From the NCBI GenBank assembly GCA_902619615.1, contig CACNFD010000006.1, forward strand, positions 1-64,000: 64,000 nt of DNA. The letters are read 5' to 3'. Shown in pieces: positions 1 to 64,000 of this stretch (positions are counted from its first letter, which is position 1; every line of letters starts with the position of its first letter). The notes below the pieces were generated by a model that worked only from the letters and a program-made list of their open reading frames with translations, made no database searches and was not told where the DNA came from. A program made the translations under genes and the position numbers. This DNA comes from an uncultured SAR116 cluster alpha proteobacterium (GTDB lineage Bacteria > Pseudomonadota > Alphaproteobacteria > Puniceispirillales > Marisalimonadaceae).

Positions 1-306
1 ACCTAAAACAAGCTTACCAAAACCACCTGCAATAGTCAGTGAACTTTCGTTAATGGCTGTGTCAGTGTCGTCAGCTTCTAATTCTGTAGTCAAAGAAATA
101 TCAAGACCAGAATCAGTTTTGTTACTAAACTTGAAAACGATTTCTGAATCATTACCAAAAGTTGTACCGTCGTTAGTTGTAATGTTTGAACTTCTTGACT
201 GATACTTCCACTCATAATAACCAGAGATCGAAATATCTGCTATAGCATTTGCTGAAAGTGTTGCAGCTGCAGCTAAAGCAGTTGTTCCTAAAAGTAATTT
301 ACGCAT
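1..306 (-). CDS. Outer-membrane porin, N-terminal part (runs off the window)
   Basis: The first 102 codons are present; the rest lies beyond position 1. The ATG at 306-304 follows a clear AAGGGGA ribosome site. Residues 1 to about 23 form a signal peptide (MRKLLLGTTALAAAATLSANA), ending in an Ala-rich cleavage site. The mature start (DISISGYYEWKYQS) and the alternating polar/hydrophobic strands after it, including EIVFKFSNKTDSGLDISLTTEL and the GGFGKLVLG end, are typical of 16-strand general porins of marine alphaproteobacteria. It would be a trimeric diffusion channel in the outer membrane. Only the N-terminus is visible, so substrate preference cannot be judged. A perfect inverted repeat lies in its upstream region. 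Confidence 0.8.
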   Translation of the reverse strand, partial: MRKLLLGTTALAAAATLSANAIADISISGYYEWKYQSRSSNITTNDGTTFGNDSEIVFKFSNKTDSGLDISLTTELEADDTDTAINESSLTIAGGFGKLVLG

Positions 307-352
307 TGCGTATCCCCTTATAAATTGTTTTCTTTATGAAAACGGTTTAAAT

Positions 353-375
353 TACATTTCTACCGTAGAAATGTA
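353..375. repeat. Perfect 11-bp inverted repeat upstream of the porin gene
   Basis: TACATTTCTAC and GTAGAAATGTA are separated by a single C. The element sits 47 to 69 bases upstream of the porin start codon, in the 224-base divergent gap to the next gene. It could be a dimeric repressor or activator site, or a hairpin in the porin leader. No T-run follows it on either strand, so a terminator is unlikely. The regulator is unknown. Confidence 0.5.
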
Positions 376-530
376 TCTGATAATGATTTATATAGATAAA
401 TAATAAAAAAACCAGTTAGTAATGACATAATTATCACTTTTATGTTTTACTGTTGTAATTTTGCAACGTTTTTTTAATTTAAAATAAAAATTTATAAATT
501 TACACATTTTTTATCAAAGGAGTAATAATT

Positions 531-1202
531 TTGATAAATATCCAAAAAAATAGAGATTTTCTTTTGTCTGAAATAGAGAAAATTCATATGAAAAGTTTTT
601 TTTCAAATCTAAGAATTCCAAAATTAATTGCTGTTTCAAAAAAACAACAGGATTATAAGATAGACAAAGCTATTGAGTGTGGCCAAAAGTTTTATGGTGA
701 AAATAGAGTTCAAGAAGCATCTCTCAGGTGGAAAGAGAGAATAAAAATATACAAGGACCTAGAGTTAAGATTAATAGGTCCCCTTCAAACAAACAAAGTT
801 AAACAGTCTCTAAATCTTTTTGACGTAATAGAAACAATTGATAGAGAAAAACTAGCATTAGAAATAATTAAACATTTTCATAATAATGTAAAAACTAAAA
901 GTTTTTATATACAAATTAACACAGGTAATGAGCCTCAAAAGAGTGGACTAGACCCTTTAGAGGCAGATTCATTTATAAAGTTTTGTGTTAACGATTTAAA
1001 TCTTCCTATAGTTGGTCTTATGTGTATACCTCCACAAGATGAAGATTCTTCCATGCATTTCGTTTTGTTAAAAAAAATTGCTGATAGAAACAATCTATTA
1101 GAATTATCAATGGGGATGAGTAGTGATTATAAAGATGCAATAAAGTTTGGGGCTACTTCAATCAGAGTTGGGTCACTTTTTTTTGGAAACAGAGAAACTT
1201 GA
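531..1202 (+). CDS. PLP homeostasis protein, YggS/PROSC family
   Basis: A 223-residue pyridoxal-phosphate-binding TIM-barrel protein of the YggS/PLPBP family, which buffers the cofactor and affects amino-acid and vitamin B6 balance rather than catalysing a known reaction. Family signatures are visible in order: VSK with the PLP lysine at about residue 37, GENRVQE, LIGPLQTNK, QINTGNEPQKSG, GLMCIPP, and SMGMSSDYKDAI followed by RVGSLFFG, the phosphate-binding end. The start is TTG at 531, 8 bases after AAAGGAGT. The length matches the family. It abuts the convergent ribA-like gene with no spacer. Function is a confident family assignment. Confidence 0.93.
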   Translation: MINIQKNRDFLLSEIEKIHMKSFFSNLRIPKLIAVSKKQQDYKIDKAIECGQKFYGENRVQEASLRWKERIKIYKDLELRLIGPLQTNKVKQSLNLFDVIETIDREKLALEIIKHFHNNVKTKSFYIQINTGNEPQKSGLDPLEADSFIKFCVNDLNLPIVGLMCIPPQDEDSSMHFVLLKKIADRNNLLELSMGMSSDYKDAIKFGATSIRVGSLFFGNRET

Positions 1203-2315
1203 TTAGAGTATATGACCAGATTTTTTGGACTTTGTTTCAAGATATTTCTTATTATGTTTATTAGGATTAATTTTTATGGGTATACGCTTAATTACATTTA
1301 TTCCTAAGTTTTTTAAGTGCTCAACTTTTTTTGGATTATTTGTAATTAATTCAACATTCCTTATATTGAGCTGATTTAAAATTTCTTTAGCAGGGTAGTA
1401 TAACCTTTCATCATCATTAAATCCTAAGTCCTCATTAGCTTCAACAGTATCCATTCCATTTTCTTGTAAGGAGTAGGCTCTAAGTTTATTCAACAGCCCA
1501 ATATCTCTGCCTTCTTGTGCCAAGTAGATTAAAACTCCTTCATCAGCCTCAGCCATCATCTTAATAGACTCTTTTAATTGTTGTCCACAGTCACATTTCA
1601 GACTGTCAAGAACATCACCAGTAATACATTGACTATGAATTCTTAGTAAAGCATCATTTTTTGTTAATGTTCTGTTTTTTCCAAAAACCAAACAAAAATG
1701 CTCGTTTCCACCATCTTTAGGTCTAAAAATGATTATTTCACAATTTTCAGTATATGAAATGGGTACTTTGGCTTTTACTGCCATATTTAAATTTTTAGCT
1801 TTAATTTGTTCATAGGATTTAATATCAGAGATATTCACATGAACTAGGTTGTTGTTAAAGGCCCATTTATTAATTTTATCAATTGAAACTTTTGAAATTA
1901 TTGTCATTAAACCTGCCGGAAGAAGTCTTGATTGTCTTAATAATAAAATACAAGATGAAACTATTCCTTTGTTATTTTCTGGCAACGCTCCCTCTATTTT
2001 TGGCAATTTGTGACCTGTAAGTGGCATACAAAGAGACAAGACGTCATTTATAGTCCAATTTTTATTTACTAAAATTGAACAAGGTCCATTTATTTTTTTT
2101 ATACCGATAGCATTACAACGATTTTTTGAAAGTATAATGTTTGGTCTTGATAAAGCTAAGTTACTTAGTTGCTTAATTGTATTTATTTCAATTAATTCTG
2201 AAGCTAAAAGTAAAACAGAAATTCCTGTATCATTATCAGAAACTACAAGTTTTCCACCTCTTCTAAGTTCAGATATTGCTCTTTCTATTTTAACTGTTAA
2301 AGTATTATTATTCAT
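1203..2315 (-). CDS. ribA: GTP cyclohydrolase II with degenerate DHBP-synthase-like N-terminus
   Basis: The C-terminal half (about residues 195-360) is a complete GTP cyclohydrolase II, the first step of riboflavin synthesis. The zinc cysteines appear as SQCITGDVLDSLKCDCG, followed by AQEGRDIGL, TVEAN, and the TNNPKK nucleotide-binding motif. The N-terminal half (about 1-190) has the layout of 3,4-dihydroxybutanone-4-phosphate synthase (RRGGKLVVSDN at the usual place), but the acidic DDEDREN metal-binding motif is replaced by SDNDTGIS, so that activity is probably lost. Such RibB-like/RibA fusions are common in alphaproteobacteria. It ends exactly where the preceding gene ends on the other strand and starts 34 bases from the divergent regulator gene. 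Confidence 0.9.
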   Translation of the reverse strand: MNNNTLTVKIERAISELRRGGKLVVSDNDTGISVLLLASELIEINTIKQLSNLALSRPNIILSKNRCNAIGIKKINGPCSILVNKNWTINDVLSLCMPLTGHKLPKIEGALPENNKGIVSSCILLLRQSRLLPAGLMTIISKVSIDKINKWAFNNNLVHVNISDIKSYEQIKAKNLNMAVKAKVPISYTENCEIIIFRPKDGGNEHFCLVFGKNRTLTKNDALLRIHSQCITGDVLDSLKCDCGQQLKESIKMMAEADEGVLIYLAQEGRDIGLLNKLRAYSLQENGMDTVEANEDLGFNDDERLYYPAKEILNQLNIRNVELITNNPKKVEHLKNLGINVIKRIPIKINPNKHNKKYLETKSKKSGHIL

Positions 2316-2349
2316 GTAGATATTATATTTTCTATTTTTTATTAAATTA

Positions 2350-3051
2350 GTGGTGACTTCATTGAAAGAAGATTTTTTAATATTAATATATGAAAAAGAG
2401 AAACTTTTAAACTCAATTCTTAATTATCAAATATCCAATTATAATAACTATAAAGTACTTGTAACAGACGATAAAATATCAATGTTTGAAAGTTTAAGTA
2501 AAAAAAGTTTTGATAGTTGTATTATCAATTTAAATTATTTCGATGAAGATCTTAAAAAATTGTTAGATTTGTTTGAAACAAACAATAATCTTAATAATAT
2601 TATTGGTTATTATGACCATCATTTTGAAAATTCGTTGATTGATAAAAGTAGATTAATTTTATTAAAAAAACCATTCAAATTAATTACTCTCCTAAATCAT
2701 TTAGATAATATTAAAGCAAAAGATCATTTAGATGATTCAAAAAAATATTTGATGACTCACATAATTTTTTCGCCTTCAAAAAAAATTATATCAAATCTAG
2801 AGACAGGCAATACAGAACATTTGACAGAAAAAGAGAACAATCTCCTGATTTATTTTTTCAATAAAAAGAACATAAAAATATTAAAAAAAGAACTGTTAAC
2901 AAATATATGGGGATTTTCTGAAGAAATAAACACACATACACTCGAAACACATATCTATAGATTAAAGCAAAAATTATTTAAATTAGACACTAATTTATCA
3001 TTTTCATTAGTTAATAAAAATGGACTATACTGTTTAAAATATGAAGAATAA
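2350..3051 (+). CDS. OmpR/PhoB-type regulator with a non-phosphorylatable receiver
   Basis: A 233-residue protein with a receiver-like domain (about 1-120) and a winged-helix DNA-binding domain (about 140-230; LTEKENNLLIYFF, then the recognition-helix segment HTLETHIYRLKQKL and a final wing NKNGLYCL). In the receiver, the phosphoacceptor site of the usual ILDLxLP strand reads IINLNYF, so Asp is replaced by Asn, and the acidic pair after strand 1 is also absent (LILIYEKEK). The KPF lysine is kept. This suggests a phosphorylation-independent atypical regulator. The start is uncertain: GTG at 2350, GTG at 2353 or TTG at 2362, none with a strong ribosome site. It is followed after 29 bases by an oxygenase gene, likely the same transcript. 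Target genes cannot be read from the sequence. Confidence 0.82.
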   Translation: MVTSLKEDFLILIYEKEKLLNSILNYQISNYNNYKVLVTDDKISMFESLSKKSFDSCIINLNYFDEDLKKLLDLFETNNNLNNIIGYYDHHFENSLIDKSRLILLKKPFKLITLLNHLDNIKAKDHLDDSKKYLMTHIIFSPSKKIISNLETGNTEHLTEKENNLLIYFFNKKNIKILKKELLTNIWGFSEEINTHTLETHIYRLKQKLFKLDTNLSFSLVNKNGLYCLKYEE

Positions 3052-3080
3052 AATAAATTTTAAAAAACTTGGAGAAAGTG

Positions 3081-4241
3081 TTGAGTAATAAAGTTTTCAA
3101 AGAACCATTTGATAATAATTTTTTTTCAAACCATTTTGGAAAGAAATACTTGCATAAAAAAGATTTTTTAATTGATGTCAAAAGTTTTGTTAGTCTCAAA
3201 ATTCTTGATGACATGCTTTCAAAATCTAATATTTGGAATAATCATAACTTCATCATGATGTTAGATCAAAAAAAAATAAATTATAATGATTATTCATCGA
3301 TGAGCATTGATATAACAGGAAATAATATCAGACCTGATGTTGATAAAGTACAAAGATTAGTTTCTAAAGGTGCTTCAATTATTTTAAATGATATAGAAAA
3401 ATATAATACAAATCTTTTGAAGATATCAGATGAACTTCAGAGGTTAACCCAAGGTAGATGTCAAGGAAACTTGTACTTTTCAATGGCCAGCCACAAAGCA
3501 TTTGGCCCACATTTTGATTTGCACGATGTTTTTGCAATTCACTTTGAAGGTGAAAAAGTTTGGAATATATACCAAAATATTGAAGCTTCTCCAATTAATC
3601 ATCCTGTTTTTAGAATTAGTCCAGATGAAAGAATAAAAAGAGCTGGAAAACTCATTGACCAAGTTACTTTAAGACCAGGCGACTTGCTATATATACCAAG
3701 GGGGCAATATCACGACGCTTTAGCTTCTAAAAATGGCGCAATTCATGTGGCATTTGGACTTACTTATTTTAAGGCTATAGACTTTATGTCAACTATATGG
3801 GAGAAATTTATTTTAAATGATTTTATGAGAAATGACATTGGTCTCAATTCAAATGAAGAGGAAATGAGAAGCTTTTTGAAAAGATTTTCAAAAGAAATTT
3901 CTAACATTGTAAACACAGAAGAAACACTTGAAATCTTAAAAAGCAATATAAAAAATTGGCCTTATAAAATTAAAGAATACTCCATAAATAATTTGGTTTT
4001 AAAGGGTATTAGATACGATATTGAGAAATCAGTGAGATTTGAGAAAAAAGACAATAAATCTTACTTAATAAGTGGTAAAAATGCTGTTGAGGTTCCCCAA
4101 AAATATAGCCAATTAACTGAATACATTCTTGACAAAGAATTCGTAACATACAATCACCTTTTAGAAGAGTTTAAAGACACTTCTAAAAAAGTTATAAATG
4201 AATGTTTAGAAAACCTATCAAAAATGAAAGTGCTTAAATAA
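3081..4241 (+). CDS. JmjC/cupin-4-type Fe(II)/2-oxoglutarate oxygenase-like protein
   Basis: The protein (386 residues from TTG 3081, six bases after GGAG; an in-frame TTG at 3069 gives three more but has no ribosome site) carries a JmjC-like barrel in its centre. GPHFDLHDVFAIHFEG supplies the HxD iron ligands at about residues 143-145, and the strand RPGDLLYIPRGQYHDAL supplies the distal His. The C-terminal third contains helical, winged-helix-like segments, as in the ribosomal-protein hydroxylase (RoxA/YcfD) group. By family knowledge it could hydroxylate a protein, possibly a ribosomal protein, but the substrate is not shown. It is probably co-transcribed with the upstream regulator gene and followed by a short palindrome. 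Confidence 0.75.
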   Translation: MSNKVFKEPFDNNFFSNHFGKKYLHKKDFLIDVKSFVSLKILDDMLSKSNIWNNHNFIMMLDQKKINYNDYSSMSIDITGNNIRPDVDKVQRLVSKGASIILNDIEKYNTNLLKISDELQRLTQGRCQGNLYFSMASHKAFGPHFDLHDVFAIHFEGEKVWNIYQNIEASPINHPVFRISPDERIKRAGKLIDQVTLRPGDLLYIPRGQYHDALASKNGAIHVAFGLTYFKAIDFMSTIWEKFILNDFMRNDIGLNSNEEEMRSFLKRFSKEISNIVNTEETLEILKSNIKNWPYKIKEYSINNLVLKGIRYDIEKSVRFEKKDNKSYLISGKNAVEVPQKYSQLTEYILDKEFVTYNHLLEEFKDTSKKVINECLENLSKMKVLK

Positions 4242-4246
4242 GTATA

Positions 4247-4262
4247 GTTTCTCATGAGAAAC
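4247..4262. repeat. 16-bp perfect palindrome after the oxygenase gene
   Basis: GTTTCTCATGAGAAAC begins five bases after the oxygenase stop codon and lies before the convergent tRNA-Gln gene. It can fold as a 6-bp stem with a four-base loop. No T-run follows on either strand, so it is at best a weak terminator; a protein site is equally possible. Confidence 0.35.
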
Positions 4263-4296
4263 ATTTATAGATAATATTAATTAAATCAATCAAAAT

Positions 4297-4371
4297 TGGC
4301 TGGGGCGGTAGGATTCGAACCTACGGTACACGAGATCAAAACCCGATGCCTTACCGCTTGGCTACGCCCCA
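4297..4371 (-). tRNA. tRNA-Gln (anticodon TTG), CCA encoded
   Basis: On the minus strand the gene begins TGGGGCGTAGCCAAGCGGT and folds as a standard cloverleaf: acceptor TGGGGCG/CGCCCCA, D arm with GCCAAGCGGTAAGGC, anticodon loop TTTTGAT with TTG at positions 34-36, and T arm GTAGG-TTCGAAT-CCTAC. The T at position 1 paired with A72 and the anticodon identify tRNA-Gln. The discriminator G and the CCA end are encoded (4297-4300). It stands alone between the oxygenase gene and ispE. Confidence 0.97.
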
Positions 4372-4393
4372 TTTTTTTATTCAATTACATTAT

Positions 4394-5287
4394 TTAAAAT
4401 TTATTTTCAAGTGTTTTAGAACAACAAACTCTATTCAAGTTGTAATTTGTCTTTTGTCCAAACCAAACAAAATAATTTTGATGAAAACTTTTTTGTATAT
4501 TTTTAATATCTTTTAAATTTTTAATTATTCCAAAACATGTAGAACCACTTCCAGTCATTCCCGATGCAATTATGTTTGGGTTTTTTTTCATAATGCTTAA
4601 TATTTCTGAAATTTCCGGTGCTAGATTTATTGCTGAAGATAAAAGAGAATTATAAATTTTAATATTTTCAAAAAATTCAACATTATAACCAATACTTAAA
4701 TTTTCAAAATTAGAATAATTATCAAATACATCTTTAGTAGATAATACAATATTTGGATTTATTATTAAAAAATAAAAATTATTTGGAAATTTTTTTCTTC
4801 TTATTTCTCTTCCATACCCATTTAATTTTAAATCTTTGCTCAACAAACAAGCAGGAATATCAGATCCTAACTGACTCCCAATTTCCAAAATATTTGAAAA
4901 AGAAATATGATTAAAATTTTTTTCTTTATTAAATAACTTTCTTAAAATTATTAGGGTGGCTGCAGCATCAGCTGAACCTCCTCCTAGCCCTGCACCAATT
5001 GGAATTTTTTTGTCAAGATAAATTTCAAAATTCTTATTCCAATTTGTAAAAGATCTAAATTTTTTTATAGCATCAAGTATTAGGTTATTATTAGGATTAA
5101 TCATAAAAGCATCATCATTACATTGACGAAAAATATCTTTTTCACTAAATTTAATATATATTTTGTCTTTTAATTCTAAGAAACAAATATCACTCTGTAA
5201 GAAATGAATACCCTTTAAATTTTTGTCTTTGACAAATAAGTTTAGATTAAGTTTCGCAGGTGCAGAAATGCTATAGTAGATGCTCAT
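4394..5287 (-). CDS. ispE: 4-diphosphocytidyl-2-C-methyl-D-erythritol kinase
   Basis: IspE phosphorylates CDP-methylerythritol in the MEP pathway of isoprenoid synthesis, using ATP. The protein (297 residues, normal length) is a GHMP kinase. The N-terminal substrate motif APAKLNLNL is at residues 9-17, the glycine-rich ATP loop PIGAGLGGGSADAA at about 96-109, and the C-terminal GHMP motif ASGMTGSGSTCFG near residue 240. Its ATG at 5287 overlaps the last 17 bases of the upstream TPR gene on the same strand, so the two are translationally linked, an arrangement seen in other alphaproteobacteria. Confidence 0.95.
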   Translation of the reverse strand: MSIYYSISAPAKLNLNLFVKDKNLKGIHFLQSDICFLELKDKIYIKFSEKDIFRQCNDDAFMINPNNNLILDAIKKFRSFTNWNKNFEIYLDKKIPIGAGLGGGSADAAATLIILRKLFNKEKNFNHISFSNILEIGSQLGSDIPACLLSKDLKLNGYGREIRRKKFPNNFYFLIINPNIVLSTKDVFDNYSNFENLSIGYNVEFFENIKIYNSLLSSAINLAPEISEILSIMKKNPNIIASGMTGSGSTCFGIIKNLKDIKNIQKSFHQNYFVWFGQKTNYNLNRVCCSKTLENKF

Positions 5288-6908
5288 ATTTGTTTATTTT
5301 TACTTTAATTTTTTTAATTATCTTTGAATCAGTTTCATATTTTAAAGCTTTTTTCCATTCAAAAACAGCCTCTTTTTTTCTATTCAACATTAAATAACAA
5401 TCACCTAGGTGATCTATTACCTCAGATTCTTTCGGAAGAATTGAAACTGATTTTTCCAAAAAATAAACTGCTGATTTATAATTTTGTCGCTTATACTCCA
5501 CCCATCCAAGTGTATCTAAAAAATACCCATTTTTAGGATCTAAAACTAGAGCTTTTTTGATTAGATTTAATGCTAGTTCTAACTCTTGGTCCTGTAATGC
5601 TAATTTATATGATAAATAATTCAATGTATAAGTATCTTTAGGATTTTTTTCAATAAGTTCTAAAAGTAATACTTTAGCTTCATCCCATTTTCCAATTTTA
5701 TCTAAATTTGATGCATATAAAAATAAATCATAATTAGTTGTTTTGTGGTTGTTTAAAATATTTTCATAAACCTTTATTGAATTTGTATATTTTTGTTTAG
5801 TTTTATAATAATTAGCCAATCTATGTAAAACTAATTTGTTTTTGGGCCATAAATCAACAACTTTAAGAAGTAATTCTTCATAGTTCACATTAATTTTAGA
5901 AGATTTAATTATTGTTAATTTTTTTAAATTAGCAGCTAAGAAAAAAAATGAACTTTTTGATATCAAGTTTAAATTTTTCAAAGCAATTTTATCAGTTTTT
6001 TCTAAGTTATATATTTCAGCTAAAGAATATTTTGAAATATCTATTTTTGGATTTAAATATAGACTGAATTCTAATAAAATTTTCTGATAAGAATAAGATT
6101 TTTCAACATTAGAATCTTTTTCATTAATCATTTCATATAATTTAGATGATAAAATGACATGCAGTGTTGGAATCTTGTAAAATATATTATCATAATTAGA
6201 AAAGCTATCTATAATATAACGTTTATCAAATTGGTCTGATAGTTTAGTATTGATGATTTTTTTGAACTTTTTGATATTATTTAATCTGTAGTAAAAACCG
6301 GCTAACAACAAAAATTCATGACTGTTTAAGTAAGCTTTGTCGTAAATGAAATCCGCAATTTTGATTAATTTTTTGGAATTATGAAAGTTTTCTAATATTA
6401 ATAATTTATACAATGAGTCCTTTTTGAACACTTGATTTGGTATAGTTTCATCTTTTCTATTTTTTTCTTTCATCCAAAATTTTACTAAAGTATTCAGATT
6501 ATCTAAATTATAAAAAGATTTCTGATTTTTAAATACAGCTAAACTTCCTTCTAAGTCATTTTTTTTAATTTTTAATATATATTTAGGTAAATCGTATATG
6601 TTTTTATGGTTGTCGTTCAAAATCAGTTTTCTAGAGATTTTTTCTGCATTATCAAACTGTCCACTTACTAAATTTGAAAAAAACTTAATTTCTAAAAGTT
6701 TTCGATTTCTAAAAGTTTTTTCAAGAATTTGACTTGCTGTGTAAGCATCTCCCTTAGATATTGAATAATTAGCTGTTAGATAGTTAGCGCTGTAAGAATT
6801 ATTGTCTTTTTTACTTAAATTTATTTGTGGAACATCAGAGATATTTTTGTTTAAATTACAACTAATAAAACCGGATATAATAAAAAGAATAATAATGTTT
6901 TTTATCAT
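5271..6908 (-). CDS. TPR-repeat lipoprotein
   Basis: A 545-residue exported protein. Residues 1-17 form a hydrophobic leader ending in FISC, a plausible lipobox with Cys17 as the lipidated residue. The middle is a helical, Asn/Lys-rich solenoid. The C-terminal 160 residues contain clear tetratricopeptide repeats (for example NYLSYKLALQDQELELALNLIKKALVLDP, then a repeat containing DTLGWVEYKRQNYKSAV, and one with DHLGDCYLMLNRKKEAV). TPR arrays mediate protein-protein contacts; no enzyme motif is visible. Alphaproteobacteria commonly have such a gene directly upstream of ispE. Likely periplasmic side of the inner or outer membrane; function unknown. Confidence 0.85.
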   Translation of the reverse strand: MIKNIIILFIISGFISCNLNKNISDVPQINLSKKDNNSYSANYLTANYSISKGDAYTASQILEKTFRNRKLLEIKFFSNLVSGQFDNAEKISRKLILNDNHKNIYDLPKYILKIKKNDLEGSLAVFKNQKSFYNLDNLNTLVKFWMKEKNRKDETIPNQVFKKDSLYKLLILENFHNSKKLIKIADFIYDKAYLNSHEFLLLAGFYYRLNNIKKFKKIINTKLSDQFDKRYIIDSFSNYDNIFYKIPTLHVILSSKLYEMINEKDSNVEKSYSYQKILLEFSLYLNPKIDISKYSLAEIYNLEKTDKIALKNLNLISKSSFFFLAANLKKLTIIKSSKINVNYEELLLKVVDLWPKNKLVLHRLANYYKTKQKYTNSIKVYENILNNHKTTNYDLFLYASNLDKIGKWDEAKVLLLELIEKNPKDTYTLNYLSYKLALQDQELELALNLIKKALVLDPKNGYFLDTLGWVEYKRQNYKSAVYFLEKSVSILPKESEVIDHLGDCYLMLNRKKEAVFEWKKALKYETDSKIIKKIKVKINKYEHLL

Positions 6909-6998
6909 AAGAATTTACCAAAAATTAATTTTTACCTTTATAAAAAATCAATACAATCTATTTTGTTCATATAATTGAATTTTAGAGGAATTTCTTAA

Positions 6999-7781
6999 TT
7001 GAAACAAATAGAAACTAAAAATCAAAAGAATGTTGAGAATTTTTTAAGTATTTATAAAGAAATTGGAATAGATTTTTACATTCCTAAAAAAAGTATAACT
7101 AATAAGTTAGAAACCGTAAAGCACTCCAATTTCAACGAAAAGCATGTTTTATTTGATAATAAAAAAGTATCTTCAAAAATTGTAAATAAAGAAAAACAAA
7201 TTGAAGAATTGGGATACTTGTTTAAAAATATTGAAGGATGCAATTTAAAAAAAACATCAAGTAACTTTGTAAATTTTTATGGAAATATCAATTCAAAATT
7301 ATTAATAATTGATAGCCCCCCAGATATAGATGAAGATAAGACTGGTATTTCTTTTGTCTCAAAAAAAGGAGAACTTTTTGAAAAAATGCTAAATGCCATA
7401 GAATTAAAAAAGCATGAAGTTTTCATAGTAAAAAGTATTCCATGGAGACCACCTGGAAACAGATATCCTACTAATGACGAAGTAAAAATCTGTAGACCCT
7501 TTATTTTAAATTTGATAGAATTGATAAGACCAAAAATTATTGTCTGTTTAGGAGAAGTCCCCACAAATCAACTTCTAGAATTGGACCAAAGTATTTTAAG
7601 AGTAAGAGGTAAATGGCGATTATTTAAATCAGAAACAATCAAAATACTAGATGAATTTAAATATGATATTTTTGTTCTCCCCACTTTTAGCATAACTCAT
7701 TTGTTAGAAAGACCAGATTTAAAAAAATATGCTTGGGAAGACATGAAATTACTTAGAGATAAAATCAAAGAAACTTCATAA
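6999..7781 (+). CDS. Uracil-DNA glycosylase superfamily protein (family-4-like, diverged motifs)
   Basis: A 260-residue protein starting at TTG 6999, ten bases after GAGGAA. The C-terminal 180 residues match the UDG fold of the alphaproteobacterial family-4 branch: motif A position DSPPDIDEDKTG followed by SFVSKKGELFEKML, then SIPWRPPGNRYPTNDEVKICRPF, GEVPTNQLL and a C-terminal LPTFSITHLLERPDLKKYAWEDM. Family-4 enzymes remove uracil from DNA and carry a [4Fe-4S] cluster. Here only two of the four usual cluster cysteines can be placed (EGCNL and KICRPF), motif A lacks GExPG, and the HPxYLL motif reads SITHLL. It may be a diverged or inactive member. The N-terminal 75 residues are unrelated to the enzyme core. 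Confidence 0.78.
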   Translation: MKQIETKNQKNVENFLSIYKEIGIDFYIPKKSITNKLETVKHSNFNEKHVLFDNKKVSSKIVNKEKQIEELGYLFKNIEGCNLKKTSSNFVNFYGNINSKLLIIDSPPDIDEDKTGISFVSKKGELFEKMLNAIELKKHEVFIVKSIPWRPPGNRYPTNDEVKICRPFILNLIELIRPKIIVCLGEVPTNQLLELDQSILRVRGKWRLFKSETIKILDEFKYDIFVLPTFSITHLLERPDLKKYAWEDMKLLRDKIKETS

Positions 7782-7785
7782 TGAC

Positions 7786-9561
7786 ATGATGCTTGTAAAA
7801 AACAAAAAACTTTTTTCTGTCTTCTTTTTTTCTATTATAATAATATTAAATAATGTTTCATTTGCAAAAACTCATAAAACTATAAACATTCTTACTAAAA
7901 GTGATGTAAAAATTTATAAACAAATTTTTGAAATTCATAAACTTCCAATAAAAAACAAAAAATCCAAAGAATGGAAAAAAGTAGATAATTTAATTAAGCG
8001 GCTAAATAATAAAATATTATTAGGTAATGTATATGCCGAAAGATTTTTGCATCCTACAGGGTGGAGAAGTTCTTATATTGATTTAAAAAATTGGCTTGAT
8101 AAATATAATGATCATCCAGATGCCACTAGAATTACAAGAATAGCTCTCAGGAGAAAACCAAATAATTTTAAAAGTCCAAAAAAACCAACACCTGGTTTTT
8201 TAAATGGTTATGGCACTTATAAAGCAAATGTACTTAAACCAAAATTTCCTTTAGATAATAATAAATACAAAAAGTTTTCATATTCCACATCAATTAAATT
8301 TAGGAGAGCGATTAATAAAAGACAAACTTCATACGCTGAAAATTTGATAAATTCTAAAAAAGTAAAAAAATATTTGACTAAAAATGAGTTGTCACAACTT
8401 AGAGCTGAATTTTCACACGCTCTTTTCATTTTTAACAGAGATTATAAATCAATAAGACAAGCTAGACTTTCTCTAAGCCTGTCAGAAAAACCTAATCCCT
8501 TAGCATTGTGGGCAGGCGGTTTGGCGTCTTGGAGAATAAAAAATATTACATTATCAAAGTATTTCTTTAATAAATTATCAGACATAGAAGAACCTGAAGG
8601 AATAAACGCTGGTGGAGGTTATTGGTCAGCACGGATTTCATATTTATTAGGAAACGCCAAGGAAGCAAATTATTTCTTAAAAAAAGCAGCAAAAAACGAG
8701 CGAACATTTTATGGTTCATTAGCTATGGCCTCTTTAGGTTACAAATATAAACCAAATTTTGATTTACCCAAATATGACCAGGATTTAATAAATAAAATTA
8801 CTGAGCACAAGGGGGGTATTAGAGCTCTAGCATTGCTAGAAATAAATGAATTTCACAAAGCTGCAAGAGAATTCAGAAAGATTATTCCTAAATTTGACAT
8901 AAAAGACTATACCCAACTATTATCATTTACATCTCAAAATAACATGCCTGGTTTAACTTTTAGGCTAGCTGCTATCTTGAGAAACGATCATAATAAAATA
9001 TTGTTAGGTGGTTTGTATCCTATACCATCTTGGAACATCAATGCATCTGATTTGAAAGATAAAGCTCTTCTCTATGCTATAGCTAGACAAGAATCAGGTT
9101 TTAACCCTAGAGCTAAGAGTTCATCAAAGGCTATGGGTGTTTTACAAATAATTCCATCAACAGCAGCATTTGTGATGAAAAATAGAGAATATAGACTTAG
9201 AAGAAGCAAAAATCATTTACTTTATAACCCCCCTCACAACATTTATATTGGTTCAAAATATATTAAATTTCTTTTTAATTTACCAATAGTAAATAATGAC
9301 TTGATGTGGATGTTAGCAAGTTATAATGCTGGACCTGGAAACTTTAAAAAATGGACAAAAGACAAAAATTATAAATATAAAGATACTTTACTAATGTTAG
9401 AAAGTTTGCCTGCTAGAGAAACTAGAAATTATATAAAGTTGGTGCTTACAAATTTATGGGTATATAAGATCAGATTTAATCAAGATAATACAGTACTGTT
9501 TTCACTTGCATCTGGAAAATCTATAGATTCAAAACTTTTTTTCAAAAATACAGGAAGTTAA
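7786..9561 (+). CDS. Soluble lytic murein transglycosylase, Slt type
   Basis: A 591-residue periplasmic enzyme that cleaves the MurNAc-GlcNAc bond of peptidoglycan to give 1,6-anhydro ends. A signal peptide covers about residues 1-28 (FSVFFFSIIIILNNVSFA). A long helical superhelix (about 60-420) resembles the Slt70 U/L domains. The catalytic domain follows: IARQESGFNPRAKS with the catalytic Glu near residue 435, GVLQIIPSTAA, NIYIGSKYIKFL and the ASYNAGPGNFKKW loop. Start is ATG 7786 (or 7789), four bases after the upstream stop. It lies in a tight run with the UDG-like gene, moaB and rnhB. Confidence 0.93.
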   Translation: MMLVKNKKLFSVFFFSIIIILNNVSFAKTHKTINILTKSDVKIYKQIFEIHKLPIKNKKSKEWKKVDNLIKRLNNKILLGNVYAERFLHPTGWRSSYIDLKNWLDKYNDHPDATRITRIALRRKPNNFKSPKKPTPGFLNGYGTYKANVLKPKFPLDNNKYKKFSYSTSIKFRRAINKRQTSYAENLINSKKVKKYLTKNELSQLRAEFSHALFIFNRDYKSIRQARLSLSLSEKPNPLALWAGGLASWRIKNITLSKYFFNKLSDIEEPEGINAGGGYWSARISYLLGNAKEANYFLKKAAKNERTFYGSLAMASLGYKYKPNFDLPKYDQDLINKITEHKGGIRALALLEINEFHKAAREFRKIIPKFDIKDYTQLLSFTSQNNMPGLTFRLAAILRNDHNKILLGGLYPIPSWNINASDLKDKALLYAIARQESGFNPRAKSSSKAMGVLQIIPSTAAFVMKNREYRLRRSKNHLLYNPPHNIYIGSKYIKFLFNLPIVNNDLMWMLASYNAGPGNFKKWTKDKNYKYKDTLLMLESLPARETRNYIKLVLTNLWVYKIRFNQDNTVLFSLASGKSIDSKLFFKNTGS

Positions 9562-9569
9562 ATTTAATA

Positions 9570-10109
9570 ATGGCAGAAAATGAATTTATTTCTATAAATA
9601 TTGCAGTTGTGACTATTTCGGACACAAGGGAATTAATAAACGACAAGTCAGGTGAGACTTTACAAAATAGAATTACTCAATTTGGGCACAAAGTAACAGT
9701 AAGAGAAATAGTAAAAGATGATTTTAATGAAATTTCTTATTTATTTAAAAAGTTACTGAAAAATAATGATATTGATGTAATAATTTCTACAGGTGGTACT
9801 GGGCTTACAGGAAGAGATATTACACCGGAAGTAATGGAAACACTTTTTGAAAAAACTATAGATGGTTTTGGAGAAATGTTTCGTTGGTTATCATTTAAAA
9901 AAATTAATACATCAGCATTACAATCACGAGCACTTGCTGGAGTCGCATGTGGTAAATATATTTTCTGTTTACCTGGCTCTCCTTCTGCATGTAAAGATGG
10001 ATGGGATGAAATATTGAAATATCAATTGGATATAAGACATAAACCATGTAATTTTGTAGAAATTATGCCTAGACTCCAAGAGCATAAATTTTTCCGTTCT
10101 AAAAATTAA
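9570..10109 (+). CDS. moaB: Molybdopterin adenylyl-transfer-type protein MoaB/MogA
   Basis: A 179-residue MPT-binding protein of molybdenum cofactor synthesis; members adenylylate molybdopterin before metal insertion. Visible signatures are VVTISDTRE near the N-terminus, ISTGGTGLTGRDITPE in the middle, and FCLPGSPSACKDGWDEI near the end, the usual MoaB order. Length is normal. No other molybdenum cofactor gene lies in the window. Its stop codon overlaps the next start as TAATG, so it is translationally coupled to rnhB. Confidence 0.92.
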   Translation: MAENEFISINIAVVTISDTRELINDKSGETLQNRITQFGHKVTVREIVKDDFNEISYLFKKLLKNNDIDVIISTGGTGLTGRDITPEVMETLFEKTIDGFGEMFRWLSFKKINTSALQSRALAGVACGKYIFCLPGSPSACKDGWDEILKYQLDIRHKPCNFVEIMPRLQEHKFFRSKN

Positions 10110-10804
10110 TGATAAGTTTCGATATAGAAAGAGACTTATATAAAAAAAATATTATTATGATTGGAGTTGATGAAGCTGGAAGAGGTTCATGGGCTGGTCC
10201 ATTAGTATCGACTGCATGTTGGTTTGATTTTACCAAATATAAATCTTTGCATCCAGAGATTAATGATAGCAAGAAATTAAAATCGTCTAAGCGAAGAGAA
10301 ATAATATTATCATTAGATAATTTTGTTAAATATTCTTCTTCTATTGCTAGCGTAATTGAAATTGATAAGTATGGTCTTTCATATGCAAATGCAATTGCTA
10401 TGAAGAGATCTATCTTTTCACTAGCACATAAATTAAAAATACATTCACAAATATATAGAAATAAAAATTTTTGTATTTATGTTGATGGTAAATTTAAACC
10501 AGATTTTGAAAATCTGGATAAATTTTTAAAACTTAACAAATTGCAATTAGATAACTATTCAATTAAAGCTCTTGTTAAGGGTGATAGCCTTTGCAAAACT
10601 ATTGCTTTAGCAAGCATTATTTCTAAAGAAGCAAGAGATACTGTTATGAGGCAATGGTCAAAAAAACACCCATCTTACTTGTTTGACAGTAATTTTGGAT
10701 ATGGGACCAAAAATCATAAAAGTGCTATTTTAAAAGATGGTATTTTAGATTTACATAGAAAAACTTTCAAGCCTATTGCTACTATATATAGTAAGATAAA
10801 CTAA
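10109..10804 (+). CDS. rnhB: Ribonuclease HII
   Basis: RNase HII nicks 5' of single ribonucleotides in DNA and removes RNA from hybrids. All acidic residues are in place: VDEAGRGSWAGPL (the Asp-Glu pair at about residues 17-18), INDSKKL, the YVDGK strand and KGDSLCKTIALASIISKEARD, followed by the FGYGTKNHKSAI substrate loop. At 231 residues it is normal for type 2. The start overlaps the moaB stop by one base. The next gene, ccrM, begins after a 117-base gap with its own probable promoter. Confidence 0.96.
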   Translation: MISFDIERDLYKKNIIMIGVDEAGRGSWAGPLVSTACWFDFTKYKSLHPEINDSKKLKSSKRREIILSLDNFVKYSSSIASVIEIDKYGLSYANAIAMKRSIFSLAHKLKIHSQIYRNKNFCIYVDGKFKPDFENLDKFLKLNKLQLDNYSIKALVKGDSLCKTIALASIISKEARDTVMRQWSKKHPSYLFDSNFGYGTKNHKSAILKDGILDLHRKTFKPIATIYSKIN

Positions 10805-10849
10805 TAAATATACACATATTGTATAAGTTAAATTAATTTAACTAAGTAA

Positions 10850-10878
10850 TTGACTTTATTGAATAAGTATCATTTTAT
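10850..10878 (+). promoter_or_regulatory. Candidate sigma-70-type promoter for ccrM
   Basis: TTGACT (10850-10855) and TTTTAT (10873-10878) are 17 bases apart in the 117-base gap before the methyltransferase gene. The -35 box matches five of six consensus bases, the -10 box four of six. In such A+T-rich DNA chance matches are common. Confidence 0.35.
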
Positions 10879-10903
10879 CCACAGTATATAAACAAGATAT
10901 TAA

Positions 10904-14156
<3,253 letters not shown>

Positions 14157-14200
14157 TTTTGTCCCCAATTTATGTATTATTCAAAAATTAATATCATTTT

Positions 14201-15610
14201 TTAGAAATAATCTAAAGTCAATCCTTCATTTTTTAGAAGATTTTTAACTTCCAAAAATAATTCTTTTTTACCTTTTTCAGATTTACCTTCAAATCTAATT
14301 ACTAGTGCTTCTTCTGTATTACTTGCACGTATTAGCCACCAACCATGCTTATTTTTAACTCTTAAGCCGTCTAATATAATAACGTCATTGGAATTATATT
14401 TTTCAAACACTTTTTTAGATATATTATCTATAGTTAAAAATTTAATCTCATCAGAACAAAAAACTTTAATTTCAGGTGAAACAAATGTTTCAGGCAAAGT
14501 TGATATAAATTTATCTAATTCAATATTATTGGCCGTTAAGGTAAGCAGTCTTATAGCTGCATAAAGTGCATCATCATAACCAAAATAGGTATCACCAAAA
14601 AAAATGTGACCAGACATTTCGCCAGCTAATGGGGATTTTATTTCTTTAATTCTTTTTTTGATGTTTGAATGTCCTGTTTTGCCAATTTCTGCTTGAAAAC
14701 CTAATGACATAATTTTCTCATATGCTACATAACTTGACTTAATATCTAAAATTATTGTTTGATTATTTTTGTCATTTGTAGCAATTGAATTTGCAAGAAA
14801 TGCAGTTAATAAATCACCAGCAACGGATCTTCCTTGTTTGTCAATAACACCTATTCTGTCTCCATCTCCATCAAAGGCTATTCCAAGTTCAGCATCTACA
14901 TTTTTCATTTTATTTAACATAATTTTCAAAGTAGACTCATCAGTGGGATCAGGATGGTGATTTGGAAAATTACCATCAACTTTAGAATATAAAACAACAT
15001 GTTTTCCAGGAATTTTTTTGGTTAACATTTCAACCAAAGGACCAGATGCGCCATTACCACAATCCCAAACTATTGTTTTTTTATTAAGTTCCCTATCAAT
15101 GTTTTTTAGGGGCTTTGTGATCTCATCGATATATTTACTTCCTATTTCAATAGATTTAGAAAAACCATTATATGTTTTTGAATAGCCTTTATTTGCAAAA
15201 TGACCTAGTTTTTGAATGTCTTCACCAAAGAAAGAGTTTTGATTTAAGACTATTTTAAACCCGTTATAATCTTTTGGATTATGACTGCCAGTGACTTGTA
15301 TAGCTCCATCAGCTTTATAATAGTTACTTGCAAAATAAAGCATTGGTGTTGGTCCCAATCCAATTCTGTAAATTTCACATCCAGAAATTTCTAATCCCTC
15401 ATTAAGTTTTTCTTCTAGTATTGGGCTAGATAATCTTCCATCCATTCCAATTACAATTAATGGATGTTTTTTTCTTGGATTTTCTTTTCTGACGGTAATA
15501 CCAAAGAAAAAACCAAGCATGAAAGCATCTTCTTCTGATAAGGTTTTTCCATAAATACCTCTAATATCGTATGATCGAAGAATTGTGTTATCAAAAGTAT
15601 GTTTATACAT
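14201..15610 (-). CDS. Phosphomannomutase/phosphoglucomutase
   Basis: An alpha-D-phosphohexomutase (469 residues) that interconverts hexose 6- and 1-phosphates to feed nucleotide-sugar synthesis. The active phosphoserine motif TGSHNPKDYNG is at about residues 107-117 (Ser109), the metal loop DGDGDRIGV near 250, the sugar-binding GEMSGHIFFG near 330, and the phosphate-binding RASNTEEALVIRFEG near the C-terminus. The order is that of AlgC/ManB enzymes, which often accept both mannose and glucose phosphates. The start ATG at 15610 overlaps the galU stop as TGATG, so the two are coupled, giving glucose 1-phosphate to GalU. Confidence 0.93.
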   Translation of the reverse strand: MYKHTFDNTILRSYDIRGIYGKTLSEEDAFMLGFFFGITVRKENPRKKHPLIVIGMDGRLSSPILEEKLNEGLEISGCEIYRIGLGPTPMLYFASNYYKADGAIQVTGSHNPKDYNGFKIVLNQNSFFGEDIQKLGHFANKGYSKTYNGFSKSIEIGSKYIDEITKPLKNIDRELNKKTIVWDCGNGASGPLVEMLTKKIPGKHVVLYSKVDGNFPNHHPDPTDESTLKIMLNKMKNVDAELGIAFDGDGDRIGVIDKQGRSVAGDLLTAFLANSIATNDKNNQTIILDIKSSYVAYEKIMSLGFQAEIGKTGHSNIKKRIKEIKSPLAGEMSGHIFFGDTYFGYDDALYAAIRLLTLTANNIELDKFISTLPETFVSPEIKVFCSDEIKFLTIDNISKKVFEKYNSNDVIILDGLRVKNKHGWWLIRASNTEEALVIRFEGKSEKGKKELFLEVKNLLKNEGLTLDYF

Positions 15611-16479
15611 CAATCATCACTAAATATTTCAAGTTTTAGCCAACTTTTAAGGTTTTGTTTCATCTCTGGTCGTTCAATTGAAAAACGAATGTTAGCTTGT
15701 ATAAAGCCTAATTTAGAGCCACAATCAAACCGCTGTTGTGAGAATTTATATCCCACACAATTTGATTTACCTATTCTACTTGCTATAGCGTCAGTAAGTT
15801 GAATTTCATTGCTAGAGCCCCTATTTTGTTTTTCTAAAACTTCAAAAACGGCTGGTTCAATAATATATCTTCCAACAACAGCCATATTACTGGGCGCTTT
15901 TTCTATGGATGGTTTTTCTACAAGACCTAAAATTTCAGTAACATTATTATCTATTAATTTTCCAGGAGATATTACTCCGTATGAAGACACTTCTTTTTTG
16001 TCTACATCCATTACCGCAAGCATATTACCAGAATTATAATTATCAATCATTTCTTTAATTGTGTTTCCACCATGAATTAAGTCATCAGCAAGAATTATAG
16101 CCACTGGCTCATCTCCAATTAAATGTCTAGCACACCAAACAGCATGACCTAGACCAGCTGGTTCTTGTTGTCTTACATAAGCAAATGATCCAGGAATTTT
16201 GAGCATTTCTTGAGCAGTTTTAAGAGTTTCTCTTTTACCTTTTGAAAGTAAGTTATTCTCTAGCTCAAATGAGTGATCAAAATGATTTTCTATTGCTGAT
16301 TTCCCTCTACTTGTTACAAAAATAAATTGTTCAATACCTGCATTAGCTGCTTCTTCTACAGCATACTGTATGAGGGGCTTATCAACAATTGGAAGCATTT
16401 CTTTAGGCATTGACTTCGTTGCAGGAAGAAATCTTGTACCTAATCCACCTACTGGAAATATTGCTTTTTTAACTTTCAT
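15610..16479 (-). CDS. galU: UTP-glucose-1-phosphate uridylyltransferase
   Basis: GalU makes UDP-glucose from UTP and glucose 1-phosphate. The nucleotide-binding signature GGLGTRFLPATKSMPKEML is at about residues 11-29, with VDKPLIQYAVEEA after it, and further family blocks GLGHAVWCARHLIGDEP, LADDLI, VEKPSIEKAPSNMAVVGRY and a FDCGSKLGF end. The length of 289 is normal. It is transcribed away from ugd, whose product uses UDP-glucose; the 101-base gap between them must hold both promoters. Confidence 0.96.
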   Translation of the reverse strand: MKVKKAIFPVGGLGTRFLPATKSMPKEMLPIVDKPLIQYAVEEAANAGIEQFIFVTSRGKSAIENHFDHSFELENNLLSKGKRETLKTAQEMLKIPGSFAYVRQQEPAGLGHAVWCARHLIGDEPVAIILADDLIHGGNTIKEMIDNYNSGNMLAVMDVDKKEVSSYGVISPGKLIDNNVTEILGLVEKPSIEKAPSNMAVVGRYIIEPAVFEVLEKQNRGSSNEIQLTDAIASRIGKSNCVGYKFSQQRFDCGSKLGFIQANIRFSIERPEMKQNLKSWLKLEIFSDD

Positions 16480-16580
16480 TCACAAATCCTATAAACTAGT
16501 ATAGAAGTTGATATGGTTATTATTTTTTTATTTTCAATCAGTCAATAACTTTACGTTTCTCGAATTTAAGAGGATATAAC

Positions 16581-17897
16581 ATGAAAATAACAATGTTAGG
16601 AACTGGCTATGTTGGATTAGTGTCTGGAACTTGTTTTTCTGAGTTTGGTTTTGATGTATGTTGTGTAGACAAAGACAAAAACAAAATCACAAACTTAAAA
16701 AAAAATATTATACCTATCTATGAACCGGGTCTTGAGAATTTAGTAAAAAAAAACAAAGATGCTAATCGGCTCACTTTTAGTAATGATGTAAAAAAAAATA
16801 TAGCAGACGCAGAAATAGTATTTATTGCAGTGGGAACACCTGCAAGACGGGGTGACGGTTATGCCGATTTATCATATGTTTATGAAGCTGCAGAAGAAAT
16901 AGCAGAAAACTTAATGGGCTACACAGTAATTGTTACCAAGTCTACAGTACCAGTTGGAACAGGAAACAAAATTAAAAAAATTATTAAAAAAACAAATCCC
17001 AAAGCTAATTTCGATGTGGTCTCAAATCCAGAATTTTTAAGAGAAGGTAATGCTATTGAGGATTTTATGAGGCCAGATAGAGTTGTTGTTGGATGTGAAA
17101 CTGAAAAAGCTAAAGAAGTAATTTCAAAAATATATAAGCCATTGTATCTAATTGAAACGCCAATTTTATTTACTGATTTAAAAACAGCAGAGTTAATTAA
17201 ATATGCTGGTAATGCATTTTTGGCTTTAAAAATTTCATATATTAATCAGATGGCAGATTTGTGTGAAAAGGTTGGGGCTGATGTCCATGACATTTCAAGA
17301 GGAATTGGCTTAGACAAAAGAATTGGTAGTAAATTTTTGCATCCTGGACCAGGTTATGGTGGATCTTGTTTTCCAAAAGACACCCAAGCTCTTGTAAAAA
17401 CAGCTAATTACTATGGTTCAAATATTTCTATAGTAGAAAATGTTATAAATTATAACTCTCAGAGAAAAATAGATATGGCAGAAAAAATAATTTCTGCTTT
17501 AGGAAAAAATTACAGTAATAAGAAAATATCTATCCTAGGGTTAGCATTCAAACCAGAAACGGATGATATGAGAGAAAGTCCGTGTCTAGATATTATCCCT
17601 AAACTTCTAGAAAAGAATTTACAAATCTCTGCATTTGATCCAGTAGCAATGGATGAAGCAAAAAAATTATTACAGAACATCCAATTTGCAGAAAGTATTG
17701 AAGATTGCATTAATCAGAGTGAGGCGCTTGTAATTTTAACTGAGTGGAACGAATTCAGAAGTTTGTCACCAGAAAGATTAAAAAAACATATGAAAGGAAA
17801 TCTTTTAATTGATTTAAGAAATGCCCTTAATCCAGATAGTTTTTGTGAAAGTGGATTCAATCTCATTCAAATAGGAAGACCAACTCCTAGCCAGTAA
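16581..17897 (+). CDS. ugd: UDP-glucose 6-dehydrogenase
   Basis: A 438-residue NAD-dependent enzyme that oxidises UDP-glucose twice to UDP-glucuronate, a precursor of surface polysaccharides. The N-terminal Rossmann motif GTGYVGLVSG is at residues 7-16; AVGTPARRGDGYADLSYV, STVPVGTG and SNPEFLREG follow; the catalytic cysteine is in GYGGSCFPKDTQAL near residue 263; the C-terminal UDP-binding domain has GLAFKPETDDMRESP. The ATG follows AAGAGGATAT. It works downstream of divergently transcribed galU. Its last 11 bases overlap the 3' end of proV on the opposite strand. Confidence 0.96.
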   Translation: MKITMLGTGYVGLVSGTCFSEFGFDVCCVDKDKNKITNLKKNIIPIYEPGLENLVKKNKDANRLTFSNDVKKNIADAEIVFIAVGTPARRGDGYADLSYVYEAAEEIAENLMGYTVIVTKSTVPVGTGNKIKKIIKKTNPKANFDVVSNPEFLREGNAIEDFMRPDRVVVGCETEKAKEVISKIYKPLYLIETPILFTDLKTAELIKYAGNAFLALKISYINQMADLCEKVGADVHDISRGIGLDKRIGSKFLHPGPGYGGSCFPKDTQALVKTANYYGSNISIVENVINYNSQRKIDMAEKIISALGKNYSNKKISILGLAFKPETDDMRESPCLDIIPKLLEKNLQISAFDPVAMDEAKKLLQNIQFAESIEDCINQSEALVILTEWNEFRSLSPERLKKHMKGNLLIDLRNALNPDSFCESGFNLIQIGRPTPSQ

Positions 17898-18939
17898 TAT
17901 TTGTCCCAAGTGACTTAGGTCTTTTCATTCCTTCAATTAAATTAACCATTTCAATTTTTCCAGTTATTTTACCTTTTGAATTTATTATTGTAACTGGTTT
18001 TGACGGTGCATCTGACATTATTTGAAGTATATCTTCTAACACCATATCTTCCTTGACAGTTGCTCCTGAACTTTTAGTTTTTGTTGGCGTCATTATTGAT
18101 CTTGCTTGAATGACCCTTGCTCTATTAATATCTTTAATAAAATCAGAGACATATTCATCTGCAGGGTTCATAATTATTTCTTGAGGATCACTGTCCTGAA
18201 CCATGCTTCCATCACGAAGAATAGCTATTCTATCCCCAATTTTTAGAGCTTCATCGAGATCATGTGTAATAAAAATTATAGTTTTATGTAATTCACTTTG
18301 AAGATCTAAAAGTATATTTTGCATTTCTGAACGAATTAATGGATCTAAAGCAGAAAAAGCTTCATCCATTAAGAGAATTTCTGCATCTGTTGCAAGAGCT
18401 CTTGCAAGCCCCACCCTTTGTTGCATTCCACCTGACAACTGGCCTGGATAATATGTTTCATATCCGTCTAAGCCAACTCTTTTTATCCATTTTTGGGCTT
18501 TTTCTGACCATTCATCTTTAGAAATATTTTGAATTGCAAGCCCGTAGCCAACATTTTGTAAAACTGTTTTGTGTGGAAATAAAGCAAACTTTTGAAAAAC
18601 CATAGACATATTGTTTTGTCTAAATTGAATCAATTCTTTCGGACTTAAATTTAGAATGTTCTTATTATTGAATAATATTTTACCACTTGTTGGTTCTATT
18701 AATCTATTTAGATGTCTTATAAGAGTTGATTTACCTGAACCAGAAAGACCCATAACAACTTGTATTTTTCCTCTTTTAACATTTAGATTAATATTATTTA
18801 ATCCAAGAACACAGTTAGATTTTTCAAGAAGTTCATCTTTACCCATTCCATTTTTAACTAGATCAAGTGCATTTTTATCACCATCTCCAAATATCTTATA
18901 AAGTTCATTGACTTTGATTAATATATCTTTTGAATTCAT
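17887..18939 (-). CDS. proV: Glycine betaine/proline-type ABC transporter, ATP-binding subunit
   Basis: The ATPase of an osmoprotectant importer. Walker A GLSGSGKST is at about residues 64-72, Q-loop in MVFQKFALFPHKTV, signature LSGGMQQRVGLARAL, Walker B ILLMDEAFSALDP, and switch His in IFITHDLDEA. Like other ProV proteins it has an extra C-terminal CBS-type region (about 275-350) thought to sense ionic strength. The start ATG 18939 follows AAGGATTAATATA; a longer in-frame start at 18960 would overlap proW and lacks a ribosome site. It lies four bases after proW and is the last gene of the operon. Confidence 0.94.
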   Translation of the reverse strand: MNSKDILIKVNELYKIFGDGDKNALDLVKNGMGKDELLEKSNCVLGLNNINLNVKRGKIQVVMGLSGSGKSTLIRHLNRLIEPTSGKILFNNKNILNLSPKELIQFRQNNMSMVFQKFALFPHKTVLQNVGYGLAIQNISKDEWSEKAQKWIKRVGLDGYETYYPGQLSGGMQQRVGLARALATDAEILLMDEAFSALDPLIRSEMQNILLDLQSELHKTIIFITHDLDEALKIGDRIAILRDGSMVQDSDPQEIIMNPADEYVSDFIKDINRARVIQARSIMTPTKTKSSGATVKEDMVLEDILQIMSDAPSKPVTIINSKGKITGKIEMVNLIEGMKRPKSLGTNITG

Positions 18940-18943
18940 TATA

Positions 18944-19831
18944 TTAATCCTTATCTTCATTCCTATATTTTTGCATTCTTAGTCCAAATTTTTGAGTAAC
19001 ACGATCAAAAATAATGGCAAGGATAACAATTGCAAGACCGTTCATTAATCCCAAAGCTAAGTATTGATTTGAAATTGCTCTTAAAACTGGAAGGCCAAGA
19101 CCTTTAACTCCAATCATAGATGCTATTACCACCATTGCTAAGGCCATCATTATTGTCTGATTTACGCCAGCAAATATAGTTGGTAGGGCCAATGGCATTT
19201 GAACTCCTAATAATTTCTGCCAATAATTTGCTCCAAAAGAATCTGCTGCCTCTAAAACGTCTTTATCTACTAACCTAATGCCTAAATTCGTTAAACGAAC
19301 AATTGGTGGAATAGCATAAATACATACTGCAATTAATCCAGGAACCTTTCCAATACCTAAAAGCATCACAACTGGTATTAAATACACAAAACTAGGAATT
19401 GTTTGCATGACGTCTAAAACAGGAACTATTGCTGCTTGGACTTTATTACTTCTTGCCATAGCGATACCTAGTGGTATACCAATTGCTATACATAGGAATG
19501 TGGCTACAAGTATAATGGCTAATGTTGACATTGTGTCTTCCCACATACCGAAATAACCAATCAACATAAAACTCAAAAAAGTTCCAACAACTATTAATAT
19601 GGATCTTGAGCCTATCCAAGCAAGTAAAAGAATACTAAATATTATAATAGGCCAAGGGGTATTAATAAAAAGCTTTTCGAACCATACTAAGAACATCAAT
19701 AATGGTTCAAAAAATTCTTCAATACCTTGGCCATAAGTTCTTGAAAAATCAGTGAATGCAAAATCAACAGTTTTCTTAAATTCTCTTAGATCTGATCTAC
19801 TCATATCAGGAAAATTATAAAACCAATCCAT
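18944..19831 (-). CDS. proW: Glycine betaine/proline-type ABC transporter, permease
   Basis: The inner-membrane subunit, 295 residues. A hydrophilic N-terminus of about 50 residues, with the FFEPLLMFLVWFEK amphipathic segment, precedes seven or so hydrophobic helices (PWPIIIFSILLLAWIG, ILIVVGTFLSFMLIG, LAIILVATFLCIAIG and others). The coupling (EAA) loop lies in VLEAADSFGANYWQKLLGVQMPLALPTIFAGV. This is the ProW type of the BPD-transporter family. A strong hairpin and T-run lies between it and proX upstream, so its expression probably depends on read-through or an unseen promoter. Confidence 0.94.
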   Translation of the reverse strand: MDWFYNFPDMSRSDLREFKKTVDFAFTDFSRTYGQGIEEFFEPLLMFLVWFEKLFINTPWPIIIFSILLLAWIGSRSILIVVGTFLSFMLIGYFGMWEDTMSTLAIILVATFLCIAIGIPLGIAMARSNKVQAAIVPVLDVMQTIPSFVYLIPVVMLLGIGKVPGLIAVCIYAIPPIVRLTNLGIRLVDKDVLEAADSFGANYWQKLLGVQMPLALPTIFAGVNQTIMMALAMVVIASMIGVKGLGLPVLRAISNQYLALGLMNGLAIVILAIIFDRVTQKFGLRMQKYRNEDKD

Positions 19832-19850
19832 TTTTCATTCCTTAAATTTA

Positions 19851-19893
19851 AAAAAATAATCACCACCTAAATTTATTTAGAGGTGGTGATTAT
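19851..19893 (-). terminator. Intrinsic terminator/attenuator between proX and proW
   Basis: A perfect 13-bp inverted repeat (ATAATCACCACCT at 19856-19868 and AGGTGGTGATTAT at 19881-19893) with a 12-base loop. Read on the minus strand, the direction of proX to proW, it is followed at once by a T-run. It lies 20 bases upstream of the proW start and 15 bases after the proX stop. It should stop most transcripts after proX and let a fraction reach proWV. Confidence 0.88.
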
Positions 19894-19907
19894 GAAATTG
19901 GTATTAT

Positions 19908-20924
19908 TTATAGACCAGATTTAACTTTTTTAGCTACATCTGCAGAAACCCATTTTTCCCAAACGCTTCCGTGCTTCTCTAAAAACTCGAAAGCTGCATC
20001 TTTTCCAGATGCTTTTTGTTCTGTCATAAACACAAGCATTCCGTTCATAACTTCACCAGGATAAACTCTTTTGGAAATATAGTCTAAAGCAACACTAGCG
20101 TTCTTTTTAAAGTTTGCAGATACTACACTATTGACAACAGATGTTACCCAAGATGATTTTTTAGGACTAGCACATTCTTTTTCTGGTTTTACAATGCAAT
20201 TATCCCAATGGTCTTTCCCTACAAATGGAACCCCAAAATCAAGTTTATGCATTTTGTATTTACCAATCATTGATGTAGGAGACCAATAGTATCCAACCCA
20301 ATTCTCGCCTCTTTCAACTGCTTTAGCCATTGAACCATCTAAACCAGCAGCACTTCCTGGATCCACAAGAACCCATCCCTTTTTCTCCATTTCAAAAGCA
20401 CGGAATAAGTTTTGGTTAACTAATTGGCATCCCCAGCCAGCTGGACACCCAACAAAAGCACCTTTTGATTTGTCTTCTGAATATGGAAACAAATCAGGTC
20501 TTTCTATTACATCTAAAGCTGTTTTAAGCTCAGGATGTTTTTTAATAGTATGTGGTGGAAGCCACCAGCCCTCACCTAGGCCAGTAATTGGTGATTTGTT
20601 GGCAACAATTAATCTATTCTCACCAACAGCTTTTTTCAATGGAACAGCAACTGCATTAGCCCACAATTCTGGCGCTACATCTGGTGATCCTTTTTCATTC
20701 ATTGAAGTAAAGGTAGGCATTGTGGCACCTGAAACTAGTTCAACTTCACATCCATAACCTTTTTCTAAAATTATTTTATCTACATTGGCCATTAACTCAG
20801 CAGACGCCCAATTCATCTCTGCTATAGTTACTTTTCCACATGCAGCATTTCCTATTGTAGCCCAACTAAGGCCTACGGCTACGGTTGCTGCCATCGTAAA
20901 TGCAGCTCCGAATACCCTTTTCAT
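19908..20924 (-). CDS. proX: Glycine betaine/proline-type ABC transporter, substrate-binding protein
   Basis: A 338-residue periplasmic binding protein of the OpuAC/ProX family. A signal peptide (about 1-27, ending ATIGNA) precedes ACGKVTIAEMNWASAELMANVDKIIL, the characteristic N-terminal lobe. EKGYGCEVELVSGATMPTF and ELWANAVAVPLKKAV follow, and aromatic residues that could cage a quaternary amine are present (GEGWWLPP, ENWVGYYWSPTSM). Glycine betaine, proline betaine or DMSP-like compounds are plausible ligands; the sequence does not distinguish them. A good AGGAG-like ribosome site precedes ATG 20924. It is the first and probably most expressed gene of the operon. Confidence 0.93.
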   Translation of the reverse strand: MKRVFGAAFTMAATVAVGLSWATIGNAACGKVTIAEMNWASAELMANVDKIILEKGYGCEVELVSGATMPTFTSMNEKGSPDVAPELWANAVAVPLKKAVGENRLIVANKSPITGLGEGWWLPPHTIKKHPELKTALDVIERPDLFPYSEDKSKGAFVGCPAGWGCQLVNQNLFRAFEMEKKGWVLVDPGSAAGLDGSMAKAVERGENWVGYYWSPTSMIGKYKMHKLDFGVPFVGKDHWDNCIVKPEKECASPKKSSWVTSVVNSVVSANFKKNASVALDYISKRVYPGEVMNGMLVFMTEQKASGKDAAFEFLEKHGSVWEKWVSADVAKKVKSGL

Positions 20925-21195
20925 TTTATTCTCCTATTTCCGCTTGTAATTAATACAAACCTTTAGTTTATTAAAATTAAAGTAAATTGAATTAAAAATT
21001 CAAGAATCATCATAACAATAAATCAGTACTAATTGCAAATCACTATCAAAGAGAATAAACATTAATGCTTTATAAGTATATGAAATATATAGATAATATT
21101 TTTTTAAAAAATTCAATTATTTAAGGAAAAGATTTTTAATTTAATTTATTATTTATTGACTTAATTTTTCCCAAACAAGTTGTTATATATATATA

Positions 21196-21744
21196 ATGTT
21201 TGAAGATTTTACACCATTTATAATAGCTTTGGTCGTAACATTTAGCTTTATGATATGTATTGCTATATGGAATAGTATAAATGCTCCTGTACCCCCACAA
21301 AAGGCACCTCCGATAGAACCAGGCCCATCTAGAACTAGAGAAATTCTTGCCCGATTTAGTGAGTTCTATATGAATTTAAACCCTGAGGGTGAAATGATTT
21401 TTGATTCTGGTATTTTGCCAGACCCAAAACAACATATAGTCCACGCTCTTTATGTTGGATTTGACGAGAGTGAAAATGATGATGAAAGGTCAGCTATTGA
21501 AAGAGGTCTCAGAGCAATTGCTACTTTTCAAGAAAGAGTTGGAGATTTACCAATAAAAAAGGAGATGTCAGAAATAGAAAAAAGTTTAAGTCCAATTAAT
21601 GATCAACAAAATACAGATAATATAAACATTTCTTATAATTTTAAACTTTTGGATGAAGAAGAATTTCAAAGATATTCTGTTTTAAGAGACCAAGAATTAG
21701 AAACACATTTTCAACATTTAAAAATAGAAACTGCAGAAGAATAG
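21196..21744 (+). CDS. Single-pass membrane protein of unknown function
   Basis: I do not recognise the family. The 182-residue protein has one N-terminal hydrophobic helix (about 8-28, FIIALVVTFSFMICIAIW), a proline-rich linker (APVPPQKAPPIEPGPS, about 32-47) and a soluble, acidic, mostly helical remainder. This looks like an inner-membrane-anchored cytoplasmic or periplasmic domain. There is no ribosome site before ATG 21196; instead a TATATA run ends a few bases upstream, so the mRNA may be leaderless. It is followed after eight bases by a hydrolase gene, probably one operon. Confidence 0.7.
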   Translation: MFEDFTPFIIALVVTFSFMICIAIWNSINAPVPPQKAPPIEPGPSRTREILARFSEFYMNLNPEGEMIFDSGILPDPKQHIVHALYVGFDESENDDERSAIERGLRAIATFQERVGDLPIKKEMSEIEKSLSPINDQQNTDNINISYNFKLLDEEEFQRYSVLRDQELETHFQHLKIETAEE

Positions 21745-21752
21745 GAATTACA

Positions 21753-22565
21753 ATGGCCATTTTTAAAATTGATGATCAAAACGAGATTTATTATGAATAT
21801 GTTCCACCTAAAAATGGAGGCTTTACTTGTGTCTTTGTAAACGCATTGACTGGCGATGTATCTGCGTGGAACGGATCTATCGGTGAAAATTTAATTAAAA
21901 ATAACGACGGTTATTTAGTATATAATTTTAGAGGACAAGCAAAAAGTAAGTTTGAAACTAATTTAGATTTAAGTGCTGAATTAATAGTAAGTGACCTTGT
22001 AAATTTAATTAATTTTATCAATCCAAAAAATATGGTTTTAGTAGGGTTGTCAATAGGCGGGCTTTATGCTGCTATGTCTTTATCAAAAGGTGTTGAAGCA
22101 AAAGGTTTAGTGCTTATAAATACTCTGCGAAAGCCCAGCGAAAGACTAAATTGGATAAATAATGCAATGGCCAATGCTGTAAAATTTGGTGGAACTTCTC
22201 TTATCTTAGATATGACATTACCAGTAATAGCTTCACCAAAATTTTTATCTAAAATGAAAGATAATGCTCTAAAATATGAGAATTATCTTGGATTGGATGA
22301 CTATAATGGGGTATCAAAACTTATGCATGGTGGATTTACAACAAATTGGGATTTTGATTGGAGTAAACTTGACTTACCCGTGTTAGTTTTGACAGGGCAT
22401 TTTGATAAAGTTTTCAGAATTGAAGATGACATAAATAATTTGATAAAAAATATGAAAAATGTCAAAAGAATTGAAGTTCCAGAATGTGGACATTTAATAC
22501 CTATAGAGGATCCAGAATTATTTTCATATCATTTAAGCGGTTTCATAATATCTCTTAAACATTGA
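21753..22565 (+). CDS. Alpha/beta-fold hydrolase
   Basis: A 270-residue soluble alpha/beta hydrolase. The nucleophile elbow GLSIGGLY (Ser near residue 99) is intact, the acid is probably the Asp in LTGHFDKVF, and the base His is in VPECGHLIPIEDPE near the end. The oxyanion region near the N-terminus reads FVNALTGDVSAWNGS. Such proteins include esterases, C-C hydrolases and haloperoxidase-like enzymes; nothing here fixes the substrate. It overlaps no gene and ends two bases before the convergent methyltransferase gene. Confidence 0.85.
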   Translation: MAIFKIDDQNEIYYEYVPPKNGGFTCVFVNALTGDVSAWNGSIGENLIKNNDGYLVYNFRGQAKSKFETNLDLSAELIVSDLVNLINFINPKNMVLVGLSIGGLYAAMSLSKGVEAKGLVLINTLRKPSERLNWINNAMANAVKFGGTSLILDMTLPVIASPKFLSKMKDNALKYENYLGLDDYNGVSKLMHGGFTTNWDFDWSKLDLPVLVLTGHFDKVFRIEDDINNLIKNMKNVKRIEVPECGHLIPIEDPELFSYHLSGFIISLKH

Positions 22566-22567
22566 TA

Positions 22568-23215
22568 TTATTTTTTAAGAATAACAGTTATATCATTCTC
22601 GAGAAGATTATGCTTTATAACCTCAGGATCACAAAAATTTCTCTCGCATATTCTTTTTATCCAAGATAATTCAGTATAATAAAGTTTTTTTTCTATTTTT
22701 CTTTCTTCTTTTAATAAGCAGTTAAAAATCATAGCTTTTTTTACAAATTTCCAATTACTTAAAAGATTTTTAATTATATAATCTTCCCACAAAGATATAT
22801 TATTAGTTGGGGCAAGGTTATATGTACCTGACATAATTACATAATCAGTGTTTTTAAAAGGGAACTCGCTTATTGCAAATTCGATATTTTCAAAATCTTT
22901 ATTGTTTTTGCAAAAATTAATTAACTTTTGATTAATATCAAATCCATAATATTGAACTCTATCACCTAAGTTTCTCTCTTTAATAATTTCGTAAAATCTA
23001 CCATATCCACAGCCAATGTCTGCAATTGAAAATTCCTTACTTTTTGTATTTTTTAATATTTTATTTAAAATTATATTTAATCTAAGGTCCTGTGATAATT
23101 TACTATTCCAAAATACTCCTTTAGGGGTATTATTATAATTATCAAAACGTTTATTATAAATGTTAGATATTTGTTTGTTTAGTAACTTATAAATAAGTAT
23201 TTTTATAAAAGTCAT
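22568..23215 (-). CDS. Class I SAM-dependent methyltransferase
   Basis: A 215-residue protein with a Rossmann methyltransferase core. Motif I is IADIGCGYGRFYEI (about residues 62-75), motif II YYGFDINQKLINFC, and the post-motif strand FKNTDYVIMSGTYNL. The N-terminal 55 residues are basic and Asn-rich. The ribose-binding acid in FDIN and the glycine loop are intact, so it probably binds SAM. The substrate is unknown. It is transcribed toward the hydrolase gene and divergently from purT, with a 52-base gap on that side. Confidence 0.82.
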   Translation of the reverse strand: MTFIKILIYKLLNKQISNIYNKRFDNYNNTPKGVFWNSKLSQDLRLNIILNKILKNTKSKEFSIADIGCGYGRFYEIIKERNLGDRVQYYGFDINQKLINFCKNNKDFENIEFAISEFPFKNTDYVIMSGTYNLAPTNNISLWEDYIIKNLLSNWKFVKKAMIFNCLLKEERKIEKKLYYTELSWIKRICERNFCDPEVIKHNLLENDITVILKK

Positions 23216-23267
23216 TCAATTACATTAAGCTAGAAAATAGTCAATTCAAACTTAAAAGGATTATTAC

Positions 23268-24407
23268 ATGAAAAAAATTTTACTGTTAGGTAGTGGTGAG
23301 TTAGGTAAAGAATTAGCGATTAGCCTCAAAAGAATTGGATGTAGTGTAATAGCGTGTGATGCATACGAAAATGCACCTGCTATGCAAGTAAGTGATAAAA
23401 ATGAAGTATTTAATATGCTTGATAAAGAAAAGTTGAGCGAACTTATTAATAAACATAAACCTGATTACATCGTGCCAGAGGTTGAGGCTATTGAAACAAA
23501 CGTTTTAATTGATGCTGAACAAAATGGTTATAACGTAATACCCTCAGCAAAAGCTGTGAATTTAACCATGAATAGAGATAGAATAAGAGATAGAGCAAAA
23601 CATTTAGGATTAAAAACTGCAAATTTTGCCTACGCAGAAACCGAAGAAGAATTGATTTTAGAGGCAAATAAAATTGGAACAAAAGTAGCAGTTAAGCCAG
23701 TTATGAGCTCTTCTGGAAAGGGTCAGAGTTATGCAAATTCAGAGGATGAATTGAAATTGTCTTGGAAATTTGCACTCGAAGGTATGAGAGGAAACAGGAA
23801 ACGTGTGATAGTGGAAGAGTTTATAGATTTTGAGTATGAGATAACTCTTTTAACAATTTTAGAAAAATCTAGACAAGTTACATTTTGTAATCCTATTGGA
23901 CATTTTCAAAAAAGGGGAGATTATCAATATAGTTGGCAACCTGCTAATTGTTCACAGGACGTAATAAGAAAGGCACAAGATGCAGCAAAAAAAATGGTCT
24001 TAGACTTGGGTGGATCAGGTATATTTGGAGTAGAATTTTTTATTGATAAAAAAGGAGAAGTAATTTTTAGTGAACTAAGCCCTCGACCACATGACACTGG
24101 AATGGTCACAATGTTTACTCAAAACTTCAGTCAATTTGATATTCATGCTAGAGTTTTACTGGGAATGCCATTACCAGAAATTAAATTGAACCAACCTGGT
24201 GCTAGCCACGTGATCTTAGCAGAAGAAAACGCTTCGGGTAATTACGTTATTGATGGTATTGAAGAAGCACTTAAAGATAAAAATGTAGATTACAGAATTT
24301 TTGGAAAACCATTCTTAAAATCATATCGTCGAATGGGTGTTATTTTAGCCCCAAGTTTAGAGCAAGCAAAAAAGGCAGTTAAGAAAATTTTTGTTAAAGC
24401 AATATAG
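23268..24407 (+). CDS. purT: Formate-dependent phosphoribosylglycinamide formyltransferase
   Basis: PurT makes formyl-GAR for purine synthesis directly from formate and ATP, without formyl-tetrahydrofolate. The ATP-grasp protein of 379 residues shows GSGELGKELAI at its start, PEVEAIET, the MNRDRIRDRAKHLGL linker, the ATP loop KPVMSSSGKGQS (about 144-155), EEFIDFEYEITLLT, NPIGHFQKRGDYQYSWQP and ELSPRPHDTGMVT, all PurT-specific. ATG 23268 follows AAAGGATTATTAC. Its formate dependence fits the neighbouring folate-linked genes. Confidence 0.95.
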   Translation: MKKILLLGSGELGKELAISLKRIGCSVIACDAYENAPAMQVSDKNEVFNMLDKEKLSELINKHKPDYIVPEVEAIETNVLIDAEQNGYNVIPSAKAVNLTMNRDRIRDRAKHLGLKTANFAYAETEEELILEANKIGTKVAVKPVMSSSGKGQSYANSEDELKLSWKFALEGMRGNRKRVIVEEFIDFEYEITLLTILEKSRQVTFCNPIGHFQKRGDYQYSWQPANCSQDVIRKAQDAAKKMVLDLGGSGIFGVEFFIDKKGEVIFSELSPRPHDTGMVTMFTQNFSQFDIHARVLLGMPLPEIKLNQPGASHVILAEENASGNYVIDGIEEALKDKNVDYRIFGKPFLKSYRRMGVILAPSLEQAKKAVKKIFVKAI

Positions 24408-24429
24408 TTTATTAAATTTTAATCATTGT

Positions 24430-25320
24430 TTATTTAAAATTCGAAATCACAAAAGCTATTTCCTTTTCTTGCTTATAACCCATTAAATGAATTCCACTAA
24501 CTCCTTCAATAGATTTATATTTTTCTATTAATTCTATACAAATTTTAATACCCTCAAGCCTTTCATCATTAGATTGTTCAATTCTATTGATTATTTCCTC
24601 AGGTATATTGATACCAAAGAGATTTTTGTTCATCCATCTGGCACTTTTTGCAGATTTAATTACTCCCAAGCCGATTATGAAATAAGCTTTTTCAGTGATA
24701 TTTAACTCATTTAATCTAAGCATATAATTTTTAAGAATATCTTCCTCGAAAGCGTATTGTGTTTGAAAAAATTCGACTCCAGCTTCAATTTTTTTTAGTA
24801 AGTTTGAACCATCAAAATCATTATTAATTTTAAATGGAGTATCTGCCCCACCAATGAAAAATTCCGGTGCATCATTTATTTTTCTTCCAGAAGGATACAT
24901 TTTTCTTGTTTTAATTTGATAAGCAGTTCTCAATATGCCAATTGTATCTAGATCTCTTACTTCTTTAGTGTCTGGTTGATCTCCGCCTTTAACCTCATCA
25001 CCATACAAACAAAGAATGTTAGGAATATCTAATGCCCAGCTACCAAGTAGATCGCCTTGTATTGCAATCCTATTTCTGTCTCTGGTAGTAAATTGTAAAA
25101 TTGGTTCAATGCCATTCTGAGCAAGAATTGCTGCCGTTGCAAGAGCTGACATATGAGATTTTGCCCCAGCTCCATCGGTAACGTTAATAGCGTTAGCTAA
25201 GCCGTTTAAACATTCTACATCATCAATAACAACTTTTTTATTTCCAGAATCTGGTGGAGAAGTTTCAGCCGTAAAAACAAATTTATTTTCATTAAGTAAT
25301 TTTCTTAATTTACTTTTCAT
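24430..25320 (-). CDS. metF: Methylenetetrahydrofolate reductase family protein
   Basis: A flavoprotein TIM barrel (296 residues from ATG 25320) that interconverts 5,10-methylene- and 5-methyl-tetrahydrofolate. FVFTAETSPPDSGNK holds the catalytic Glu, NVTDGAGAKSHMSALATA, PILQFTTRDRNRIAIQGDLLG and ILCLYGDEVKGGD are the usual core blocks, and FIGGADTPF, FFQTQYAFEEDIL and GVSGIHLMG complete the barrel. The family also includes the C-terminal part of some methionine-synthase-linked proteins. A longer in-frame start at 25371 would run over the divergent gene's leader. It faces the DmdA-like gene across 51 bases, and in DMSP demethylation this enzyme would oxidise the methyl-THF formed. Confidence 0.88.
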   Translation of the reverse strand: MKSKLRKLLNENKFVFTAETSPPDSGNKKVVIDDVECLNGLANAINVTDGAGAKSHMSALATAAILAQNGIEPILQFTTRDRNRIAIQGDLLGSWALDIPNILCLYGDEVKGGDQPDTKEVRDLDTIGILRTAYQIKTRKMYPSGRKINDAPEFFIGGADTPFKINNDFDGSNLLKKIEAGVEFFQTQYAFEEDILKNYMLRLNELNITEKAYFIIGLGVIKSAKSARWMNKNLFGINIPEEIINRIEQSNDERLEGIKICIELIEKYKSIEGVSGIHLMGYKQEKEIAFVISNFK

Positions 25321-25371
25321 TAAATATGTCCAAAGTAATTCATAGATATTGTTTAATTGGGGTACATACAA

Positions 25372-26475
25372 ATGTCTAATGATTTTTTAATTAATACATC
25401 TAACAGAATTAGAAGCACACCATTTACTTCTAGAAATGAAATTGCAGGTGTTAAAAAATATACTGTTTATAATAACACCTTATTACCTACAGTGTTTAAA
25501 TCATTAAAAGAAGATTATTATCATCTAATTGAAAATGTTCAGTTATGGGATGTATGTGCCCAAAGAGTTATTGAAGTTAAAGGAAGTAAATCTTTGTCAT
25601 TAATGCAATATCTTTTTTGTAGGGATTTTACTAATATTTCCTCTGGTAAAGCGTATTATGCACCGATAGTTAACTTTGAAGGCGGGTTATTAAATGACCC
25701 AGTTGTTTTTTGTATATCTGATAATCATTTCTTAATTTCTTTATCTGATTCAGATTTGTTTAATTGGGTATCAGCAATTAATCATGCAAAAGAATTTTAC
25801 TCTGATGTAACAGAAACAGATATATTAACAATTGCAATTCAAGGTCCAAAATCTGAACTATTAGCTACAAAAATATTTGGTGAGGAAATAAAGTTTTTAA
25901 AATTTTTTAATTTTAAAAACTTTTCTTTTAATGGAGAAAGTCTGATTATTTCAAAAACAGGTTTCAGCAAGCAATCTGGCTATGAAATCTTGCTTGCTAG
26001 CTCCAATAACGGAATTCTTTTGTGGGATCTGTTAATGGAAAAAGGTAAAGAATTTAATATTAGGGTTGGGTGTCCAAATATGATAGAGAGAGTAGAAAAT
26101 AATCTTCTTAGTTATGGCAATGAGATGACAAATAAAAATACACCCTATGATTGTGGGTTAGGGAAATTTTGTTATCTTGACTCAGATTATGAATTCATTG
26201 GAAAGTCTTCTTTATTGAAACAGAAACAGCTTGGCTTTGAAAAAGATATATTTAAAATTCAATTTAATTTTGAAAAAGAAAATAAACCAATTTTTTTTAA
26301 TAATCTTTCAATTTTTAAAAAAGATATGGAAATTGGGAAAGCAACTTCAATTGTTTGGTCACCTAAATATTCAAAATACATAGGTTTTCTAATTGCATCA
26401 AAAAATATAATGAACACTTTCAATGATTATTACATATTAGATAAAGTCAAATTTAATTTATTAAGCATTTCTTGA
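25372..26475 (+). CDS. dmdA: GcvT-family aminomethyltransferase, DMSP demethylase (DmdA)-like
   Basis: A 367-residue folate-binding protein of the glycine-cleavage T family. The N-terminus NRIRSTPFTSRNEIAGVKKY, then NNTLLPTVF, the segment HLIENVQLWDV, FEGGLLNDPV, AIQGPKSELL, SKQSGYEILLAS, and GCPNMIERVENNLLSYGNEM follow the DmdA pattern more closely than GcvT, and the length fits DmdA. DmdA moves a methyl group from dimethylsulfoniopropionate to tetrahydrofolate. The divergent metF supports a one-carbon role. Other subfamilies of the same fold (dimethylglycine or sarcosine demethylases) remain possible, and the C-terminal 80 residues are diverged. ATG 25372 was chosen over TTG 25357 because GGGG precedes it by nine bases. 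Confidence 0.65.
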   Translation: MSNDFLINTSNRIRSTPFTSRNEIAGVKKYTVYNNTLLPTVFKSLKEDYYHLIENVQLWDVCAQRVIEVKGSKSLSLMQYLFCRDFTNISSGKAYYAPIVNFEGGLLNDPVVFCISDNHFLISLSDSDLFNWVSAINHAKEFYSDVTETDILTIAIQGPKSELLATKIFGEEIKFLKFFNFKNFSFNGESLIISKTGFSKQSGYEILLASSNNGILLWDLLMEKGKEFNIRVGCPNMIERVENNLLSYGNEMTNKNTPYDCGLGKFCYLDSDYEFIGKSSLLKQKQLGFEKDIFKIQFNFEKENKPIFFNNLSIFKKDMEIGKATSIVWSPKYSKYIGFLIASKNIMNTFNDYYILDKVKFNLLSIS

Positions 26476-26705
26476 GCGCATTCATACAAGTTTTAGGGCA
26501 GGCGATGTACCCATTTGAATTTATACTATGATTTAAATCACCCATAATGTTCAGCATTTTCAATGATATAGTTATATGAAAACATCACCAGGTGGACAAA
26601 TCATAGCTATTAAGCCATTTTTTTGTGTTACTTAATTATTAAACTTGGGGCATGAACCACATTGGGTAGGTAGGTTTTATGTTCATGGGTCCGCAGCAAA
26701 TGGGG
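26476..26705. other. 230-base intergenic block with inverted repeats, possible non-coding RNA
   Basis: The stretch between two convergent genes is more G+C rich in patches than other gaps. It contains TGATTTAAATCA (26529-26540, a perfect palindrome), CACC-a-GGTG near 26587, and a 7-bp stem CATGAAC/GTTCATG (26651-26657 and 26681-26687) with a G-rich 23-base loop. Several short minus-strand frames exist (for example 26639-26686, 15 codons), without ribosome sites. It matches no RNA family I can name: it is not tmRNA, SRP RNA or RNase P by motif. No terminator T-run of quality is present. Confidence 0.4.
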
Positions 26706-27350
26706 TTAATTGATTATTCCCATTACTTCAAAAGTCTTTTGTACGTAGTCAACTAATTCAGCTTTTTTTTGAATTGTTTCAATGTCATAGTTTGTATTTT
26801 CTGTAAATTCAAAAAATCGTTTTTCATCGTCTTTATCAAATTTGAATTTAATTTTTTTAGCAATTTCTTTAATTCTTTTATTAACTAAACTATCTATTTT
26901 TTTTAGATCACTCTTGCTTAAAATTTCTTCATTTTTAAAATTTTTAATAGCATCAAATAATCTTTCCTGTTTAGCTATTTTATATTTTCTACTGGATTTG
27001 TAACCATCTACTTTATTTCCAAAATTATTATTTATACCATAATTATTGTCTGAAGAGCTGTTATTATCGTCAGATGAGTATGATTGTTCATTAGATGTGT
27101 CTTTAGCAGATTGTGTTTTGGCAGTTTTACTAACAGGTGTATTATTTTTGCTTGAGCTATTAATACTCTCTACGCTTGTACTAACTGAAGCATTTGTTTT
27201 AGCATCTGTATTCTTATTATCTGAATTTTCTGTCTTATTTACAGAAACACTAACACTAACTTTTCCTGAATTCTTGCTGTAAGAAAATGCTTTGTTCTGA
27301 ATAAATAATGTAGAAAGTATGAGTAAAAAAATTTTGAATAAAGTTTTCAT
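26706..27350 (-). CDS. Secreted Ser/Asn/Lys-rich protein of unknown function
   Basis: The ATG at 27350 gives a clean signal peptide (KTLFKIFLLILSTLFIQNKAFS, about 2-23); an upstream TTG at 27368 adds six residues. The mature part starts with a low-complexity stretch (about 25-115) of Ser, Asn, Thr, Lys and Asp, including GKVSVSVSVNKTENSDNKN and a SSDDNNSSSDNNYG run, and ends in a charged helical domain of about 100 residues (QERLFDAIKNFKNEEILSKSDLKKIDSLV). No cysteines remain in the mature part. I do not recognise it; an envelope or extracellular role is inferred only from the signal peptide. Confidence 0.7.
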   Translation of the reverse strand: MKTLFKIFLLILSTLFIQNKAFSYSKNSGKVSVSVSVNKTENSDNKNTDAKTNASVSTSVESINSSSKNNTPVSKTAKTQSAKDTSNEQSYSSDDNNSSSDNNYGINNNFGNKVDGYKSSRKYKIAKQERLFDAIKNFKNEEILSKSDLKKIDSLVNKRIKEIAKKIKFKFDKDDEKRFFEFTENTNYDIETIQKKAELVDYVQKTFEVMGIIN

Positions 27351-27451
27351 TATTTTCTTTGTTACCAACTATAAATTGATTTTGTAATATATAATAAATT
27401 GTGTTGAATTTAAAAGAAATAAAATCGTTTATTTGCATTCTATCTAATGTT

Positions 27452-27476
27452 TTTGCATATTAAATTTGCATATTAA
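27452..27476. repeat. Two 12-bp direct repeats upstream of a small gene
   Basis: TTTGCATATTAA occurs at 27452-27463 and again at 27465-27476, so the period is 13 bases. The pair ends 12 bases before ATG 27489. A third partial copy (TTTGCATT) is at 27432. Closely spaced direct repeats at this position could bind a regulator or be a remnant of slippage. Confidence 0.5.
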
Positions 27477-27488
27477 CAGGTGGCATAC

Positions 27489-27833
27489 ATGGTAAAACCT
27501 ATAACCAAAGAAACTTTGTTCATGAATTGCATGGAATTAGACTTTGCAACAAAAGTAGAGTTAGAACACTGGATGGCAACTTTTGAGGAGAAAGTATGGA
27601 CAGAAGATATTATGAAAGAACTATCTAAAGCAGGATTGGTAAGAAGAACTGTTGCCCAAGTATGGAACAAACAAAATCATAGATTAACAAGTACATTTGA
27701 GTATGAAAATGAAAATGCTTACAAGGCTTGTCAAAAGATAATTGAAGAAAAAGTAATGCCTAAAGCGCAAGCAAGTTACATTATAAAATCTAGAAATAAT
27801 AGAGGTGTAATTTTTTATGATTATAGAAGTTAG
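27489..27833 (+). CDS. Conserved-looking small protein of unknown function
   Basis: ATG 27489 lies five bases after AGGTGG, which decides it over an in-frame GTG at 27480. The 114-residue product is soluble, begins MVKPITKETLFMNCMELDF and has an alternating helix/strand pattern, with two Trp-containing helices (ELEHWMATFEEKVW and VAQVWNKQNH) and a C-terminal strand GVIFYDYRS. The pattern would suit a small alpha+beta (ferredoxin-like or ABM-like) fold, but that is a guess. No catalytic motif is apparent. Codon use and base composition match the neighbours. Confidence 0.65.
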   Translation: MVKPITKETLFMNCMELDFATKVELEHWMATFEEKVWTEDIMKELSKAGLVRRTVAQVWNKQNHRLTSTFEYENENAYKACQKIIEEKVMPKAQASYIIKSRNNRGVIFYDYRS

Positions 27834-27944
27834 TTTAATCTTTAAATTCTATTTTGAAAATAAACTACAGTTACTAGCCTATTAAATTTTATTGATATTA
27901 TATTGTGATGTTGAATATTAATTTAAAAAGATTAAATGATTATT

Positions 27945-28055
27945 ATGTCAATAATACAAAAAATCATAGTTATACCAATATTGAGATCACAAGTTAGACT
28001 TTATGTTTTCTTCGGTATTCTTTTTGGTTTTTATGAATTTATTTCATGGATTTAA
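27945..28055 (+). CDS. Possible 36-residue membrane peptide
   Basis: A short frame starting at ATG 27945: a basic/hydrophobic N-terminus (MSIIQKIIVIPILRSQVR) then a hydrophobic helix (LYVFFGILFGFYEFISWI). The two halves resemble a positively charged anchor followed by one membrane span. There is no convincing ribosome site. It ends 15 bases before the next small gene. The long aromatic hydrophobic run argues for it; the lack of a ribosome site argues against it. Confidence 0.35.
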   Translation: MSIIQKIIVIPILRSQVRLYVFFGILFGFYEFISWI

Positions 28056-28070
28056 AATTAGGAGATTAAA

Positions 28071-28223
28071 ATGTTTGGAATAGGAATAATTAAAGGAACT
28101 ATAATAGGAATGGGTATAGGAGTAATGGCAGGCTTAGCTTTAAAAGAAGTTTGCAAGATGAAAAAGAAAAAAGATCAAGTAAGTAAAACTGAAAATGATA
28201 CAGTTGATACAGAAAATAGTTAG
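28071..28223 (+). CDS. 50-residue glycine-zipper membrane protein
   Basis: This small gene has a strong ribosome site (TAGGAGA six bases before ATG 28071). The product starts with a glycine-rich hydrophobic segment (FGIGIIKGTIIGMGIGVMAG, with glycines every two to four residues), then a basic stretch (MKKKKDQ) and an acidic Asp/Glu/Thr tail. It looks like a single-pass inner-membrane protein with a cytoplasmic tail. Function unknown. It precedes the 182-residue gene by 16 bases and is likely co-transcribed. Confidence 0.65.
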   Translation: MFGIGIIKGTIIGMGIGVMAGLALKEVCKMKKKKDQVSKTENDTVDTENS

Positions 28224-28239
28224 TACAAATACATAAACA

Positions 28240-28788
28240 ATGGATTTAACGAAATATAAGTGGAAATGTAGAATACTTTTGTTAAGTACCACTTGTTATA
28301 GAGATAGTGAGTATAAAAAATCTAAAGAACTTTATCAAAAACATATAAAAGAATTTCATAAAAGACACGTCAAATTGATGTCTTTTAGAAAAAAAGGTCT
28401 TAAGTTTTCTATCAAACTAATAGGTTACGACGGTACTTTTAAAAGAGAATATTCAACTTTAGAACCTCATAACATTTTTGATCTTATAGACTCTATGCCA
28501 ATGAGTAAGCAAGACTATCACGGAAAGTTAAAGCCTCTTAATCTATCCCTATATTCAGATTACAAGCCCGAAACAACTCTAAGAGGGCTCGGATATAAGA
28601 ATAAAGAAAAAGCAATCTATACAATAGATGCAATAAAAGCTAGAGACAAAAAATATCAGGTTAATGTTGTATCCACCATGTTAGGTAGAGCAAAAAAACA
28701 TCCAAACAAAACTGCTGATATGGATGAAGCAATATTAGTTTTTGAGAAATGGATGCTAGACTATAAAAAGAGCAAGTTTTTAGTCTAA
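28240..28788 (+). CDS. Two-part protein: DUF4174-like N-terminus and a small helical C-terminus
   Basis: Residues about 1-95 resemble DUF4174: DLTKYKWKCRILLLSTTCY, a central FSIKLIGYDGTFKREYS strand pair, and NIFDLIDSMPM, the family's usual ending. Family members are often secreted; here there is no signal peptide. Residues about 110-182 (LRGLGYKNKEKAIYTIDAIK, then STMLGRAKKHPNKTADMDEA and IFEKWM-like end) form a separate helical module that I do not recognise by name. No ribosome site is evident before ATG 28240. The stop is one base away from the convergent NTF2-like gene. Biochemical role unknown. Confidence 0.65.
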   Translation: MDLTKYKWKCRILLLSTTCYRDSEYKKSKELYQKHIKEFHKRHVKLMSFRKKGLKFSIKLIGYDGTFKREYSTLEPHNIFDLIDSMPMSKQDYHGKLKPLNLSLYSDYKPETTLRGLGYKNKEKAIYTIDAIKARDKKYQVNVVSTMLGRAKKHPNKTADMDEAILVFEKWMLDYKKSKFLV

Positions 28789-28789
28789 G

Positions 28790-29128
28790 TTAATCAATAG
28801 GTGTTGCACCACTCTCTGTCTTTACAATTTTGCCATTTGATAATGTATAAACTGCCATGATAGATTCTTTTATTCCATCTGGAAAATGTCCAATACTATG
28901 CATCACTAATATATCGTCATTTTCATAAATGCATCTGTTTTCTTCAAATTTCAGTTTTTCTTCTCTCATAGAATCAAACATACCTGTTACTATTGGAGTC
29001 CACTCTGTTTTAGATACTGTTTGACCAGATTGGTGCCTTATAAAGACATAATCTTCATGTAATAAACTTAAATAACTTTGGACACTACAATCATCAAAAG
29101 AACTTATTATATTTTTATAAACTGAAAT
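28790..29128 (-). CDS. NTF2/SnoaL-like small protein with a probable ATT start
   Basis: The frame is open from GGA at 29137, just after an in-frame TAA at 29140-29138, to the stop at 28790. No ATG, GTG or TTG occurs until ATG 28981, yet the 49 codons upstream of it read as good protein (ISVYKNIISSFDDCSVQSYL, then LLHEDYVFIRHQSG) and complete a typical SnoaL-like fold start. AAGGAGG stands just upstream of ATT 29128, the best start. The full product would be 112 residues: an alpha+beta cone with YENDDILVMHSIGHFPDG and AVYTLSNGKIVKTESG strands. An ATT start is rare; alternatively the start codon was lost by mutation. Ligand unknown. Confidence 0.6.
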   Translation of the reverse strand: MSVYKNIISSFDDCSVQSYLSLLHEDYVFIRHQSGQTVSKTEWTPIVTGMFDSMREEKLKFEENRCIYENDDILVMHSIGHFPDGIKESIMAVYTLSNGKIVKTESGATPID

Positions 29129-29185
29129 AACTCCTCCTTATTTGATTATAACAAAATATAGAATTAACTAAATAATATCTTGAAT

Positions 29186-29847
29186 CTAATCCATTAATTT
29201 AAGAACACAGTTACCATAATTTTCTGTGGCAGGAGTAAAACCTAACTCCTTACATTTTTTTCTGCTTTTTCAGTTCTATTCGTAATTTTATCAGATGAAT
29301 TGATGTTTTCTTCATTTTTTGATTTGCAGTTTAAGTTTCTTCTTTTTGCTTCTTTTATGTATTTACCATTATACAAACCATATCTATAGCAAACCAACTT
29401 ATCTGAAATATTTTCTAAATTCTCATCATTTGTATTTGAGTTTTTAACAGAATTTTGGTTATGAGTTTTTATTTCTTCACAAATGCCCCAGATAGGACCA
29501 GGAGCAACATAACCTGGAAATTCCATATCTATAGAAGCTTTTTTAGTAGTTTTAAAATACACAAAATTCCACCGAGTTATATATTTACGTTTTAACTCAT
29601 ACTTAAATTTAACTTTTTTACTATTATTAACACTTACCCTTCCTTCAATTCTTACTTGATTCCAGTATGAGGTATTATCTTCTTTAATAACATGATTCTG
29701 GATAGGAGGGGACCAACTCTTAATTACTCTTTCCGTATATGCCCTATTTATTCCATTGTAATTATTAAATTTGCAATTTAAATTTAATTCTTCACTACAA
29801 GCTATTGATGAAGTAATTAAAAATAATACTATCAAAATAAATCTCAT
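29186..29847 (-). pseudogene. Secreted Cys-motif protein interrupted by a frameshift at A7
   Basis: From ATG 29847 the zero frame gives 201 residues, ending at TAG 29244-29242. It has a signal peptide (FILIVLFLITSSIA, possibly with lipobox Cys17), a soluble domain rich in beta strands, and a motif LVCYRYGLYNGKYIKEAKRRNLNC of a type I associate with secreted proteins of marine alphaproteobacteria. At the end lies a run of seven A on the minus strand (29255-29261). Shifting by -1 there opens a further frame to TAG 29188-29186 that reads CKELGFTPATENYGNCVLKL and MD, a standard ending of such proteins. One extra A, or -1 slippage on the heptamer AAAAAAT, would restore the whole protein. The call could equally be a sequencing error. 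Confidence 0.7.
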
Positions 29848-30017
29848 ATCTTATTACCTCTAAAAGTAAAAAACTAATTTAATAATAATATGCAAAACAC
29901 TTTTTTTATACAAGTAAGACAGATTTAAATTGTCTACCGTTTGGTATACCCATCAAAAGTTAACACTCCTAAAAGGTTGAATATTTAATGAAATCTGGGC
30001 ATTGCGCCGAAGGTGAT

Positions 30018-30092
30018 TGGAGCGGGCGAAGAGATTCGAACTCTCGACATTCTCGTTGGCAACGAGATGCTCTACCACTGAGCTACGCCCGC
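30018..30092 (-). tRNA. tRNA-Gly (anticodon GCC), CCA encoded
   Basis: On the minus strand the gene begins GCGGGCGTAGCTCAGTGGT. Acceptor GCGGGCG pairs with CGCCCGC; the D arm is AGCTCAGTGGTAGAGC, the anticodon arm CTCGT-TGCCAAC-GAG with GCC as anticodon, and the T arm GAGAG-TTCGAAT-CTCTT. The discriminator T and CCA follow (30018-30021). Its 3' end faces the accessory region to its left. Confidence 0.97.
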
Positions 30093-30157
30093 TTAATTGA
30101 GTTGAAATATAGCATCCTAATTTATAGTATCAAGGAAAAACAAAAAAATAATTTATC

Positions 30158-31297
30158 TTAGTAGTTTTTTATAAAATTGTTTATGTTATCAGATATATAA
30201 ATAATTTCATCTTCTTTTAAATATGGATGCATTGGTAGAGATAAAACGTTCTTAGATAAATAATATGTCACATCTAAACCACTTTTAGATACTGGATATT
30301 TATTGTAAGGTTTGTGTTCATTTAGCGGTATCGGATAATAAACTGCAGTAGGAATATTTTTTGATTTTAGATATTCTTGAAGCTTGGCTCTATTGATGTT
30401 TTCTGGAAGTAATATTGTATATTGAGCCCAACTACTTTTGAAATTGTCATTAATTTTAGGTACTTTAATACCTAGATTTAAAGAGTTTAAGTATTTATCA
30501 TAGTTGTTGGCCACTACCTGCCTTTTTTTCAACTCTTCTGGAAATATTTCAAGCTTTTCTAACAAAATGGCAGCTTGAAGCGAAGACATACGAGCATTCA
30601 TTCCAATTCTATCATACTCATACCTTTTTTTCCCCATCCCGTGTATATGAGAAGAATTTGCTATTTCATAAATTTCTCTATCATTTGTAAAAACAGCCCC
30701 CCCGTCTCCATAACAACCTAGTGGTTTAGCAGGGAAGAAAGATGTTGCGGCTACTTCAGATAGATTGCCAACAGATTTTTCTTTATGTTTCCCTCCAAAT
30801 GATTGCGCAGCATCATCAAGAACCCATAAATCATTATTTTTTGCAAATTCATTTATTAAGTCCATCTCTGCAGGTTGTCCAAATAAACCAACGGACATTA
30901 TACCTTTAACTTTAATACCTATGTTTTTGGCAGTTTGAAGAGAGTCATAGAGTTTAGACGGATCTATATTGAAAGTGTCACGTTTTACATCAATGAAAAT
31001 TGGAATGGCACCAAGTAAAGGCATTACTTCGGCAGATGAGGCAAAAGTAAAAGCTGGAACAATTACACCTTCACCAGGTTTAATTTTTAAGCCGAGTAGA
31101 GATAATAACAACGCATCTGTTCCACTAGAGCAACATAATACATGTTTAGAGTTTGTAAAAGAACTAAGTTTATCTTCTAATTCCTTTACCTCTGGACCTA
31201 AAATATATTGTCCATGGTCTAAAACTTTGTTAATACGCTTTTCAATTTTATCTCGAATTAATTTTTGTTGAGCGTTTAGATCAATAAATGGTATCAT
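30158..31297 (-). CDS. DegT/DnrJ/EryC1/StrS-family sugar aminotransferase
   Basis: A PLP-dependent enzyme (379 residues) that aminates keto-sugar nucleotides for surface polysaccharide. The N-terminal IPFIDLNAQQKLI and GQYILGPEVKELE are family hallmarks, with CSSGTDALLLSLL binding cofactor phosphate, VLDDAAQSFGGKHK supplying the PLP Asp, and the Schiff-base lysine in FFPAKPLGCYGDGG near residue 187. The pairing with the upstream Gfo/Idh oxidoreductase resembles WbpB/WbpE, which make 3-amino-UDP-GlcNAcA, but the particular sugar cannot be read. It is 17 bases from that gene and likely in one operon. Confidence 0.9.
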   Translation of the reverse strand: MIPFIDLNAQQKLIRDKIEKRINKVLDHGQYILGPEVKELEDKLSSFTNSKHVLCCSSGTDALLLSLLGLKIKPGEGVIVPAFTFASSAEVMPLLGAIPIFIDVKRDTFNIDPSKLYDSLQTAKNIGIKVKGIMSVGLFGQPAEMDLINEFAKNNDLWVLDDAAQSFGGKHKEKSVGNLSEVAATSFFPAKPLGCYGDGGAVFTNDREIYEIANSSHIHGMGKKRYEYDRIGMNARMSSLQAAILLEKLEIFPEELKKRQVVANNYDKYLNSLNLGIKVPKINDNFKSSWAQYTILLPENINRAKLQEYLKSKNIPTAVYYPIPLNEHKPYNKYPVSKSGLDVTYYLSKNVLSLPMHPYLKEDEIIYISDNINNFIKNY

Positions 31298-31314
31298 AAG
31301 TTTACCTTATTTTC

Positions 31315-32265
31315 TTAAATTTTTTTGTCTATCATATCCATAACAATTTGAACTTTTACAGCTTCTTTATGATCTGTTAAAGGACTTTTTCTTGAATATA
31401 AACAGTCTATAAATTCTTTTAATTCACTTTTTAGCGGTTCGTTTTCTTGGATTATAATTTTTTCTAATGGAGCAGTTATTATAGTATTTTTAGACGTTAC
31501 AAATGATGGGTTATAAAGTAATTTTTCTGACCAACTTTTAGTGTCGTCAAAAATAAGTGCACCTTTTGTTCCAATTACAGAAAATTGATGTTCTTTGTAA
31601 GGACACATCCAATCAGAATTAATTAGCGCAGTTAAACCTTTTGAGAATGATAATTTAACACTAATTGCATCTGGTCCGTTATTATTATGATGATGAATAG
31701 ACTGAACATTAACATCAATAGGTAACTCTTCTGTAATGGAAAGTATCATAGAAATATCGTGGACTGATAAATCATAAATTACAGATTCTTCAGATCTAAT
31801 AGCACCTAGAGCCAGGCGATTTGCTCGAATGTTTTGTGGAATGCCTATTTTACCATTTTTAATAAGTTCTTTCATTTTTATAAATGCATTATGATAATTT
31901 AGCAAATGGCCTACCATCAAAATTCTTTTTTTATTTGTAGCTAATTTTGAAAGTTTTTGAGCATCGGGGAATGACAAACAAAATGGTTTTTCTATAAAAA
32001 CATCCTTATCATTTTTAATAGCTTGAACAGCTAGATCTTTATGAGTTTTTGCGGGTGATGCAATTACAATTCCATTGATATTTTGATCTTCAAAAATTTT
32101 ATTAAGTTCGAAAGTGGGTAACATATATTCATGATTAAGTTTTTCTGCTAATTTTGTATCCGAGTCATAGATGCATGCTAAAGAACCCATTTGATGTAAA
32201 TTTCTAGCTATATTTTTTCCCCAGTTACCACAACCAATTAAAGCAATATTTAATTCTCTCATCAT
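31315..32265 (-). CDS. Gfo/Idh/MocA-family NAD(P)-dependent sugar oxidoreductase
   Basis: A 316-residue oxidoreductase. The N-terminal dinucleotide-binding motif is ALIGCGNWGKNIARN (about 8-22); DVFIEKPFCLSFPDAQKL has the EKP catalytic lysine of the family; HDISMILSITEELP and DAISVKLSFSKG belong to the substrate domain. It probably oxidises C3 of a sugar nucleotide that the adjacent aminotransferase then aminates, as in the WbpB/WbpE pair; this is inferred from the pairing. ATG 32265 and 32262 are both possible starts, with no strong ribosome site. Confidence 0.86.
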   Translation of the reverse strand: MMRELNIALIGCGNWGKNIARNLHQMGSLACIYDSDTKLAEKLNHEYMLPTFELNKIFEDQNINGIVIASPAKTHKDLAVQAIKNDKDVFIEKPFCLSFPDAQKLSKLATNKKRILMVGHLLNYHNAFIKMKELIKNGKIGIPQNIRANRLALGAIRSEESVIYDLSVHDISMILSITEELPIDVNVQSIHHHNNNGPDAISVKLSFSKGLTALINSDWMCPYKEHQFSVIGTKGALIFDDTKSWSEKLLYNPSFVTSKNTIITAPLEKIIIQENEPLKSELKEFIDCLYSRKSPLTDHKEAVKVQIVMDMIDKKI

Positions 32266-32416
32266 TTTACAATATAATTTTCTTTTTGGGTTAAAATATT
32301 ATCTATAATTTAGATATAGACACTTTAGTAATTGGTCAATTGTAGTATTTTGTAATAAATTGTTGAAATATCATTTACTCACAACCATATCAATTTTATA
32401 TTGAGGAGCTCAAATA

Positions 32417-33319
32417 ATGGAAAATAACGATTTAATCTCAACAGCCAGCAATATCATAAATGTAAACGAAGAAACATTCATGAGTGAAGTCGTAGAAACT
32501 TCCAAAACAAAGCCAGTTATTGTTGATTTTTGGGCTCCCTGGTGTGAGCCTTGCAAAACTCTTACACCGTTATTAGAAGATGCTGTTAAAGATTATATAA
32601 AAGATTTAATTTTAGCTAAAATTGATATTGATCAAAATCAAAATATTGCCACACAATTAAGAATTCAATCTATTCCTACAATTTATACTTTTTTTGAAGG
32701 TAAAGTAGTAGATGGATTTCAAGGAGCTAAATCAAATAATGAAATAATAGAATTTGTTAAAAAATCAGCAAGTTTATCTGGTCCTGGACAAGAAGTTGAA
32801 GATTTAATTGCAAGTGCAAAAGAATGTACAGAATTGAGGGATTGGAATAGCTCTTTTGATATTTCTCAAAAGATTTTAGAAAAAGATCCAGAAAATCATT
32901 TAGGTTTTGCGAACCTTATAAGATCAATGATTGGTTTGGGAAAATTCAATGAAACCAAAGAATTAATTGATAATTTAGCTCCAGAAATCAAAAATTCTAA
33001 GCCAGTTGAAGAATCAATTTCACTGCTTGAAACTTCTGAAAAGGCTTTTATGGCAAAAGGAAGTATCGAAGACTTGGAAAAAAAACTAAAACTAGAACCT
33101 GATAATTTAGATTATCTATTACAAATGGCAATTGCTTTATTTGGTATAGGTAAAATTGAAGATTCTTTTGAAATGCTTTTAAAGTCTATAAAAATAGATA
33201 AAGAGTGGAATGATCAGGCTGCTAGAAAGCAGTTGTTGAAACTCTTTTCATCAGCAGGAATTGATGCGAAAGAAACAATAATTGCTAGAAAAAAGTTAGC
33301 AACTTTATTATTCTCTTAA
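32417..33319 (+). CDS. cnoX: Thioredoxin-TPR chaperedoxin, CnoX/YbbN type
   Basis: A 300-residue protein with a thioredoxin domain (about 10-120) and a C-terminal TPR region (about 130-300). The active site reads WAPWCEPC (Cys43 and Cys46), so both cysteines are present as in the alphaproteobacterial form, unlike E. coli where one is missing. The family binds proteins oxidised by hypochlorous acid or other stress and hands them to GroEL or DnaK. The TPR segments (DWNSSFDISQKILEKDPEN and LLQMAIALFGIGKIEDS) are clear. ATG 32417 follows TTGAGGAGCT. The LON-domain gene follows 16 bases later, as in other alphaproteobacteria. Confidence 0.9.
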   Translation: MENNDLISTASNIINVNEETFMSEVVETSKTKPVIVDFWAPWCEPCKTLTPLLEDAVKDYIKDLILAKIDIDQNQNIATQLRIQSIPTIYTFFEGKVVDGFQGAKSNNEIIEFVKKSASLSGPGQEVEDLIASAKECTELRDWNSSFDISQKILEKDPENHLGFANLIRSMIGLGKFNETKELIDNLAPEIKNSKPVEESISLLETSEKAFMAKGSIEDLEKKLKLEPDNLDYLLQMAIALFGIGKIEDSFEMLLKSIKIDKEWNDQAARKQLLKLFSSAGIDAKETIIARKKLATLLFS

Positions 33320-33335
33320 CTTAGGATTAATGTAA

Positions 33336-33992
33336 ATGTTGAAAAATTTTAAACAAGAGATGAACTTACCAGATATTATACCAATATTTCCGTTGGAAGG
33401 TGTGGTAATGTTTCCAGATACTTATCTACCATTAAATATTTTTGAACCTCGTTATTTGAAAATGATAGAAAAAGCTATCTCGACTAAGAATAGGTTGGTT
33501 GGAATGATACAACCCTATAAACCAAACGAAAGTGATGATAACTTTAATTTATACAACGTAGGGTGTGCTGGTAAAATAATAAAGTTCGAAGAAACAGAAG
33601 ATAATAGATATTTAATTACTCTAAAAGGTTTAAGCAGATTCAATTTAATTTCAGAGAAAATTACGGATCAAAAATTTAGAGAAGCGGATATTTGTTGGGA
33701 AAATTTTAATAAAGATTTAAATAATAATAAAAATTTATTAGATTTTAGCACTTTAAAAATCACCTTAAAAAAATATTTCAAATCAAAAGATATTAGAGCA
33801 AATATGGATGTAATAGATTCATTTAATGATTACAATTTTGTTGATCAGTTAATAATGATTTGTCCTATAGAAAATGATGAAAAACAATTGTTGTTAGAAA
33901 CAGTATCGATTTCAAAAAGAACAAAACTATTACAAACTATATTAGATAGTCATATTAGTGAGGCAAACATCTCAGATATAAGTAAGCATTAA
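33336..33992 (+). CDS. LON substrate-binding domain protein
   Basis: A stand-alone N-terminal LON domain (218 residues), without AAA+ or protease part. The start DIIPIFPLEGVVMFPDTYLPLNIFEPRYLKMIE (written in two family blocks, IFPLEGVVMFP and LNIFEPRYL) is the standard signature; GCAGKIIKFEETEDNRYLI and a C-terminal helical bundle follow. Such proteins are widespread in alphaproteobacteria beside cnoX; a role in protein quality control is suspected but not shown. Start ATG 33336 or an in-frame ATG at 33360. Confidence 0.87.
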   Translation: MLKNFKQEMNLPDIIPIFPLEGVVMFPDTYLPLNIFEPRYLKMIEKAISTKNRLVGMIQPYKPNESDDNFNLYNVGCAGKIIKFEETEDNRYLITLKGLSRFNLISEKITDQKFREADICWENFNKDLNNNKNLLDFSTLKITLKKYFKSKDIRANMDVIDSFNDYNFVDQLIMICPIENDEKQLLLETVSISKRTKLLQTILDSHISEANISDISKH

Positions 33993-34032
33993 ATATTTGT
34001 TAATGTTAATTTTGGCTTTTTAAGGATTTTAC

Positions 34033-34359
34033 ATGAATCTTACACCTATATTAATTGAAAAAAAAGATAACGGAAAATACTTGTTGATTTCTTTTAATGA
34101 CAATTCAAAGTTCAGTATATCTTCAGAATTATTAAGGGTTGAAAGTCCCTCTGCTGATATACAAGGTCATGGTGGTCCAAAAAAAATAGTAAGAAACAAA
34201 GGAAGTATTTTAATTAATCAAATTGAACCTGTTGGTAACTATGCTGTAAGAATCGTTTTTTCTGATGATCATTCTTCAGGTATTTATAGTTGGGAATTAT
34301 TACATGATTTCGGAATAAACCACGATAAGTATTTAGAGGCATATTATAATTCTCTATAA
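34033..34359 (+). CDS. DUF971 (gamma-butyrobetaine-hydroxylase N-terminal-like) protein
   Basis: A 108-residue single-domain protein. The family core is visible as LLRVESPSADIQGHGGP, then ILINQIEPVGNYAVRIVFSDDHSSGIYSW (in pieces IEPVGNYAVRIVFSDDH and GIYSWELLHDFG), with a Tyr-Leu ending. DUF971 proteins have been linked to iron-sulfur assembly or Mrp/ApbC fusions in other organisms; here no Fe-S gene adjoins it. ATG 34033 follows TAAGGATTTTAC. It ends one base from the convergent hydroxylase gene. Confidence 0.9.
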   Translation: MNLTPILIEKKDNGKYLLISFNDNSKFSISSELLRVESPSADIQGHGGPKKIVRNKGSILINQIEPVGNYAVRIVFSDDHSSGIYSWELLHDFGINHDKYLEAYYNSL

Positions 34360-34360
34360 T

Positions 34361-35563
34361 TCAAATAGAGGCTAAGTCTCTAAATATATTTTTTAGATTA
34401 GTTTTATTTAAACCTGCCATACCCTTTGTTAAAATTTTTTGTGTTTTACTTGAAGTTGAAGTAAATCCAAAAAATATAAAGTCCGTAAAAGCTGTCATGG
34501 CAATAGTTTTTGGTAATCTTTCATCTTTATAGAAATTTAAAATATATTTGTCGCCAAGATCATTTCCAAATTTCAGAGAATTCTTTATTGCATTTAATGC
34601 AGAAACACAATCTCTAAAAGATAGGTTTAATCCTTGTCCTGCCAGGGGATGAATTGAGTGTGCAGCATCACCAATAAGGATTGCTCTTGATGATGTTGGG
34701 TTGAGTACGATATTTAAGTCAAGATTCCAATATGATAATTTATTTTCAATTTTATTTATTTTTTTTACGGGAGCAAAATGTAGATTAATTCTAGAAAAAA
34801 ACTTGTTTAACTCATAGCATAATAAATTTTCGGGCTTTTCTTTCGATAAAATTTTTTTACATCTACTTTCCTCAATGCTTAAAACAAAATTTACTAGATT
34901 TTTATTCTCATAAGGAAGTATTCCAATTGGACCTAAATTTGTAAATGCCTGAATGGCAGTTAAATTATGATTGTTATTTTGTTGTAAGAATCCTGAAATT
35001 GCAATGTGTTTGATATTTTTGTTTATAGTATTAATTGATAGCAATTTTCTTAGATAAGAATTCTTTCCATCTGCTGATAAAAGTAGATGAGTTTTGATAT
35101 ATGTTTTATTTTCTAAATACAAAGTTCTTTCAAATTTATTGCATTTAGTATTATTAACGAAACTATCATATCTTTTTATATCTTTTATTTTTTCCTCAAT
35201 AATTTTCAAAATAATATTATTTTTTATTACTGCACCAAGTTTTGTTTCTTTATCAAAATGGTCCCACTCTAATGGTGATTTATGATTAGTACCAAATACT
35301 TTGATTTTTTTTACTGGTGTAAAATCATTTTTATTAAGTGATTTTAGAATATTTAATTGATTTAGTAATTGCAAACTCGTTTTATTAAAGAAAGTAGTTC
35401 TTAAATCATCTTTCAAATTTACCTTTGGCTTGATCCAACATATGTCACTTAATTTAAAAATGTTAGAATTTTTTAATAGTAACACCATCATAGCCCCTGT
35501 TATGCCTCCGCCAACAACACAAATTTTATGAAAATTTTCCTGTGATAAATTTTTAATAGCCAC
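34361..35563 (-). CDS. UbiH/UbiF/COQ6-family FAD-dependent hydroxylase
   Basis: A 400-residue flavoprotein monooxygenase, most likely one of the ring hydroxylases of ubiquinone synthesis. The FAD-binding VVGGGITGAMMVLLLK is at about 17-32, a DG motif LLSADGKNSYLRKLL near 160, and the second FAD motif ILIGDAAHSIHPLAGQGLNLSFRD near 305, with the P-L-A-G-Q-G-L-N run typical of this group. Which ring carbon it hydroxylates cannot be told. It is convergent with DUF971 and 101 bases from divergent dapC. Confidence 0.88.
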   Translation of the reverse strand: MAIKNLSQENFHKICVVGGGITGAMMVLLLKNSNIFKLSDICWIKPKVNLKDDLRTTFFNKTSLQLLNQLNILKSLNKNDFTPVKKIKVFGTNHKSPLEWDHFDKETKLGAVIKNNIILKIIEEKIKDIKRYDSFVNNTKCNKFERTLYLENKTYIKTHLLLSADGKNSYLRKLLSINTINKNIKHIAISGFLQQNNNHNLTAIQAFTNLGPIGILPYENKNLVNFVLSIEESRCKKILSKEKPENLLCYELNKFFSRINLHFAPVKKINKIENKLSYWNLDLNIVLNPTSSRAILIGDAAHSIHPLAGQGLNLSFRDCVSALNAIKNSLKFGNDLGDKYILNFYKDERLPKTIAMTAFTDFIFFGFTSTSSKTQKILTKGMAGLNKTNLKNIFRDLASI

Positions 35564-35664
35564 TTAAGACCTCATTTTATTAAATATAGCAATTATATTG
35601 GTTTTAAAATTTACCAGTATAATATAAATAAATAAATAAATGTAAAATTATTCGAAGGCATAAA

Positions 35665-36876
35665 ATGGTTAACCAAGATTATAATGTTTTAAATGACTGG
35701 ATGTTTGGAAAGCTTGCAGCACTTTTAGAAAATGTTGAACATAATCCTAAATATCCAATTTTAAAAATGTCATTGGGCGAACCTACCTTGGGAGTTCCAA
35801 AGTTTGCAAAAAACATTTTAGATTTAAATTATGATGATTGGGCAAAATACCCCCCAAGTGATGCAATACCAAGTTTTGGTTTAAGTATATTAAATTATTT
35901 AAAAAGAAGGTATCCAGGTGCAGAGAATCTTGTTAAGTTAAATAAAAACATAGTACCTGTTCCAGGAACACGAGAACCTCTTCATCTTATTGGTTTGTTA
36001 GCTAAAAATTTAAAAGTTGGAGAAACAACAGCCTTAATTTCTAATCCCTTTTATCATGCTTGGTTGGCAGGAAGTATCTCTAGTGGGTCTAAATTACATT
36101 GGCTAAATTCTTTGCCTGAAAATAATTATCTACCAGATATTTCAAACTTGCCTAAAAAATTATTAGATTCTTCAGTAATAATGTACATTTGTTCCCCATC
36201 TAATCCTCATGGTAGTGTTGCCAGCATCGATTATTTAAAAAAGGCAATTTTACTTGCCAGAAAACATAACTTCATTTTGGCTGTTGATGAGTGTTATGGT
36301 GATATTTACAGAATGAACAAGCCAAAGCCGCCTGGGGGTTTAGAGGCAGCTGCAAGTATAGGACAAAGTCTAGAAAATTTAATAATTTTTAATTCATTGT
36401 CGAAAAGAAGTAACGCATGTGGTATGAGGGCAGGTTTTATTGCTGGAGACGAAAATATTATCAAAAATTATAAGCTATTAGTTTCTAATGGTGCATCACC
36501 AGTGCCAATTCCAATTCAAACCGTTGCAGGTGCATTATATGATGACGATAATCATCAGATAAAAGCGTGTTTGCATTACGATAAAAACTTTGAAATTGTA
36601 GAAAAATATTTAAAACCTTTTATTAAAGATTTCAAAATACCAGATGGTGGTTTTTTTCTTTGGCTGAAAGTAAATGATGATGAAAAAGCAGCTAAAATTT
36701 TATGGGAAAATTTTTCTCTTAGAGTTATGCCAGGAAGTTTTATGGCAAAAAATGTAAATGGGGTTAATCCAGGTAAAGGTTTTTTGAGAATCTCACTAGT
36801 TGACAAAAAAGAAATTATTGAAGAAACAATGAAACGTATTTGTTTATTTTTAAAAATGGATATTGCCCAAGAATGA
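35665..36876 (+). CDS. dapC: Class I/II aminotransferase, N-succinyl-LL-DAP aminotransferase (DapC) type
   Basis: A 403-residue PLP enzyme. The start MSLGEPTLGVPKFAKNIL and the YPPSDAIPSFGLSILNYLKRRYP segment, VPVPGTREPLHL, SNPFYHAWLAGS, ICSPSNPHGSVAS, AVDECYGDIYR and the Schiff-base lysine in FNSLSKRSNACGMRAGF follow DapC of proteobacteria, which works in lysine and peptidoglycan precursor synthesis. dapF lies 4 kb downstream and asd further on, so several pathway genes are near. ATG 35665 follows GAAGGCATAAA. Its 3' end is 11 bases from the ftsK start. Confidence 0.85.
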   Translation: MVNQDYNVLNDWMFGKLAALLENVEHNPKYPILKMSLGEPTLGVPKFAKNILDLNYDDWAKYPPSDAIPSFGLSILNYLKRRYPGAENLVKLNKNIVPVPGTREPLHLIGLLAKNLKVGETTALISNPFYHAWLAGSISSGSKLHWLNSLPENNYLPDISNLPKKLLDSSVIMYICSPSNPHGSVASIDYLKKAILLARKHNFILAVDECYGDIYRMNKPKPPGGLEAAASIGQSLENLIIFNSLSKRSNACGMRAGFIAGDENIIKNYKLLVSNGASPVPIPIQTVAGALYDDDNHQIKACLHYDKNFEIVEKYLKPFIKDFKIPDGGFFLWLKVNDDEKAAKILWENFSLRVMPGSFMAKNVNGVNPGKGFLRISLVDKKEIIEETMKRICLFLKMDIAQE

Positions 36877-36886
36877 GGCTTCTTTA

Positions 36887-39274
36887 ATGAATGATAAAGA
36901 CCAGGTTTTAGAAAAAAGTAACTTTTATACTAAAATGATTAACAAAATATTGTCTTTAATATTGTTTATCATCTCTATATCACTTTTCTTAATTTTACTT
37001 TCATTTCACCCAGAAGATTCTGGTTGGGGTGTAATTAATGAAACCACTCCAAAAAATTTTTATGGTGAAATAGGATCATATTTTTCAGGATTGATTATAA
37101 GAGAGTTTGGTATTTTACCTGGAATATTGCTTTCATCTATTTTATTTATATGGTCCTTAAAGGTATTTAATGAAACCCATATAAAATTTTTTAAAATAAA
37201 AAATTTTACAATTATCTTTATGATATTCCTAAGTTCTATAGGAGGAACTTATCTAGAGATTAATATAATTCAAAAACTAAATTTTAATTTTCCAATCTTT
37301 AGTCAAAATGGTTTATCTGAATGGTTATTATTAACCTGTTCTAGTAAAATCTCCGATTTAATAACATTTGACATTACTTTATCTGAAACAGTTTTAGGCC
37401 TAGCGTCTCTCATCATCTCTTTATTACTATTTTTTTGGATACTATCCACAGGTGAAAAAGAAATTAAATTCTTTATATTTATTTTTAGACCCATATTTTT
37501 ACCTTCAGTTTGGGTACTAAAAATGTTCTCAAATTTGTTTTTTTACAACGATAAAAAAGTTGAAAGTGAATTACTAGAAGAGAATAATGAACTTGGCTTT
37601 TTAAGTAAGGTTAAAAATAAATTTTTTAAATTTAAAGGTAATTCGATTGGCAGGAGAAAACCAAAAATTAGAAAGACCCCAATATCAATTAAAAATGTCC
37701 ATAAAGATGGGAATTTAAAGAAAAAGACAGAAAACTACAATTTATATCAAGATGACTTACCGTTAGGGTCTGAAAGTGGATTTATTTTACCATCTGTAAG
37801 TTTGTTGAAAGATTTTACAGAAGATATTAAACCTCCAAGTAAAGAAACTCTCGACATGAATGCAAAAGTTCTTGAAGGAGTTTTGTCAGATTATTCTATT
37901 AATGGAAATATTGAGTCCGTTAGGTATGGCCCAGTTGTAACTAGATACGACTTACAACCAGCACCAGGTTTGAGAAGTCAAAGGGTCATATCTTTAGCTG
38001 ATGACATTGCCAGATCAATGTCTGTTGAGGCAGTAAGGGTTGCAATGGTTCCTGGTCAAAATGTTATTGGTATCGAGCTACCTAACAAATCTCGAGAAAC
38101 AGTGATTTTGAGAAATATCTTAGAAAACCAAGAATTTCAAAAATCAGATTTTAGTCTGCCTGTCTGTCTTGGTAAAAATATAGCAGGATATCCAGTTGTT
38201 GCTGACTTAGCAAGAATGCCACATTTACTTGTAGCAGGAACAACAGGTTCAGGCAAGTCTGTTGGAATAAATGCAATGATTTTATCGTTACTATATAAAC
38301 ATACTCCTGAAACTTGTAGACTAATTATGATTGATCCTAAAATGTTGGAATTATCAGTTTATGACGGTATTCCTCATCTACTAACACCCGTCGTAACCGA
38401 TCCAAATAAAGCAATTATTGCTTTAAAATGGGCTGTTAGGGAAATGGAAACTAGATATATGTCCATGAGTAAACTTGGTGTTCGAAATATTGACAGTTAT
38501 AATGAAAGATTAATTCAAGCAAGAAAGAAGGGTGAAATCCTCTCAAAAAATATTCAAGTTGGCTTCGATCCAGAAACTGGCCAACCAATTTTTGAAGATC
38601 AACAAATAAGTTTAACGCCATTACCTTATATTGTGGTAATAATTGATGAAGTTGCAGATTTAATGTTGGTTGCCGGAAAAGATATAGAGGCTGCAGTTCA
38701 ACGATTAGCCCAAATGGCTAGAGCAGCGGGTATTCACGTTGTTATGGCGACGCAAAGACCATCTGTAGATGTTATAACAGGAACAATTAAAGCAAATTTT
38801 CCAACCAGAATTTCATTTCAAGTTACAAGCAAAATTGATAGTAGAACAATCCTAGGAGAGCAGGGTGCTGAACAGCTGCTTGGAAGGGGAGACATGTTGT
38901 ATATGGCTGGTGGTGGTAAAGTAACACGAGTACATGGTCCTTTTGTAGAGGATAATGAAGTTGAGAAAGTTACAAAATTTTTATCTGATCAATCTATTCC
39001 AGATTATGATGAAAGTATAACCGAAGAGCCTGAATCTTTTTCTACAAATGATATGACTAGTTTTAATAATAATAAAAATTCTAGAGATGAATTATACGAT
39101 GAAGCTGTGACCTTAGTAGTTAGAGAAAGAAGAGCAAGTACTTCATTTATTCAAAGACATTTGAAAATAGGCTATAACAGAGCAGCTACGATAATTGAAA
39201 AAATGGAGGATAATAATGTTATATCCAAGCCAGGTAGAGCTGGGAAAAGAGAAATTTTGATTGAGGACACTTAA
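36887..39274 (+). CDS. ftsK: DNA translocase FtsK
   Basis: FtsK pumps chromosome ends through the division septum. From ATG 36887 (eight bases after GAGG; the longer TTG frame overlaps dapC without a ribosome site) the product has 795 residues. The N-terminal membrane part holds four hydrophobic helices (about 25-205), followed by a short linker, so it is compact. The motor has AGTTGSGKSVGINAM (Walker A, near residue 455), IVVIIDEVADLM (Walker B), ATQRPSVDVITGTIKANFPTRI and the DSRTILGEQGAEQLLG segment. The C-terminal gamma domain, LYDEAVTLVVRERRAS and IGYNRAATIIEKME, recognises KOPS-like sites. lolA follows directly. Confidence 0.96.
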   Translation: MNDKDQVLEKSNFYTKMINKILSLILFIISISLFLILLSFHPEDSGWGVINETTPKNFYGEIGSYFSGLIIREFGILPGILLSSILFIWSLKVFNETHIKFFKIKNFTIIFMIFLSSIGGTYLEINIIQKLNFNFPIFSQNGLSEWLLLTCSSKISDLITFDITLSETVLGLASLIISLLLFFWILSTGEKEIKFFIFIFRPIFLPSVWVLKMFSNLFFYNDKKVESELLEENNELGFLSKVKNKFFKFKGNSIGRRKPKIRKTPISIKNVHKDGNLKKKTENYNLYQDDLPLGSESGFILPSVSLLKDFTEDIKPPSKETLDMNAKVLEGVLSDYSINGNIESVRYGPVVTRYDLQPAPGLRSQRVISLADDIARSMSVEAVRVAMVPGQNVIGIELPNKSRETVILRNILENQEFQKSDFSLPVCLGKNIAGYPVVADLARMPHLLVAGTTGSGKSVGINAMILSLLYKHTPETCRLIMIDPKMLELSVYDGIPHLLTPVVTDPNKAIIALKWAVREMETRYMSMSKLGVRNIDSYNERLIQARKKGEILSKNIQVGFDPETGQPIFEDQQISLTPLPYIVVIIDEVADLMLVAGKDIEAAVQRLAQMARAAGIHVVMATQRPSVDVITGTIKANFPTRISFQVTSKIDSRTILGEQGAEQLLGRGDMLYMAGGGKVTRVHGPFVEDNEVEKVTKFLSDQSIPDYDESITEEPESFSTNDMTSFNNNKNSRDELYDEAVTLVVRERRASTSFIQRHLKIGYNRAATIIEKMEDNNVISKPGRAGKREILIEDT

Positions 39275-39892
39275 TTGAAGCAAATAGAAATAAAGATAAA
39301 ATTTTTTCTCTATGTTTTACTAATAATATCAGCTTGTCATACATCTGATGCTATTGAAAAAAACAAATCAGCAACATATCAAATTGAAAATTTTTTAGAA
39401 AAGCTTATTACATTAGAAGCAAATTTCATACAGGTAAGTCCCTCAGGAAACATAAGCAATGGTAAAATATATTTGGATTTACCTGGTAAACTAAGAATTG
39501 ATTATGAAAACCCTAAGAATCTTCTAATAACCAGTAAAGGATTTTGGATAGTGATCCAAGATAGAGACGCAAAAACAACTAACAATATTCCTGTCAAAAA
39601 TTCTCCTTTTTCTATTTTATTAGAAAAAACATCATTTTTAAATAATCAAAATATTAAAACAGAGTATACTATTGAAGCAGGGATAATATCATTAAAATTA
39701 AAAAGCGAAAATAATGATAATCAAGAAAGTTTAATATTAGAATTTTCAGAAAATCCATTTAGCTTAAAAAAATGGGTAATTAAAGACACCTTTGGAGAAA
39801 ACACAACTGTATTAATACAAAATGCAAAATATAATAATAAACTTTCTCATCTGTTGTTTTTTCCAGATACTTTTCCTGAGCCAAATAATTGA
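39275..39892 (+). CDS. lolA: Outer-membrane lipoprotein carrier protein
   Basis: LolA ferries lipoproteins through the periplasm. The 205-residue product has a short signal sequence (about 1-26, FLYVLLIISACHTSDA) and the family core: LEKLITLEANFIQVSPSGNISNGKIYLDLPGKLRIDYENP, of which FIQVSPSG and GKLRIDYENP are the diagnostic parts, then LLITSKGFWIVIQD and a C-terminal FPDTFPEP. It starts with TTG immediately after the ftsK stop (TAATTG), so it is translationally linked; ftsK-lolA-xth is a standard alphaproteobacterial order. An ACH in the leader could be a lipobox, but LolA is normally soluble. Confidence 0.9.
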   Translation: MKQIEIKIKFFLYVLLIISACHTSDAIEKNKSATYQIENFLEKLITLEANFIQVSPSGNISNGKIYLDLPGKLRIDYENPKNLLITSKGFWIVIQDRDAKTTNNIPVKNSPFSILLEKTSFLNNQNIKTEYTIEAGIISLKLKSENNDNQESLILEFSENPFSLKKWVIKDTFGENTTVLIQNAKYNNKLSHLLFFPDTFPEPNN

Positions 39893-39993
39893 GAATTATA
39901 AATAATGTCTGTAAATGATCTATTTATAAAAGGACACAAGTTATTTTTAGAAAATTTTTTTAGTATTAGATATATTTAAGGAGTTTGTTTTGT

Positions 39994-40779
39994 ATGCGAA
40001 TAGCAACTTGGAATATTAACTCTGTAAGGCTTAGAATACAAAATGTTTTGAGATTTACAAAAGAACAGAACATAGACATTTTGTGCCTGCAGGAAACCAA
40101 AACTCCAGATGAATTTTTTCCAAGAGATGAATTAGAAAAAATTGGCTTTAAACATAAATATTATCGTGGTGAAAAATCTTACAATGGAGTAGCTATTATA
40201 TCAAAATTTGAATTTACCGACACTGGATATTTGAATTGGTGCGAAAAAGACGACACTCGTCATATATATATAAAACTAAATAATAATATTGAAATTCATA
40301 ATTTTTATGTCCCTGCAGGTGGAGACGAACCAGATATTTCAATCAATCCAAAGTTTGAGCATAAAATTTCTTTCATTCATGAAATGAAAAATTATTTTTC
40401 ATTAAACACAAAAAAAAATAAAATTTTAGTTGGTGATTTAAATATTGCTCCTTTAGAACAAGACGTTTGGTCACATAAACAATTGCTCAACGTGGTATCA
40501 CATACACCAATAGAAACAGAAACTTTATTAGATTTAATTCAGAGTGGTGATTGGGTGGATATAATGAGGGAATTTGTTCCTCATAATGAAAAACTTTATT
40601 CTTGGTGGTCATATCGTAATAGAAATTGGGAGATTTCAAATAGAGGAAGAAGACTTGATCACTTTTGGGTATCAAAAAATTTATTTTCATTAGTAAAATC
40701 AGGTGTTATTTATAAGGATACTAGGTCATGGGAAAAACCTTCGGACCATGTACCGATTATAGTTGATATTGATATTTAA
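39994..40779 (+). CDS. xth: Exodeoxyribonuclease III
   Basis: An AP endonuclease and 3'-5' exonuclease of base-excision repair, 261 residues from ATG 39994 (ten bases after AAGGAG). The endonuclease/exonuclease/phosphatase fold is complete: MRIATWNINSVRLR, CLQETKTPDEFFP with the metal Glu, GVAIISK, FYVPAGGDE, LVGDLNIAP, WVDIMREFVP, WWSYRNR, RRLDHFWVS and a C-terminal SWEKPSDHVPI with the catalytic His. Three residues more are in frame from TTG 39985. Confidence 0.95.
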   Translation: MRIATWNINSVRLRIQNVLRFTKEQNIDILCLQETKTPDEFFPRDELEKIGFKHKYYRGEKSYNGVAIISKFEFTDTGYLNWCEKDDTRHIYIKLNNNIEIHNFYVPAGGDEPDISINPKFEHKISFIHEMKNYFSLNTKKNKILVGDLNIAPLEQDVWSHKQLLNVVSHTPIETETLLDLIQSGDWVDIMREFVPHNEKLYSWWSYRNRNWEISNRGRRLDHFWVSKNLFSLVKSGVIYKDTRSWEKPSDHVPIIVDIDI

Positions 40780-40798
40780 AAAAAAGAAAGCTTAAATT

Positions 40799-41611
40799 TT
40801 GAAAATACCATTTATAAAAATGCATGGTTTAGGAAACGATTTTATTATTTTTGATAATGTAAAGAATTCTATAATTCATGACTCAAAATTTATAAATAAA
40901 ATAAGCAATAGACGCATAGGAATTGGATGTGATCAAGTTTTAATTATTGAAAACACAAATACTCCTGAAAATTTTAAAGTTAAAATGTATAACTCTGATG
41001 GTTCGGAAACTGGTGCTTGTGGCAATGGTACAAGATGTGTAGCTGATTATCTGATGAAAAAGAATGACCTAAATTCTGTAACTATTAAAAGCGTTAGTGA
41101 TAACTTGTTTTGTTCTAAAACTGATAATTTAGTTACTGTAAATATGGGTGTGCCCAAGTTTAGCTGGAATGAAATACCATTATCAAAGGATCAAAATACA
41201 AAAAATGTCAAATTAGATGAGTTTGAAGCTTTCTGTTTATCAATCGGAAATCCACATGCAGTTATATTTATAAATAACTTAGAAGATCTTGAGAATTTAA
41301 ATATAAACTCTATTGGTCCAAGGTTAGAGAAACATTCTATTTTCCCTGAATTTGCAAATATTGAATTTGTATCTGTCTTAGAGGATAAATCTCTAAGAAT
41401 GAGAGTTTGGGAAAGAGGAGCAGGCATGACCTCAGCATGTGGATCTGGAGCGTGTGCAACATTAGTAGCAGCTTCTTCATTAGACAAAAGCGCTAAGGAA
41501 AATAAAATTGTTTTAGACGGTGGGGATTTATTTATCAAGTGGCTTGATAATGGATCAGTAACTCTTTCTGGAGATACTGAAAGAGTGTTTGAAGGATTTA
41601 TAGGTGAATAA
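40799..41611 (+). CDS. dapF: Diaminopimelate epimerase
   Basis: DapF converts LL- to meso-diaminopimelate for lysine and peptidoglycan. The 270-residue product starts with TTG and has MHGLGNDFIIFD (8-19), the first catalytic cysteine in ETGACGNGTRC (Cys74) and the second in GMTSACGSGACA (about Cys214), plus SIGNPHAVIF. The stop is directly followed by the mtaB start (TAAATG), and dapF-mtaB-ftsY is a conserved trio in this class. Confidence 0.96.
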   Translation: MKIPFIKMHGLGNDFIIFDNVKNSIIHDSKFINKISNRRIGIGCDQVLIIENTNTPENFKVKMYNSDGSETGACGNGTRCVADYLMKKNDLNSVTIKSVSDNLFCSKTDNLVTVNMGVPKFSWNEIPLSKDQNTKNVKLDEFEAFCLSIGNPHAVIFINNLEDLENLNINSIGPRLEKHSIFPEFANIEFVSVLEDKSLRMRVWERGAGMTSACGSGACATLVAASSLDKSAKENKIVLDGGDLFIKWLDNGSVTLSGDTERVFEGFIGE

Positions 41612-42904
41612 ATGAAAATTACTTCAAAAATTAAAAACTCTCTACCTGATATCAAGACTTTTGGATGTAGGCTAAATATATGGGAAAGTGAGGTTATTAG
41701 TGACCTAGCTAGTAAGAATGGCCAAAGCGATTTAATAATTTTCAATACATGCGCTGTAACTAGTGAAGCCGAACGTCAAGCAAGACAGGCAATAAGATCT
41801 TCTAAAAGAAATAGACCTGATGCTCAAATATTGGTTACAGGTTGTGCTGCTCAAGTAGACCCTCAAAAATGGAATTCAATGCCGGAAGTAGATTTTGTGA
41901 TAGGTAATAAAGAAAAGCTTGATGAAGATTTTTGGAAGAAATTTGAATCAGAAGATAGTTTGCATCAAAATCAAAATGTATTTGTTCAAGATATTATGGA
42001 AGTTAAAAGTACATCTGGGCATCTTATTGAATCATTCAACAAACACACACGTGGTTTCGTTCAAGTTCAAAATGGTTGTGACCATAGGTGCACATTTTGT
42101 ATTATTCCATTTGGAAGAGGTCCGAGTCGATCAGTATCTACTCAAAATGTGATTAATTCTATTAACTCTTTGTTAAAAAATGGTGTCAAAGAAATAGTTC
42201 TTACTGGTGTAGACTTAACATCTTGGGGTATTGATATTTTTGGCAAGCCAAGTTTGGGATTGTTAGTTAAAAAGATTTTAAAAAACATACCAAATTTGGA
42301 TAGATTAAGATTGTCTTCCATTGATCCAGCTGAAGTTGATTTTGACTTGATGGATGCATTTGAGCATGAAGAAAGACTAATGCCTCATATTCATTTATCT
42401 ATTCAACATGGTGATGATATTATTTTGAAAAGAATGAAAAGAAGACATCTTTATAGAGACGTAATTAATTTTGTGAAAGAAGCAAAAAGACGAAGAAATG
42501 ATATTGTGTTTGGAGGTGATTTTATAGCTGGGTTCCCCACTGAAGACGAAAAAGCTCACCAAAAGAGTATGCAACTTATTACAGAAGCTGACATTACATA
42601 TATTCATGTCTTTCCATACTCTAACAGAAAAAATACTCCAGCATCAAATATGCCACAAGTACAAAAAAAAATTATTCAAAAAAGAGCTAAAGAACTGAGA
42701 GATTTAGCTGAAAAACAACATAATAAGTTTTTAGTCAGTCAGATTGGAACCACTCAAAAAGTTTTAGTAGAAAATAATTCAGTTGGTCATTCTACAAATT
42801 TTTCAAAAATAAAATTAAAAGAAAATGTTGAGTCTAGTACAATTATTTCTACAAAAATTTTAGAAATTAACCCTGATGGGTTGCTAGGAACTATTCGAAA
42901 TTGA
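41612..42904 (+). CDS. mtaB: tRNA t6A37 methylthiotransferase MtaB
   Basis: A radical-SAM enzyme (430 residues) that adds a methylthio group to t6A at position 37 of ANN-decoding tRNAs. The N-terminal UPF0004 domain has its three cluster cysteines (TFGCRLN Cys19, NTCAVTS Cys47, VTGCAAQ Cys78); the radical-SAM cluster is GCDHRCTFCIIPFGRG (about Cys156, Cys160, Cys163). LTGVDLTSWG, IHLSIQHGDD and FGGDFIAGFPTE are also typical. The TRAM-like end is short. It begins on the base after the dapF stop. Confidence 0.94.
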   Translation: MKITSKIKNSLPDIKTFGCRLNIWESEVISDLASKNGQSDLIIFNTCAVTSEAERQARQAIRSSKRNRPDAQILVTGCAAQVDPQKWNSMPEVDFVIGNKEKLDEDFWKKFESEDSLHQNQNVFVQDIMEVKSTSGHLIESFNKHTRGFVQVQNGCDHRCTFCIIPFGRGPSRSVSTQNVINSINSLLKNGVKEIVLTGVDLTSWGIDIFGKPSLGLLVKKILKNIPNLDRLRLSSIDPAEVDFDLMDAFEHEERLMPHIHLSIQHGDDIILKRMKRRHLYRDVINFVKEAKRRRNDIVFGGDFIAGFPTEDEKAHQKSMQLITEADITYIHVFPYSNRKNTPASNMPQVQKKIIQKRAKELRDLAEKQHNKFLVSQIGTTQKVLVENNSVGHSTNFSKIKLKENVESSTIISTKILEINPDGLLGTIRN

Positions 42905-42930
42905 AATAGATAAAAAAAGAGTCAAATTTA

Positions 42931-43863
42931 ATGGCATTAAATTGGTTTAAAAAATTAAAGACTGGATTAAGCAAATCTGCATCTAAGGTGGAAGGTGCGA
43001 TTGCCTCTATAACTGGAAAAAAAACAATTGATCAAGAAACACTTTATGATATTGAAGATCAGTTAATACTAGCTGATCTTGGTGTAGAAGTTTCTGGTAG
43101 AATAGCAAAAAAGATTAAAGATCAGAAATTTGAATTAAATAAAAATAAAGGAATAGAAAAGACACAAATCGCAAAAACTTTGGCTGAAGAAATTGAACAA
43201 ATTTTACTACCTCGTGAACAAAATCTTTATGAAAAAGTTAACTCTAAACCACACGTTTTGCTTTTAGCAGGTGTTAATGGTTCTGGAAAAACAACTACTG
43301 CAGCTAAAATAGCAGAAAAATTTAGACTTGAGAAAAAATCAGTTGTTTTAGCCGCATCAGACACTTTTAGAGCAGCTGCCGTGGAACAGTTAAAGACTTG
43401 GGGAAAAAGAGTCGGTGCTCGAGTTGTCTCTGGAGAAGAAGGAGGAGACTCAGCTGCAGTAGCTTTTCGAGCCTTTGAATTAGCAAAAAAAGAAGATATT
43501 GATATTGTTATTATCGATACAGCTGGAAGATTACAAAATAAAAAAGATTTAATGGAAGAACTGACAAAAACCTGTCGAGTTGTATCAAAATTGGATCACG
43601 ACGCTCCACATCAAAAAGTTGTAGTTTTAGACGGCACTGTTGGACAGAATGCACATTCTCAATTAAAAAGCTTCGATGAATCTATTGGTTTAACAGGTAT
43701 GATAATTACAAAGTTAGATGGAAGTGCAAAAGGTGGAGTTGTTGTATCTTTAGCTGAAAAGTTTGAAATTCCTATTCATGCAGTTGGTGTTGGTGAAGGA
43801 TTAGATGATCTACAAATTTTTGAAGCTTCATCATTTTCAAGGGCTTTAGCTGGTTTGGATTAG
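42931..43863 (+). CDS. ftsY: Signal recognition particle receptor FtsY
   Basis: The membrane-associated GTPase that docks SRP-ribosome complexes. The 310-residue protein has a short basic N-terminus (ALNWFKKLKTGLSKSASKV) in place of the long acidic A domain, the N domain helices (about 20-100), and the G domain: LLLAGVNGSGKTTTAAKIA (about 108-126), AASDTFRAAAVEQL, IDTAGRLQNKKDLM, TKLDGSAKGGVV and VGVGEGLDDLQIF. The SRP partner ffh is the next gene, 139 bases on. Confidence 0.96.
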   Translation: MALNWFKKLKTGLSKSASKVEGAIASITGKKTIDQETLYDIEDQLILADLGVEVSGRIAKKIKDQKFELNKNKGIEKTQIAKTLAEEIEQILLPREQNLYEKVNSKPHVLLLAGVNGSGKTTTAAKIAEKFRLEKKSVVLAASDTFRAAAVEQLKTWGKRVGARVVSGEEGGDSAAVAFRAFELAKKEDIDIVIIDTAGRLQNKKDLMEELTKTCRVVSKLDHDAPHQKVVVLDGTVGQNAHSQLKSFDESIGLTGMIITKLDGSAKGGVVVSLAEKFEIPIHAVGVGEGLDDLQIFEASSFSRALAGLD

Positions 43864-43882
43864 TTATTTCTTTCAGTTAGGC

Positions 43883-43909
43883 TTGACTTGATTGATAAAA
43901 TTCTATACT
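43883..43909 (+). promoter_or_regulatory. Candidate promoter upstream of ffh
   Basis: TTGACT (43883-43888) and TATACT (43904-43909) are good box matches but only 15 bases apart, shorter than ideal. The position, in the ftsY-ffh gap and upstream of a hairpin, suits a transcript that begins near 43916 and leads into ffh. Confidence 0.4.
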
Positions 43910-43939
43910 GAACGATTATTTATTGTTAAAGGTTCATAA

Positions 43940-43970
43940 ACGCGCGTCCTTGAGTTTCAAGCACGGGCGT
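43940..43970 (+). promoter_or_regulatory. G+C-rich hairpin in the ffh leader
   Basis: ACGC-g-CGT-c-CTTGA, loop GTT, TCAAG-c-ACG-g-GCGT: a 12-pair stem with two symmetrical mismatches. It stands out in A+T-rich DNA. It ends 32 bases before the ffh ATG and has no T-run after it, so it is more likely a leader structure or processing site than an intrinsic terminator. Confidence 0.55.
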
Positions 43971-44002
43971 ATTTGTGGTTATAATAACTAGCAGGTTTTA
44001 AA

Positions 44003-45523
44003 ATGTTTGAAAACTTAACTAATAAACTTGGAAATGTTTTTAAAGGACTCACTAAAAGAGGAGCTCTCTCTGAAAGTGATGTTGAAAACGCACTTAAAGA
44101 GGTTCGAACAGCTCTACTAGAAGCTGACGTCGCTTTATCAGTCGTCAGAGAATTTATTGATAAAGTTAAAGTAAGGGCAGTTGGAGAAGAAGTTCTTAGA
44201 TCAGTTACACCTGGTCAGCAAGTTATAAAAATTGTCAATGACGTTTTAATAGAAGTTCTTGGCTCGTCAGAATCAGAGCTATTAATAGACCACGCTCCTC
44301 CTGCAGTCATATTGTTAGTTGGTCTTCAGGGTTCTGGTAAAACCACAACTGCAGGTAAGTTGGCTTTTCATTTGAAATCAAAAAAAAGAAAGAAAGTTAT
44401 GCTTGCATCGCTTGATATTTACAGGCCTGCAGCTAGAGAACAACTTAGGATATTAGGTGAACAAGCAGAAGTTTTAGTACTTCCAGAAATTGATGGTGAA
44501 AGCCCAGAGAAAATAACAAAAAGAGCAATGGCTGCATCTAAAGTTCAGGCAATAGATGTATTGATACTTGATACAGCAGGTAGAACGACACTTGATACAG
44601 CCATGATGTCTGAGGCAAAAGAGGTTTTTAAATTATCTAAACCATCCGAAACTTTATTAGTTGCAGACTCAATGACAGGTCAGGATGCTGTCCAGACAGC
44701 AAAAGCTTTTTCAGAGCTAATAAAAATCTCAGGAGTTGTTTTAACTCGGTCTGATGGTGACGCAAGAGGTGGTGCGGCACTATCAATGAGATCAGTAACT
44801 GGGTGCCCTATCAAATTCGTTGGTGTTTCTGAAAAACTAGACGGATTAGAACCATTTTATCCAGATAGAGCGGCTGGTAGAATTTTAGATATGGGTGATG
44901 TTGTCTCACTTGTAGAAAAAGCTGCAGAAACTATCGCAGAAGAAGATGCTGCCCAAATGATGAAAAGAATGTCACAGGGCAGTTTTGATATGAATGATAT
45001 GTTAAAACAAATTGGACAGTTAAAAAAAATGGGAGGTTTAGGTGGAATAATGTCCATGCTTCCAGGTATTGGTAAGCTCCAGAAACAAATGGCTGCTAAT
45101 AATTTTAATGATAAAGCAATTTCAAAACAAGAAGCTATAATTTATTCTATGACAAAAAAAGAAAGAGTAAATGTTTCTCTTTTAAATGCTTCTCGTAGAA
45201 AAAGAATTGCTTCAGGATCAGGAACTGCTGTTTCTGATGTAAATAGACTTGTGAAACAACAACAAGACATGGCTCGTATGATGAAAAAAATGGGTAAAAT
45301 GGGTGGTCTTGGTGGATTAAAAAATATGATGTCTTCACTTGAAGGTGCAAGTCCAAATCCTGGATTAGGGGATGGTCAAAATTCAGTTATGGATGCCAAT
45401 AAAATGGCAGAATTACAAAAAATGATGGGCGGTAATATGCCTAATCTAGGTAACATGGCAAATCGTTTTGGAGGTATGGGTTTGCCAGGGTTAGGTGGAA
45501 AACCATCTAAAAAAAGAAGATAA
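44003..45523 (+). CDS. ffh: Signal recognition particle protein Ffh
   Basis: The SRP GTPase, 506 residues. The N domain is followed by the G domain with LLVGLQGSGKTTTAGKLA (about 101-118), LASLDIYRPAAREQL, LDTAGRTTLD, TRSDGDARGGAALS and FVGVSEKLDGLEPF. The M domain (about 310-440) has the Met-rich MNDMLKQIGQLKKMGG-type helix, MLPGI and the RNA-binding motif SLLNASRRKRIASGSG. The tail is Met/Gly rich and ends in PSKKRR. It opens the rpsP-rimM-trmD-rplS cluster, a typical order. Confidence 0.97.
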   Translation: MFENLTNKLGNVFKGLTKRGALSESDVENALKEVRTALLEADVALSVVREFIDKVKVRAVGEEVLRSVTPGQQVIKIVNDVLIEVLGSSESELLIDHAPPAVILLVGLQGSGKTTTAGKLAFHLKSKKRKKVMLASLDIYRPAAREQLRILGEQAEVLVLPEIDGESPEKITKRAMAASKVQAIDVLILDTAGRTTLDTAMMSEAKEVFKLSKPSETLLVADSMTGQDAVQTAKAFSELIKISGVVLTRSDGDARGGAALSMRSVTGCPIKFVGVSEKLDGLEPFYPDRAAGRILDMGDVVSLVEKAAETIAEEDAAQMMKRMSQGSFDMNDMLKQIGQLKKMGGLGGIMSMLPGIGKLQKQMAANNFNDKAISKQEAIIYSMTKKERVNVSLLNASRRKRIASGSGTAVSDVNRLVKQQQDMARMMKKMGKMGGLGGLKNMMSSLEGASPNPGLGDGQNSVMDANKMAELQKMMGGNMPNLGNMANRFGGMGLPGLGGKPSKKRR

Positions 45524-45559
45524 ATTTATTAAACAATAACTTAATTATAAGGAAAAAAA

Positions 45560-46213
45560 ATGGCGTTAAAAATAAGATTGTCTAGAGGTGGAGCAAAGAA
45601 GAGACCTTTTTACAAAATCGTAGTTGCAGAAGCATTGTCACCAAGAGATGGAAAGTTTATTGAAAGATTAGGCTCATATAATCCAATGGTAGCTAAAGAT
45701 CACGCTGAAAGATTAGTCCTTGATGTTGAAAGAGCTAAATACTGGTTATCAAAAGGCGCTCAGCCAACATTAAGAGTTGCAAAAATGCTATCATCTGACG
45801 GTTTAGTAAAAGCACCTGTGATTAGAGATCAACCAATTAAAAGTGCCCCAGGTAAGAAAAGGCAAGAAAAAGAAGCAGAAGCGGCAGAAAAGTCAGCGGC
45901 TCCAACGGAGGAAGTAGCTAAGGAAGAGGCGCCTGCGGCAGAAGCTCCAGTTGAGGAAGTAGCCAAAGAAGAGTCACCTGTAGTAGAAGCTCAAGCTGAA
46001 GAAGCAGCCAAAGAAGAGGCGCCTGCGGCAGAAGCTCCAGTTGAGGAAGTAGCCAAAGAAAAGTCACCTGCGGCAGAAGCTCCAACGGAGGAAGTAGCTA
46101 AAGAAGAGGCAACTGCGGCAGAAGCTCCAGCGGAGGAATCAGCCAAGGAAGAGGCACCTGTGGAAGAAACTCTGGCAGAGGAAGAAGCTAAAGAAGAGGA
46201 CAAAAAAGAATAG
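45560..46213 (+). CDS. rpsP: 30S ribosomal protein S16 with a long repetitive acidic tail
   Basis: Residues 1 to about 84 are a normal bS16 ([46 protein letters not shown]). Instead of stopping near residue 90 the protein continues to 217, with a linker then seven tandem copies of a 15-residue unit of the type APxEEVAKEExPAAE (about 114-213). The tail is highly acidic and probably unstructured. Short Ala/Glu/Lys extensions on S16 are common in alphaproteobacteria; this length and regularity are unusual. AAGGAAAA precedes ATG 45560. rimM follows after seven bases. Confidence 0.95.
45899..46198 (+). repeat. Tandem 45-bp coding repeats in rpsP
   Basis: Seven consecutive units of 45 bases encode the 15-residue repeats. 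Some copies are nearly identical at the DNA level (the segment GCGGCAGAAGCTCCAGTTG recurs 90 bases apart), which suggests recent expansion in units of one or two repeats by slippage or unequal exchange. Copy number may vary between strains. Confidence 0.9.
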
Positions 46214-46220
46214 AATAACT

Positions 46221-46730
46221 TTGTCTAAAAAAAATTTAATTGAAATAGGATGCTTTGTAGGTGTCCATGGCATTAAAGGAGAAGTTAAGCTTAAAAGCTT
46301 TACAGAAATTCCAGATAATATTTTTTCTTTCAATGAAATTTTTACAGAGAGTTCTGAAAATCCAATAAAATTAAAGTTAATTAGAAAATTAAAACAAATA
46401 TTTGTTTGCAAAATCGAAAATGTTGAAACAAGAAATGACGCTGAGAATTTTAAAGGATTAAAGTTATTTATATCTAGAAAAAGTTTACCAAAACTTTCAA
46501 ATAATGAGTTTTACCATTCTGATTTGTTGAACTTTGCAGTTTATAATTTAAATAGAGAAAGCTTTGGCAAAGTAATATCTTTGGAGGATTTTGGAGCAGG
46601 GTTGTTGGTTGAGGTAAAAAAAAATAATAAGACTTTTTATTTACCAATGGGGAAAAATTTTCTAAAAAAAATTGATTATAAAGATAAACAAATAATTTTA
46701 GATCTTGAGAAAGATTTAATCGAAAATTAA
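46221..46730 (+). CDS. rimM: 16S rRNA processing protein RimM
   Basis: RimM binds S19 and assists maturation of the 30S head. The 169-residue protein starts with TTG and has GCFVGVHGIKGEVKLKSFT at 11-29 (barrel signature), then the NAENFKGLKLFISRK-type segment, and a C-terminal PRC barrel with GKVISLEDFGAGLLVEV and FYLPMGKNFL. Normal length. It sits between rpsP and trmD as usual. Confidence 0.93.
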   Translation: MSKKNLIEIGCFVGVHGIKGEVKLKSFTEIPDNIFSFNEIFTESSENPIKLKLIRKLKQIFVCKIENVETRNDAENFKGLKLFISRKSLPKLSNNEFYHSDLLNFAVYNLNRESFGKVISLEDFGAGLLVEVKKNNKTFYLPMGKNFLKKIDYKDKQIILDLEKDLIEN

Positions 46731-46744
46731 AAAGGAGATTTTTT

Positions 46745-47431
46745 GTGTGGAATGCAACTGTTTTGTCATTATTCCCAGAAATGTTTCCCGGCACTCTAGA
46801 TTTTTCAATAGCAGGCAAAGCCCTTAGAAAAAATTTGTGGTCTCTAAAAACTGTTAATATTAGACAATTTTCAAATAACAAAAATGGTAAAGTAGATGAA
46901 GTTCCATTTGGTGGTGGGCCAGGAATGGTTATTAATCCAGAAGTTTTAGATAAAGCTCTTAAATCTGTTGCTAAAGCTGTTGGTCGTAGAATTTACCTTA
47001 CACCAAGAGGAAAAAAATTTGATCAAGAATTCGCAAAGAAATTATCACAAGAAAAAGGTGCTGTTTTTATATGTGGTAGATACGAAGGCGTTGATGAAAG
47101 ATTTCTAATTCATAATGAAATAGAAGAAGTAAGTGTTGGAGATTTCGTTTTATCTGGTGGAGAAATTGGTGCTCAATTAGTCATGGACGCGACTATAAGA
47201 CTTATTCCTGAGGTAATTGGAAATGATGCAGCGTTGGTGGATGAAAGTTTTGAAAGACATTTATTAGAATATCCATTATATACTCATCCAAGAGTATGGA
47301 AAAATATGGAAGTGCCAGAGGTACTATTATCTGGAAATCATAAAAAAATCCAAATGTGGAAATTAAAGATGTCTGAAAAGCTTACCAAATTTAGAAGACC
47401 AGATTTATGGTCAAAATATATTAAATCTTAA
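46745..47431 (+). CDS. trmD: tRNA (guanine-N1)-methyltransferase TrmD
   Basis: TrmD methylates G37 of tRNAs reading CNN codons and prevents frameshifting. The 228-residue SPOUT protein begins with GTG 46745 after AAAGGAGA. It shows LFPEMFPGTLDFS, VDEVPFGGGPGMV, YLTPRGKKFDQEFA, ICGRYEGVDERF and the knot motif EVSVGDFVLSGGE, followed by HPRVWKNMEVPEVLLSGNH. Complete and of normal length. Confidence 0.97.
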   Translation: MWNATVLSLFPEMFPGTLDFSIAGKALRKNLWSLKTVNIRQFSNNKNGKVDEVPFGGGPGMVINPEVLDKALKSVAKAVGRRIYLTPRGKKFDQEFAKKLSQEKGAVFICGRYEGVDERFLIHNEIEEVSVGDFVLSGGEIGAQLVMDATIRLIPEVIGNDAALVDESFERHLLEYPLYTHPRVWKNMEVPEVLLSGNHKKIQMWKLKMSEKLTKFRRPDLWSKYIKS

Positions 47432-47484
47432 CTAGAAAAATATTTATTAATTTGCTATGAGTATTTTCACGAAAGGGTAGACAG

Positions 47485-47916
47485 ATGAATGTTATTGATA
47501 AAATTCAAAAAGATCAAATGGACAAGATTGTTGCTGAAAGATCTATACCTGATTTTAGCGCAGGTGATACGATAAAAGTTGATGTAAAAATTGTCGAAGG
47601 TGATAAAGAAAGAATTCAAGCATTTGAGGGATTATGTATTGCTCGAAGTGGTGGTGGGCTGAACGAAAGTTTTACCGTTAGAAAAATTTCATATGGTGAA
47701 GGTGTTGAAAGAATTTTTCCAATATTTTCTCCTAAAATTGCTGGAATAACTGTTCTTAAAAAAGGTAAAGTAAGAAGAGCTAAGCTATATTATTTAAGAG
47801 ACAGAAGAGGAAAATCAGCCCGAATAGTTGAAAAAATCCAGGTTTCTAAAAAAGATACTAAAACTCAAGTTGATCAACCTGTTTCTAAAGAAGTTGCTGA
47901 AGATACAACTTCATAA
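47485..47916 (+). CDS. rplS: 50S ribosomal protein L19
   Basis: The 143-residue protein has the standard core: [26 protein letters not shown], then [24 protein letters not shown] and [23 protein letters not shown], placing it at the 30S/50S interface. About 25 residues beyond the usual end are Lys/Thr/Val rich ([18 protein letters not shown]). GGGTAGACAG precedes ATG 47485. Confidence 0.97.
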
Positions 47917-47983
47917 AAGTTTATTAACTTTATAAAACAAATAATATTTTAGTATTCTGATACAACTTAATGGAGTTCTAAAA

Positions 47984-49387
47984 ATGAAACCCAGAACATT
48001 GTTTGATAAAATTTGGGATTACCATCTTATTAGCACACAAGAAGATGGTGCGTCATTAATCTATATTGATAGGCATTTAGTTCATGAAGTAACAAGCCCA
48101 CAAGCATTTGAGGGGTTAAGAATGTCTGGTAGAGCTGTAAATTCTCCTAGCAGAACTTTAGCTGTGGCTGATCATAATGTGCCAACAACAGATAGAGCCG
48201 ACGGAATTCAAGAAGAAGAATCTAGGATTCAAGTTGAAGCTCTAGACAAAAATGTAGAAGATTTTCGAATACCATATTTTAACATGATGGACAAAAGACA
48301 GGGAATTGTTCATGTGATAGGACCAGAACAAGGCTTTACCCAACCAGGTATGACAATAGTTTGTGGTGACAGCCATACCGCAACCCACGGTGCATTTGGA
48401 GCTCTGGCGTTTGGTATTGGCACTTCAGAAGTTGAACATGTTTTGGCTACTCAAACTTTAATTCAAAAGCCAGCTAAAAACATGCTCATCAATGTTGAAG
48501 GTGAGCTTCAACCAGGTGTGTCTCCTAAAGATTTAGTTCTTGCTATTATTGGAGAAATCGGCACTGCAGGTGGTACTGGTCATGTTATCGAGTATTCAGG
48601 TAAAGCTATAGAGCAACTTTCTATGGAAGGTAGGATGACTGTTTGTAATATGTCAATAGAAGCTGGTGCAAGAGCAGGAATGATAGCTCCTGACAAAGTA
48701 ACATTTGATTACTTAAGAGATAAACCAATGTCTCCAAAAGGTAAAGATTGGGATTTAGCTTTAGAATGGTGGAAATCATTACCTTCAGATGAAAACGCAT
48801 TTTATGACAAAAAAATTACTATTAACGCTAATAAAATCAAACCAACCGTAACATGGGGTACTAGTCCAGAAGATGTTGTTTCAATTGATGGTTATATACC
48901 TGATCCTTCAAAGATTAAAGATGAGGATGCTAGAGCTAAGGTACAAAGATCATTAGATTATATGGGATTAGTAGGGGGTCAAAAGATATCTGAAGTTGAA
49001 ATAAATACAGTATTCATAGGTTCATGTACAAATTCCAGAATAGAGGATTTAAGGTCAGCTGCAAAAGTAATAGATGGAAAAAAAGTTAAAAAAGGTATTA
49101 GGGCCATGGTAGTTCCAGGTTCTGGATTGGTGAAAAGTCAGGCCGAAGAAGAGGGTCTAAATTTATTATTTACTGAAGCTGGTTTTGAGTGGAGAGAGCC
49201 CGGTTGTTCAATGTGTTTAGCAATGAATGAAGACAAACTTCAACCTGGTGAAAGATGCGCAAGTACATCCAATCGAAATTTTGAAGGTAGACAAGGGAAA
49301 GGTGGAAGAACACATCTGGTTAGTCCTGAAATAGCTGCTGCCTCTGCAATTACAGGCAAATTAACTGATTATACTTTAATCACGTAG
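47984..49387 (+). CDS. leuC: 3-isopropylmalate dehydratase, large subunit
   Basis: The aconitase-type subunit of leucine synthesis, 467 residues. The three [4Fe-4S] cysteines are in [13 protein letters not shown] and [11 protein letters not shown]; other marks are [47 protein letters not shown] (in parts), and [19 protein letters not shown] at the end. It works with LeuD, whose gene follows 16 bases later. Confidence 0.97.
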
Positions 49388-49403
49388 TTTTAGAGGTTTT
49401 ACT

Positions 49404-50009
49404 ATGGAAAAATTTAAAAATATTAGAGGTATAGCTGCTCCATTTAATTTTATAAATGTAGATACAGACAAAATAATTCCTAAACAATTTTTAAAGACAA
49501 TTAAAAGAACAGGTTTAGGTAAACATCTTTTTGATGAGATGAGATTTAATGATGACGGTTCTGAAAAAGAAGAGTTTGTTTTGAATAGAGAGCCATATAG
49601 AAAATGTAATATTCTTGTTGCAGGTGATAATTTTGGATGTGGCTCAAGTAGAGAACATGCGCCTTGGGCTTTATCTGATTTTGGAATAAAATGTATTATT
49701 TCAACGTCTTTCGCGGATATTTTTTATAATAATTCTTTTAAAAATGGTCTTTTACCTATTAAAGTTTCATCTGACGAAAGAGATGCTTTATTGGCAGATT
49801 CAAATGATAAAGAAAATCCTGAACTAGAAATTGACCTTCCATCTCAGGAAATTAGAAGGCCTAATGGAGCAGTTATTAAATTTGAAATCGACCCTTTTAG
49901 AAAAAAATGCTTACTTGAAGGATTAGATGATATAGGCATAACAATGCAACAATCTAGTGATATCAAAGAATTTGAAACCAAAATGTCTAATGAAAGACCC
50001 TGGATATAA
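49404..50009 (+). CDS. leuD: 3-isopropylmalate dehydratase, small subunit
   Basis: The swivel-domain subunit, 201 residues, that completes isopropylmalate isomerase. [16 protein letters not shown] at about 18-33 and the diagnostic [17 protein letters not shown] near residue 75 are intact, then [17 protein letters not shown]. Length is normal for the bacterial LeuD1 type. AGGTTTTACT precedes ATG 49404. Confidence 0.97.
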
Positions 50010-50029
50010 TTAAAAAGTGAGTTTATAAA

Positions 50030-51145
50030 ATGCCATCTAATCGTACGTTAATGGTTCTTTCTGGAGATGGAGTTGGACCAGAGGTTATTAAAGAAACTTT
50101 GAGAGTTGTTGATTGGTTTGCAAAAAATAAAAGTATAAGTTTTAACATAAAAGAAGGTTTAGTAGGAGGTGCTTCTTTTGATAAATATGGTACGCCTCTT
50201 TCAGACGAAACTTTATCAGATGCAGTTGATGCTGATGCAATTTTATTTGGTGCAGTAGGAAGTCCAAAATACGATGGGGTTGAATTTGAGAAGAGACCTG
50301 AAAATGGTCTTCTGAGATTAAGAAAAGAAATGGATTTGTTTGCTAATCTTAGGCCTGCCATGGTGTTTCCTGCACTTGTTGATGCTTCTTCCCTTAAACC
50401 TAATATTATCTCAGGCCTAGACATTTTAATTTTAAGAGAGTTAACAGGAGGTATTTATTTTGCAGAGCCTCGTGGAATAGAAAAAATTGATACTCAAATT
50501 AAAAAGGGTTATGACACTAATCTTTATACTACCCCAGAGATTGAAAGAATTGGCAGAGTTGCCTTTGATATGGCAAGAGCCAGAAATGGGAAAGTTACTT
50601 CTGTAGAAAAAGCTAATGTAATGATGTCAGGTGTTTTGTGGAGAGAGGTGATAACTAATCTTCATAAAAAAGAGGGCTCAGATATATTAATTAACCATAT
50701 GTATGCTGATAATTGCGCAATGCAATTAGTGAGAGATCCTAAGCAATTTGATGTTATTGTTACAGACAATTTGTTTGGAGATATTTTATCTGACTGCGCA
50801 GCTATGTTAACTGGTTCACTCGGAATGCTTCCTTCTGCCAGTTTAGGATCTGTAGACCAAAATACTGGAAAGAGACATGCTATGTATGAGCCAGTTCATG
50901 GATCAGCTCCAGATATAGCTGGAAAAGAGTTAGCAAATCCATTGGCAGAACTTTTAAGTTTGTCAATGTTATTTCGTTATTCATTTGAAATGAAAGAAGA
51001 GGCAGATTTAATTGATGAGGCTGTTTCAAGAGCTTTAGATGCTGGACCAAGAACGCAAGATATAATGGCTTCAGGAAGAGTCAAAGTTGGTACGAAAGGA
51101 ATGATGGATTCAGTTATCTACAAGTTAGAGGAATTAACAAAATAA
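50030..51145 (+). CDS. leuB: 3-isopropylmalate dehydrogenase
   Basis: A 371-residue NAD-dependent beta-decarboxylating dehydrogenase of leucine synthesis. LSGDGVGPEV starts the fold; LLRLRKEMDLFANLRPA and ILRELTGGIYFAEPRG bind isopropylmalate (the Glu-Leu of RELTGG type is specific to LeuB rather than isocitrate dehydrogenase), VMMSGVLWREV, the Mg site VTDNLFGDILSD and EPVHGSAPDIAGK. It abuts asd (TAAATG). Confidence 0.97.
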   Translation: MPSNRTLMVLSGDGVGPEVIKETLRVVDWFAKNKSISFNIKEGLVGGASFDKYGTPLSDETLSDAVDADAILFGAVGSPKYDGVEFEKRPENGLLRLRKEMDLFANLRPAMVFPALVDASSLKPNIISGLDILILRELTGGIYFAEPRGIEKIDTQIKKGYDTNLYTTPEIERIGRVAFDMARARNGKVTSVEKANVMMSGVLWREVITNLHKKEGSDILINHMYADNCAMQLVRDPKQFDVIVTDNLFGDILSDCAAMLTGSLGMLPSASLGSVDQNTGKRHAMYEPVHGSAPDIAGKELANPLAELLSLSMLFRYSFEMKEEADLIDEAVSRALDAGPRTQDIMASGRVKVGTKGMMDSVIYKLEELTK

Positions 51146-52174
51146 ATGTCTTATAATATTGCTGTTGTTGGTGCTACAGGCGCCGTTGGTAGAGAAATGC
51201 TTCAAACTTTGTTTGAAAGAAAATTTCCAGTAAAAAATATATTTGCTCTTGCTTCAAGATCCTCTGTTGGTAAGGATGTATCTTTTGGTGACGACAAAAT
51301 ACTAAAAGTTAGTTCAGTTGATGATTTTAACTTTGAAAAAGCAGATATAGCTCTTTTTTCAGCTGGTTCAGATATAGCAAAAAAATTTGGTTTAAAGGCA
51401 GGTGTTAAGGGTTGTATTGTTATTGACAATTCTTCCTGTTTTAGAATGGATGATAAAGTTCCTTTAATTGTTCCTGAAGTTAATCCTGAAGCGATTAATG
51501 GTTATAAAAATAAAAACATAATTGCAAATCCTAATTGTTCAACTATCCAGCTAGTCGTTGCTTTAAAGCCAATTCATAAAAAATATGAAATAACAAGAGT
51601 TGTTGTCTCTACATACCAAGCTGTTTCAGGAGCTGGGAAACCAGCTATGGACGAACTTTTTAATCAAACAAAGGGTGTTTTTGTCCATGATCAAGCTAAA
51701 CCAGAACAGTTTCCCAAAAAAATAGCATTTAATGTAATCCCTCACATTGATGTTTTCATGGATGATGGGTTTACGAAAGAAGAGTGGAAAATGAGGGTTG
51801 AGACAAAAAAAATATTAGATCCTAATATTGATTTGGTTGCTCATTGTGTAAGGGTTCCAGTATTTATTGGTCATAGTGAAGCAGTTTTTATAGAATGCAA
51901 AAAAGAAATCAATGAAAAAAATGTTAGAAGCTTATTAAGAGATGCTAATGGTGTAACAGTGGTAGATCACCGAGCAGATGAAGGATACGTAACTCCAGAA
52001 GAAGTGGCTGGTGAAGACGATGTTTATATTAGCAGAATTAGAAAAGATCCTTCAGTAAAAAATGGTATTGTTTTTTGGTGTGTTGGAGATAATTTAAGAA
52101 AAGGCGCGGCATTAAACACCGTCCAGATAGCTGAATTGTTGGCAAGCAAAAAAATTAAAGGAGTCCCTCTTTAA
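51146..52174 (+). CDS. asd: Aspartate-semialdehyde dehydrogenase
   Basis: Asd reduces aspartyl phosphate to the semialdehyde, the branch point to lysine, threonine and methionine. The 342-residue enzyme has VVGATGAVGREML (6-18), FSAGSDIAKKFG, the catalytic cysteine in NPNCSTIQLV (near residue 131), VSTYQAVSGAG and the His in RVPVFIGHSEAV. It joins dapC and dapF in serving diaminopimelate synthesis. It starts one base after leuB. Confidence 0.96.
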   Translation: MSYNIAVVGATGAVGREMLQTLFERKFPVKNIFALASRSSVGKDVSFGDDKILKVSSVDDFNFEKADIALFSAGSDIAKKFGLKAGVKGCIVIDNSSCFRMDDKVPLIVPEVNPEAINGYKNKNIIANPNCSTIQLVVALKPIHKKYEITRVVVSTYQAVSGAGKPAMDELFNQTKGVFVHDQAKPEQFPKKIAFNVIPHIDVFMDDGFTKEEWKMRVETKKILDPNIDLVAHCVRVPVFIGHSEAVFIECKKEINEKNVRSLLRDANGVTVVDHRADEGYVTPEEVAGEDDVYISRIRKDPSVKNGIVFWCVGDNLRKGAALNTVQIAELLASKKIKGVPL

Positions 52175-52199
52175 TGTTTAAAATTTCAAAATAATTATT

Positions 52200-53129
52200 A
52201 TGGAATTTATCTGGATTTTTGCAGCAATATTTGCCGCAGCCTGTCAAACTGCCCGTTCTGCATTTCAAAAAAATATGATCTCCAAATTAGGAGAATATGG
52301 AGCCGCCTATATTAGATTTTGTTATGCTTTACCTTTTACCTCACTTATTTGGCTAACTTGGATAAGCATTCCAGGAAATAATATTCCTAACCTTTCTTTA
52401 TATTCGCTATTTTTATGTTTATTGGGATCAATTTTTCAAGTTTTATTTACTTACGTTCTTATGAAAGTTTTTGCACATAAAAACTTTGCTACAGGAATTG
52501 CATTTTCTAAAACAGAAGTAATTCTTATTGCTTTTTTGGAGATCATAATTCTAAGTGTTACTTTCTCTACATCTATAATGTTAGGTATAATACTAGGTGT
52601 TATATCTGTATTATTATTATCTTATGCCAAAAAAGCAGATAGCATTTTAAAAACTATTAAACTTCTAATTAACTCAACTTTATCTGTAGGTACTCTTGTT
52701 GGTCTTTTATCTGGATTACTTTTAGCTGGCTCTGTAGTTGCATTTAGAATGTCTATTATATCAGTAGAGGGTCCCCTCTTAGATAAATCAATTTTCATTT
52801 CTTTTATAGCGATTGTTTTTCAAACTATATTGGTAGGCTTGTATCTTGTAATAAATAAAAGAGATCAATTTTTAGCTGTTATTAAATATTGGAAACCTAG
52901 TTTGCCAGCAGGCTTATCTGGGACAGGTGCAACATTTGGGTGGTTTGTAGCATTTGGTCTAACAACAGCAGCTGAAGTAAGGGCAGTTGGGCAAATAGAA
53001 TTAATTTTTTCAATTTTAATTTCAGTTATTTTTTTTAAGGAAAAGATTAAAATTACTGAACTTACAGGTATTATTTTACTTGGTTTATCAATTTTAATTA
53101 TTATTTTTGAAGAAAATTTAAAATTTTAA
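52200..53129 (+). CDS. EamA/DMT-family transporter
   Basis: A 309-residue integral membrane protein with about ten hydrophobic helices in two EamA halves. The first half starts FIWIFAAIFAAACQTARSAFQK and contains GIAFSKTEVILIAFLEI, the second includes GTGATFGWFVAFGLTTAAEVRAVGQIELIFSILISV (in parts GATFGWFVAFGL and VGQIELIFSILIS), a characteristic helix of the drug/metabolite superfamily. Substrate unknown. It lies between the leu/asd and sdh clusters, 25 bases after asd, and could be read through from it. Confidence 0.87.
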   Translation: MEFIWIFAAIFAAACQTARSAFQKNMISKLGEYGAAYIRFCYALPFTSLIWLTWISIPGNNIPNLSLYSLFLCLLGSIFQVLFTYVLMKVFAHKNFATGIAFSKTEVILIAFLEIIILSVTFSTSIMLGIILGVISVLLLSYAKKADSILKTIKLLINSTLSVGTLVGLLSGLLLAGSVVAFRMSIISVEGPLLDKSIFISFIAIVFQTILVGLYLVINKRDQFLAVIKYWKPSLPAGLSGTGATFGWFVAFGLTTAAEVRAVGQIELIFSILISVIFFKEKIKITELTGIILLGLSILIIIFEENLKF

Positions 53130-53194
53130 ATTTTAGATTTGAATTTTTTATTTATTTAGTTCATTTATTTAAATAACCAAACAATGAGATTAAT

Positions 53195-53581
53195 ATGAGT
53201 AGACAAAGACCACTTTCACCACATCTTCAAATATACAAACCACAAATAACTTCTATGTTGTCAATTCTTCATAGAGCAACGGGTATAGCATTATCAATTG
53301 GAAGTGTAATTTTAGTGCTATGGATTGTAGCGCTTACTTTAGGTGAAAACACTTATTTAATGTATTCAAATCTAATTAATAACTGGTTTGGCAAATTGAT
53401 AATCTTTGGTTTCACTTTTGCTTTGTTTTATCATCTTAGTAATGGTATTCGGCATCTTTTTTGGGATGCTGGATATGGATATGACTTAAAACATGCCTAT
53501 ATTTCAGGCGTGGCTGTAATAATTTCTTCGTTATCATTGACTTCTATAACATGGTTAATAGTCTATTTGAGAGTTGTTTAA
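53195..53581 (+). CDS. sdhC: Succinate dehydrogenase, cytochrome b556 subunit
   Basis: A 128-residue membrane anchor of complex II. RPLSPHLQIYKPQITSML and SILHRATGIALSIG (Ser/Arg of the quinone site and start of helix 1) are diagnostic; three helices are visible; the heme-b ligand is probably His in FYHLSNGIRHLFWD. Bacterial lengths are similar. sdhD follows after 41 bases. Confidence 0.95.
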   Translation: MSRQRPLSPHLQIYKPQITSMLSILHRATGIALSIGSVILVLWIVALTLGENTYLMYSNLINNWFGKLIIFGFTFALFYHLSNGIRHLFWDAGYGYDLKHAYISGVAVIISSLSLTSITWLIVYLRVV

Positions 53582-53622
53582 AGTATAGTCGAGAATTTAA
53601 ATTTTTAAAGAAAGTAAAGAAA

Positions 53623-53961
53623 ATGCAATCTAAATCTCACGGTGTTGCTCACTGGAAATTACAAAGAATTTCAGCAATTGCAATGATACCTCTAGTAATT
53701 TGGTTTGTTTCTTCTCTTACATTAAGCTTAATCAATAGCTATGATCAATCTGTTGCTTGGTTGCAGAATCCATTAAACGCAACTGGATTGGTTCTTTTAT
53801 TTGGGACTTTATACTTTCATGCTGCATCAGGATTACAAGTTGTTATTGAAGATTATGTACATAATGAGGGGTTGAAAATTATGTCTTTAATACTTATAAA
53901 ATTATTATCTATACTTCTGGGTGTTTTATCAATCCTTTGTGTTTTGAAAATTTATTTATAA
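53623..53961 (+). CDS. sdhD: Succinate dehydrogenase, hydrophobic membrane anchor SdhD
   Basis: From ATG 53623 the product has 112 residues and three hydrophobic helices. SHGVAHWKLQRISAIAMIPLVIWF is the standard start (HWKLQRISA), the heme/quinone-side His is in FHAASGLQVVIEDYVH, and the third helix ends in LCVLKIYL. A longer frame from 53551 overlaps sdhC and is not needed. With SdhC it anchors SdhAB and reduces ubiquinone. Confidence 0.92.
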   Translation: MQSKSHGVAHWKLQRISAIAMIPLVIWFVSSLTLSLINSYDQSVAWLQNPLNATGLVLLFGTLYFHAASGLQVVIEDYVHNEGLKIMSLILIKLLSILLGVLSILCVLKIYL

Positions 53962-53976
53962 TTAGAAAGTTATTTT

Positions 53977-55767
53977 ATGTCTGAATATGAAATTGTAGAC
54001 CATGAACATGATGTAGTAGTTGTCGGCGCTGGAGGTGCTGGATTAAGAGCAACTTTGGGCATGGTATCTGGTGGTTTAAAAACGGCGTGCATTACAAAAG
54101 TTTTTCCAACAAGAAGTCATACTGTTGCAGCTCAAGGTGGTATTGGAGCAGCGCTTAATAATATGGGTGAAAATGATAGCTGGCAGTTTCATATGTATGA
54201 TACAGTTAAGGGATCTGATTGGCTTGGTGACCAAGATGCTATCGAATATATGTGTAAAGAAGCCATTCCGTCTGTGACCGAGTTAGAGAATTTTGGAGTT
54301 CCTTTTTCTAGAACTGAGGATGGTGAAGTTTATCAAAGACCATTTGGTGGTCATACATTAGATTACGGAAAAAAAATGGCACGAAGAGCTTGTGCTGCTG
54401 CAGACAGAACTGGTCATGCAATTCTTCATACACTCTACCAACAATGTCTAAAATATCAAGCTGAGTTCTTTGTAGAGTATATAGCACTTGATCTACTTAT
54501 GGATGATAATGGGAAGTGTGTTGGAGTATTAGCCTTATGTATGGATGATGGTAAGATTCACAGATTTAGAGGACATCAAACGGTCCTTGCTACCGGTGGT
54601 TATGGAAGAGTCTATTTTTCTTGTACTTCTGCTCATACTTGTACAGGTGACGGAAATGCAATGGTTTTAAGAGCAGGCTTGCCTCTTCAAGATATGGAGT
54701 TTGTTCAGTTTCATCCAACAGGTGTTTATGGTGCGGGTGTACTAATAACTGAAGGATCAAGAGGTGAAGGTGGATATCTTACAAATTCTGAGGGTGAGAG
54801 ATTTATGGAAAGATATGCCCCTACTGCTAAAGACCTTGCTAGTAGAGACGTAGTATCAAGATCCATGACAATTGAGATTAATGAAGGTAGAGGTGTTGGC
54901 CCAAATAAAGACCATATTTTCATGCATTTAGAGCATATTGATCCGGCAACTTTGCAAATGAGATTACCAGGTATAAGTGAAACTGCCAAAATTTTCTGTG
55001 GTGTTGACGTTACCAAGGAACCAATTCCAGTTTTACCTACAGTTCATTACAATATGGGAGGTATCCCAACTAATTATCATGGTGAAGTAGTAACAAGAAA
55101 AGGTAATGACCAAGATGCAGTTGTTTCAGGACTAATGGCTATTGGAGAAGCAGCATGTGTGTCTGTACATGGAGCTAACAGACTGGGAACCAACTCATTA
55201 TTAGATATTGTTGTTTTTGGGCGTGCTGCGGCACAAAGAGCTTTAAAAACAGTTGAAAAAGGAAGTGCTCATGTGCCCTTACCCAAAAGAGTAACAGACA
55301 AAATTTTAGCAAGACTTGATAAAGTAAGATATTCAAATGGAGATATTTCTGTAGGTGAAGTTAGAAACTCAATGCAAAATGCAATGCAAAAACATGCAGC
55401 AGTTTTCAGATCAAATATTTCAATGGAAGAAGGCGTCCAAAAAGTTGATACTATCTCAAAAGGTATGGATAATATTGGTATAAAAGATAGATCAATGATT
55501 TTTAATACGGACTTAGTTGAAGCTCTTGAGTTAGAAAACTTAATGCAACAAGCAATTGTTACAATGAAGTCAGCAGACCAAAGAAAAGAATCGCGTGGTG
55601 CACATTCTCACGAAGACTACCCTGAAAGAGATGATAAGAATTGGATGAAACATACAATTATGTGGCTTAATGAGAAAAACAAAACTAAGCTAGACTATAG
55701 AGATGTCCACCTAAACACATTAACAAACGAAGTGGCATCAATACCCCCAGCCGCAAGAGTTTACTAA
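53977..55767 (+). CDS. sdhA: Succinate dehydrogenase, flavoprotein subunit
   Basis: The catalytic subunit of complex II, 596 residues. [15 protein letters not shown] (FAD), the covalent-flavin histidine in [14 protein letters not shown], the [23 protein letters not shown] substrate block, [18 protein letters not shown] (catalytic Arg), [31 protein letters not shown] and the C-terminal [15 protein letters not shown] are intact. It lies 15 bases after sdhD. Confidence 0.98.
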
Positions 55768-55783
55768 TTTTAAGGAGAATTTT

Positions 55784-56563
55784 GTGGCTGAATTTGCCCT
55801 ACCGAAGCATTCCAAAATTGTTAAAGGTATTGACTACCCACTAAACAATGAAGCTGAAAATACAAAAAAAATTAATGTTTATAGATGGTCTCCAGATGAT
55901 GATGAAAATCCAAGAATAGACAGTTATACTATTGATTTAGATCAATGTGGTCCTATGGTTTTAGATGCCTTAATAAAAATCAAACAGGAAATAGACTCAA
56001 GTTTAACTTTTAGAAGGTCTTGCAGGGAAGGAATTTGTGGTTCTTGTTCTATGAATATAGATGGCACAAACACACTTGCATGTTTAAAATCAATTGATGA
56101 TGTTAAAGGTGACATAAATATATATCCTTTACCACATATGGAAGTTATTAAGGATTTAGTGCCCGACTTATCTAAAGCTTATGAACAATTAACATCAGTT
56201 AAACCATGGTTGCAAAGTAAATCTGACCCAGAAAAGGGGAAATCTAGAAAACAATCACCAAAAGAACGTGAAAAAATTGATGGATTGTGGGAATGTGTTC
56301 TTTGTTTTTCATGTTCAACTTCTTGTCCTTCTTATTGGTGGAATGGGGACAAATATTTAGGCCCCGCTGTTTTATTACAGGCATATAGATGGATAGCTGA
56401 TAGTAGAGATGAAAACACTGAACAAAGACTTGAGGAACTCGAAGATTCTTTTAAGCTTTATCGTTGTCATACTATAATGAACTGTACTAAAACTTGTCCT
56501 AAGGGTTTGAATCCAGCTAAAGCGATAGGCGAAATTAAGAAACTTCAACTTGAAAGAAAGTAA
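55784..56563 (+). CDS. sdhB: Succinate dehydrogenase, iron-sulfur subunit
   Basis: The 259-residue electron-transfer subunit starts with GTG after TTAAGGAGAATT. Three clusters can be placed: [2Fe-2S] in [15 protein letters not shown] (about 76-90), [4Fe-4S] in [17 protein letters not shown] (about 170) and [3Fe-4S] in [19 protein letters not shown] (about 226). Sequence is complete and of normal length. Confidence 0.97.
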
Positions 56564-56592
56564 GTTTTAAGACTTTTTGTACGGCTAATATT

Positions 56593-57663
56593 TTGAAAAT
56601 AAATGAAGAAAAGTCACTAAGTCTAATTGCTTCAAACAAATCAATAATATTTGATGCTGGTCAGGCATTTGTAGCGAAATTTTTTGATGATTTACTAATT
56701 AAATTTGGCAAATTTCAAACTGAAAATTTCATTTCTAAAATTTTTACAAAAAATAATACCAAAGAGATTAAAGGTCTTTATCTTTACGGTGGTGTTGGTA
56801 GAGGTAAATCAATGATGATGGATTTATTTTTTCACCAAGTTCAAATAAAAGAAAAAAGACGCTTACACTTTCATGATTTCATGAAGGAAGTTCACCAAAG
56901 GATTCTTGAAAAAAGAAAAATTGAAAAAAACAAAGACACAGTTCTATTAGTAGGGCAAGATTTGGCCAAGAAGGCAAAATTACTTTGTTTTGATGAAATG
57001 GAAGTAAAAGATATAGCAGATGCAATGATTTTATCGCGTTTATTTGAAGTCATGTTTGCACAGGGTACAATATTAGTTACGACATCAAACCAACCACCGG
57101 ATGGTCTATACAAAGATGGATTGCATAGAGATAGAATTTTACCATTTATAGAAAATTTAAAACAAAAAACTGACGTTGTTGAAATTCCAGAAGGTGAGGA
57201 TTGGAGAAAAAGATCTCTTAGTGGGCAAAAGTATTGGTTAAATCCAGTCAATAAAAAAAATAGAGAAAAAATTAACGAGATATTTAAAACCTTATCTATA
57301 GGTTTTGAGATAATATCTGAAAATGTTGAGGTGTCTGGAAGAAAAATAAATATTCCAGAAGTTGCTGCTGGTGTTGCGAAAATCAGTTTTGATGATTTGT
57401 GTAATAAACCATTGGCTGCTGCTGATTATATTGAAATAGCGCTAAGATATAAAGGTATTATTATAGATGACATACCAAACTTGAATGATAACCTTCGAAA
57501 TGAAACTAGAAGATTTATATGGTTGGTTGATGCTCTTTATGATAAAAATTGTTTTCTTATTGCCAACGCAAATGCTGATTTTTCCGATATATACACGGGC
57601 GAACATTGGAAGTTTGAATTTCAAAGAACGATTTCAAGAATAACTGAAATGTCACAACTTTAA
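56593..57663 (+). CDS. zapE: AFG1-family ATPase ZapE
   Basis: A 356-residue AAA-type ATPase. Walker A is GLYLYGGVGRGKSMMMD (near residue 60), Walker B LLCFDEMEVKDIADAMIL, followed by TTSNQPPDGLYKDGLHRDRILPFI, SLSGQKYWL and RRFIWLVDALYD. In E. coli ZapE destabilises division rings; the mitochondrial form acts in respiratory-complex quality control, which may explain its place between sdh and mdh. The start is TTG 56593. Confidence 0.92.
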   Translation: MKINEEKSLSLIASNKSIIFDAGQAFVAKFFDDLLIKFGKFQTENFISKIFTKNNTKEIKGLYLYGGVGRGKSMMMDLFFHQVQIKEKRRLHFHDFMKEVHQRILEKRKIEKNKDTVLLVGQDLAKKAKLLCFDEMEVKDIADAMILSRLFEVMFAQGTILVTTSNQPPDGLYKDGLHRDRILPFIENLKQKTDVVEIPEGEDWRKRSLSGQKYWLNPVNKKNREKINEIFKTLSIGFEIISENVEVSGRKINIPEVAAGVAKISFDDLCNKPLAAADYIEIALRYKGIIIDDIPNLNDNLRNETRRFIWLVDALYDKNCFLIANANADFSDIYTGEHWKFEFQRTISRITEMSQL

Positions 57664-57767
57664 AAGTTAATAACTTGGATTCTAACCTTGATGCACTTTA
57701 AAAAAAAGTCTAAAAGATTAGAGAAAAATAACAATTTAAATTTAAATTAATAAATTGACTCAAGTAA

Positions 57768-58742
<975 letters not shown>

Positions 58743-58766
58743 GCTCAGAATAGAAAGGTTAAAGTT

Positions 58767-59933
58767 TTGGATATTCATGAACACCAGGCCAAAGAGTTAT
58801 TAAGACAATATCACATACCTACGCCTTCTGGATACGTGGCATTCACAACTGACGAAGCTATAAAAGCAGCTAAAAAATTATCAGGTCCAATATTTGTTGT
58901 TAAAGCTCAAATACACGCAGGCGGAAGAGGAAAAGCTGGTGGTGTAAAAGTTGTAAAAAATTTAGATGAAGTAAAAAATTCAGCTGAGACAATATTGGGG
59001 AAAAAATTAATTACCCATCAAACAGGTTCTGAGGGAAAAGTAGTTCAAAGGCTCTACATTGAAGATGGATGCGATATAAATGCTGAATATTACTTTTCAA
59101 TGGTTATAGACCGAGTAACTAGTAGAGTATCAATAATAGCATCTACTGAAGGAGGTATGGACATTGAAAAAGTGGCCAAAGAAACCCCTGAAAAAATCTT
59201 ATCCTTTAATATAGATCCAACAATTGGCTTTCAACCCTTTCACTCAAGATTAATTGCCAATGAACTCAAATTAAAAGGTTCTAGTTTTAAACAAGCAGGT
59301 AAATTTTTTAATCAATTATATAAACTCTTTATTGAAAAAGATGCTAGCTTATTAGAAATTAATCCTCTTGTATTAACTTCTGAAAATAGTTTAATCGCTC
59401 TAGATGCAAAGATGTCTTTTGACAATAATGCATTATTCAAACACCCTGATATAATGTCATTAAGAGACGAAACTGAAGAGGATCCTGCTGAAATATTAGC
59501 TAGCAAATTTGACTTAGCATATATAAAACTTGACGGAACAATAGGATGTTTAGTCAACGGTGCTGGTCTTGCCATGGCTACAATGGATATTATTAAACTT
59601 AAAGGAGCCTCTCCAGCAAACTTTTTAGACGTTGGAGGAAGTGCTACAAAGGAAAAAGTTACTGAAGCCTTTAAAATCATTTTATCTGATTCAACTGTAG
59701 AAGGTATTTTGGTAAATATTTTTGGGGGAATTATGCGTTGCGATATTATTGCTAGTGGAGTAGTTGCAGCTGCTAAAACACTCTCATTATCCAAACCTTT
59801 GGTTGTAAGATTAGCGGGTACAAATGTAGAGGAAGGAAAAAAGATACTTAAGGATTCTGGATTAAAAATAATACCTGCGGACGACTTAGATGATGCGGCA
59901 ATGAAAATTGTCAGTGCTGTTAAAGGAGGTTAA
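58767..59933 (+). CDS. sucC: Succinate-CoA ligase, beta subunit
   Basis: The ATP-grasp subunit, 388 residues. It starts with [18 protein letters not shown] is the invariant N-terminus. [21 protein letters not shown] binds nucleotide (in parts [11 protein letters not shown]), then [38 protein letters not shown] and [16 protein letters not shown] near its end forms the ribosome site for sucD. Confidence 0.96.
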
Positions 59934-59937
59934 CCAG

Positions 59938-60819
59938 ATGTCTGTGTTGATTAACAAAGATACAAAAGTTATTTGTCAAGGATTTACTGGAGGACAAGGA
60001 ACTTTCCATTCAGAGCAAGCCATAGCATACGGAACTAAAATGGTCGGAGGAGTCACCCCAGGTAAGGGTGGCACTAAACATCTAGATCTTCCTGTTTTCA
60101 ATACTGTTCAAGAGTGCGTTGAAGTAGTAAATCCTGATGCAACAGTTATATATGTTCCTCCTCCTTTTGCAGCTGATTCAATATTAGAAGCAATATCATC
60201 AAAAATTCCTTTAATAATATGTGTTACGGAAGGTATACCAGTCCAAGATATGATTAAAGTTAAACAGTTTTTGAAACAGTCAAAATCTAGACTTATTGGT
60301 CCTAACTGCCCAGGTGTAATTACCCCTGGTCAATGCAAAATTGGAATTATGCCAGGACATATTCATTCTCCTGGCAAAATAGGAATTGTCTCCAGATCTG
60401 GAACACTAACCTATGAGGCTGTTGCACAAACCACAGTTGCTGGTTTAGGGCAATCAACATGTATTGGTATTGGTGGTGATCCAATTAATGGCACAAATTT
60501 TATAGATTGCCTAGATATGTTTCTTAATGATGAGCAAACAGAGGCAATATTGATGATTGGTGAAATTGGCGGAAGTGCCGAAGAAGAAGCAGCAAATTTC
60601 TTTAAAAATCATAAAATTAAAAAACCAATAGCAGGTTTTATTGCTGGAAAGACTGCTCCTCCTGGAAGAACTATGGGCCATGCCGGTGCAATAGTTAGTG
60701 GTGGAAGTGGAGGCGCAGATGCCAAAGTTAAAGTCATGAGTGAATGTGGTTTTATCATGTCTGAATCTCCATCAGGTTTGGGTGAAGCAGTTGTAAAAGC
60801 AATAGAAGAATGGAAATAA
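59938..60819 (+). CDS. sucD: Succinate-CoA ligase, alpha subunit
   Basis: The CoA-binding subunit, 293 residues. ATG 59938 lies seven bases after GGAGG; a longer in-frame start at 59908 lies inside suc[19 protein letters not shown] and [12 protein letters not shown] bind Co[12 protein letters not shown]; the phosphohistidine is in [14 protein letters not shown] near residue 246. With SucC it makes succinate and ATP from succinyl-CoA. Confidence 0.96.
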
Positions 60820-60887
60820 CTTGATTTAATTGTTAAGTTTTTGTTTATTGTAATCTAGGCATATTACACTTTAAAAGGACTATAACC

Positions 60888-63782
60888 ATGAACGACCAAA
60901 GCTCTGACCAAAGCTTTCTTTCTGGTGCCAATGCTACCTTCATTAATGATTTGTATAAAGAATGGAAAGAAAACTCAAATTCAGTACCAAAGGAATGGGA
61001 TTTATGGTTTAAAACAAATGCAGACGACAATTTATTAGATGAAGGACCTAGTTGGGCTAAAAAAAACAGTAAGGTAATTGGAGCCATAGATACTGTTGAA
61101 AGTGTAAAAGCAGTTGCACGAGGAATAGCAGGAAAAGGCAATTTATCTGCTACAGATTTGAGAGCAGCAACAACCGACTCCATTAGAGCTATTATGCTTA
61201 TTAGAGCATACAGGATAAATGGACATCTTTTAGCTAAATTAGATCCACTCCATTTACAAGAACAGAACATTCATCCTGAACTAGATCCTAAAACCTATGG
61301 ATTTACTGATGATGACTGGGATAGACCAATATTTATAGATTATGTCCTAGGTATGGAGTCAGCCACCCTCAGACAAATTATGGAAATAGTAAAAGAGACT
61401 TATTGTGGTTCTATCGGAATTGAATTTATGCATGTTCAGGATCCAGCTCAGAAAGCATGGATACAAGAAAGAATTGAGTCTATTCGTAATGCTACAGAAT
61501 TCACTAATAGAGGTAAAAAAGCTATATATGAACGTTTAGTTGGAGCAGAGACATTCGAACAATTTCTTCACAAAAAATATGCAGGAACTAAAAGATTTGG
61601 ATTAGATGGGTCAGAATCAGTAGTACCAGCAATAGAGCAAATATTGAAACGTGGTAGCCAGTTAGGAATGAAAGAAGTTGTGATAGCAATGGCTCACAGG
61701 GGTAGACTCAACCTACTATACAATATTTTAAACAAACCTTTTCGCGCAATTATTTCTGAATTTTTAGGTAACCAGGCAAATCCAGAAGATGCTGGAGGTT
61801 CTGGAGATGTTAAGTACCACATGGGAGCTTCAGCTGATAGAGAGTTTGACGGAAAAACAGTTCACTTATCTTTGCAAGCTAACCCTTCACATCTAGAGGT
61901 TGTTGCACCAGTTGTAATAGGCAGAGTTAGAGCAAAACAAAACCAACACAATGATACGAATGACAGATTGTCTGTATTAGGAATTGTTCTTCACGGTGAT
62001 GCTGCTTTTGCAGGTCAGGGTATAGTCGCTGAAACTTTTGATTTCTCTGGACTTAGAGGTTATAGGACTGGCGGAACAATACATATAGTGGTGAATAATC
62101 AAATTGGTTTCACTACTAGCCCAAATTATTCTCGCTCTAGTCCTTATTGTACTGACGTCGCTAAAATGGTAATGGCTCCTATAATGCATATTAATGGAGA
62201 CGACCCAGAGGCAGTGGTTCATGCTTCCAGAATTGCTACTGAATTCAGGCAAAAATTTGCGTGTGACGTAGTGCTAGATATTATTAGTTATAGACGTTAT
62301 GGTCACAATGAAGGTGATGAACCGGCTTTTACTCAACCCTTAATGTATAAAACAATAGGTTCTCACGATAGTATAAGTAAAATTTATGCTCAAAAGCTTA
62401 TTAATCAGGGAATTATAACTCAAAAGGAAGCTAAAGACGAAGTCGAAAATCATAACAATTTTTTAGAAAAAGAATTTATAGCTGGCTCAAGTTACAAACC
62501 CAATAAGGCTGACTGGCTAGAAGGACAATGGTCAAACCTAAGAACTGCCCACGGTGACGCAAGAAGAGGTGATACTTCAGTTTCGACAGAAATCCTAAAA
62601 GAAATTGGTAAAGCAATTACTACTGTTCCAGAAGGTTTTCAAATCAATAAAAAATTATCAAGAGTTATAGATTCTCGTAAAAAAGCTATCGAGAGTGGAG
62701 AAGGAATTGATTGGTCTACTGCAGAACATCTTGCGTTTGGCTCTTTGCTTTTAGAAGGACATCCAGTAAGATTGTCTGGTCAGGATAGTGGTAGAGGAAC
62801 TTTTTCTCAAAGACACTCCGTCTTCATAGATCAAATTTCTGAAAATAGATACATTCCCTTAAATAATATAAAAGATAAACAAGAAACATTTGAAGTTATT
62901 GATTCACCATTGTCAGAAGCTTCCGTACTTGGGTTTGAATACGGTTATTCTTTGACTGAACCGACAGCCTTAGTCATGTGGGAGGCACAATTTGGAGACT
63001 TTGCCAACGGTGCTCAAGTTATAGTTGACCAATTTATTTCAAGCGGTGAAGCAAAATGGTTAAGAATGTCAGGCTTGGTAATGCTTTTGCCACATGGTTA
63101 CGAAGGTCAAGGACCTGAGCATTCATCAGCTAGATTAGAAAGATATTTACAGCTCTGTGGTGAAGATAATATGCAGGTGTTGAATTGCAGCACACCTGCA
63201 AACTATTTTCATGCTTTGCGAAGGCAACTTAAACGAGATTTTCGAAAACCTCTGATAATTATGACTCCTAAGAGTTTACTTAGACATAAAATGTGCGTAT
63301 CTAGTCTGTCAGATATGGGAGAACAAACTGCTTTTAGAAGAGTCATTAGAGACCCAAATATAAATCTTAAGGATAGTGAAATAAAAAGAGTAGTAATTTG
63401 TTCAGGTAAAGTATTTTATAATTTACTAGAAGAAAGAGAAAAAAGAAAAATTAATAATATTCGAATACTTAGACTAGAACAAATTTATCCTTTTCCTTCG
63501 AAAACATTAAAAGAAATGTTATCAAAAATCCCAAATGCTGAAGTCGTTTGGTGTCAGGAAGAGCCAAAGAACATGGGTGCATGGTTTTTTGTTGATAGAA
63601 GAATAGAGCAAGTACTAGTTGATATTAAAGCTAAGTTAACAAGACCAACTTATGTAGGTAGATTAGAAGCCGCTTCTCCTGCAACAGGTTCCTTTTCCAG
63701 ACACAACAAAGAGCAAAATGATTTAGTAAATGATGCTCTAAAATTGACCACAAAGAAAGCTAGCAGACATGCAGCAGAGTAG
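60888..63782 (+). CDS. sucA: 2-oxoglutarate dehydrogenase E1 component
   Basis: The thiamine-diphosphate subunit, 964 residues, of normal length. The N-terminal FLSGANATFINDLYKEWKEN tail that binds the rest of the complex is present; FLHKKYAGTKRFGLDGSES, AMAHRGRLNLLYNILNKP, the ThDP site HGDAAFAGQGIV...NNQIGFTTSP, CDVVLDIISYRRYGHNEGDEPAFTQP (in parts), SGQDSGRGTFSQRH, LPHGYEGQGPEHSSARLER and CQEEPKNMGAW are all intact. No lipoyl domain is fused to it. The E2 gene begins eight bases after the stop. Confidence 0.97.
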   Translation: MNDQSSDQSFLSGANATFINDLYKEWKENSNSVPKEWDLWFKTNADDNLLDEGPSWAKKNSKVIGAIDTVESVKAVARGIAGKGNLSATDLRAATTDSIRAIMLIRAYRINGHLLAKLDPLHLQEQNIHPELDPKTYGFTDDDWDRPIFIDYVLGMESATLRQIMEIVKETYCGSIGIEFMHVQDPAQKAWIQERIESIRNATEFTNRGKKAIYERLVGAETFEQFLHKKYAGTKRFGLDGSESVVPAIEQILKRGSQLGMKEVVIAMAHRGRLNLLYNILNKPFRAIISEFLGNQANPEDAGGSGDVKYHMGASADREFDGKTVHLSLQANPSHLEVVAPVVIGRVRAKQNQHNDTNDRLSVLGIVLHGDAAFAGQGIVAETFDFSGLRGYRTGGTIHIVVNNQIGFTTSPNYSRSSPYCTDVAKMVMAPIMHINGDDPEAVVHASRIATEFRQKFACDVVLDIISYRRYGHNEGDEPAFTQPLMYKTIGSHDSISKIYAQKLINQGIITQKEAKDEVENHNNFLEKEFIAGSSYKPNKADWLEGQWSNLRTAHGDARRGDTSVSTEILKEIGKAITTVPEGFQINKKLSRVIDSRKKAIESGEGIDWSTAEHLAFGSLLLEGHPVRLSGQDSGRGTFSQRHSVFIDQISENRYIPLNNIKDKQETFEVIDSPLSEASVLGFEYGYSLTEPTALVMWEAQFGDFANGAQVIVDQFISSGEAKWLRMSGLVMLLPHGYEGQGPEHSSARLERYLQLCGEDNMQVLNCSTPANYFHALRRQLKRDFRKPLIIMTPKSLLRHKMCVSSLSDMGEQTAFRRVIRDPNINLKDSEIKRVVICSGKVFYNLLEEREKRKINNIRILRLEQIYPFPSKTLKEMLSKIPNAEVVWCQEEPKNMGAWFFVDRRIEQVLVDIKAKLTRPTYVGRLEAASPATGSFSRHNKEQNDLVNDALKLTTKKASRHAAE

Positions 63783-63790
63783 ATGATTTA

Positions 63791-64000
63791 ATGAATAATA
63801 AAAATAAAATCATTCAAAAGCTTGCAATGCCCTCTGCTGCAAAGCTTATAGAAGAAAAAAAAATAGATATAAATACTATAATTGGTACTGGTGTTGATGG
63901 AAGAGTAACAAAAGGGGATGTTCTTCTTCACTTAAACTTGATTAAAAATAATAAATTAGAAGAAGAAACTTCTAAACCCAATAAAAATATTCTTAAAGGA
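63791..64000 (+). CDS. sucB: 2-oxoacid dehydrogenase E2 component, 5' part, starting at the subunit-binding domain
   Basis: Seventy codons are visible before the window ends. From ATG 63791, eight bases after the sucA stop, the product reads MNNKNKIIQKLAMPSAAKLI, then a full peripheral-subunit-binding domain (PSAAKLIEEKKIDINTIIG, GTGVDGRVTKGDVL). The domain normally follows an N-terminal lipoyl domain of about 75 residues and a linker; here there is no coding room for one, because sucA occupies the upstream DNA. A Lys/Glu/Asn linker follows, as before the catalytic acyltransferase domain. By position it is sucB. Either the lipoyl domain is absent, lies elsewhere in the protein, or is supplied by another E2. 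Confidence 0.8.
   Translation, partial: MNNKNKIIQKLAMPSAAKLIEEKKIDINTIIGTGVDGRVTKGDVLLHLNLIKNNKLEEETSKPNKNILKG

Follow-up and report, generated by a model that had tools for sequence, protein, structure and literature searches.

Results

Domain Organization of SucB

The window (the whole stretch of 64,000 nucleotides of DNA that was analyzed) ends inside the second of two neighboring genes, sucA and sucB (Table 1). When the open frame of sucB was followed on contig C6, the whole gene was found to span C6:63791-65080 and to encode 429 amino acids, so that the end of the window cuts it. The gene 3' of sucB was read, from its sequence, as a putative dihydrolipoamide dehydrogenase gene (lpd).

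Table 1. Coordinates of sucA, sucB and the features of SucB. Positions with the prefix C6 are given on contig C6; PSBD, peripheral-subunit-binding domain.
Feature	Position	Strand	Remarks
sucA, E1 of 2-oxoglutarate dehydrogenase	60888..63782	+	964 aa
sucA stop and upstream sucB start	63780-63782 and 63791-63793	+	8 nt between
sucB (E2), 5' part	63791..64000	+	codons 1-70 of 429
PSBD (E3-binding), ahead of lipoyl domain	63821..63925	+	PF02817
sucB codon 70 (GGA)	63998..64000	+	last base is first base of proposed internal Shine-Dalgarno sequence
Proposed internal Shine-Dalgarno sequence AAAGG	C6:64000-64004	+	ends 8 nt before ATG at C6:64013
Proposed internal sucB start ATG	C6:64013-64015	+	opens lipoyl domain
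SucB lipoyl domain (Biotin_lipoyl, PF00364)	C6:64019-64234	+	residues 77-148
SucB acyltransferase catalytic domain (PF00198)	C6:64388-65068	+	residues 200-426, 281.1 bits

Four Pfam families (OxoGdeHyase_C, E1_dh, Transket_pyr, and 2-oxogl_dehyd_N) matched SucA over their cut-offs, and neither a fused lipoyl domain nor an E2 catalytic domain was found in it by Pfam. Its TAG stop codon is followed by ATGATTTA and then by the ATG of sucB. In the 70 residues of SucB encoded in the window, Pfam detected a PSBD (E3_binding, cut-off 23.7; E 1.6e-11 and 44.6 bits for residues 11-45 of the whole protein, and 49.3 bits in a separate match at 63821..63925) and no lipoyl domain. Since this score lies well above the cut-off, the resemblance to a PSBD is not a matter of chance. 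An initial annotation of the window had described SucB as opening with a PSBD and lacking an N-terminal lipoyl domain, SucA as having no lipoyl domain fused to it, and the two genes as being eight bases apart; these observations were borne out.

E2 chains share a standard plan in which a lipoyl domain is followed by a PSBD and a catalytic domain, and the lipoyl arm visits E1, the active site of the core, and E3. SucB of the window departs from this order. Its lipoyl domain (66.9 bits against a Pfam cut-off of 22.1, E 7.3e-19) begins shortly past the window cut and carries an ETDK lysine motif that was invariant in 10 aligned relatives, and the protein contains the catalytic motif YDHRIIDG. The layout is thus PSBD-lipoyl-catalytic, with all three domains over the Pfam curated cut-offs, and no second PSBD was found by Pfam between the lipoyl and catalytic domains of the window's gene.

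Faced with 70 codons and no lipoyl domain among them, the initial annotation had proposed that the complex either borrows a lipoyl arm from another E2, in an OdhA-like or shared complex, or carries its lipoyl domain in an unusual place. Reading sucB past position 64000 bore out the latter: a lipoyl domain does lie further along the same gene, not in the normal arrangement but between the PSBD and the catalytic domain. A SucB without a usable arm, dependent on that of another E2, is very improbable, as the open frame continues into a lipoyl domain of its own, which scores over the Pfam cut-off and has an invariant ETDK motif. Furthermore, sucA and sucB are separate genes, no chain at the locus combines E1 and E2 catalytic domains as in OdhA, and the other E2 of the genome has the ordinary order. 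A borrowed arm and an E1-E2 fusion were both discarded on these grounds. The domains of SucB are permuted, none is missing and none is borrowed, and the gene is a real 2-oxoglutarate dehydrogenase E2 gene. Among representative permuted loci, sucA was present in 9/9 and lpd, recognized through a sequence motif, in 8/9.

The window's genome is a draft of 2.16 Mb in 59 contigs with a completeness of 99%. It contained five Biotin_lipoyl matches, including that in SucB. Two others belonged to a pyruvate-type E2 and to the E1-beta subunit of a pyruvate dehydrogenase, where the domain is N-terminal, and the remaining two were read as biotin-carrying proteins of carboxylases. E2 catalytic domains were found twice, and the non-SucB one, of the pyruvate type, is preceded by domains in the ordinary order. 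The gene for the E1-beta protein (L007:4875-6209, G000 contig C17) adjoins that of the ordinary pyruvate-type E2; pyruvate dehydrogenase E1-beta subunits with an N-terminal lipoyl domain are known in other alphaproteobacteria.

Distribution of the Permuted Order

SucB residues 1-153 were used as the query in a search of 136 genomes of the window's taxonomic order. A single match spanned PSBD and lipoyl domain in 39 of the 58 genomes of the window's SAR116 family, in 2/58 the sequence was interrupted by a contig end, and 17/58 had no SucB-type match. These 17 genomes yielded zero or weak matches, the best of which (6.3e-15) was at the level of pyruvate-type lipoyl domains, and were taken as incomplete genomes with sucB missing. 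For the 78 genomes of the taxonomic order outside this family, no spanning match occurred among those listed. The family consists of four genera (codes g1, g11, g12, and g13), and Pfam found the permuted order in relatives from all four. Relatives with a lipoyl domain first, which the initial annotation had named as evidence against its reading, do exist within the same taxonomic order, but in other families.

Custom profiles applied to the fetched loci (duplicates included) classified 67 as permuted and 83 as ordinary and left 4 without a detected PSBD; in none of the 67 permuted loci did the custom profile find a PSBD at the old place. Two of the four loci without a detected PSBD (L032 and L158) end at contig ends, and in the other two (L071 and L072) E3_binding was absent by Pfam as well. 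The latter (L071:3570-4784 and L072:3519-4700) are alphaproteobacterial SucBs from outside the window's taxonomic order, one of them labeled Geminicoccus, with lipoyl and catalytic domains; as in eukaryotic E2o, a PSBD was absent from both in a Pfam search at E 0.1. In other alphaproteobacteria, side-by-side lipoyl matches (G270:C4:44213-44818 and G142:C231:7576-8238) suggest E2 genes with tandem lipoyl domains, although in both pairs the upstream match was listed with in-frame stops.

When 385 genomes of the class were surveyed, the listed matches, which reach down to about 99 bits, included a spanning one solely for the window's own genome; that genome aside, no listed match started before profile position 47. 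A search of 398 genomes of the phylum at a strict limit of 1e-32 gave three matches, of which one was the window's own and two were confined to the lipoyl domain and its preceding linker. The non-window genomes shown in this search all belong to the same class, some being shared with the class survey, so that it adds little beyond the class. A permuted E2 of distant relationship, in other lineages, could have escaped these surveys. Of the 30 loci in the class whose PSBD matches scored best, 26 had the ordinary order and one was the window's own; the remaining three, with just PSBD and catalytic domain in frames starting at the locus edge, were taken as cut there.

In all, 39 distinct permuted sequences were obtained from four genera and many separate assemblies. 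Permuted loci occurred in 22 named records (L045-L066), titled SAR116 cluster, alpha proteobacterium, Pseudomonadota, or Proteobacteria; 19 carry isolate names of the AG- or SCGC type, taken here to denote single-cell genomes, although 9 of these 19 are titled MAG. Recurrence of the order in separate assemblies of many relatives indicated that it is not an assembly fault, which also excluded the deletion at the sucA-sucB junction that the initial annotation had allowed for. That assembly or binning joined a stray PSBD fragment to sucB, as might be imagined for a draft genome in 59 contigs, is vanishingly improbable in view of the identical order in all these sequences.

Phylogeny and Origin of the N-Terminal PSBD

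In a tree of lipoyl and catalytic domains (48 rows, PSBD left out), the 10 permuted rows formed one clade (support 98/95) inside the SucB tree, beside other families of the taxonomic order (support for this grouping 81/76). The tree requires three architecture changes, a number that would fit one permutation and two losses of the PSBD. The PSBD appears to have moved to the N-terminus a single time, in the common ancestor of this SAR116 family.

Two profiles were compared on the PSBDs of the 10 permuted rows: one built from 41 ordinary SucB PSBDs gave 39-59 bits, and one built from 11 pyruvate-type PSBDs, found in 15 loci examined, gave 15-29 bits. As a control, each profile gave the opposite group 25-27 bits on average. 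By these scores the N-terminal PSBD is of the SucB type, and its acquisition from a pyruvate dehydrogenase E2 was ruled out. In the permuted family, SucB residues 13-18 (window 63827-63844) read MPSAAK, MPSAFK, or MPAAKK; at the same site, ordinary SucBs of the taxonomic order and of SAR11 have SPAV followed by two mostly basic residues.

A second possible, if doubtful, origin is import of the PSBD from the SucB of another alphaproteobacterium after loss of the resident domain. The domain reads [ML]P[SA]A, which resembles the SucB PSBDs from other families in the class, many of them with this very form, more than it does the LSPAVRR of its own taxonomic order. Consistent with import, a profile of the permuted family scored at best 65.8 bits on SucB PSBDs of the other families of the class and 45.5 and 42.0 bits within the taxonomic order (two of four other genomes matched), and the two SucBs without a detectable PSBD outside the taxonomic order would be examples of such a loss. 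However, a domain of about 36 residues is too short for a firm tree, and [ML]P[SA]A may be the ancestral form, changed in other families.

Upstream Start and Selection on the PSBD

At the upstream start of sucB in the window, none of the motifs AAGG, AGGA, GAGG, and GGAG was present at start spacing. A Shine-Dalgarno-type signal was likewise lacking at this start in 38/39 sequences, and it provided no conserved column in the comparison of Met columns described below. Together with the short distance from the sucA stop (8-13 nt in 9 representatives), the lack of a signal suggested that the upstream start is probably coupled to translation of sucA. The first ATG lies 10-14 codons ahead of the PSBD match in 39/39 distinct permuted sequences. 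The end of sucA and the Ala-rich beginning of the PSBD (63740-63849) can pair as a hairpin over the upstream sucB start, with a z-score of -2.54 in the window's sequence, and such pairing was also seen in some near relatives. As z ranged from -2.77 to +0.93 across 16 folded sequences, the window's included, the hairpin was not conserved and was dropped as a candidate control element.

Uncorrected pN/pS values were 0.33 for the PSBD, 0.95 for the linker that follows it, 0.21 for the lipoyl domain, and 0.14 for the catalytic domain. At the protein level the PSBD is constrained by purifying selection, which implies that the long form of SucB is used. At one position in the first PSBD helix, 36 of 41 ordinary SucBs have Arg, and the 10 permuted sequences have Ala (7), Lys (2), or Phe (1); the basic residue next after it is Lys in 10/10 permuted PSBDs. 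An AlphaFold2 model was obtained with 14 sequences for a relative 97% identical to the window's SucB. Overall confidence was moderate (mean 68.9, pTM 0.49), with PSBD, lipoyl domain, and most of the catalytic domain fairly confident (block means of 75-80 pLDDT for residues 11-50, the PSBD) and pLDDT values below 50 for the linkers (residues 53-72 and 154-196) and residues 350-372 of the catalytic domain. We infer that the N-terminal PSBD would still bind E3, a role against which the replaced Arg of the first helix counts.

A Conserved Putative Initiation Signal Within sucB

The Met that opens the lipoyl domain was kept in 39/39 distinct permuted sequences, and exactly 8 nt before its ATG ends the sequence AAAGG (38/39) or AAGGG (1/39). 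The signal was analyzed in nine representatives with pairwise identities below 90%, whose kinship makes them less than independent. It lies in a linker (residues 49-74) without a single invariant column among the nine. Lys71 was encoded by AAG in all eight representatives that have Lys, and in the ninth an AGG codon yields AAGGG, keeping the signal; AAG is otherwise a minority codon, with 69/330 Lys codons in the representatives' genes and 268/1771 in the window's frames. Codon 72 begins with G in 9/9 though it encodes E, G, V, or D, and G-first codons account for 19.8% of the linker. Calculated duplex energies with the 16S tail ranged from -7.6 to -12.4 kcal/mol at the internal start, and medians in the window were -5.0 kcal/mol at 48 first ATGs and -2.7 kcal/mol at 371 internal ATGs.

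In a comparison of 39 Met columns of sucA, sucB, and lpd that were conserved in at least 7/9 rows (6/8 for lpd), nearly all rows carried a well-spaced signal at just three of them: the sucA start (8/9), the lpd start (7/8), and the internal Met of sucB (9/9), which was the strongest of the three with a mean of -9.4 kcal/mol. In 20,000 trials of codon shuffling within the linkers, the signal appeared in at most 5/9. In the frames of the window, it was found at 20/371 internal in-frame ATGs and at 19/48 first ATGs. Conservation of codons and signals can have other causes, as indicated by another Lys column of sucB that is AAG in 8/9 (among 18 such columns) and by one conserved internal Met of sucA with a signal in 6/9 rows. 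The codon, Met-column, and shuffle tests were aimed at the signal after it had been seen and were not blind. In a scan for synonymous conservation, the internal signal was absent from the 12 listed of 378 scanned segments, the amino acids at this site being variable.

In a bacterial study (PMC11005335), internal starts were likewise weighed by whether start codon and Shine-Dalgarno sequence are conserved. In sucB, an internal start codon with a well-spaced Shine-Dalgarno sequence was conserved in 39/39 sequences and in 9/9 representatives, and Met and signal at the lipoyl domain look like a selected internal start. The internal ATG may not be the ancestral start itself, since it is two codons closer to the VP.LGES motif than the starts of ordinary SucBs of the taxonomic order.

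Discussion

Two Proposed Products From One Gene

The constraint on the internal signal as RNA, next to that on the PSBD as protein, indicated that a short form of SucB is probably used in addition to the long one. We consider it likely, from the comparison of sequences, that the permuted sucB has two starts and encodes a long, docking E2 and a short E2 without PSBD. In this model, translation from the upstream start, by coupling to the end of sucA, would give the long chain of 429 amino acids (PSBD-lipoyl-catalytic), and the internal start a chain of 355 amino acids (lipoyl-catalytic). Existence of the short product is suggested by its conserved start signal. Both chains would join one core via their common catalytic domain, so that a mixed core is expected. 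E3 would be docked by the long chains alone, at the outer end of the arm, and the short chains would build the core and swing the arm without providing a dock. As judged from Pfam boundaries, linkers of the long chain measure about 50 residues from arm to core and about 30 from arm to E3 dock.

If docking is confined to the long chains, the relative use of the two starts would determine how many E3 sites a core has. That one bacterial gene makes docking and non-docking E2, with initiation setting the E3 sites of a mixed core, is in our estimate somewhat more probable than its opposite; placement of the PSBD before the lipoyl domain would, as part of the same reading, be what makes such a core possible.

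The single long SucB that forms the main competing explanation, with AAAGG-ATG as a ribosome pause site or a relic left by the former sucB start, appears unlikely. A pause would help PSBD and lipoyl domain to fold separately, and the long form is clearly needed in view of the purifying selection on the PSBD and the first ATG 10-14 codons upstream of it. In addition, ordinary SucBs of the taxonomic order start near the same place, many of them after purine-rich signals. A relic should, however, decay, whereas signal, spacing, and ATG have been kept amid a linker without an invariant column and with a pS of about 0.5-0.7, and a pause site would need no ATG at initiation spacing.

The number of E3 sites required per core is a standing question in work on 2-oxoacid dehydrogenase complexes. 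A natural permutation that has been kept across a family of marine bacteria indicates that the order lipoyl-PSBD-catalytic is not required, and the conserved internal start suggests that docking sites may be tunable through translation alone. A two-start gene would also be a workable halfway state toward an E2o without PSBD, as found in eukaryotes.

Comparison With Known Complexes

Among the open-licence papers listed, judged by title and beginning of abstract, none dealt with an E2 of permuted order or with one that has an internal start. An OdhA-type chain is not known to have a lipoyl domain of its own. Actinobacterial OdhA is described as combining E1 and E2 activities in one chain (PMC10415282); it resembles the window's system as an unusual arrangement of 2-oxoglutarate dehydrogenase domains, but the E1 and E2 of the window are separate and its E2 has a lipoyl domain of its own.

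In bacterial E2o, the PSBD docks E3 (PMC9974300). SucB of the window shares with it the same three domains, the catalytic and lipoyl motifs, and a position after sucA and before lpd, but differs in that its PSBD is first rather than second, with none in mid-chain, and in its conserved internal start. Eukaryotic E2o (DLST) lacks a PSBD, and MRPS36 acts as its E3 adaptor (PMC9974300). With a PSBD at its N-terminus, SucB of the window is not itself such an E2o; only the proposed short product, lipoyl domain followed by catalytic domain, would fit this architecture, and unlike DLST the gene keeps the PSBD on its long product.

Genes with two starts are known from bacteria, with long and short forms of CcmM and CheA and with infB as examples in passages of PMC11005335. 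No E2 appears among the two-start genes in these passages, and sucB and aceF occur 0 times in the main text. These genes are similar to sucB of the window in that an internal start leads to an N-terminally truncated product; for CcmM, anchoring falls to the long form, and the short one is structural. In mammalian pyruvate dehydrogenase, E2 and E3-binding protein are encoded by two genes and form a mixed core (PMC9974300). The arrangement proposed here would likewise be a core of mixed composition, with E3 docked by a fraction of the chains, but in this case from one gene with two starts and with a long form that retains the catalytic domain. If the model is correct, the permuted sucB would represent a one-gene counterpart of the mammalian E2/E3-binding-protein core.
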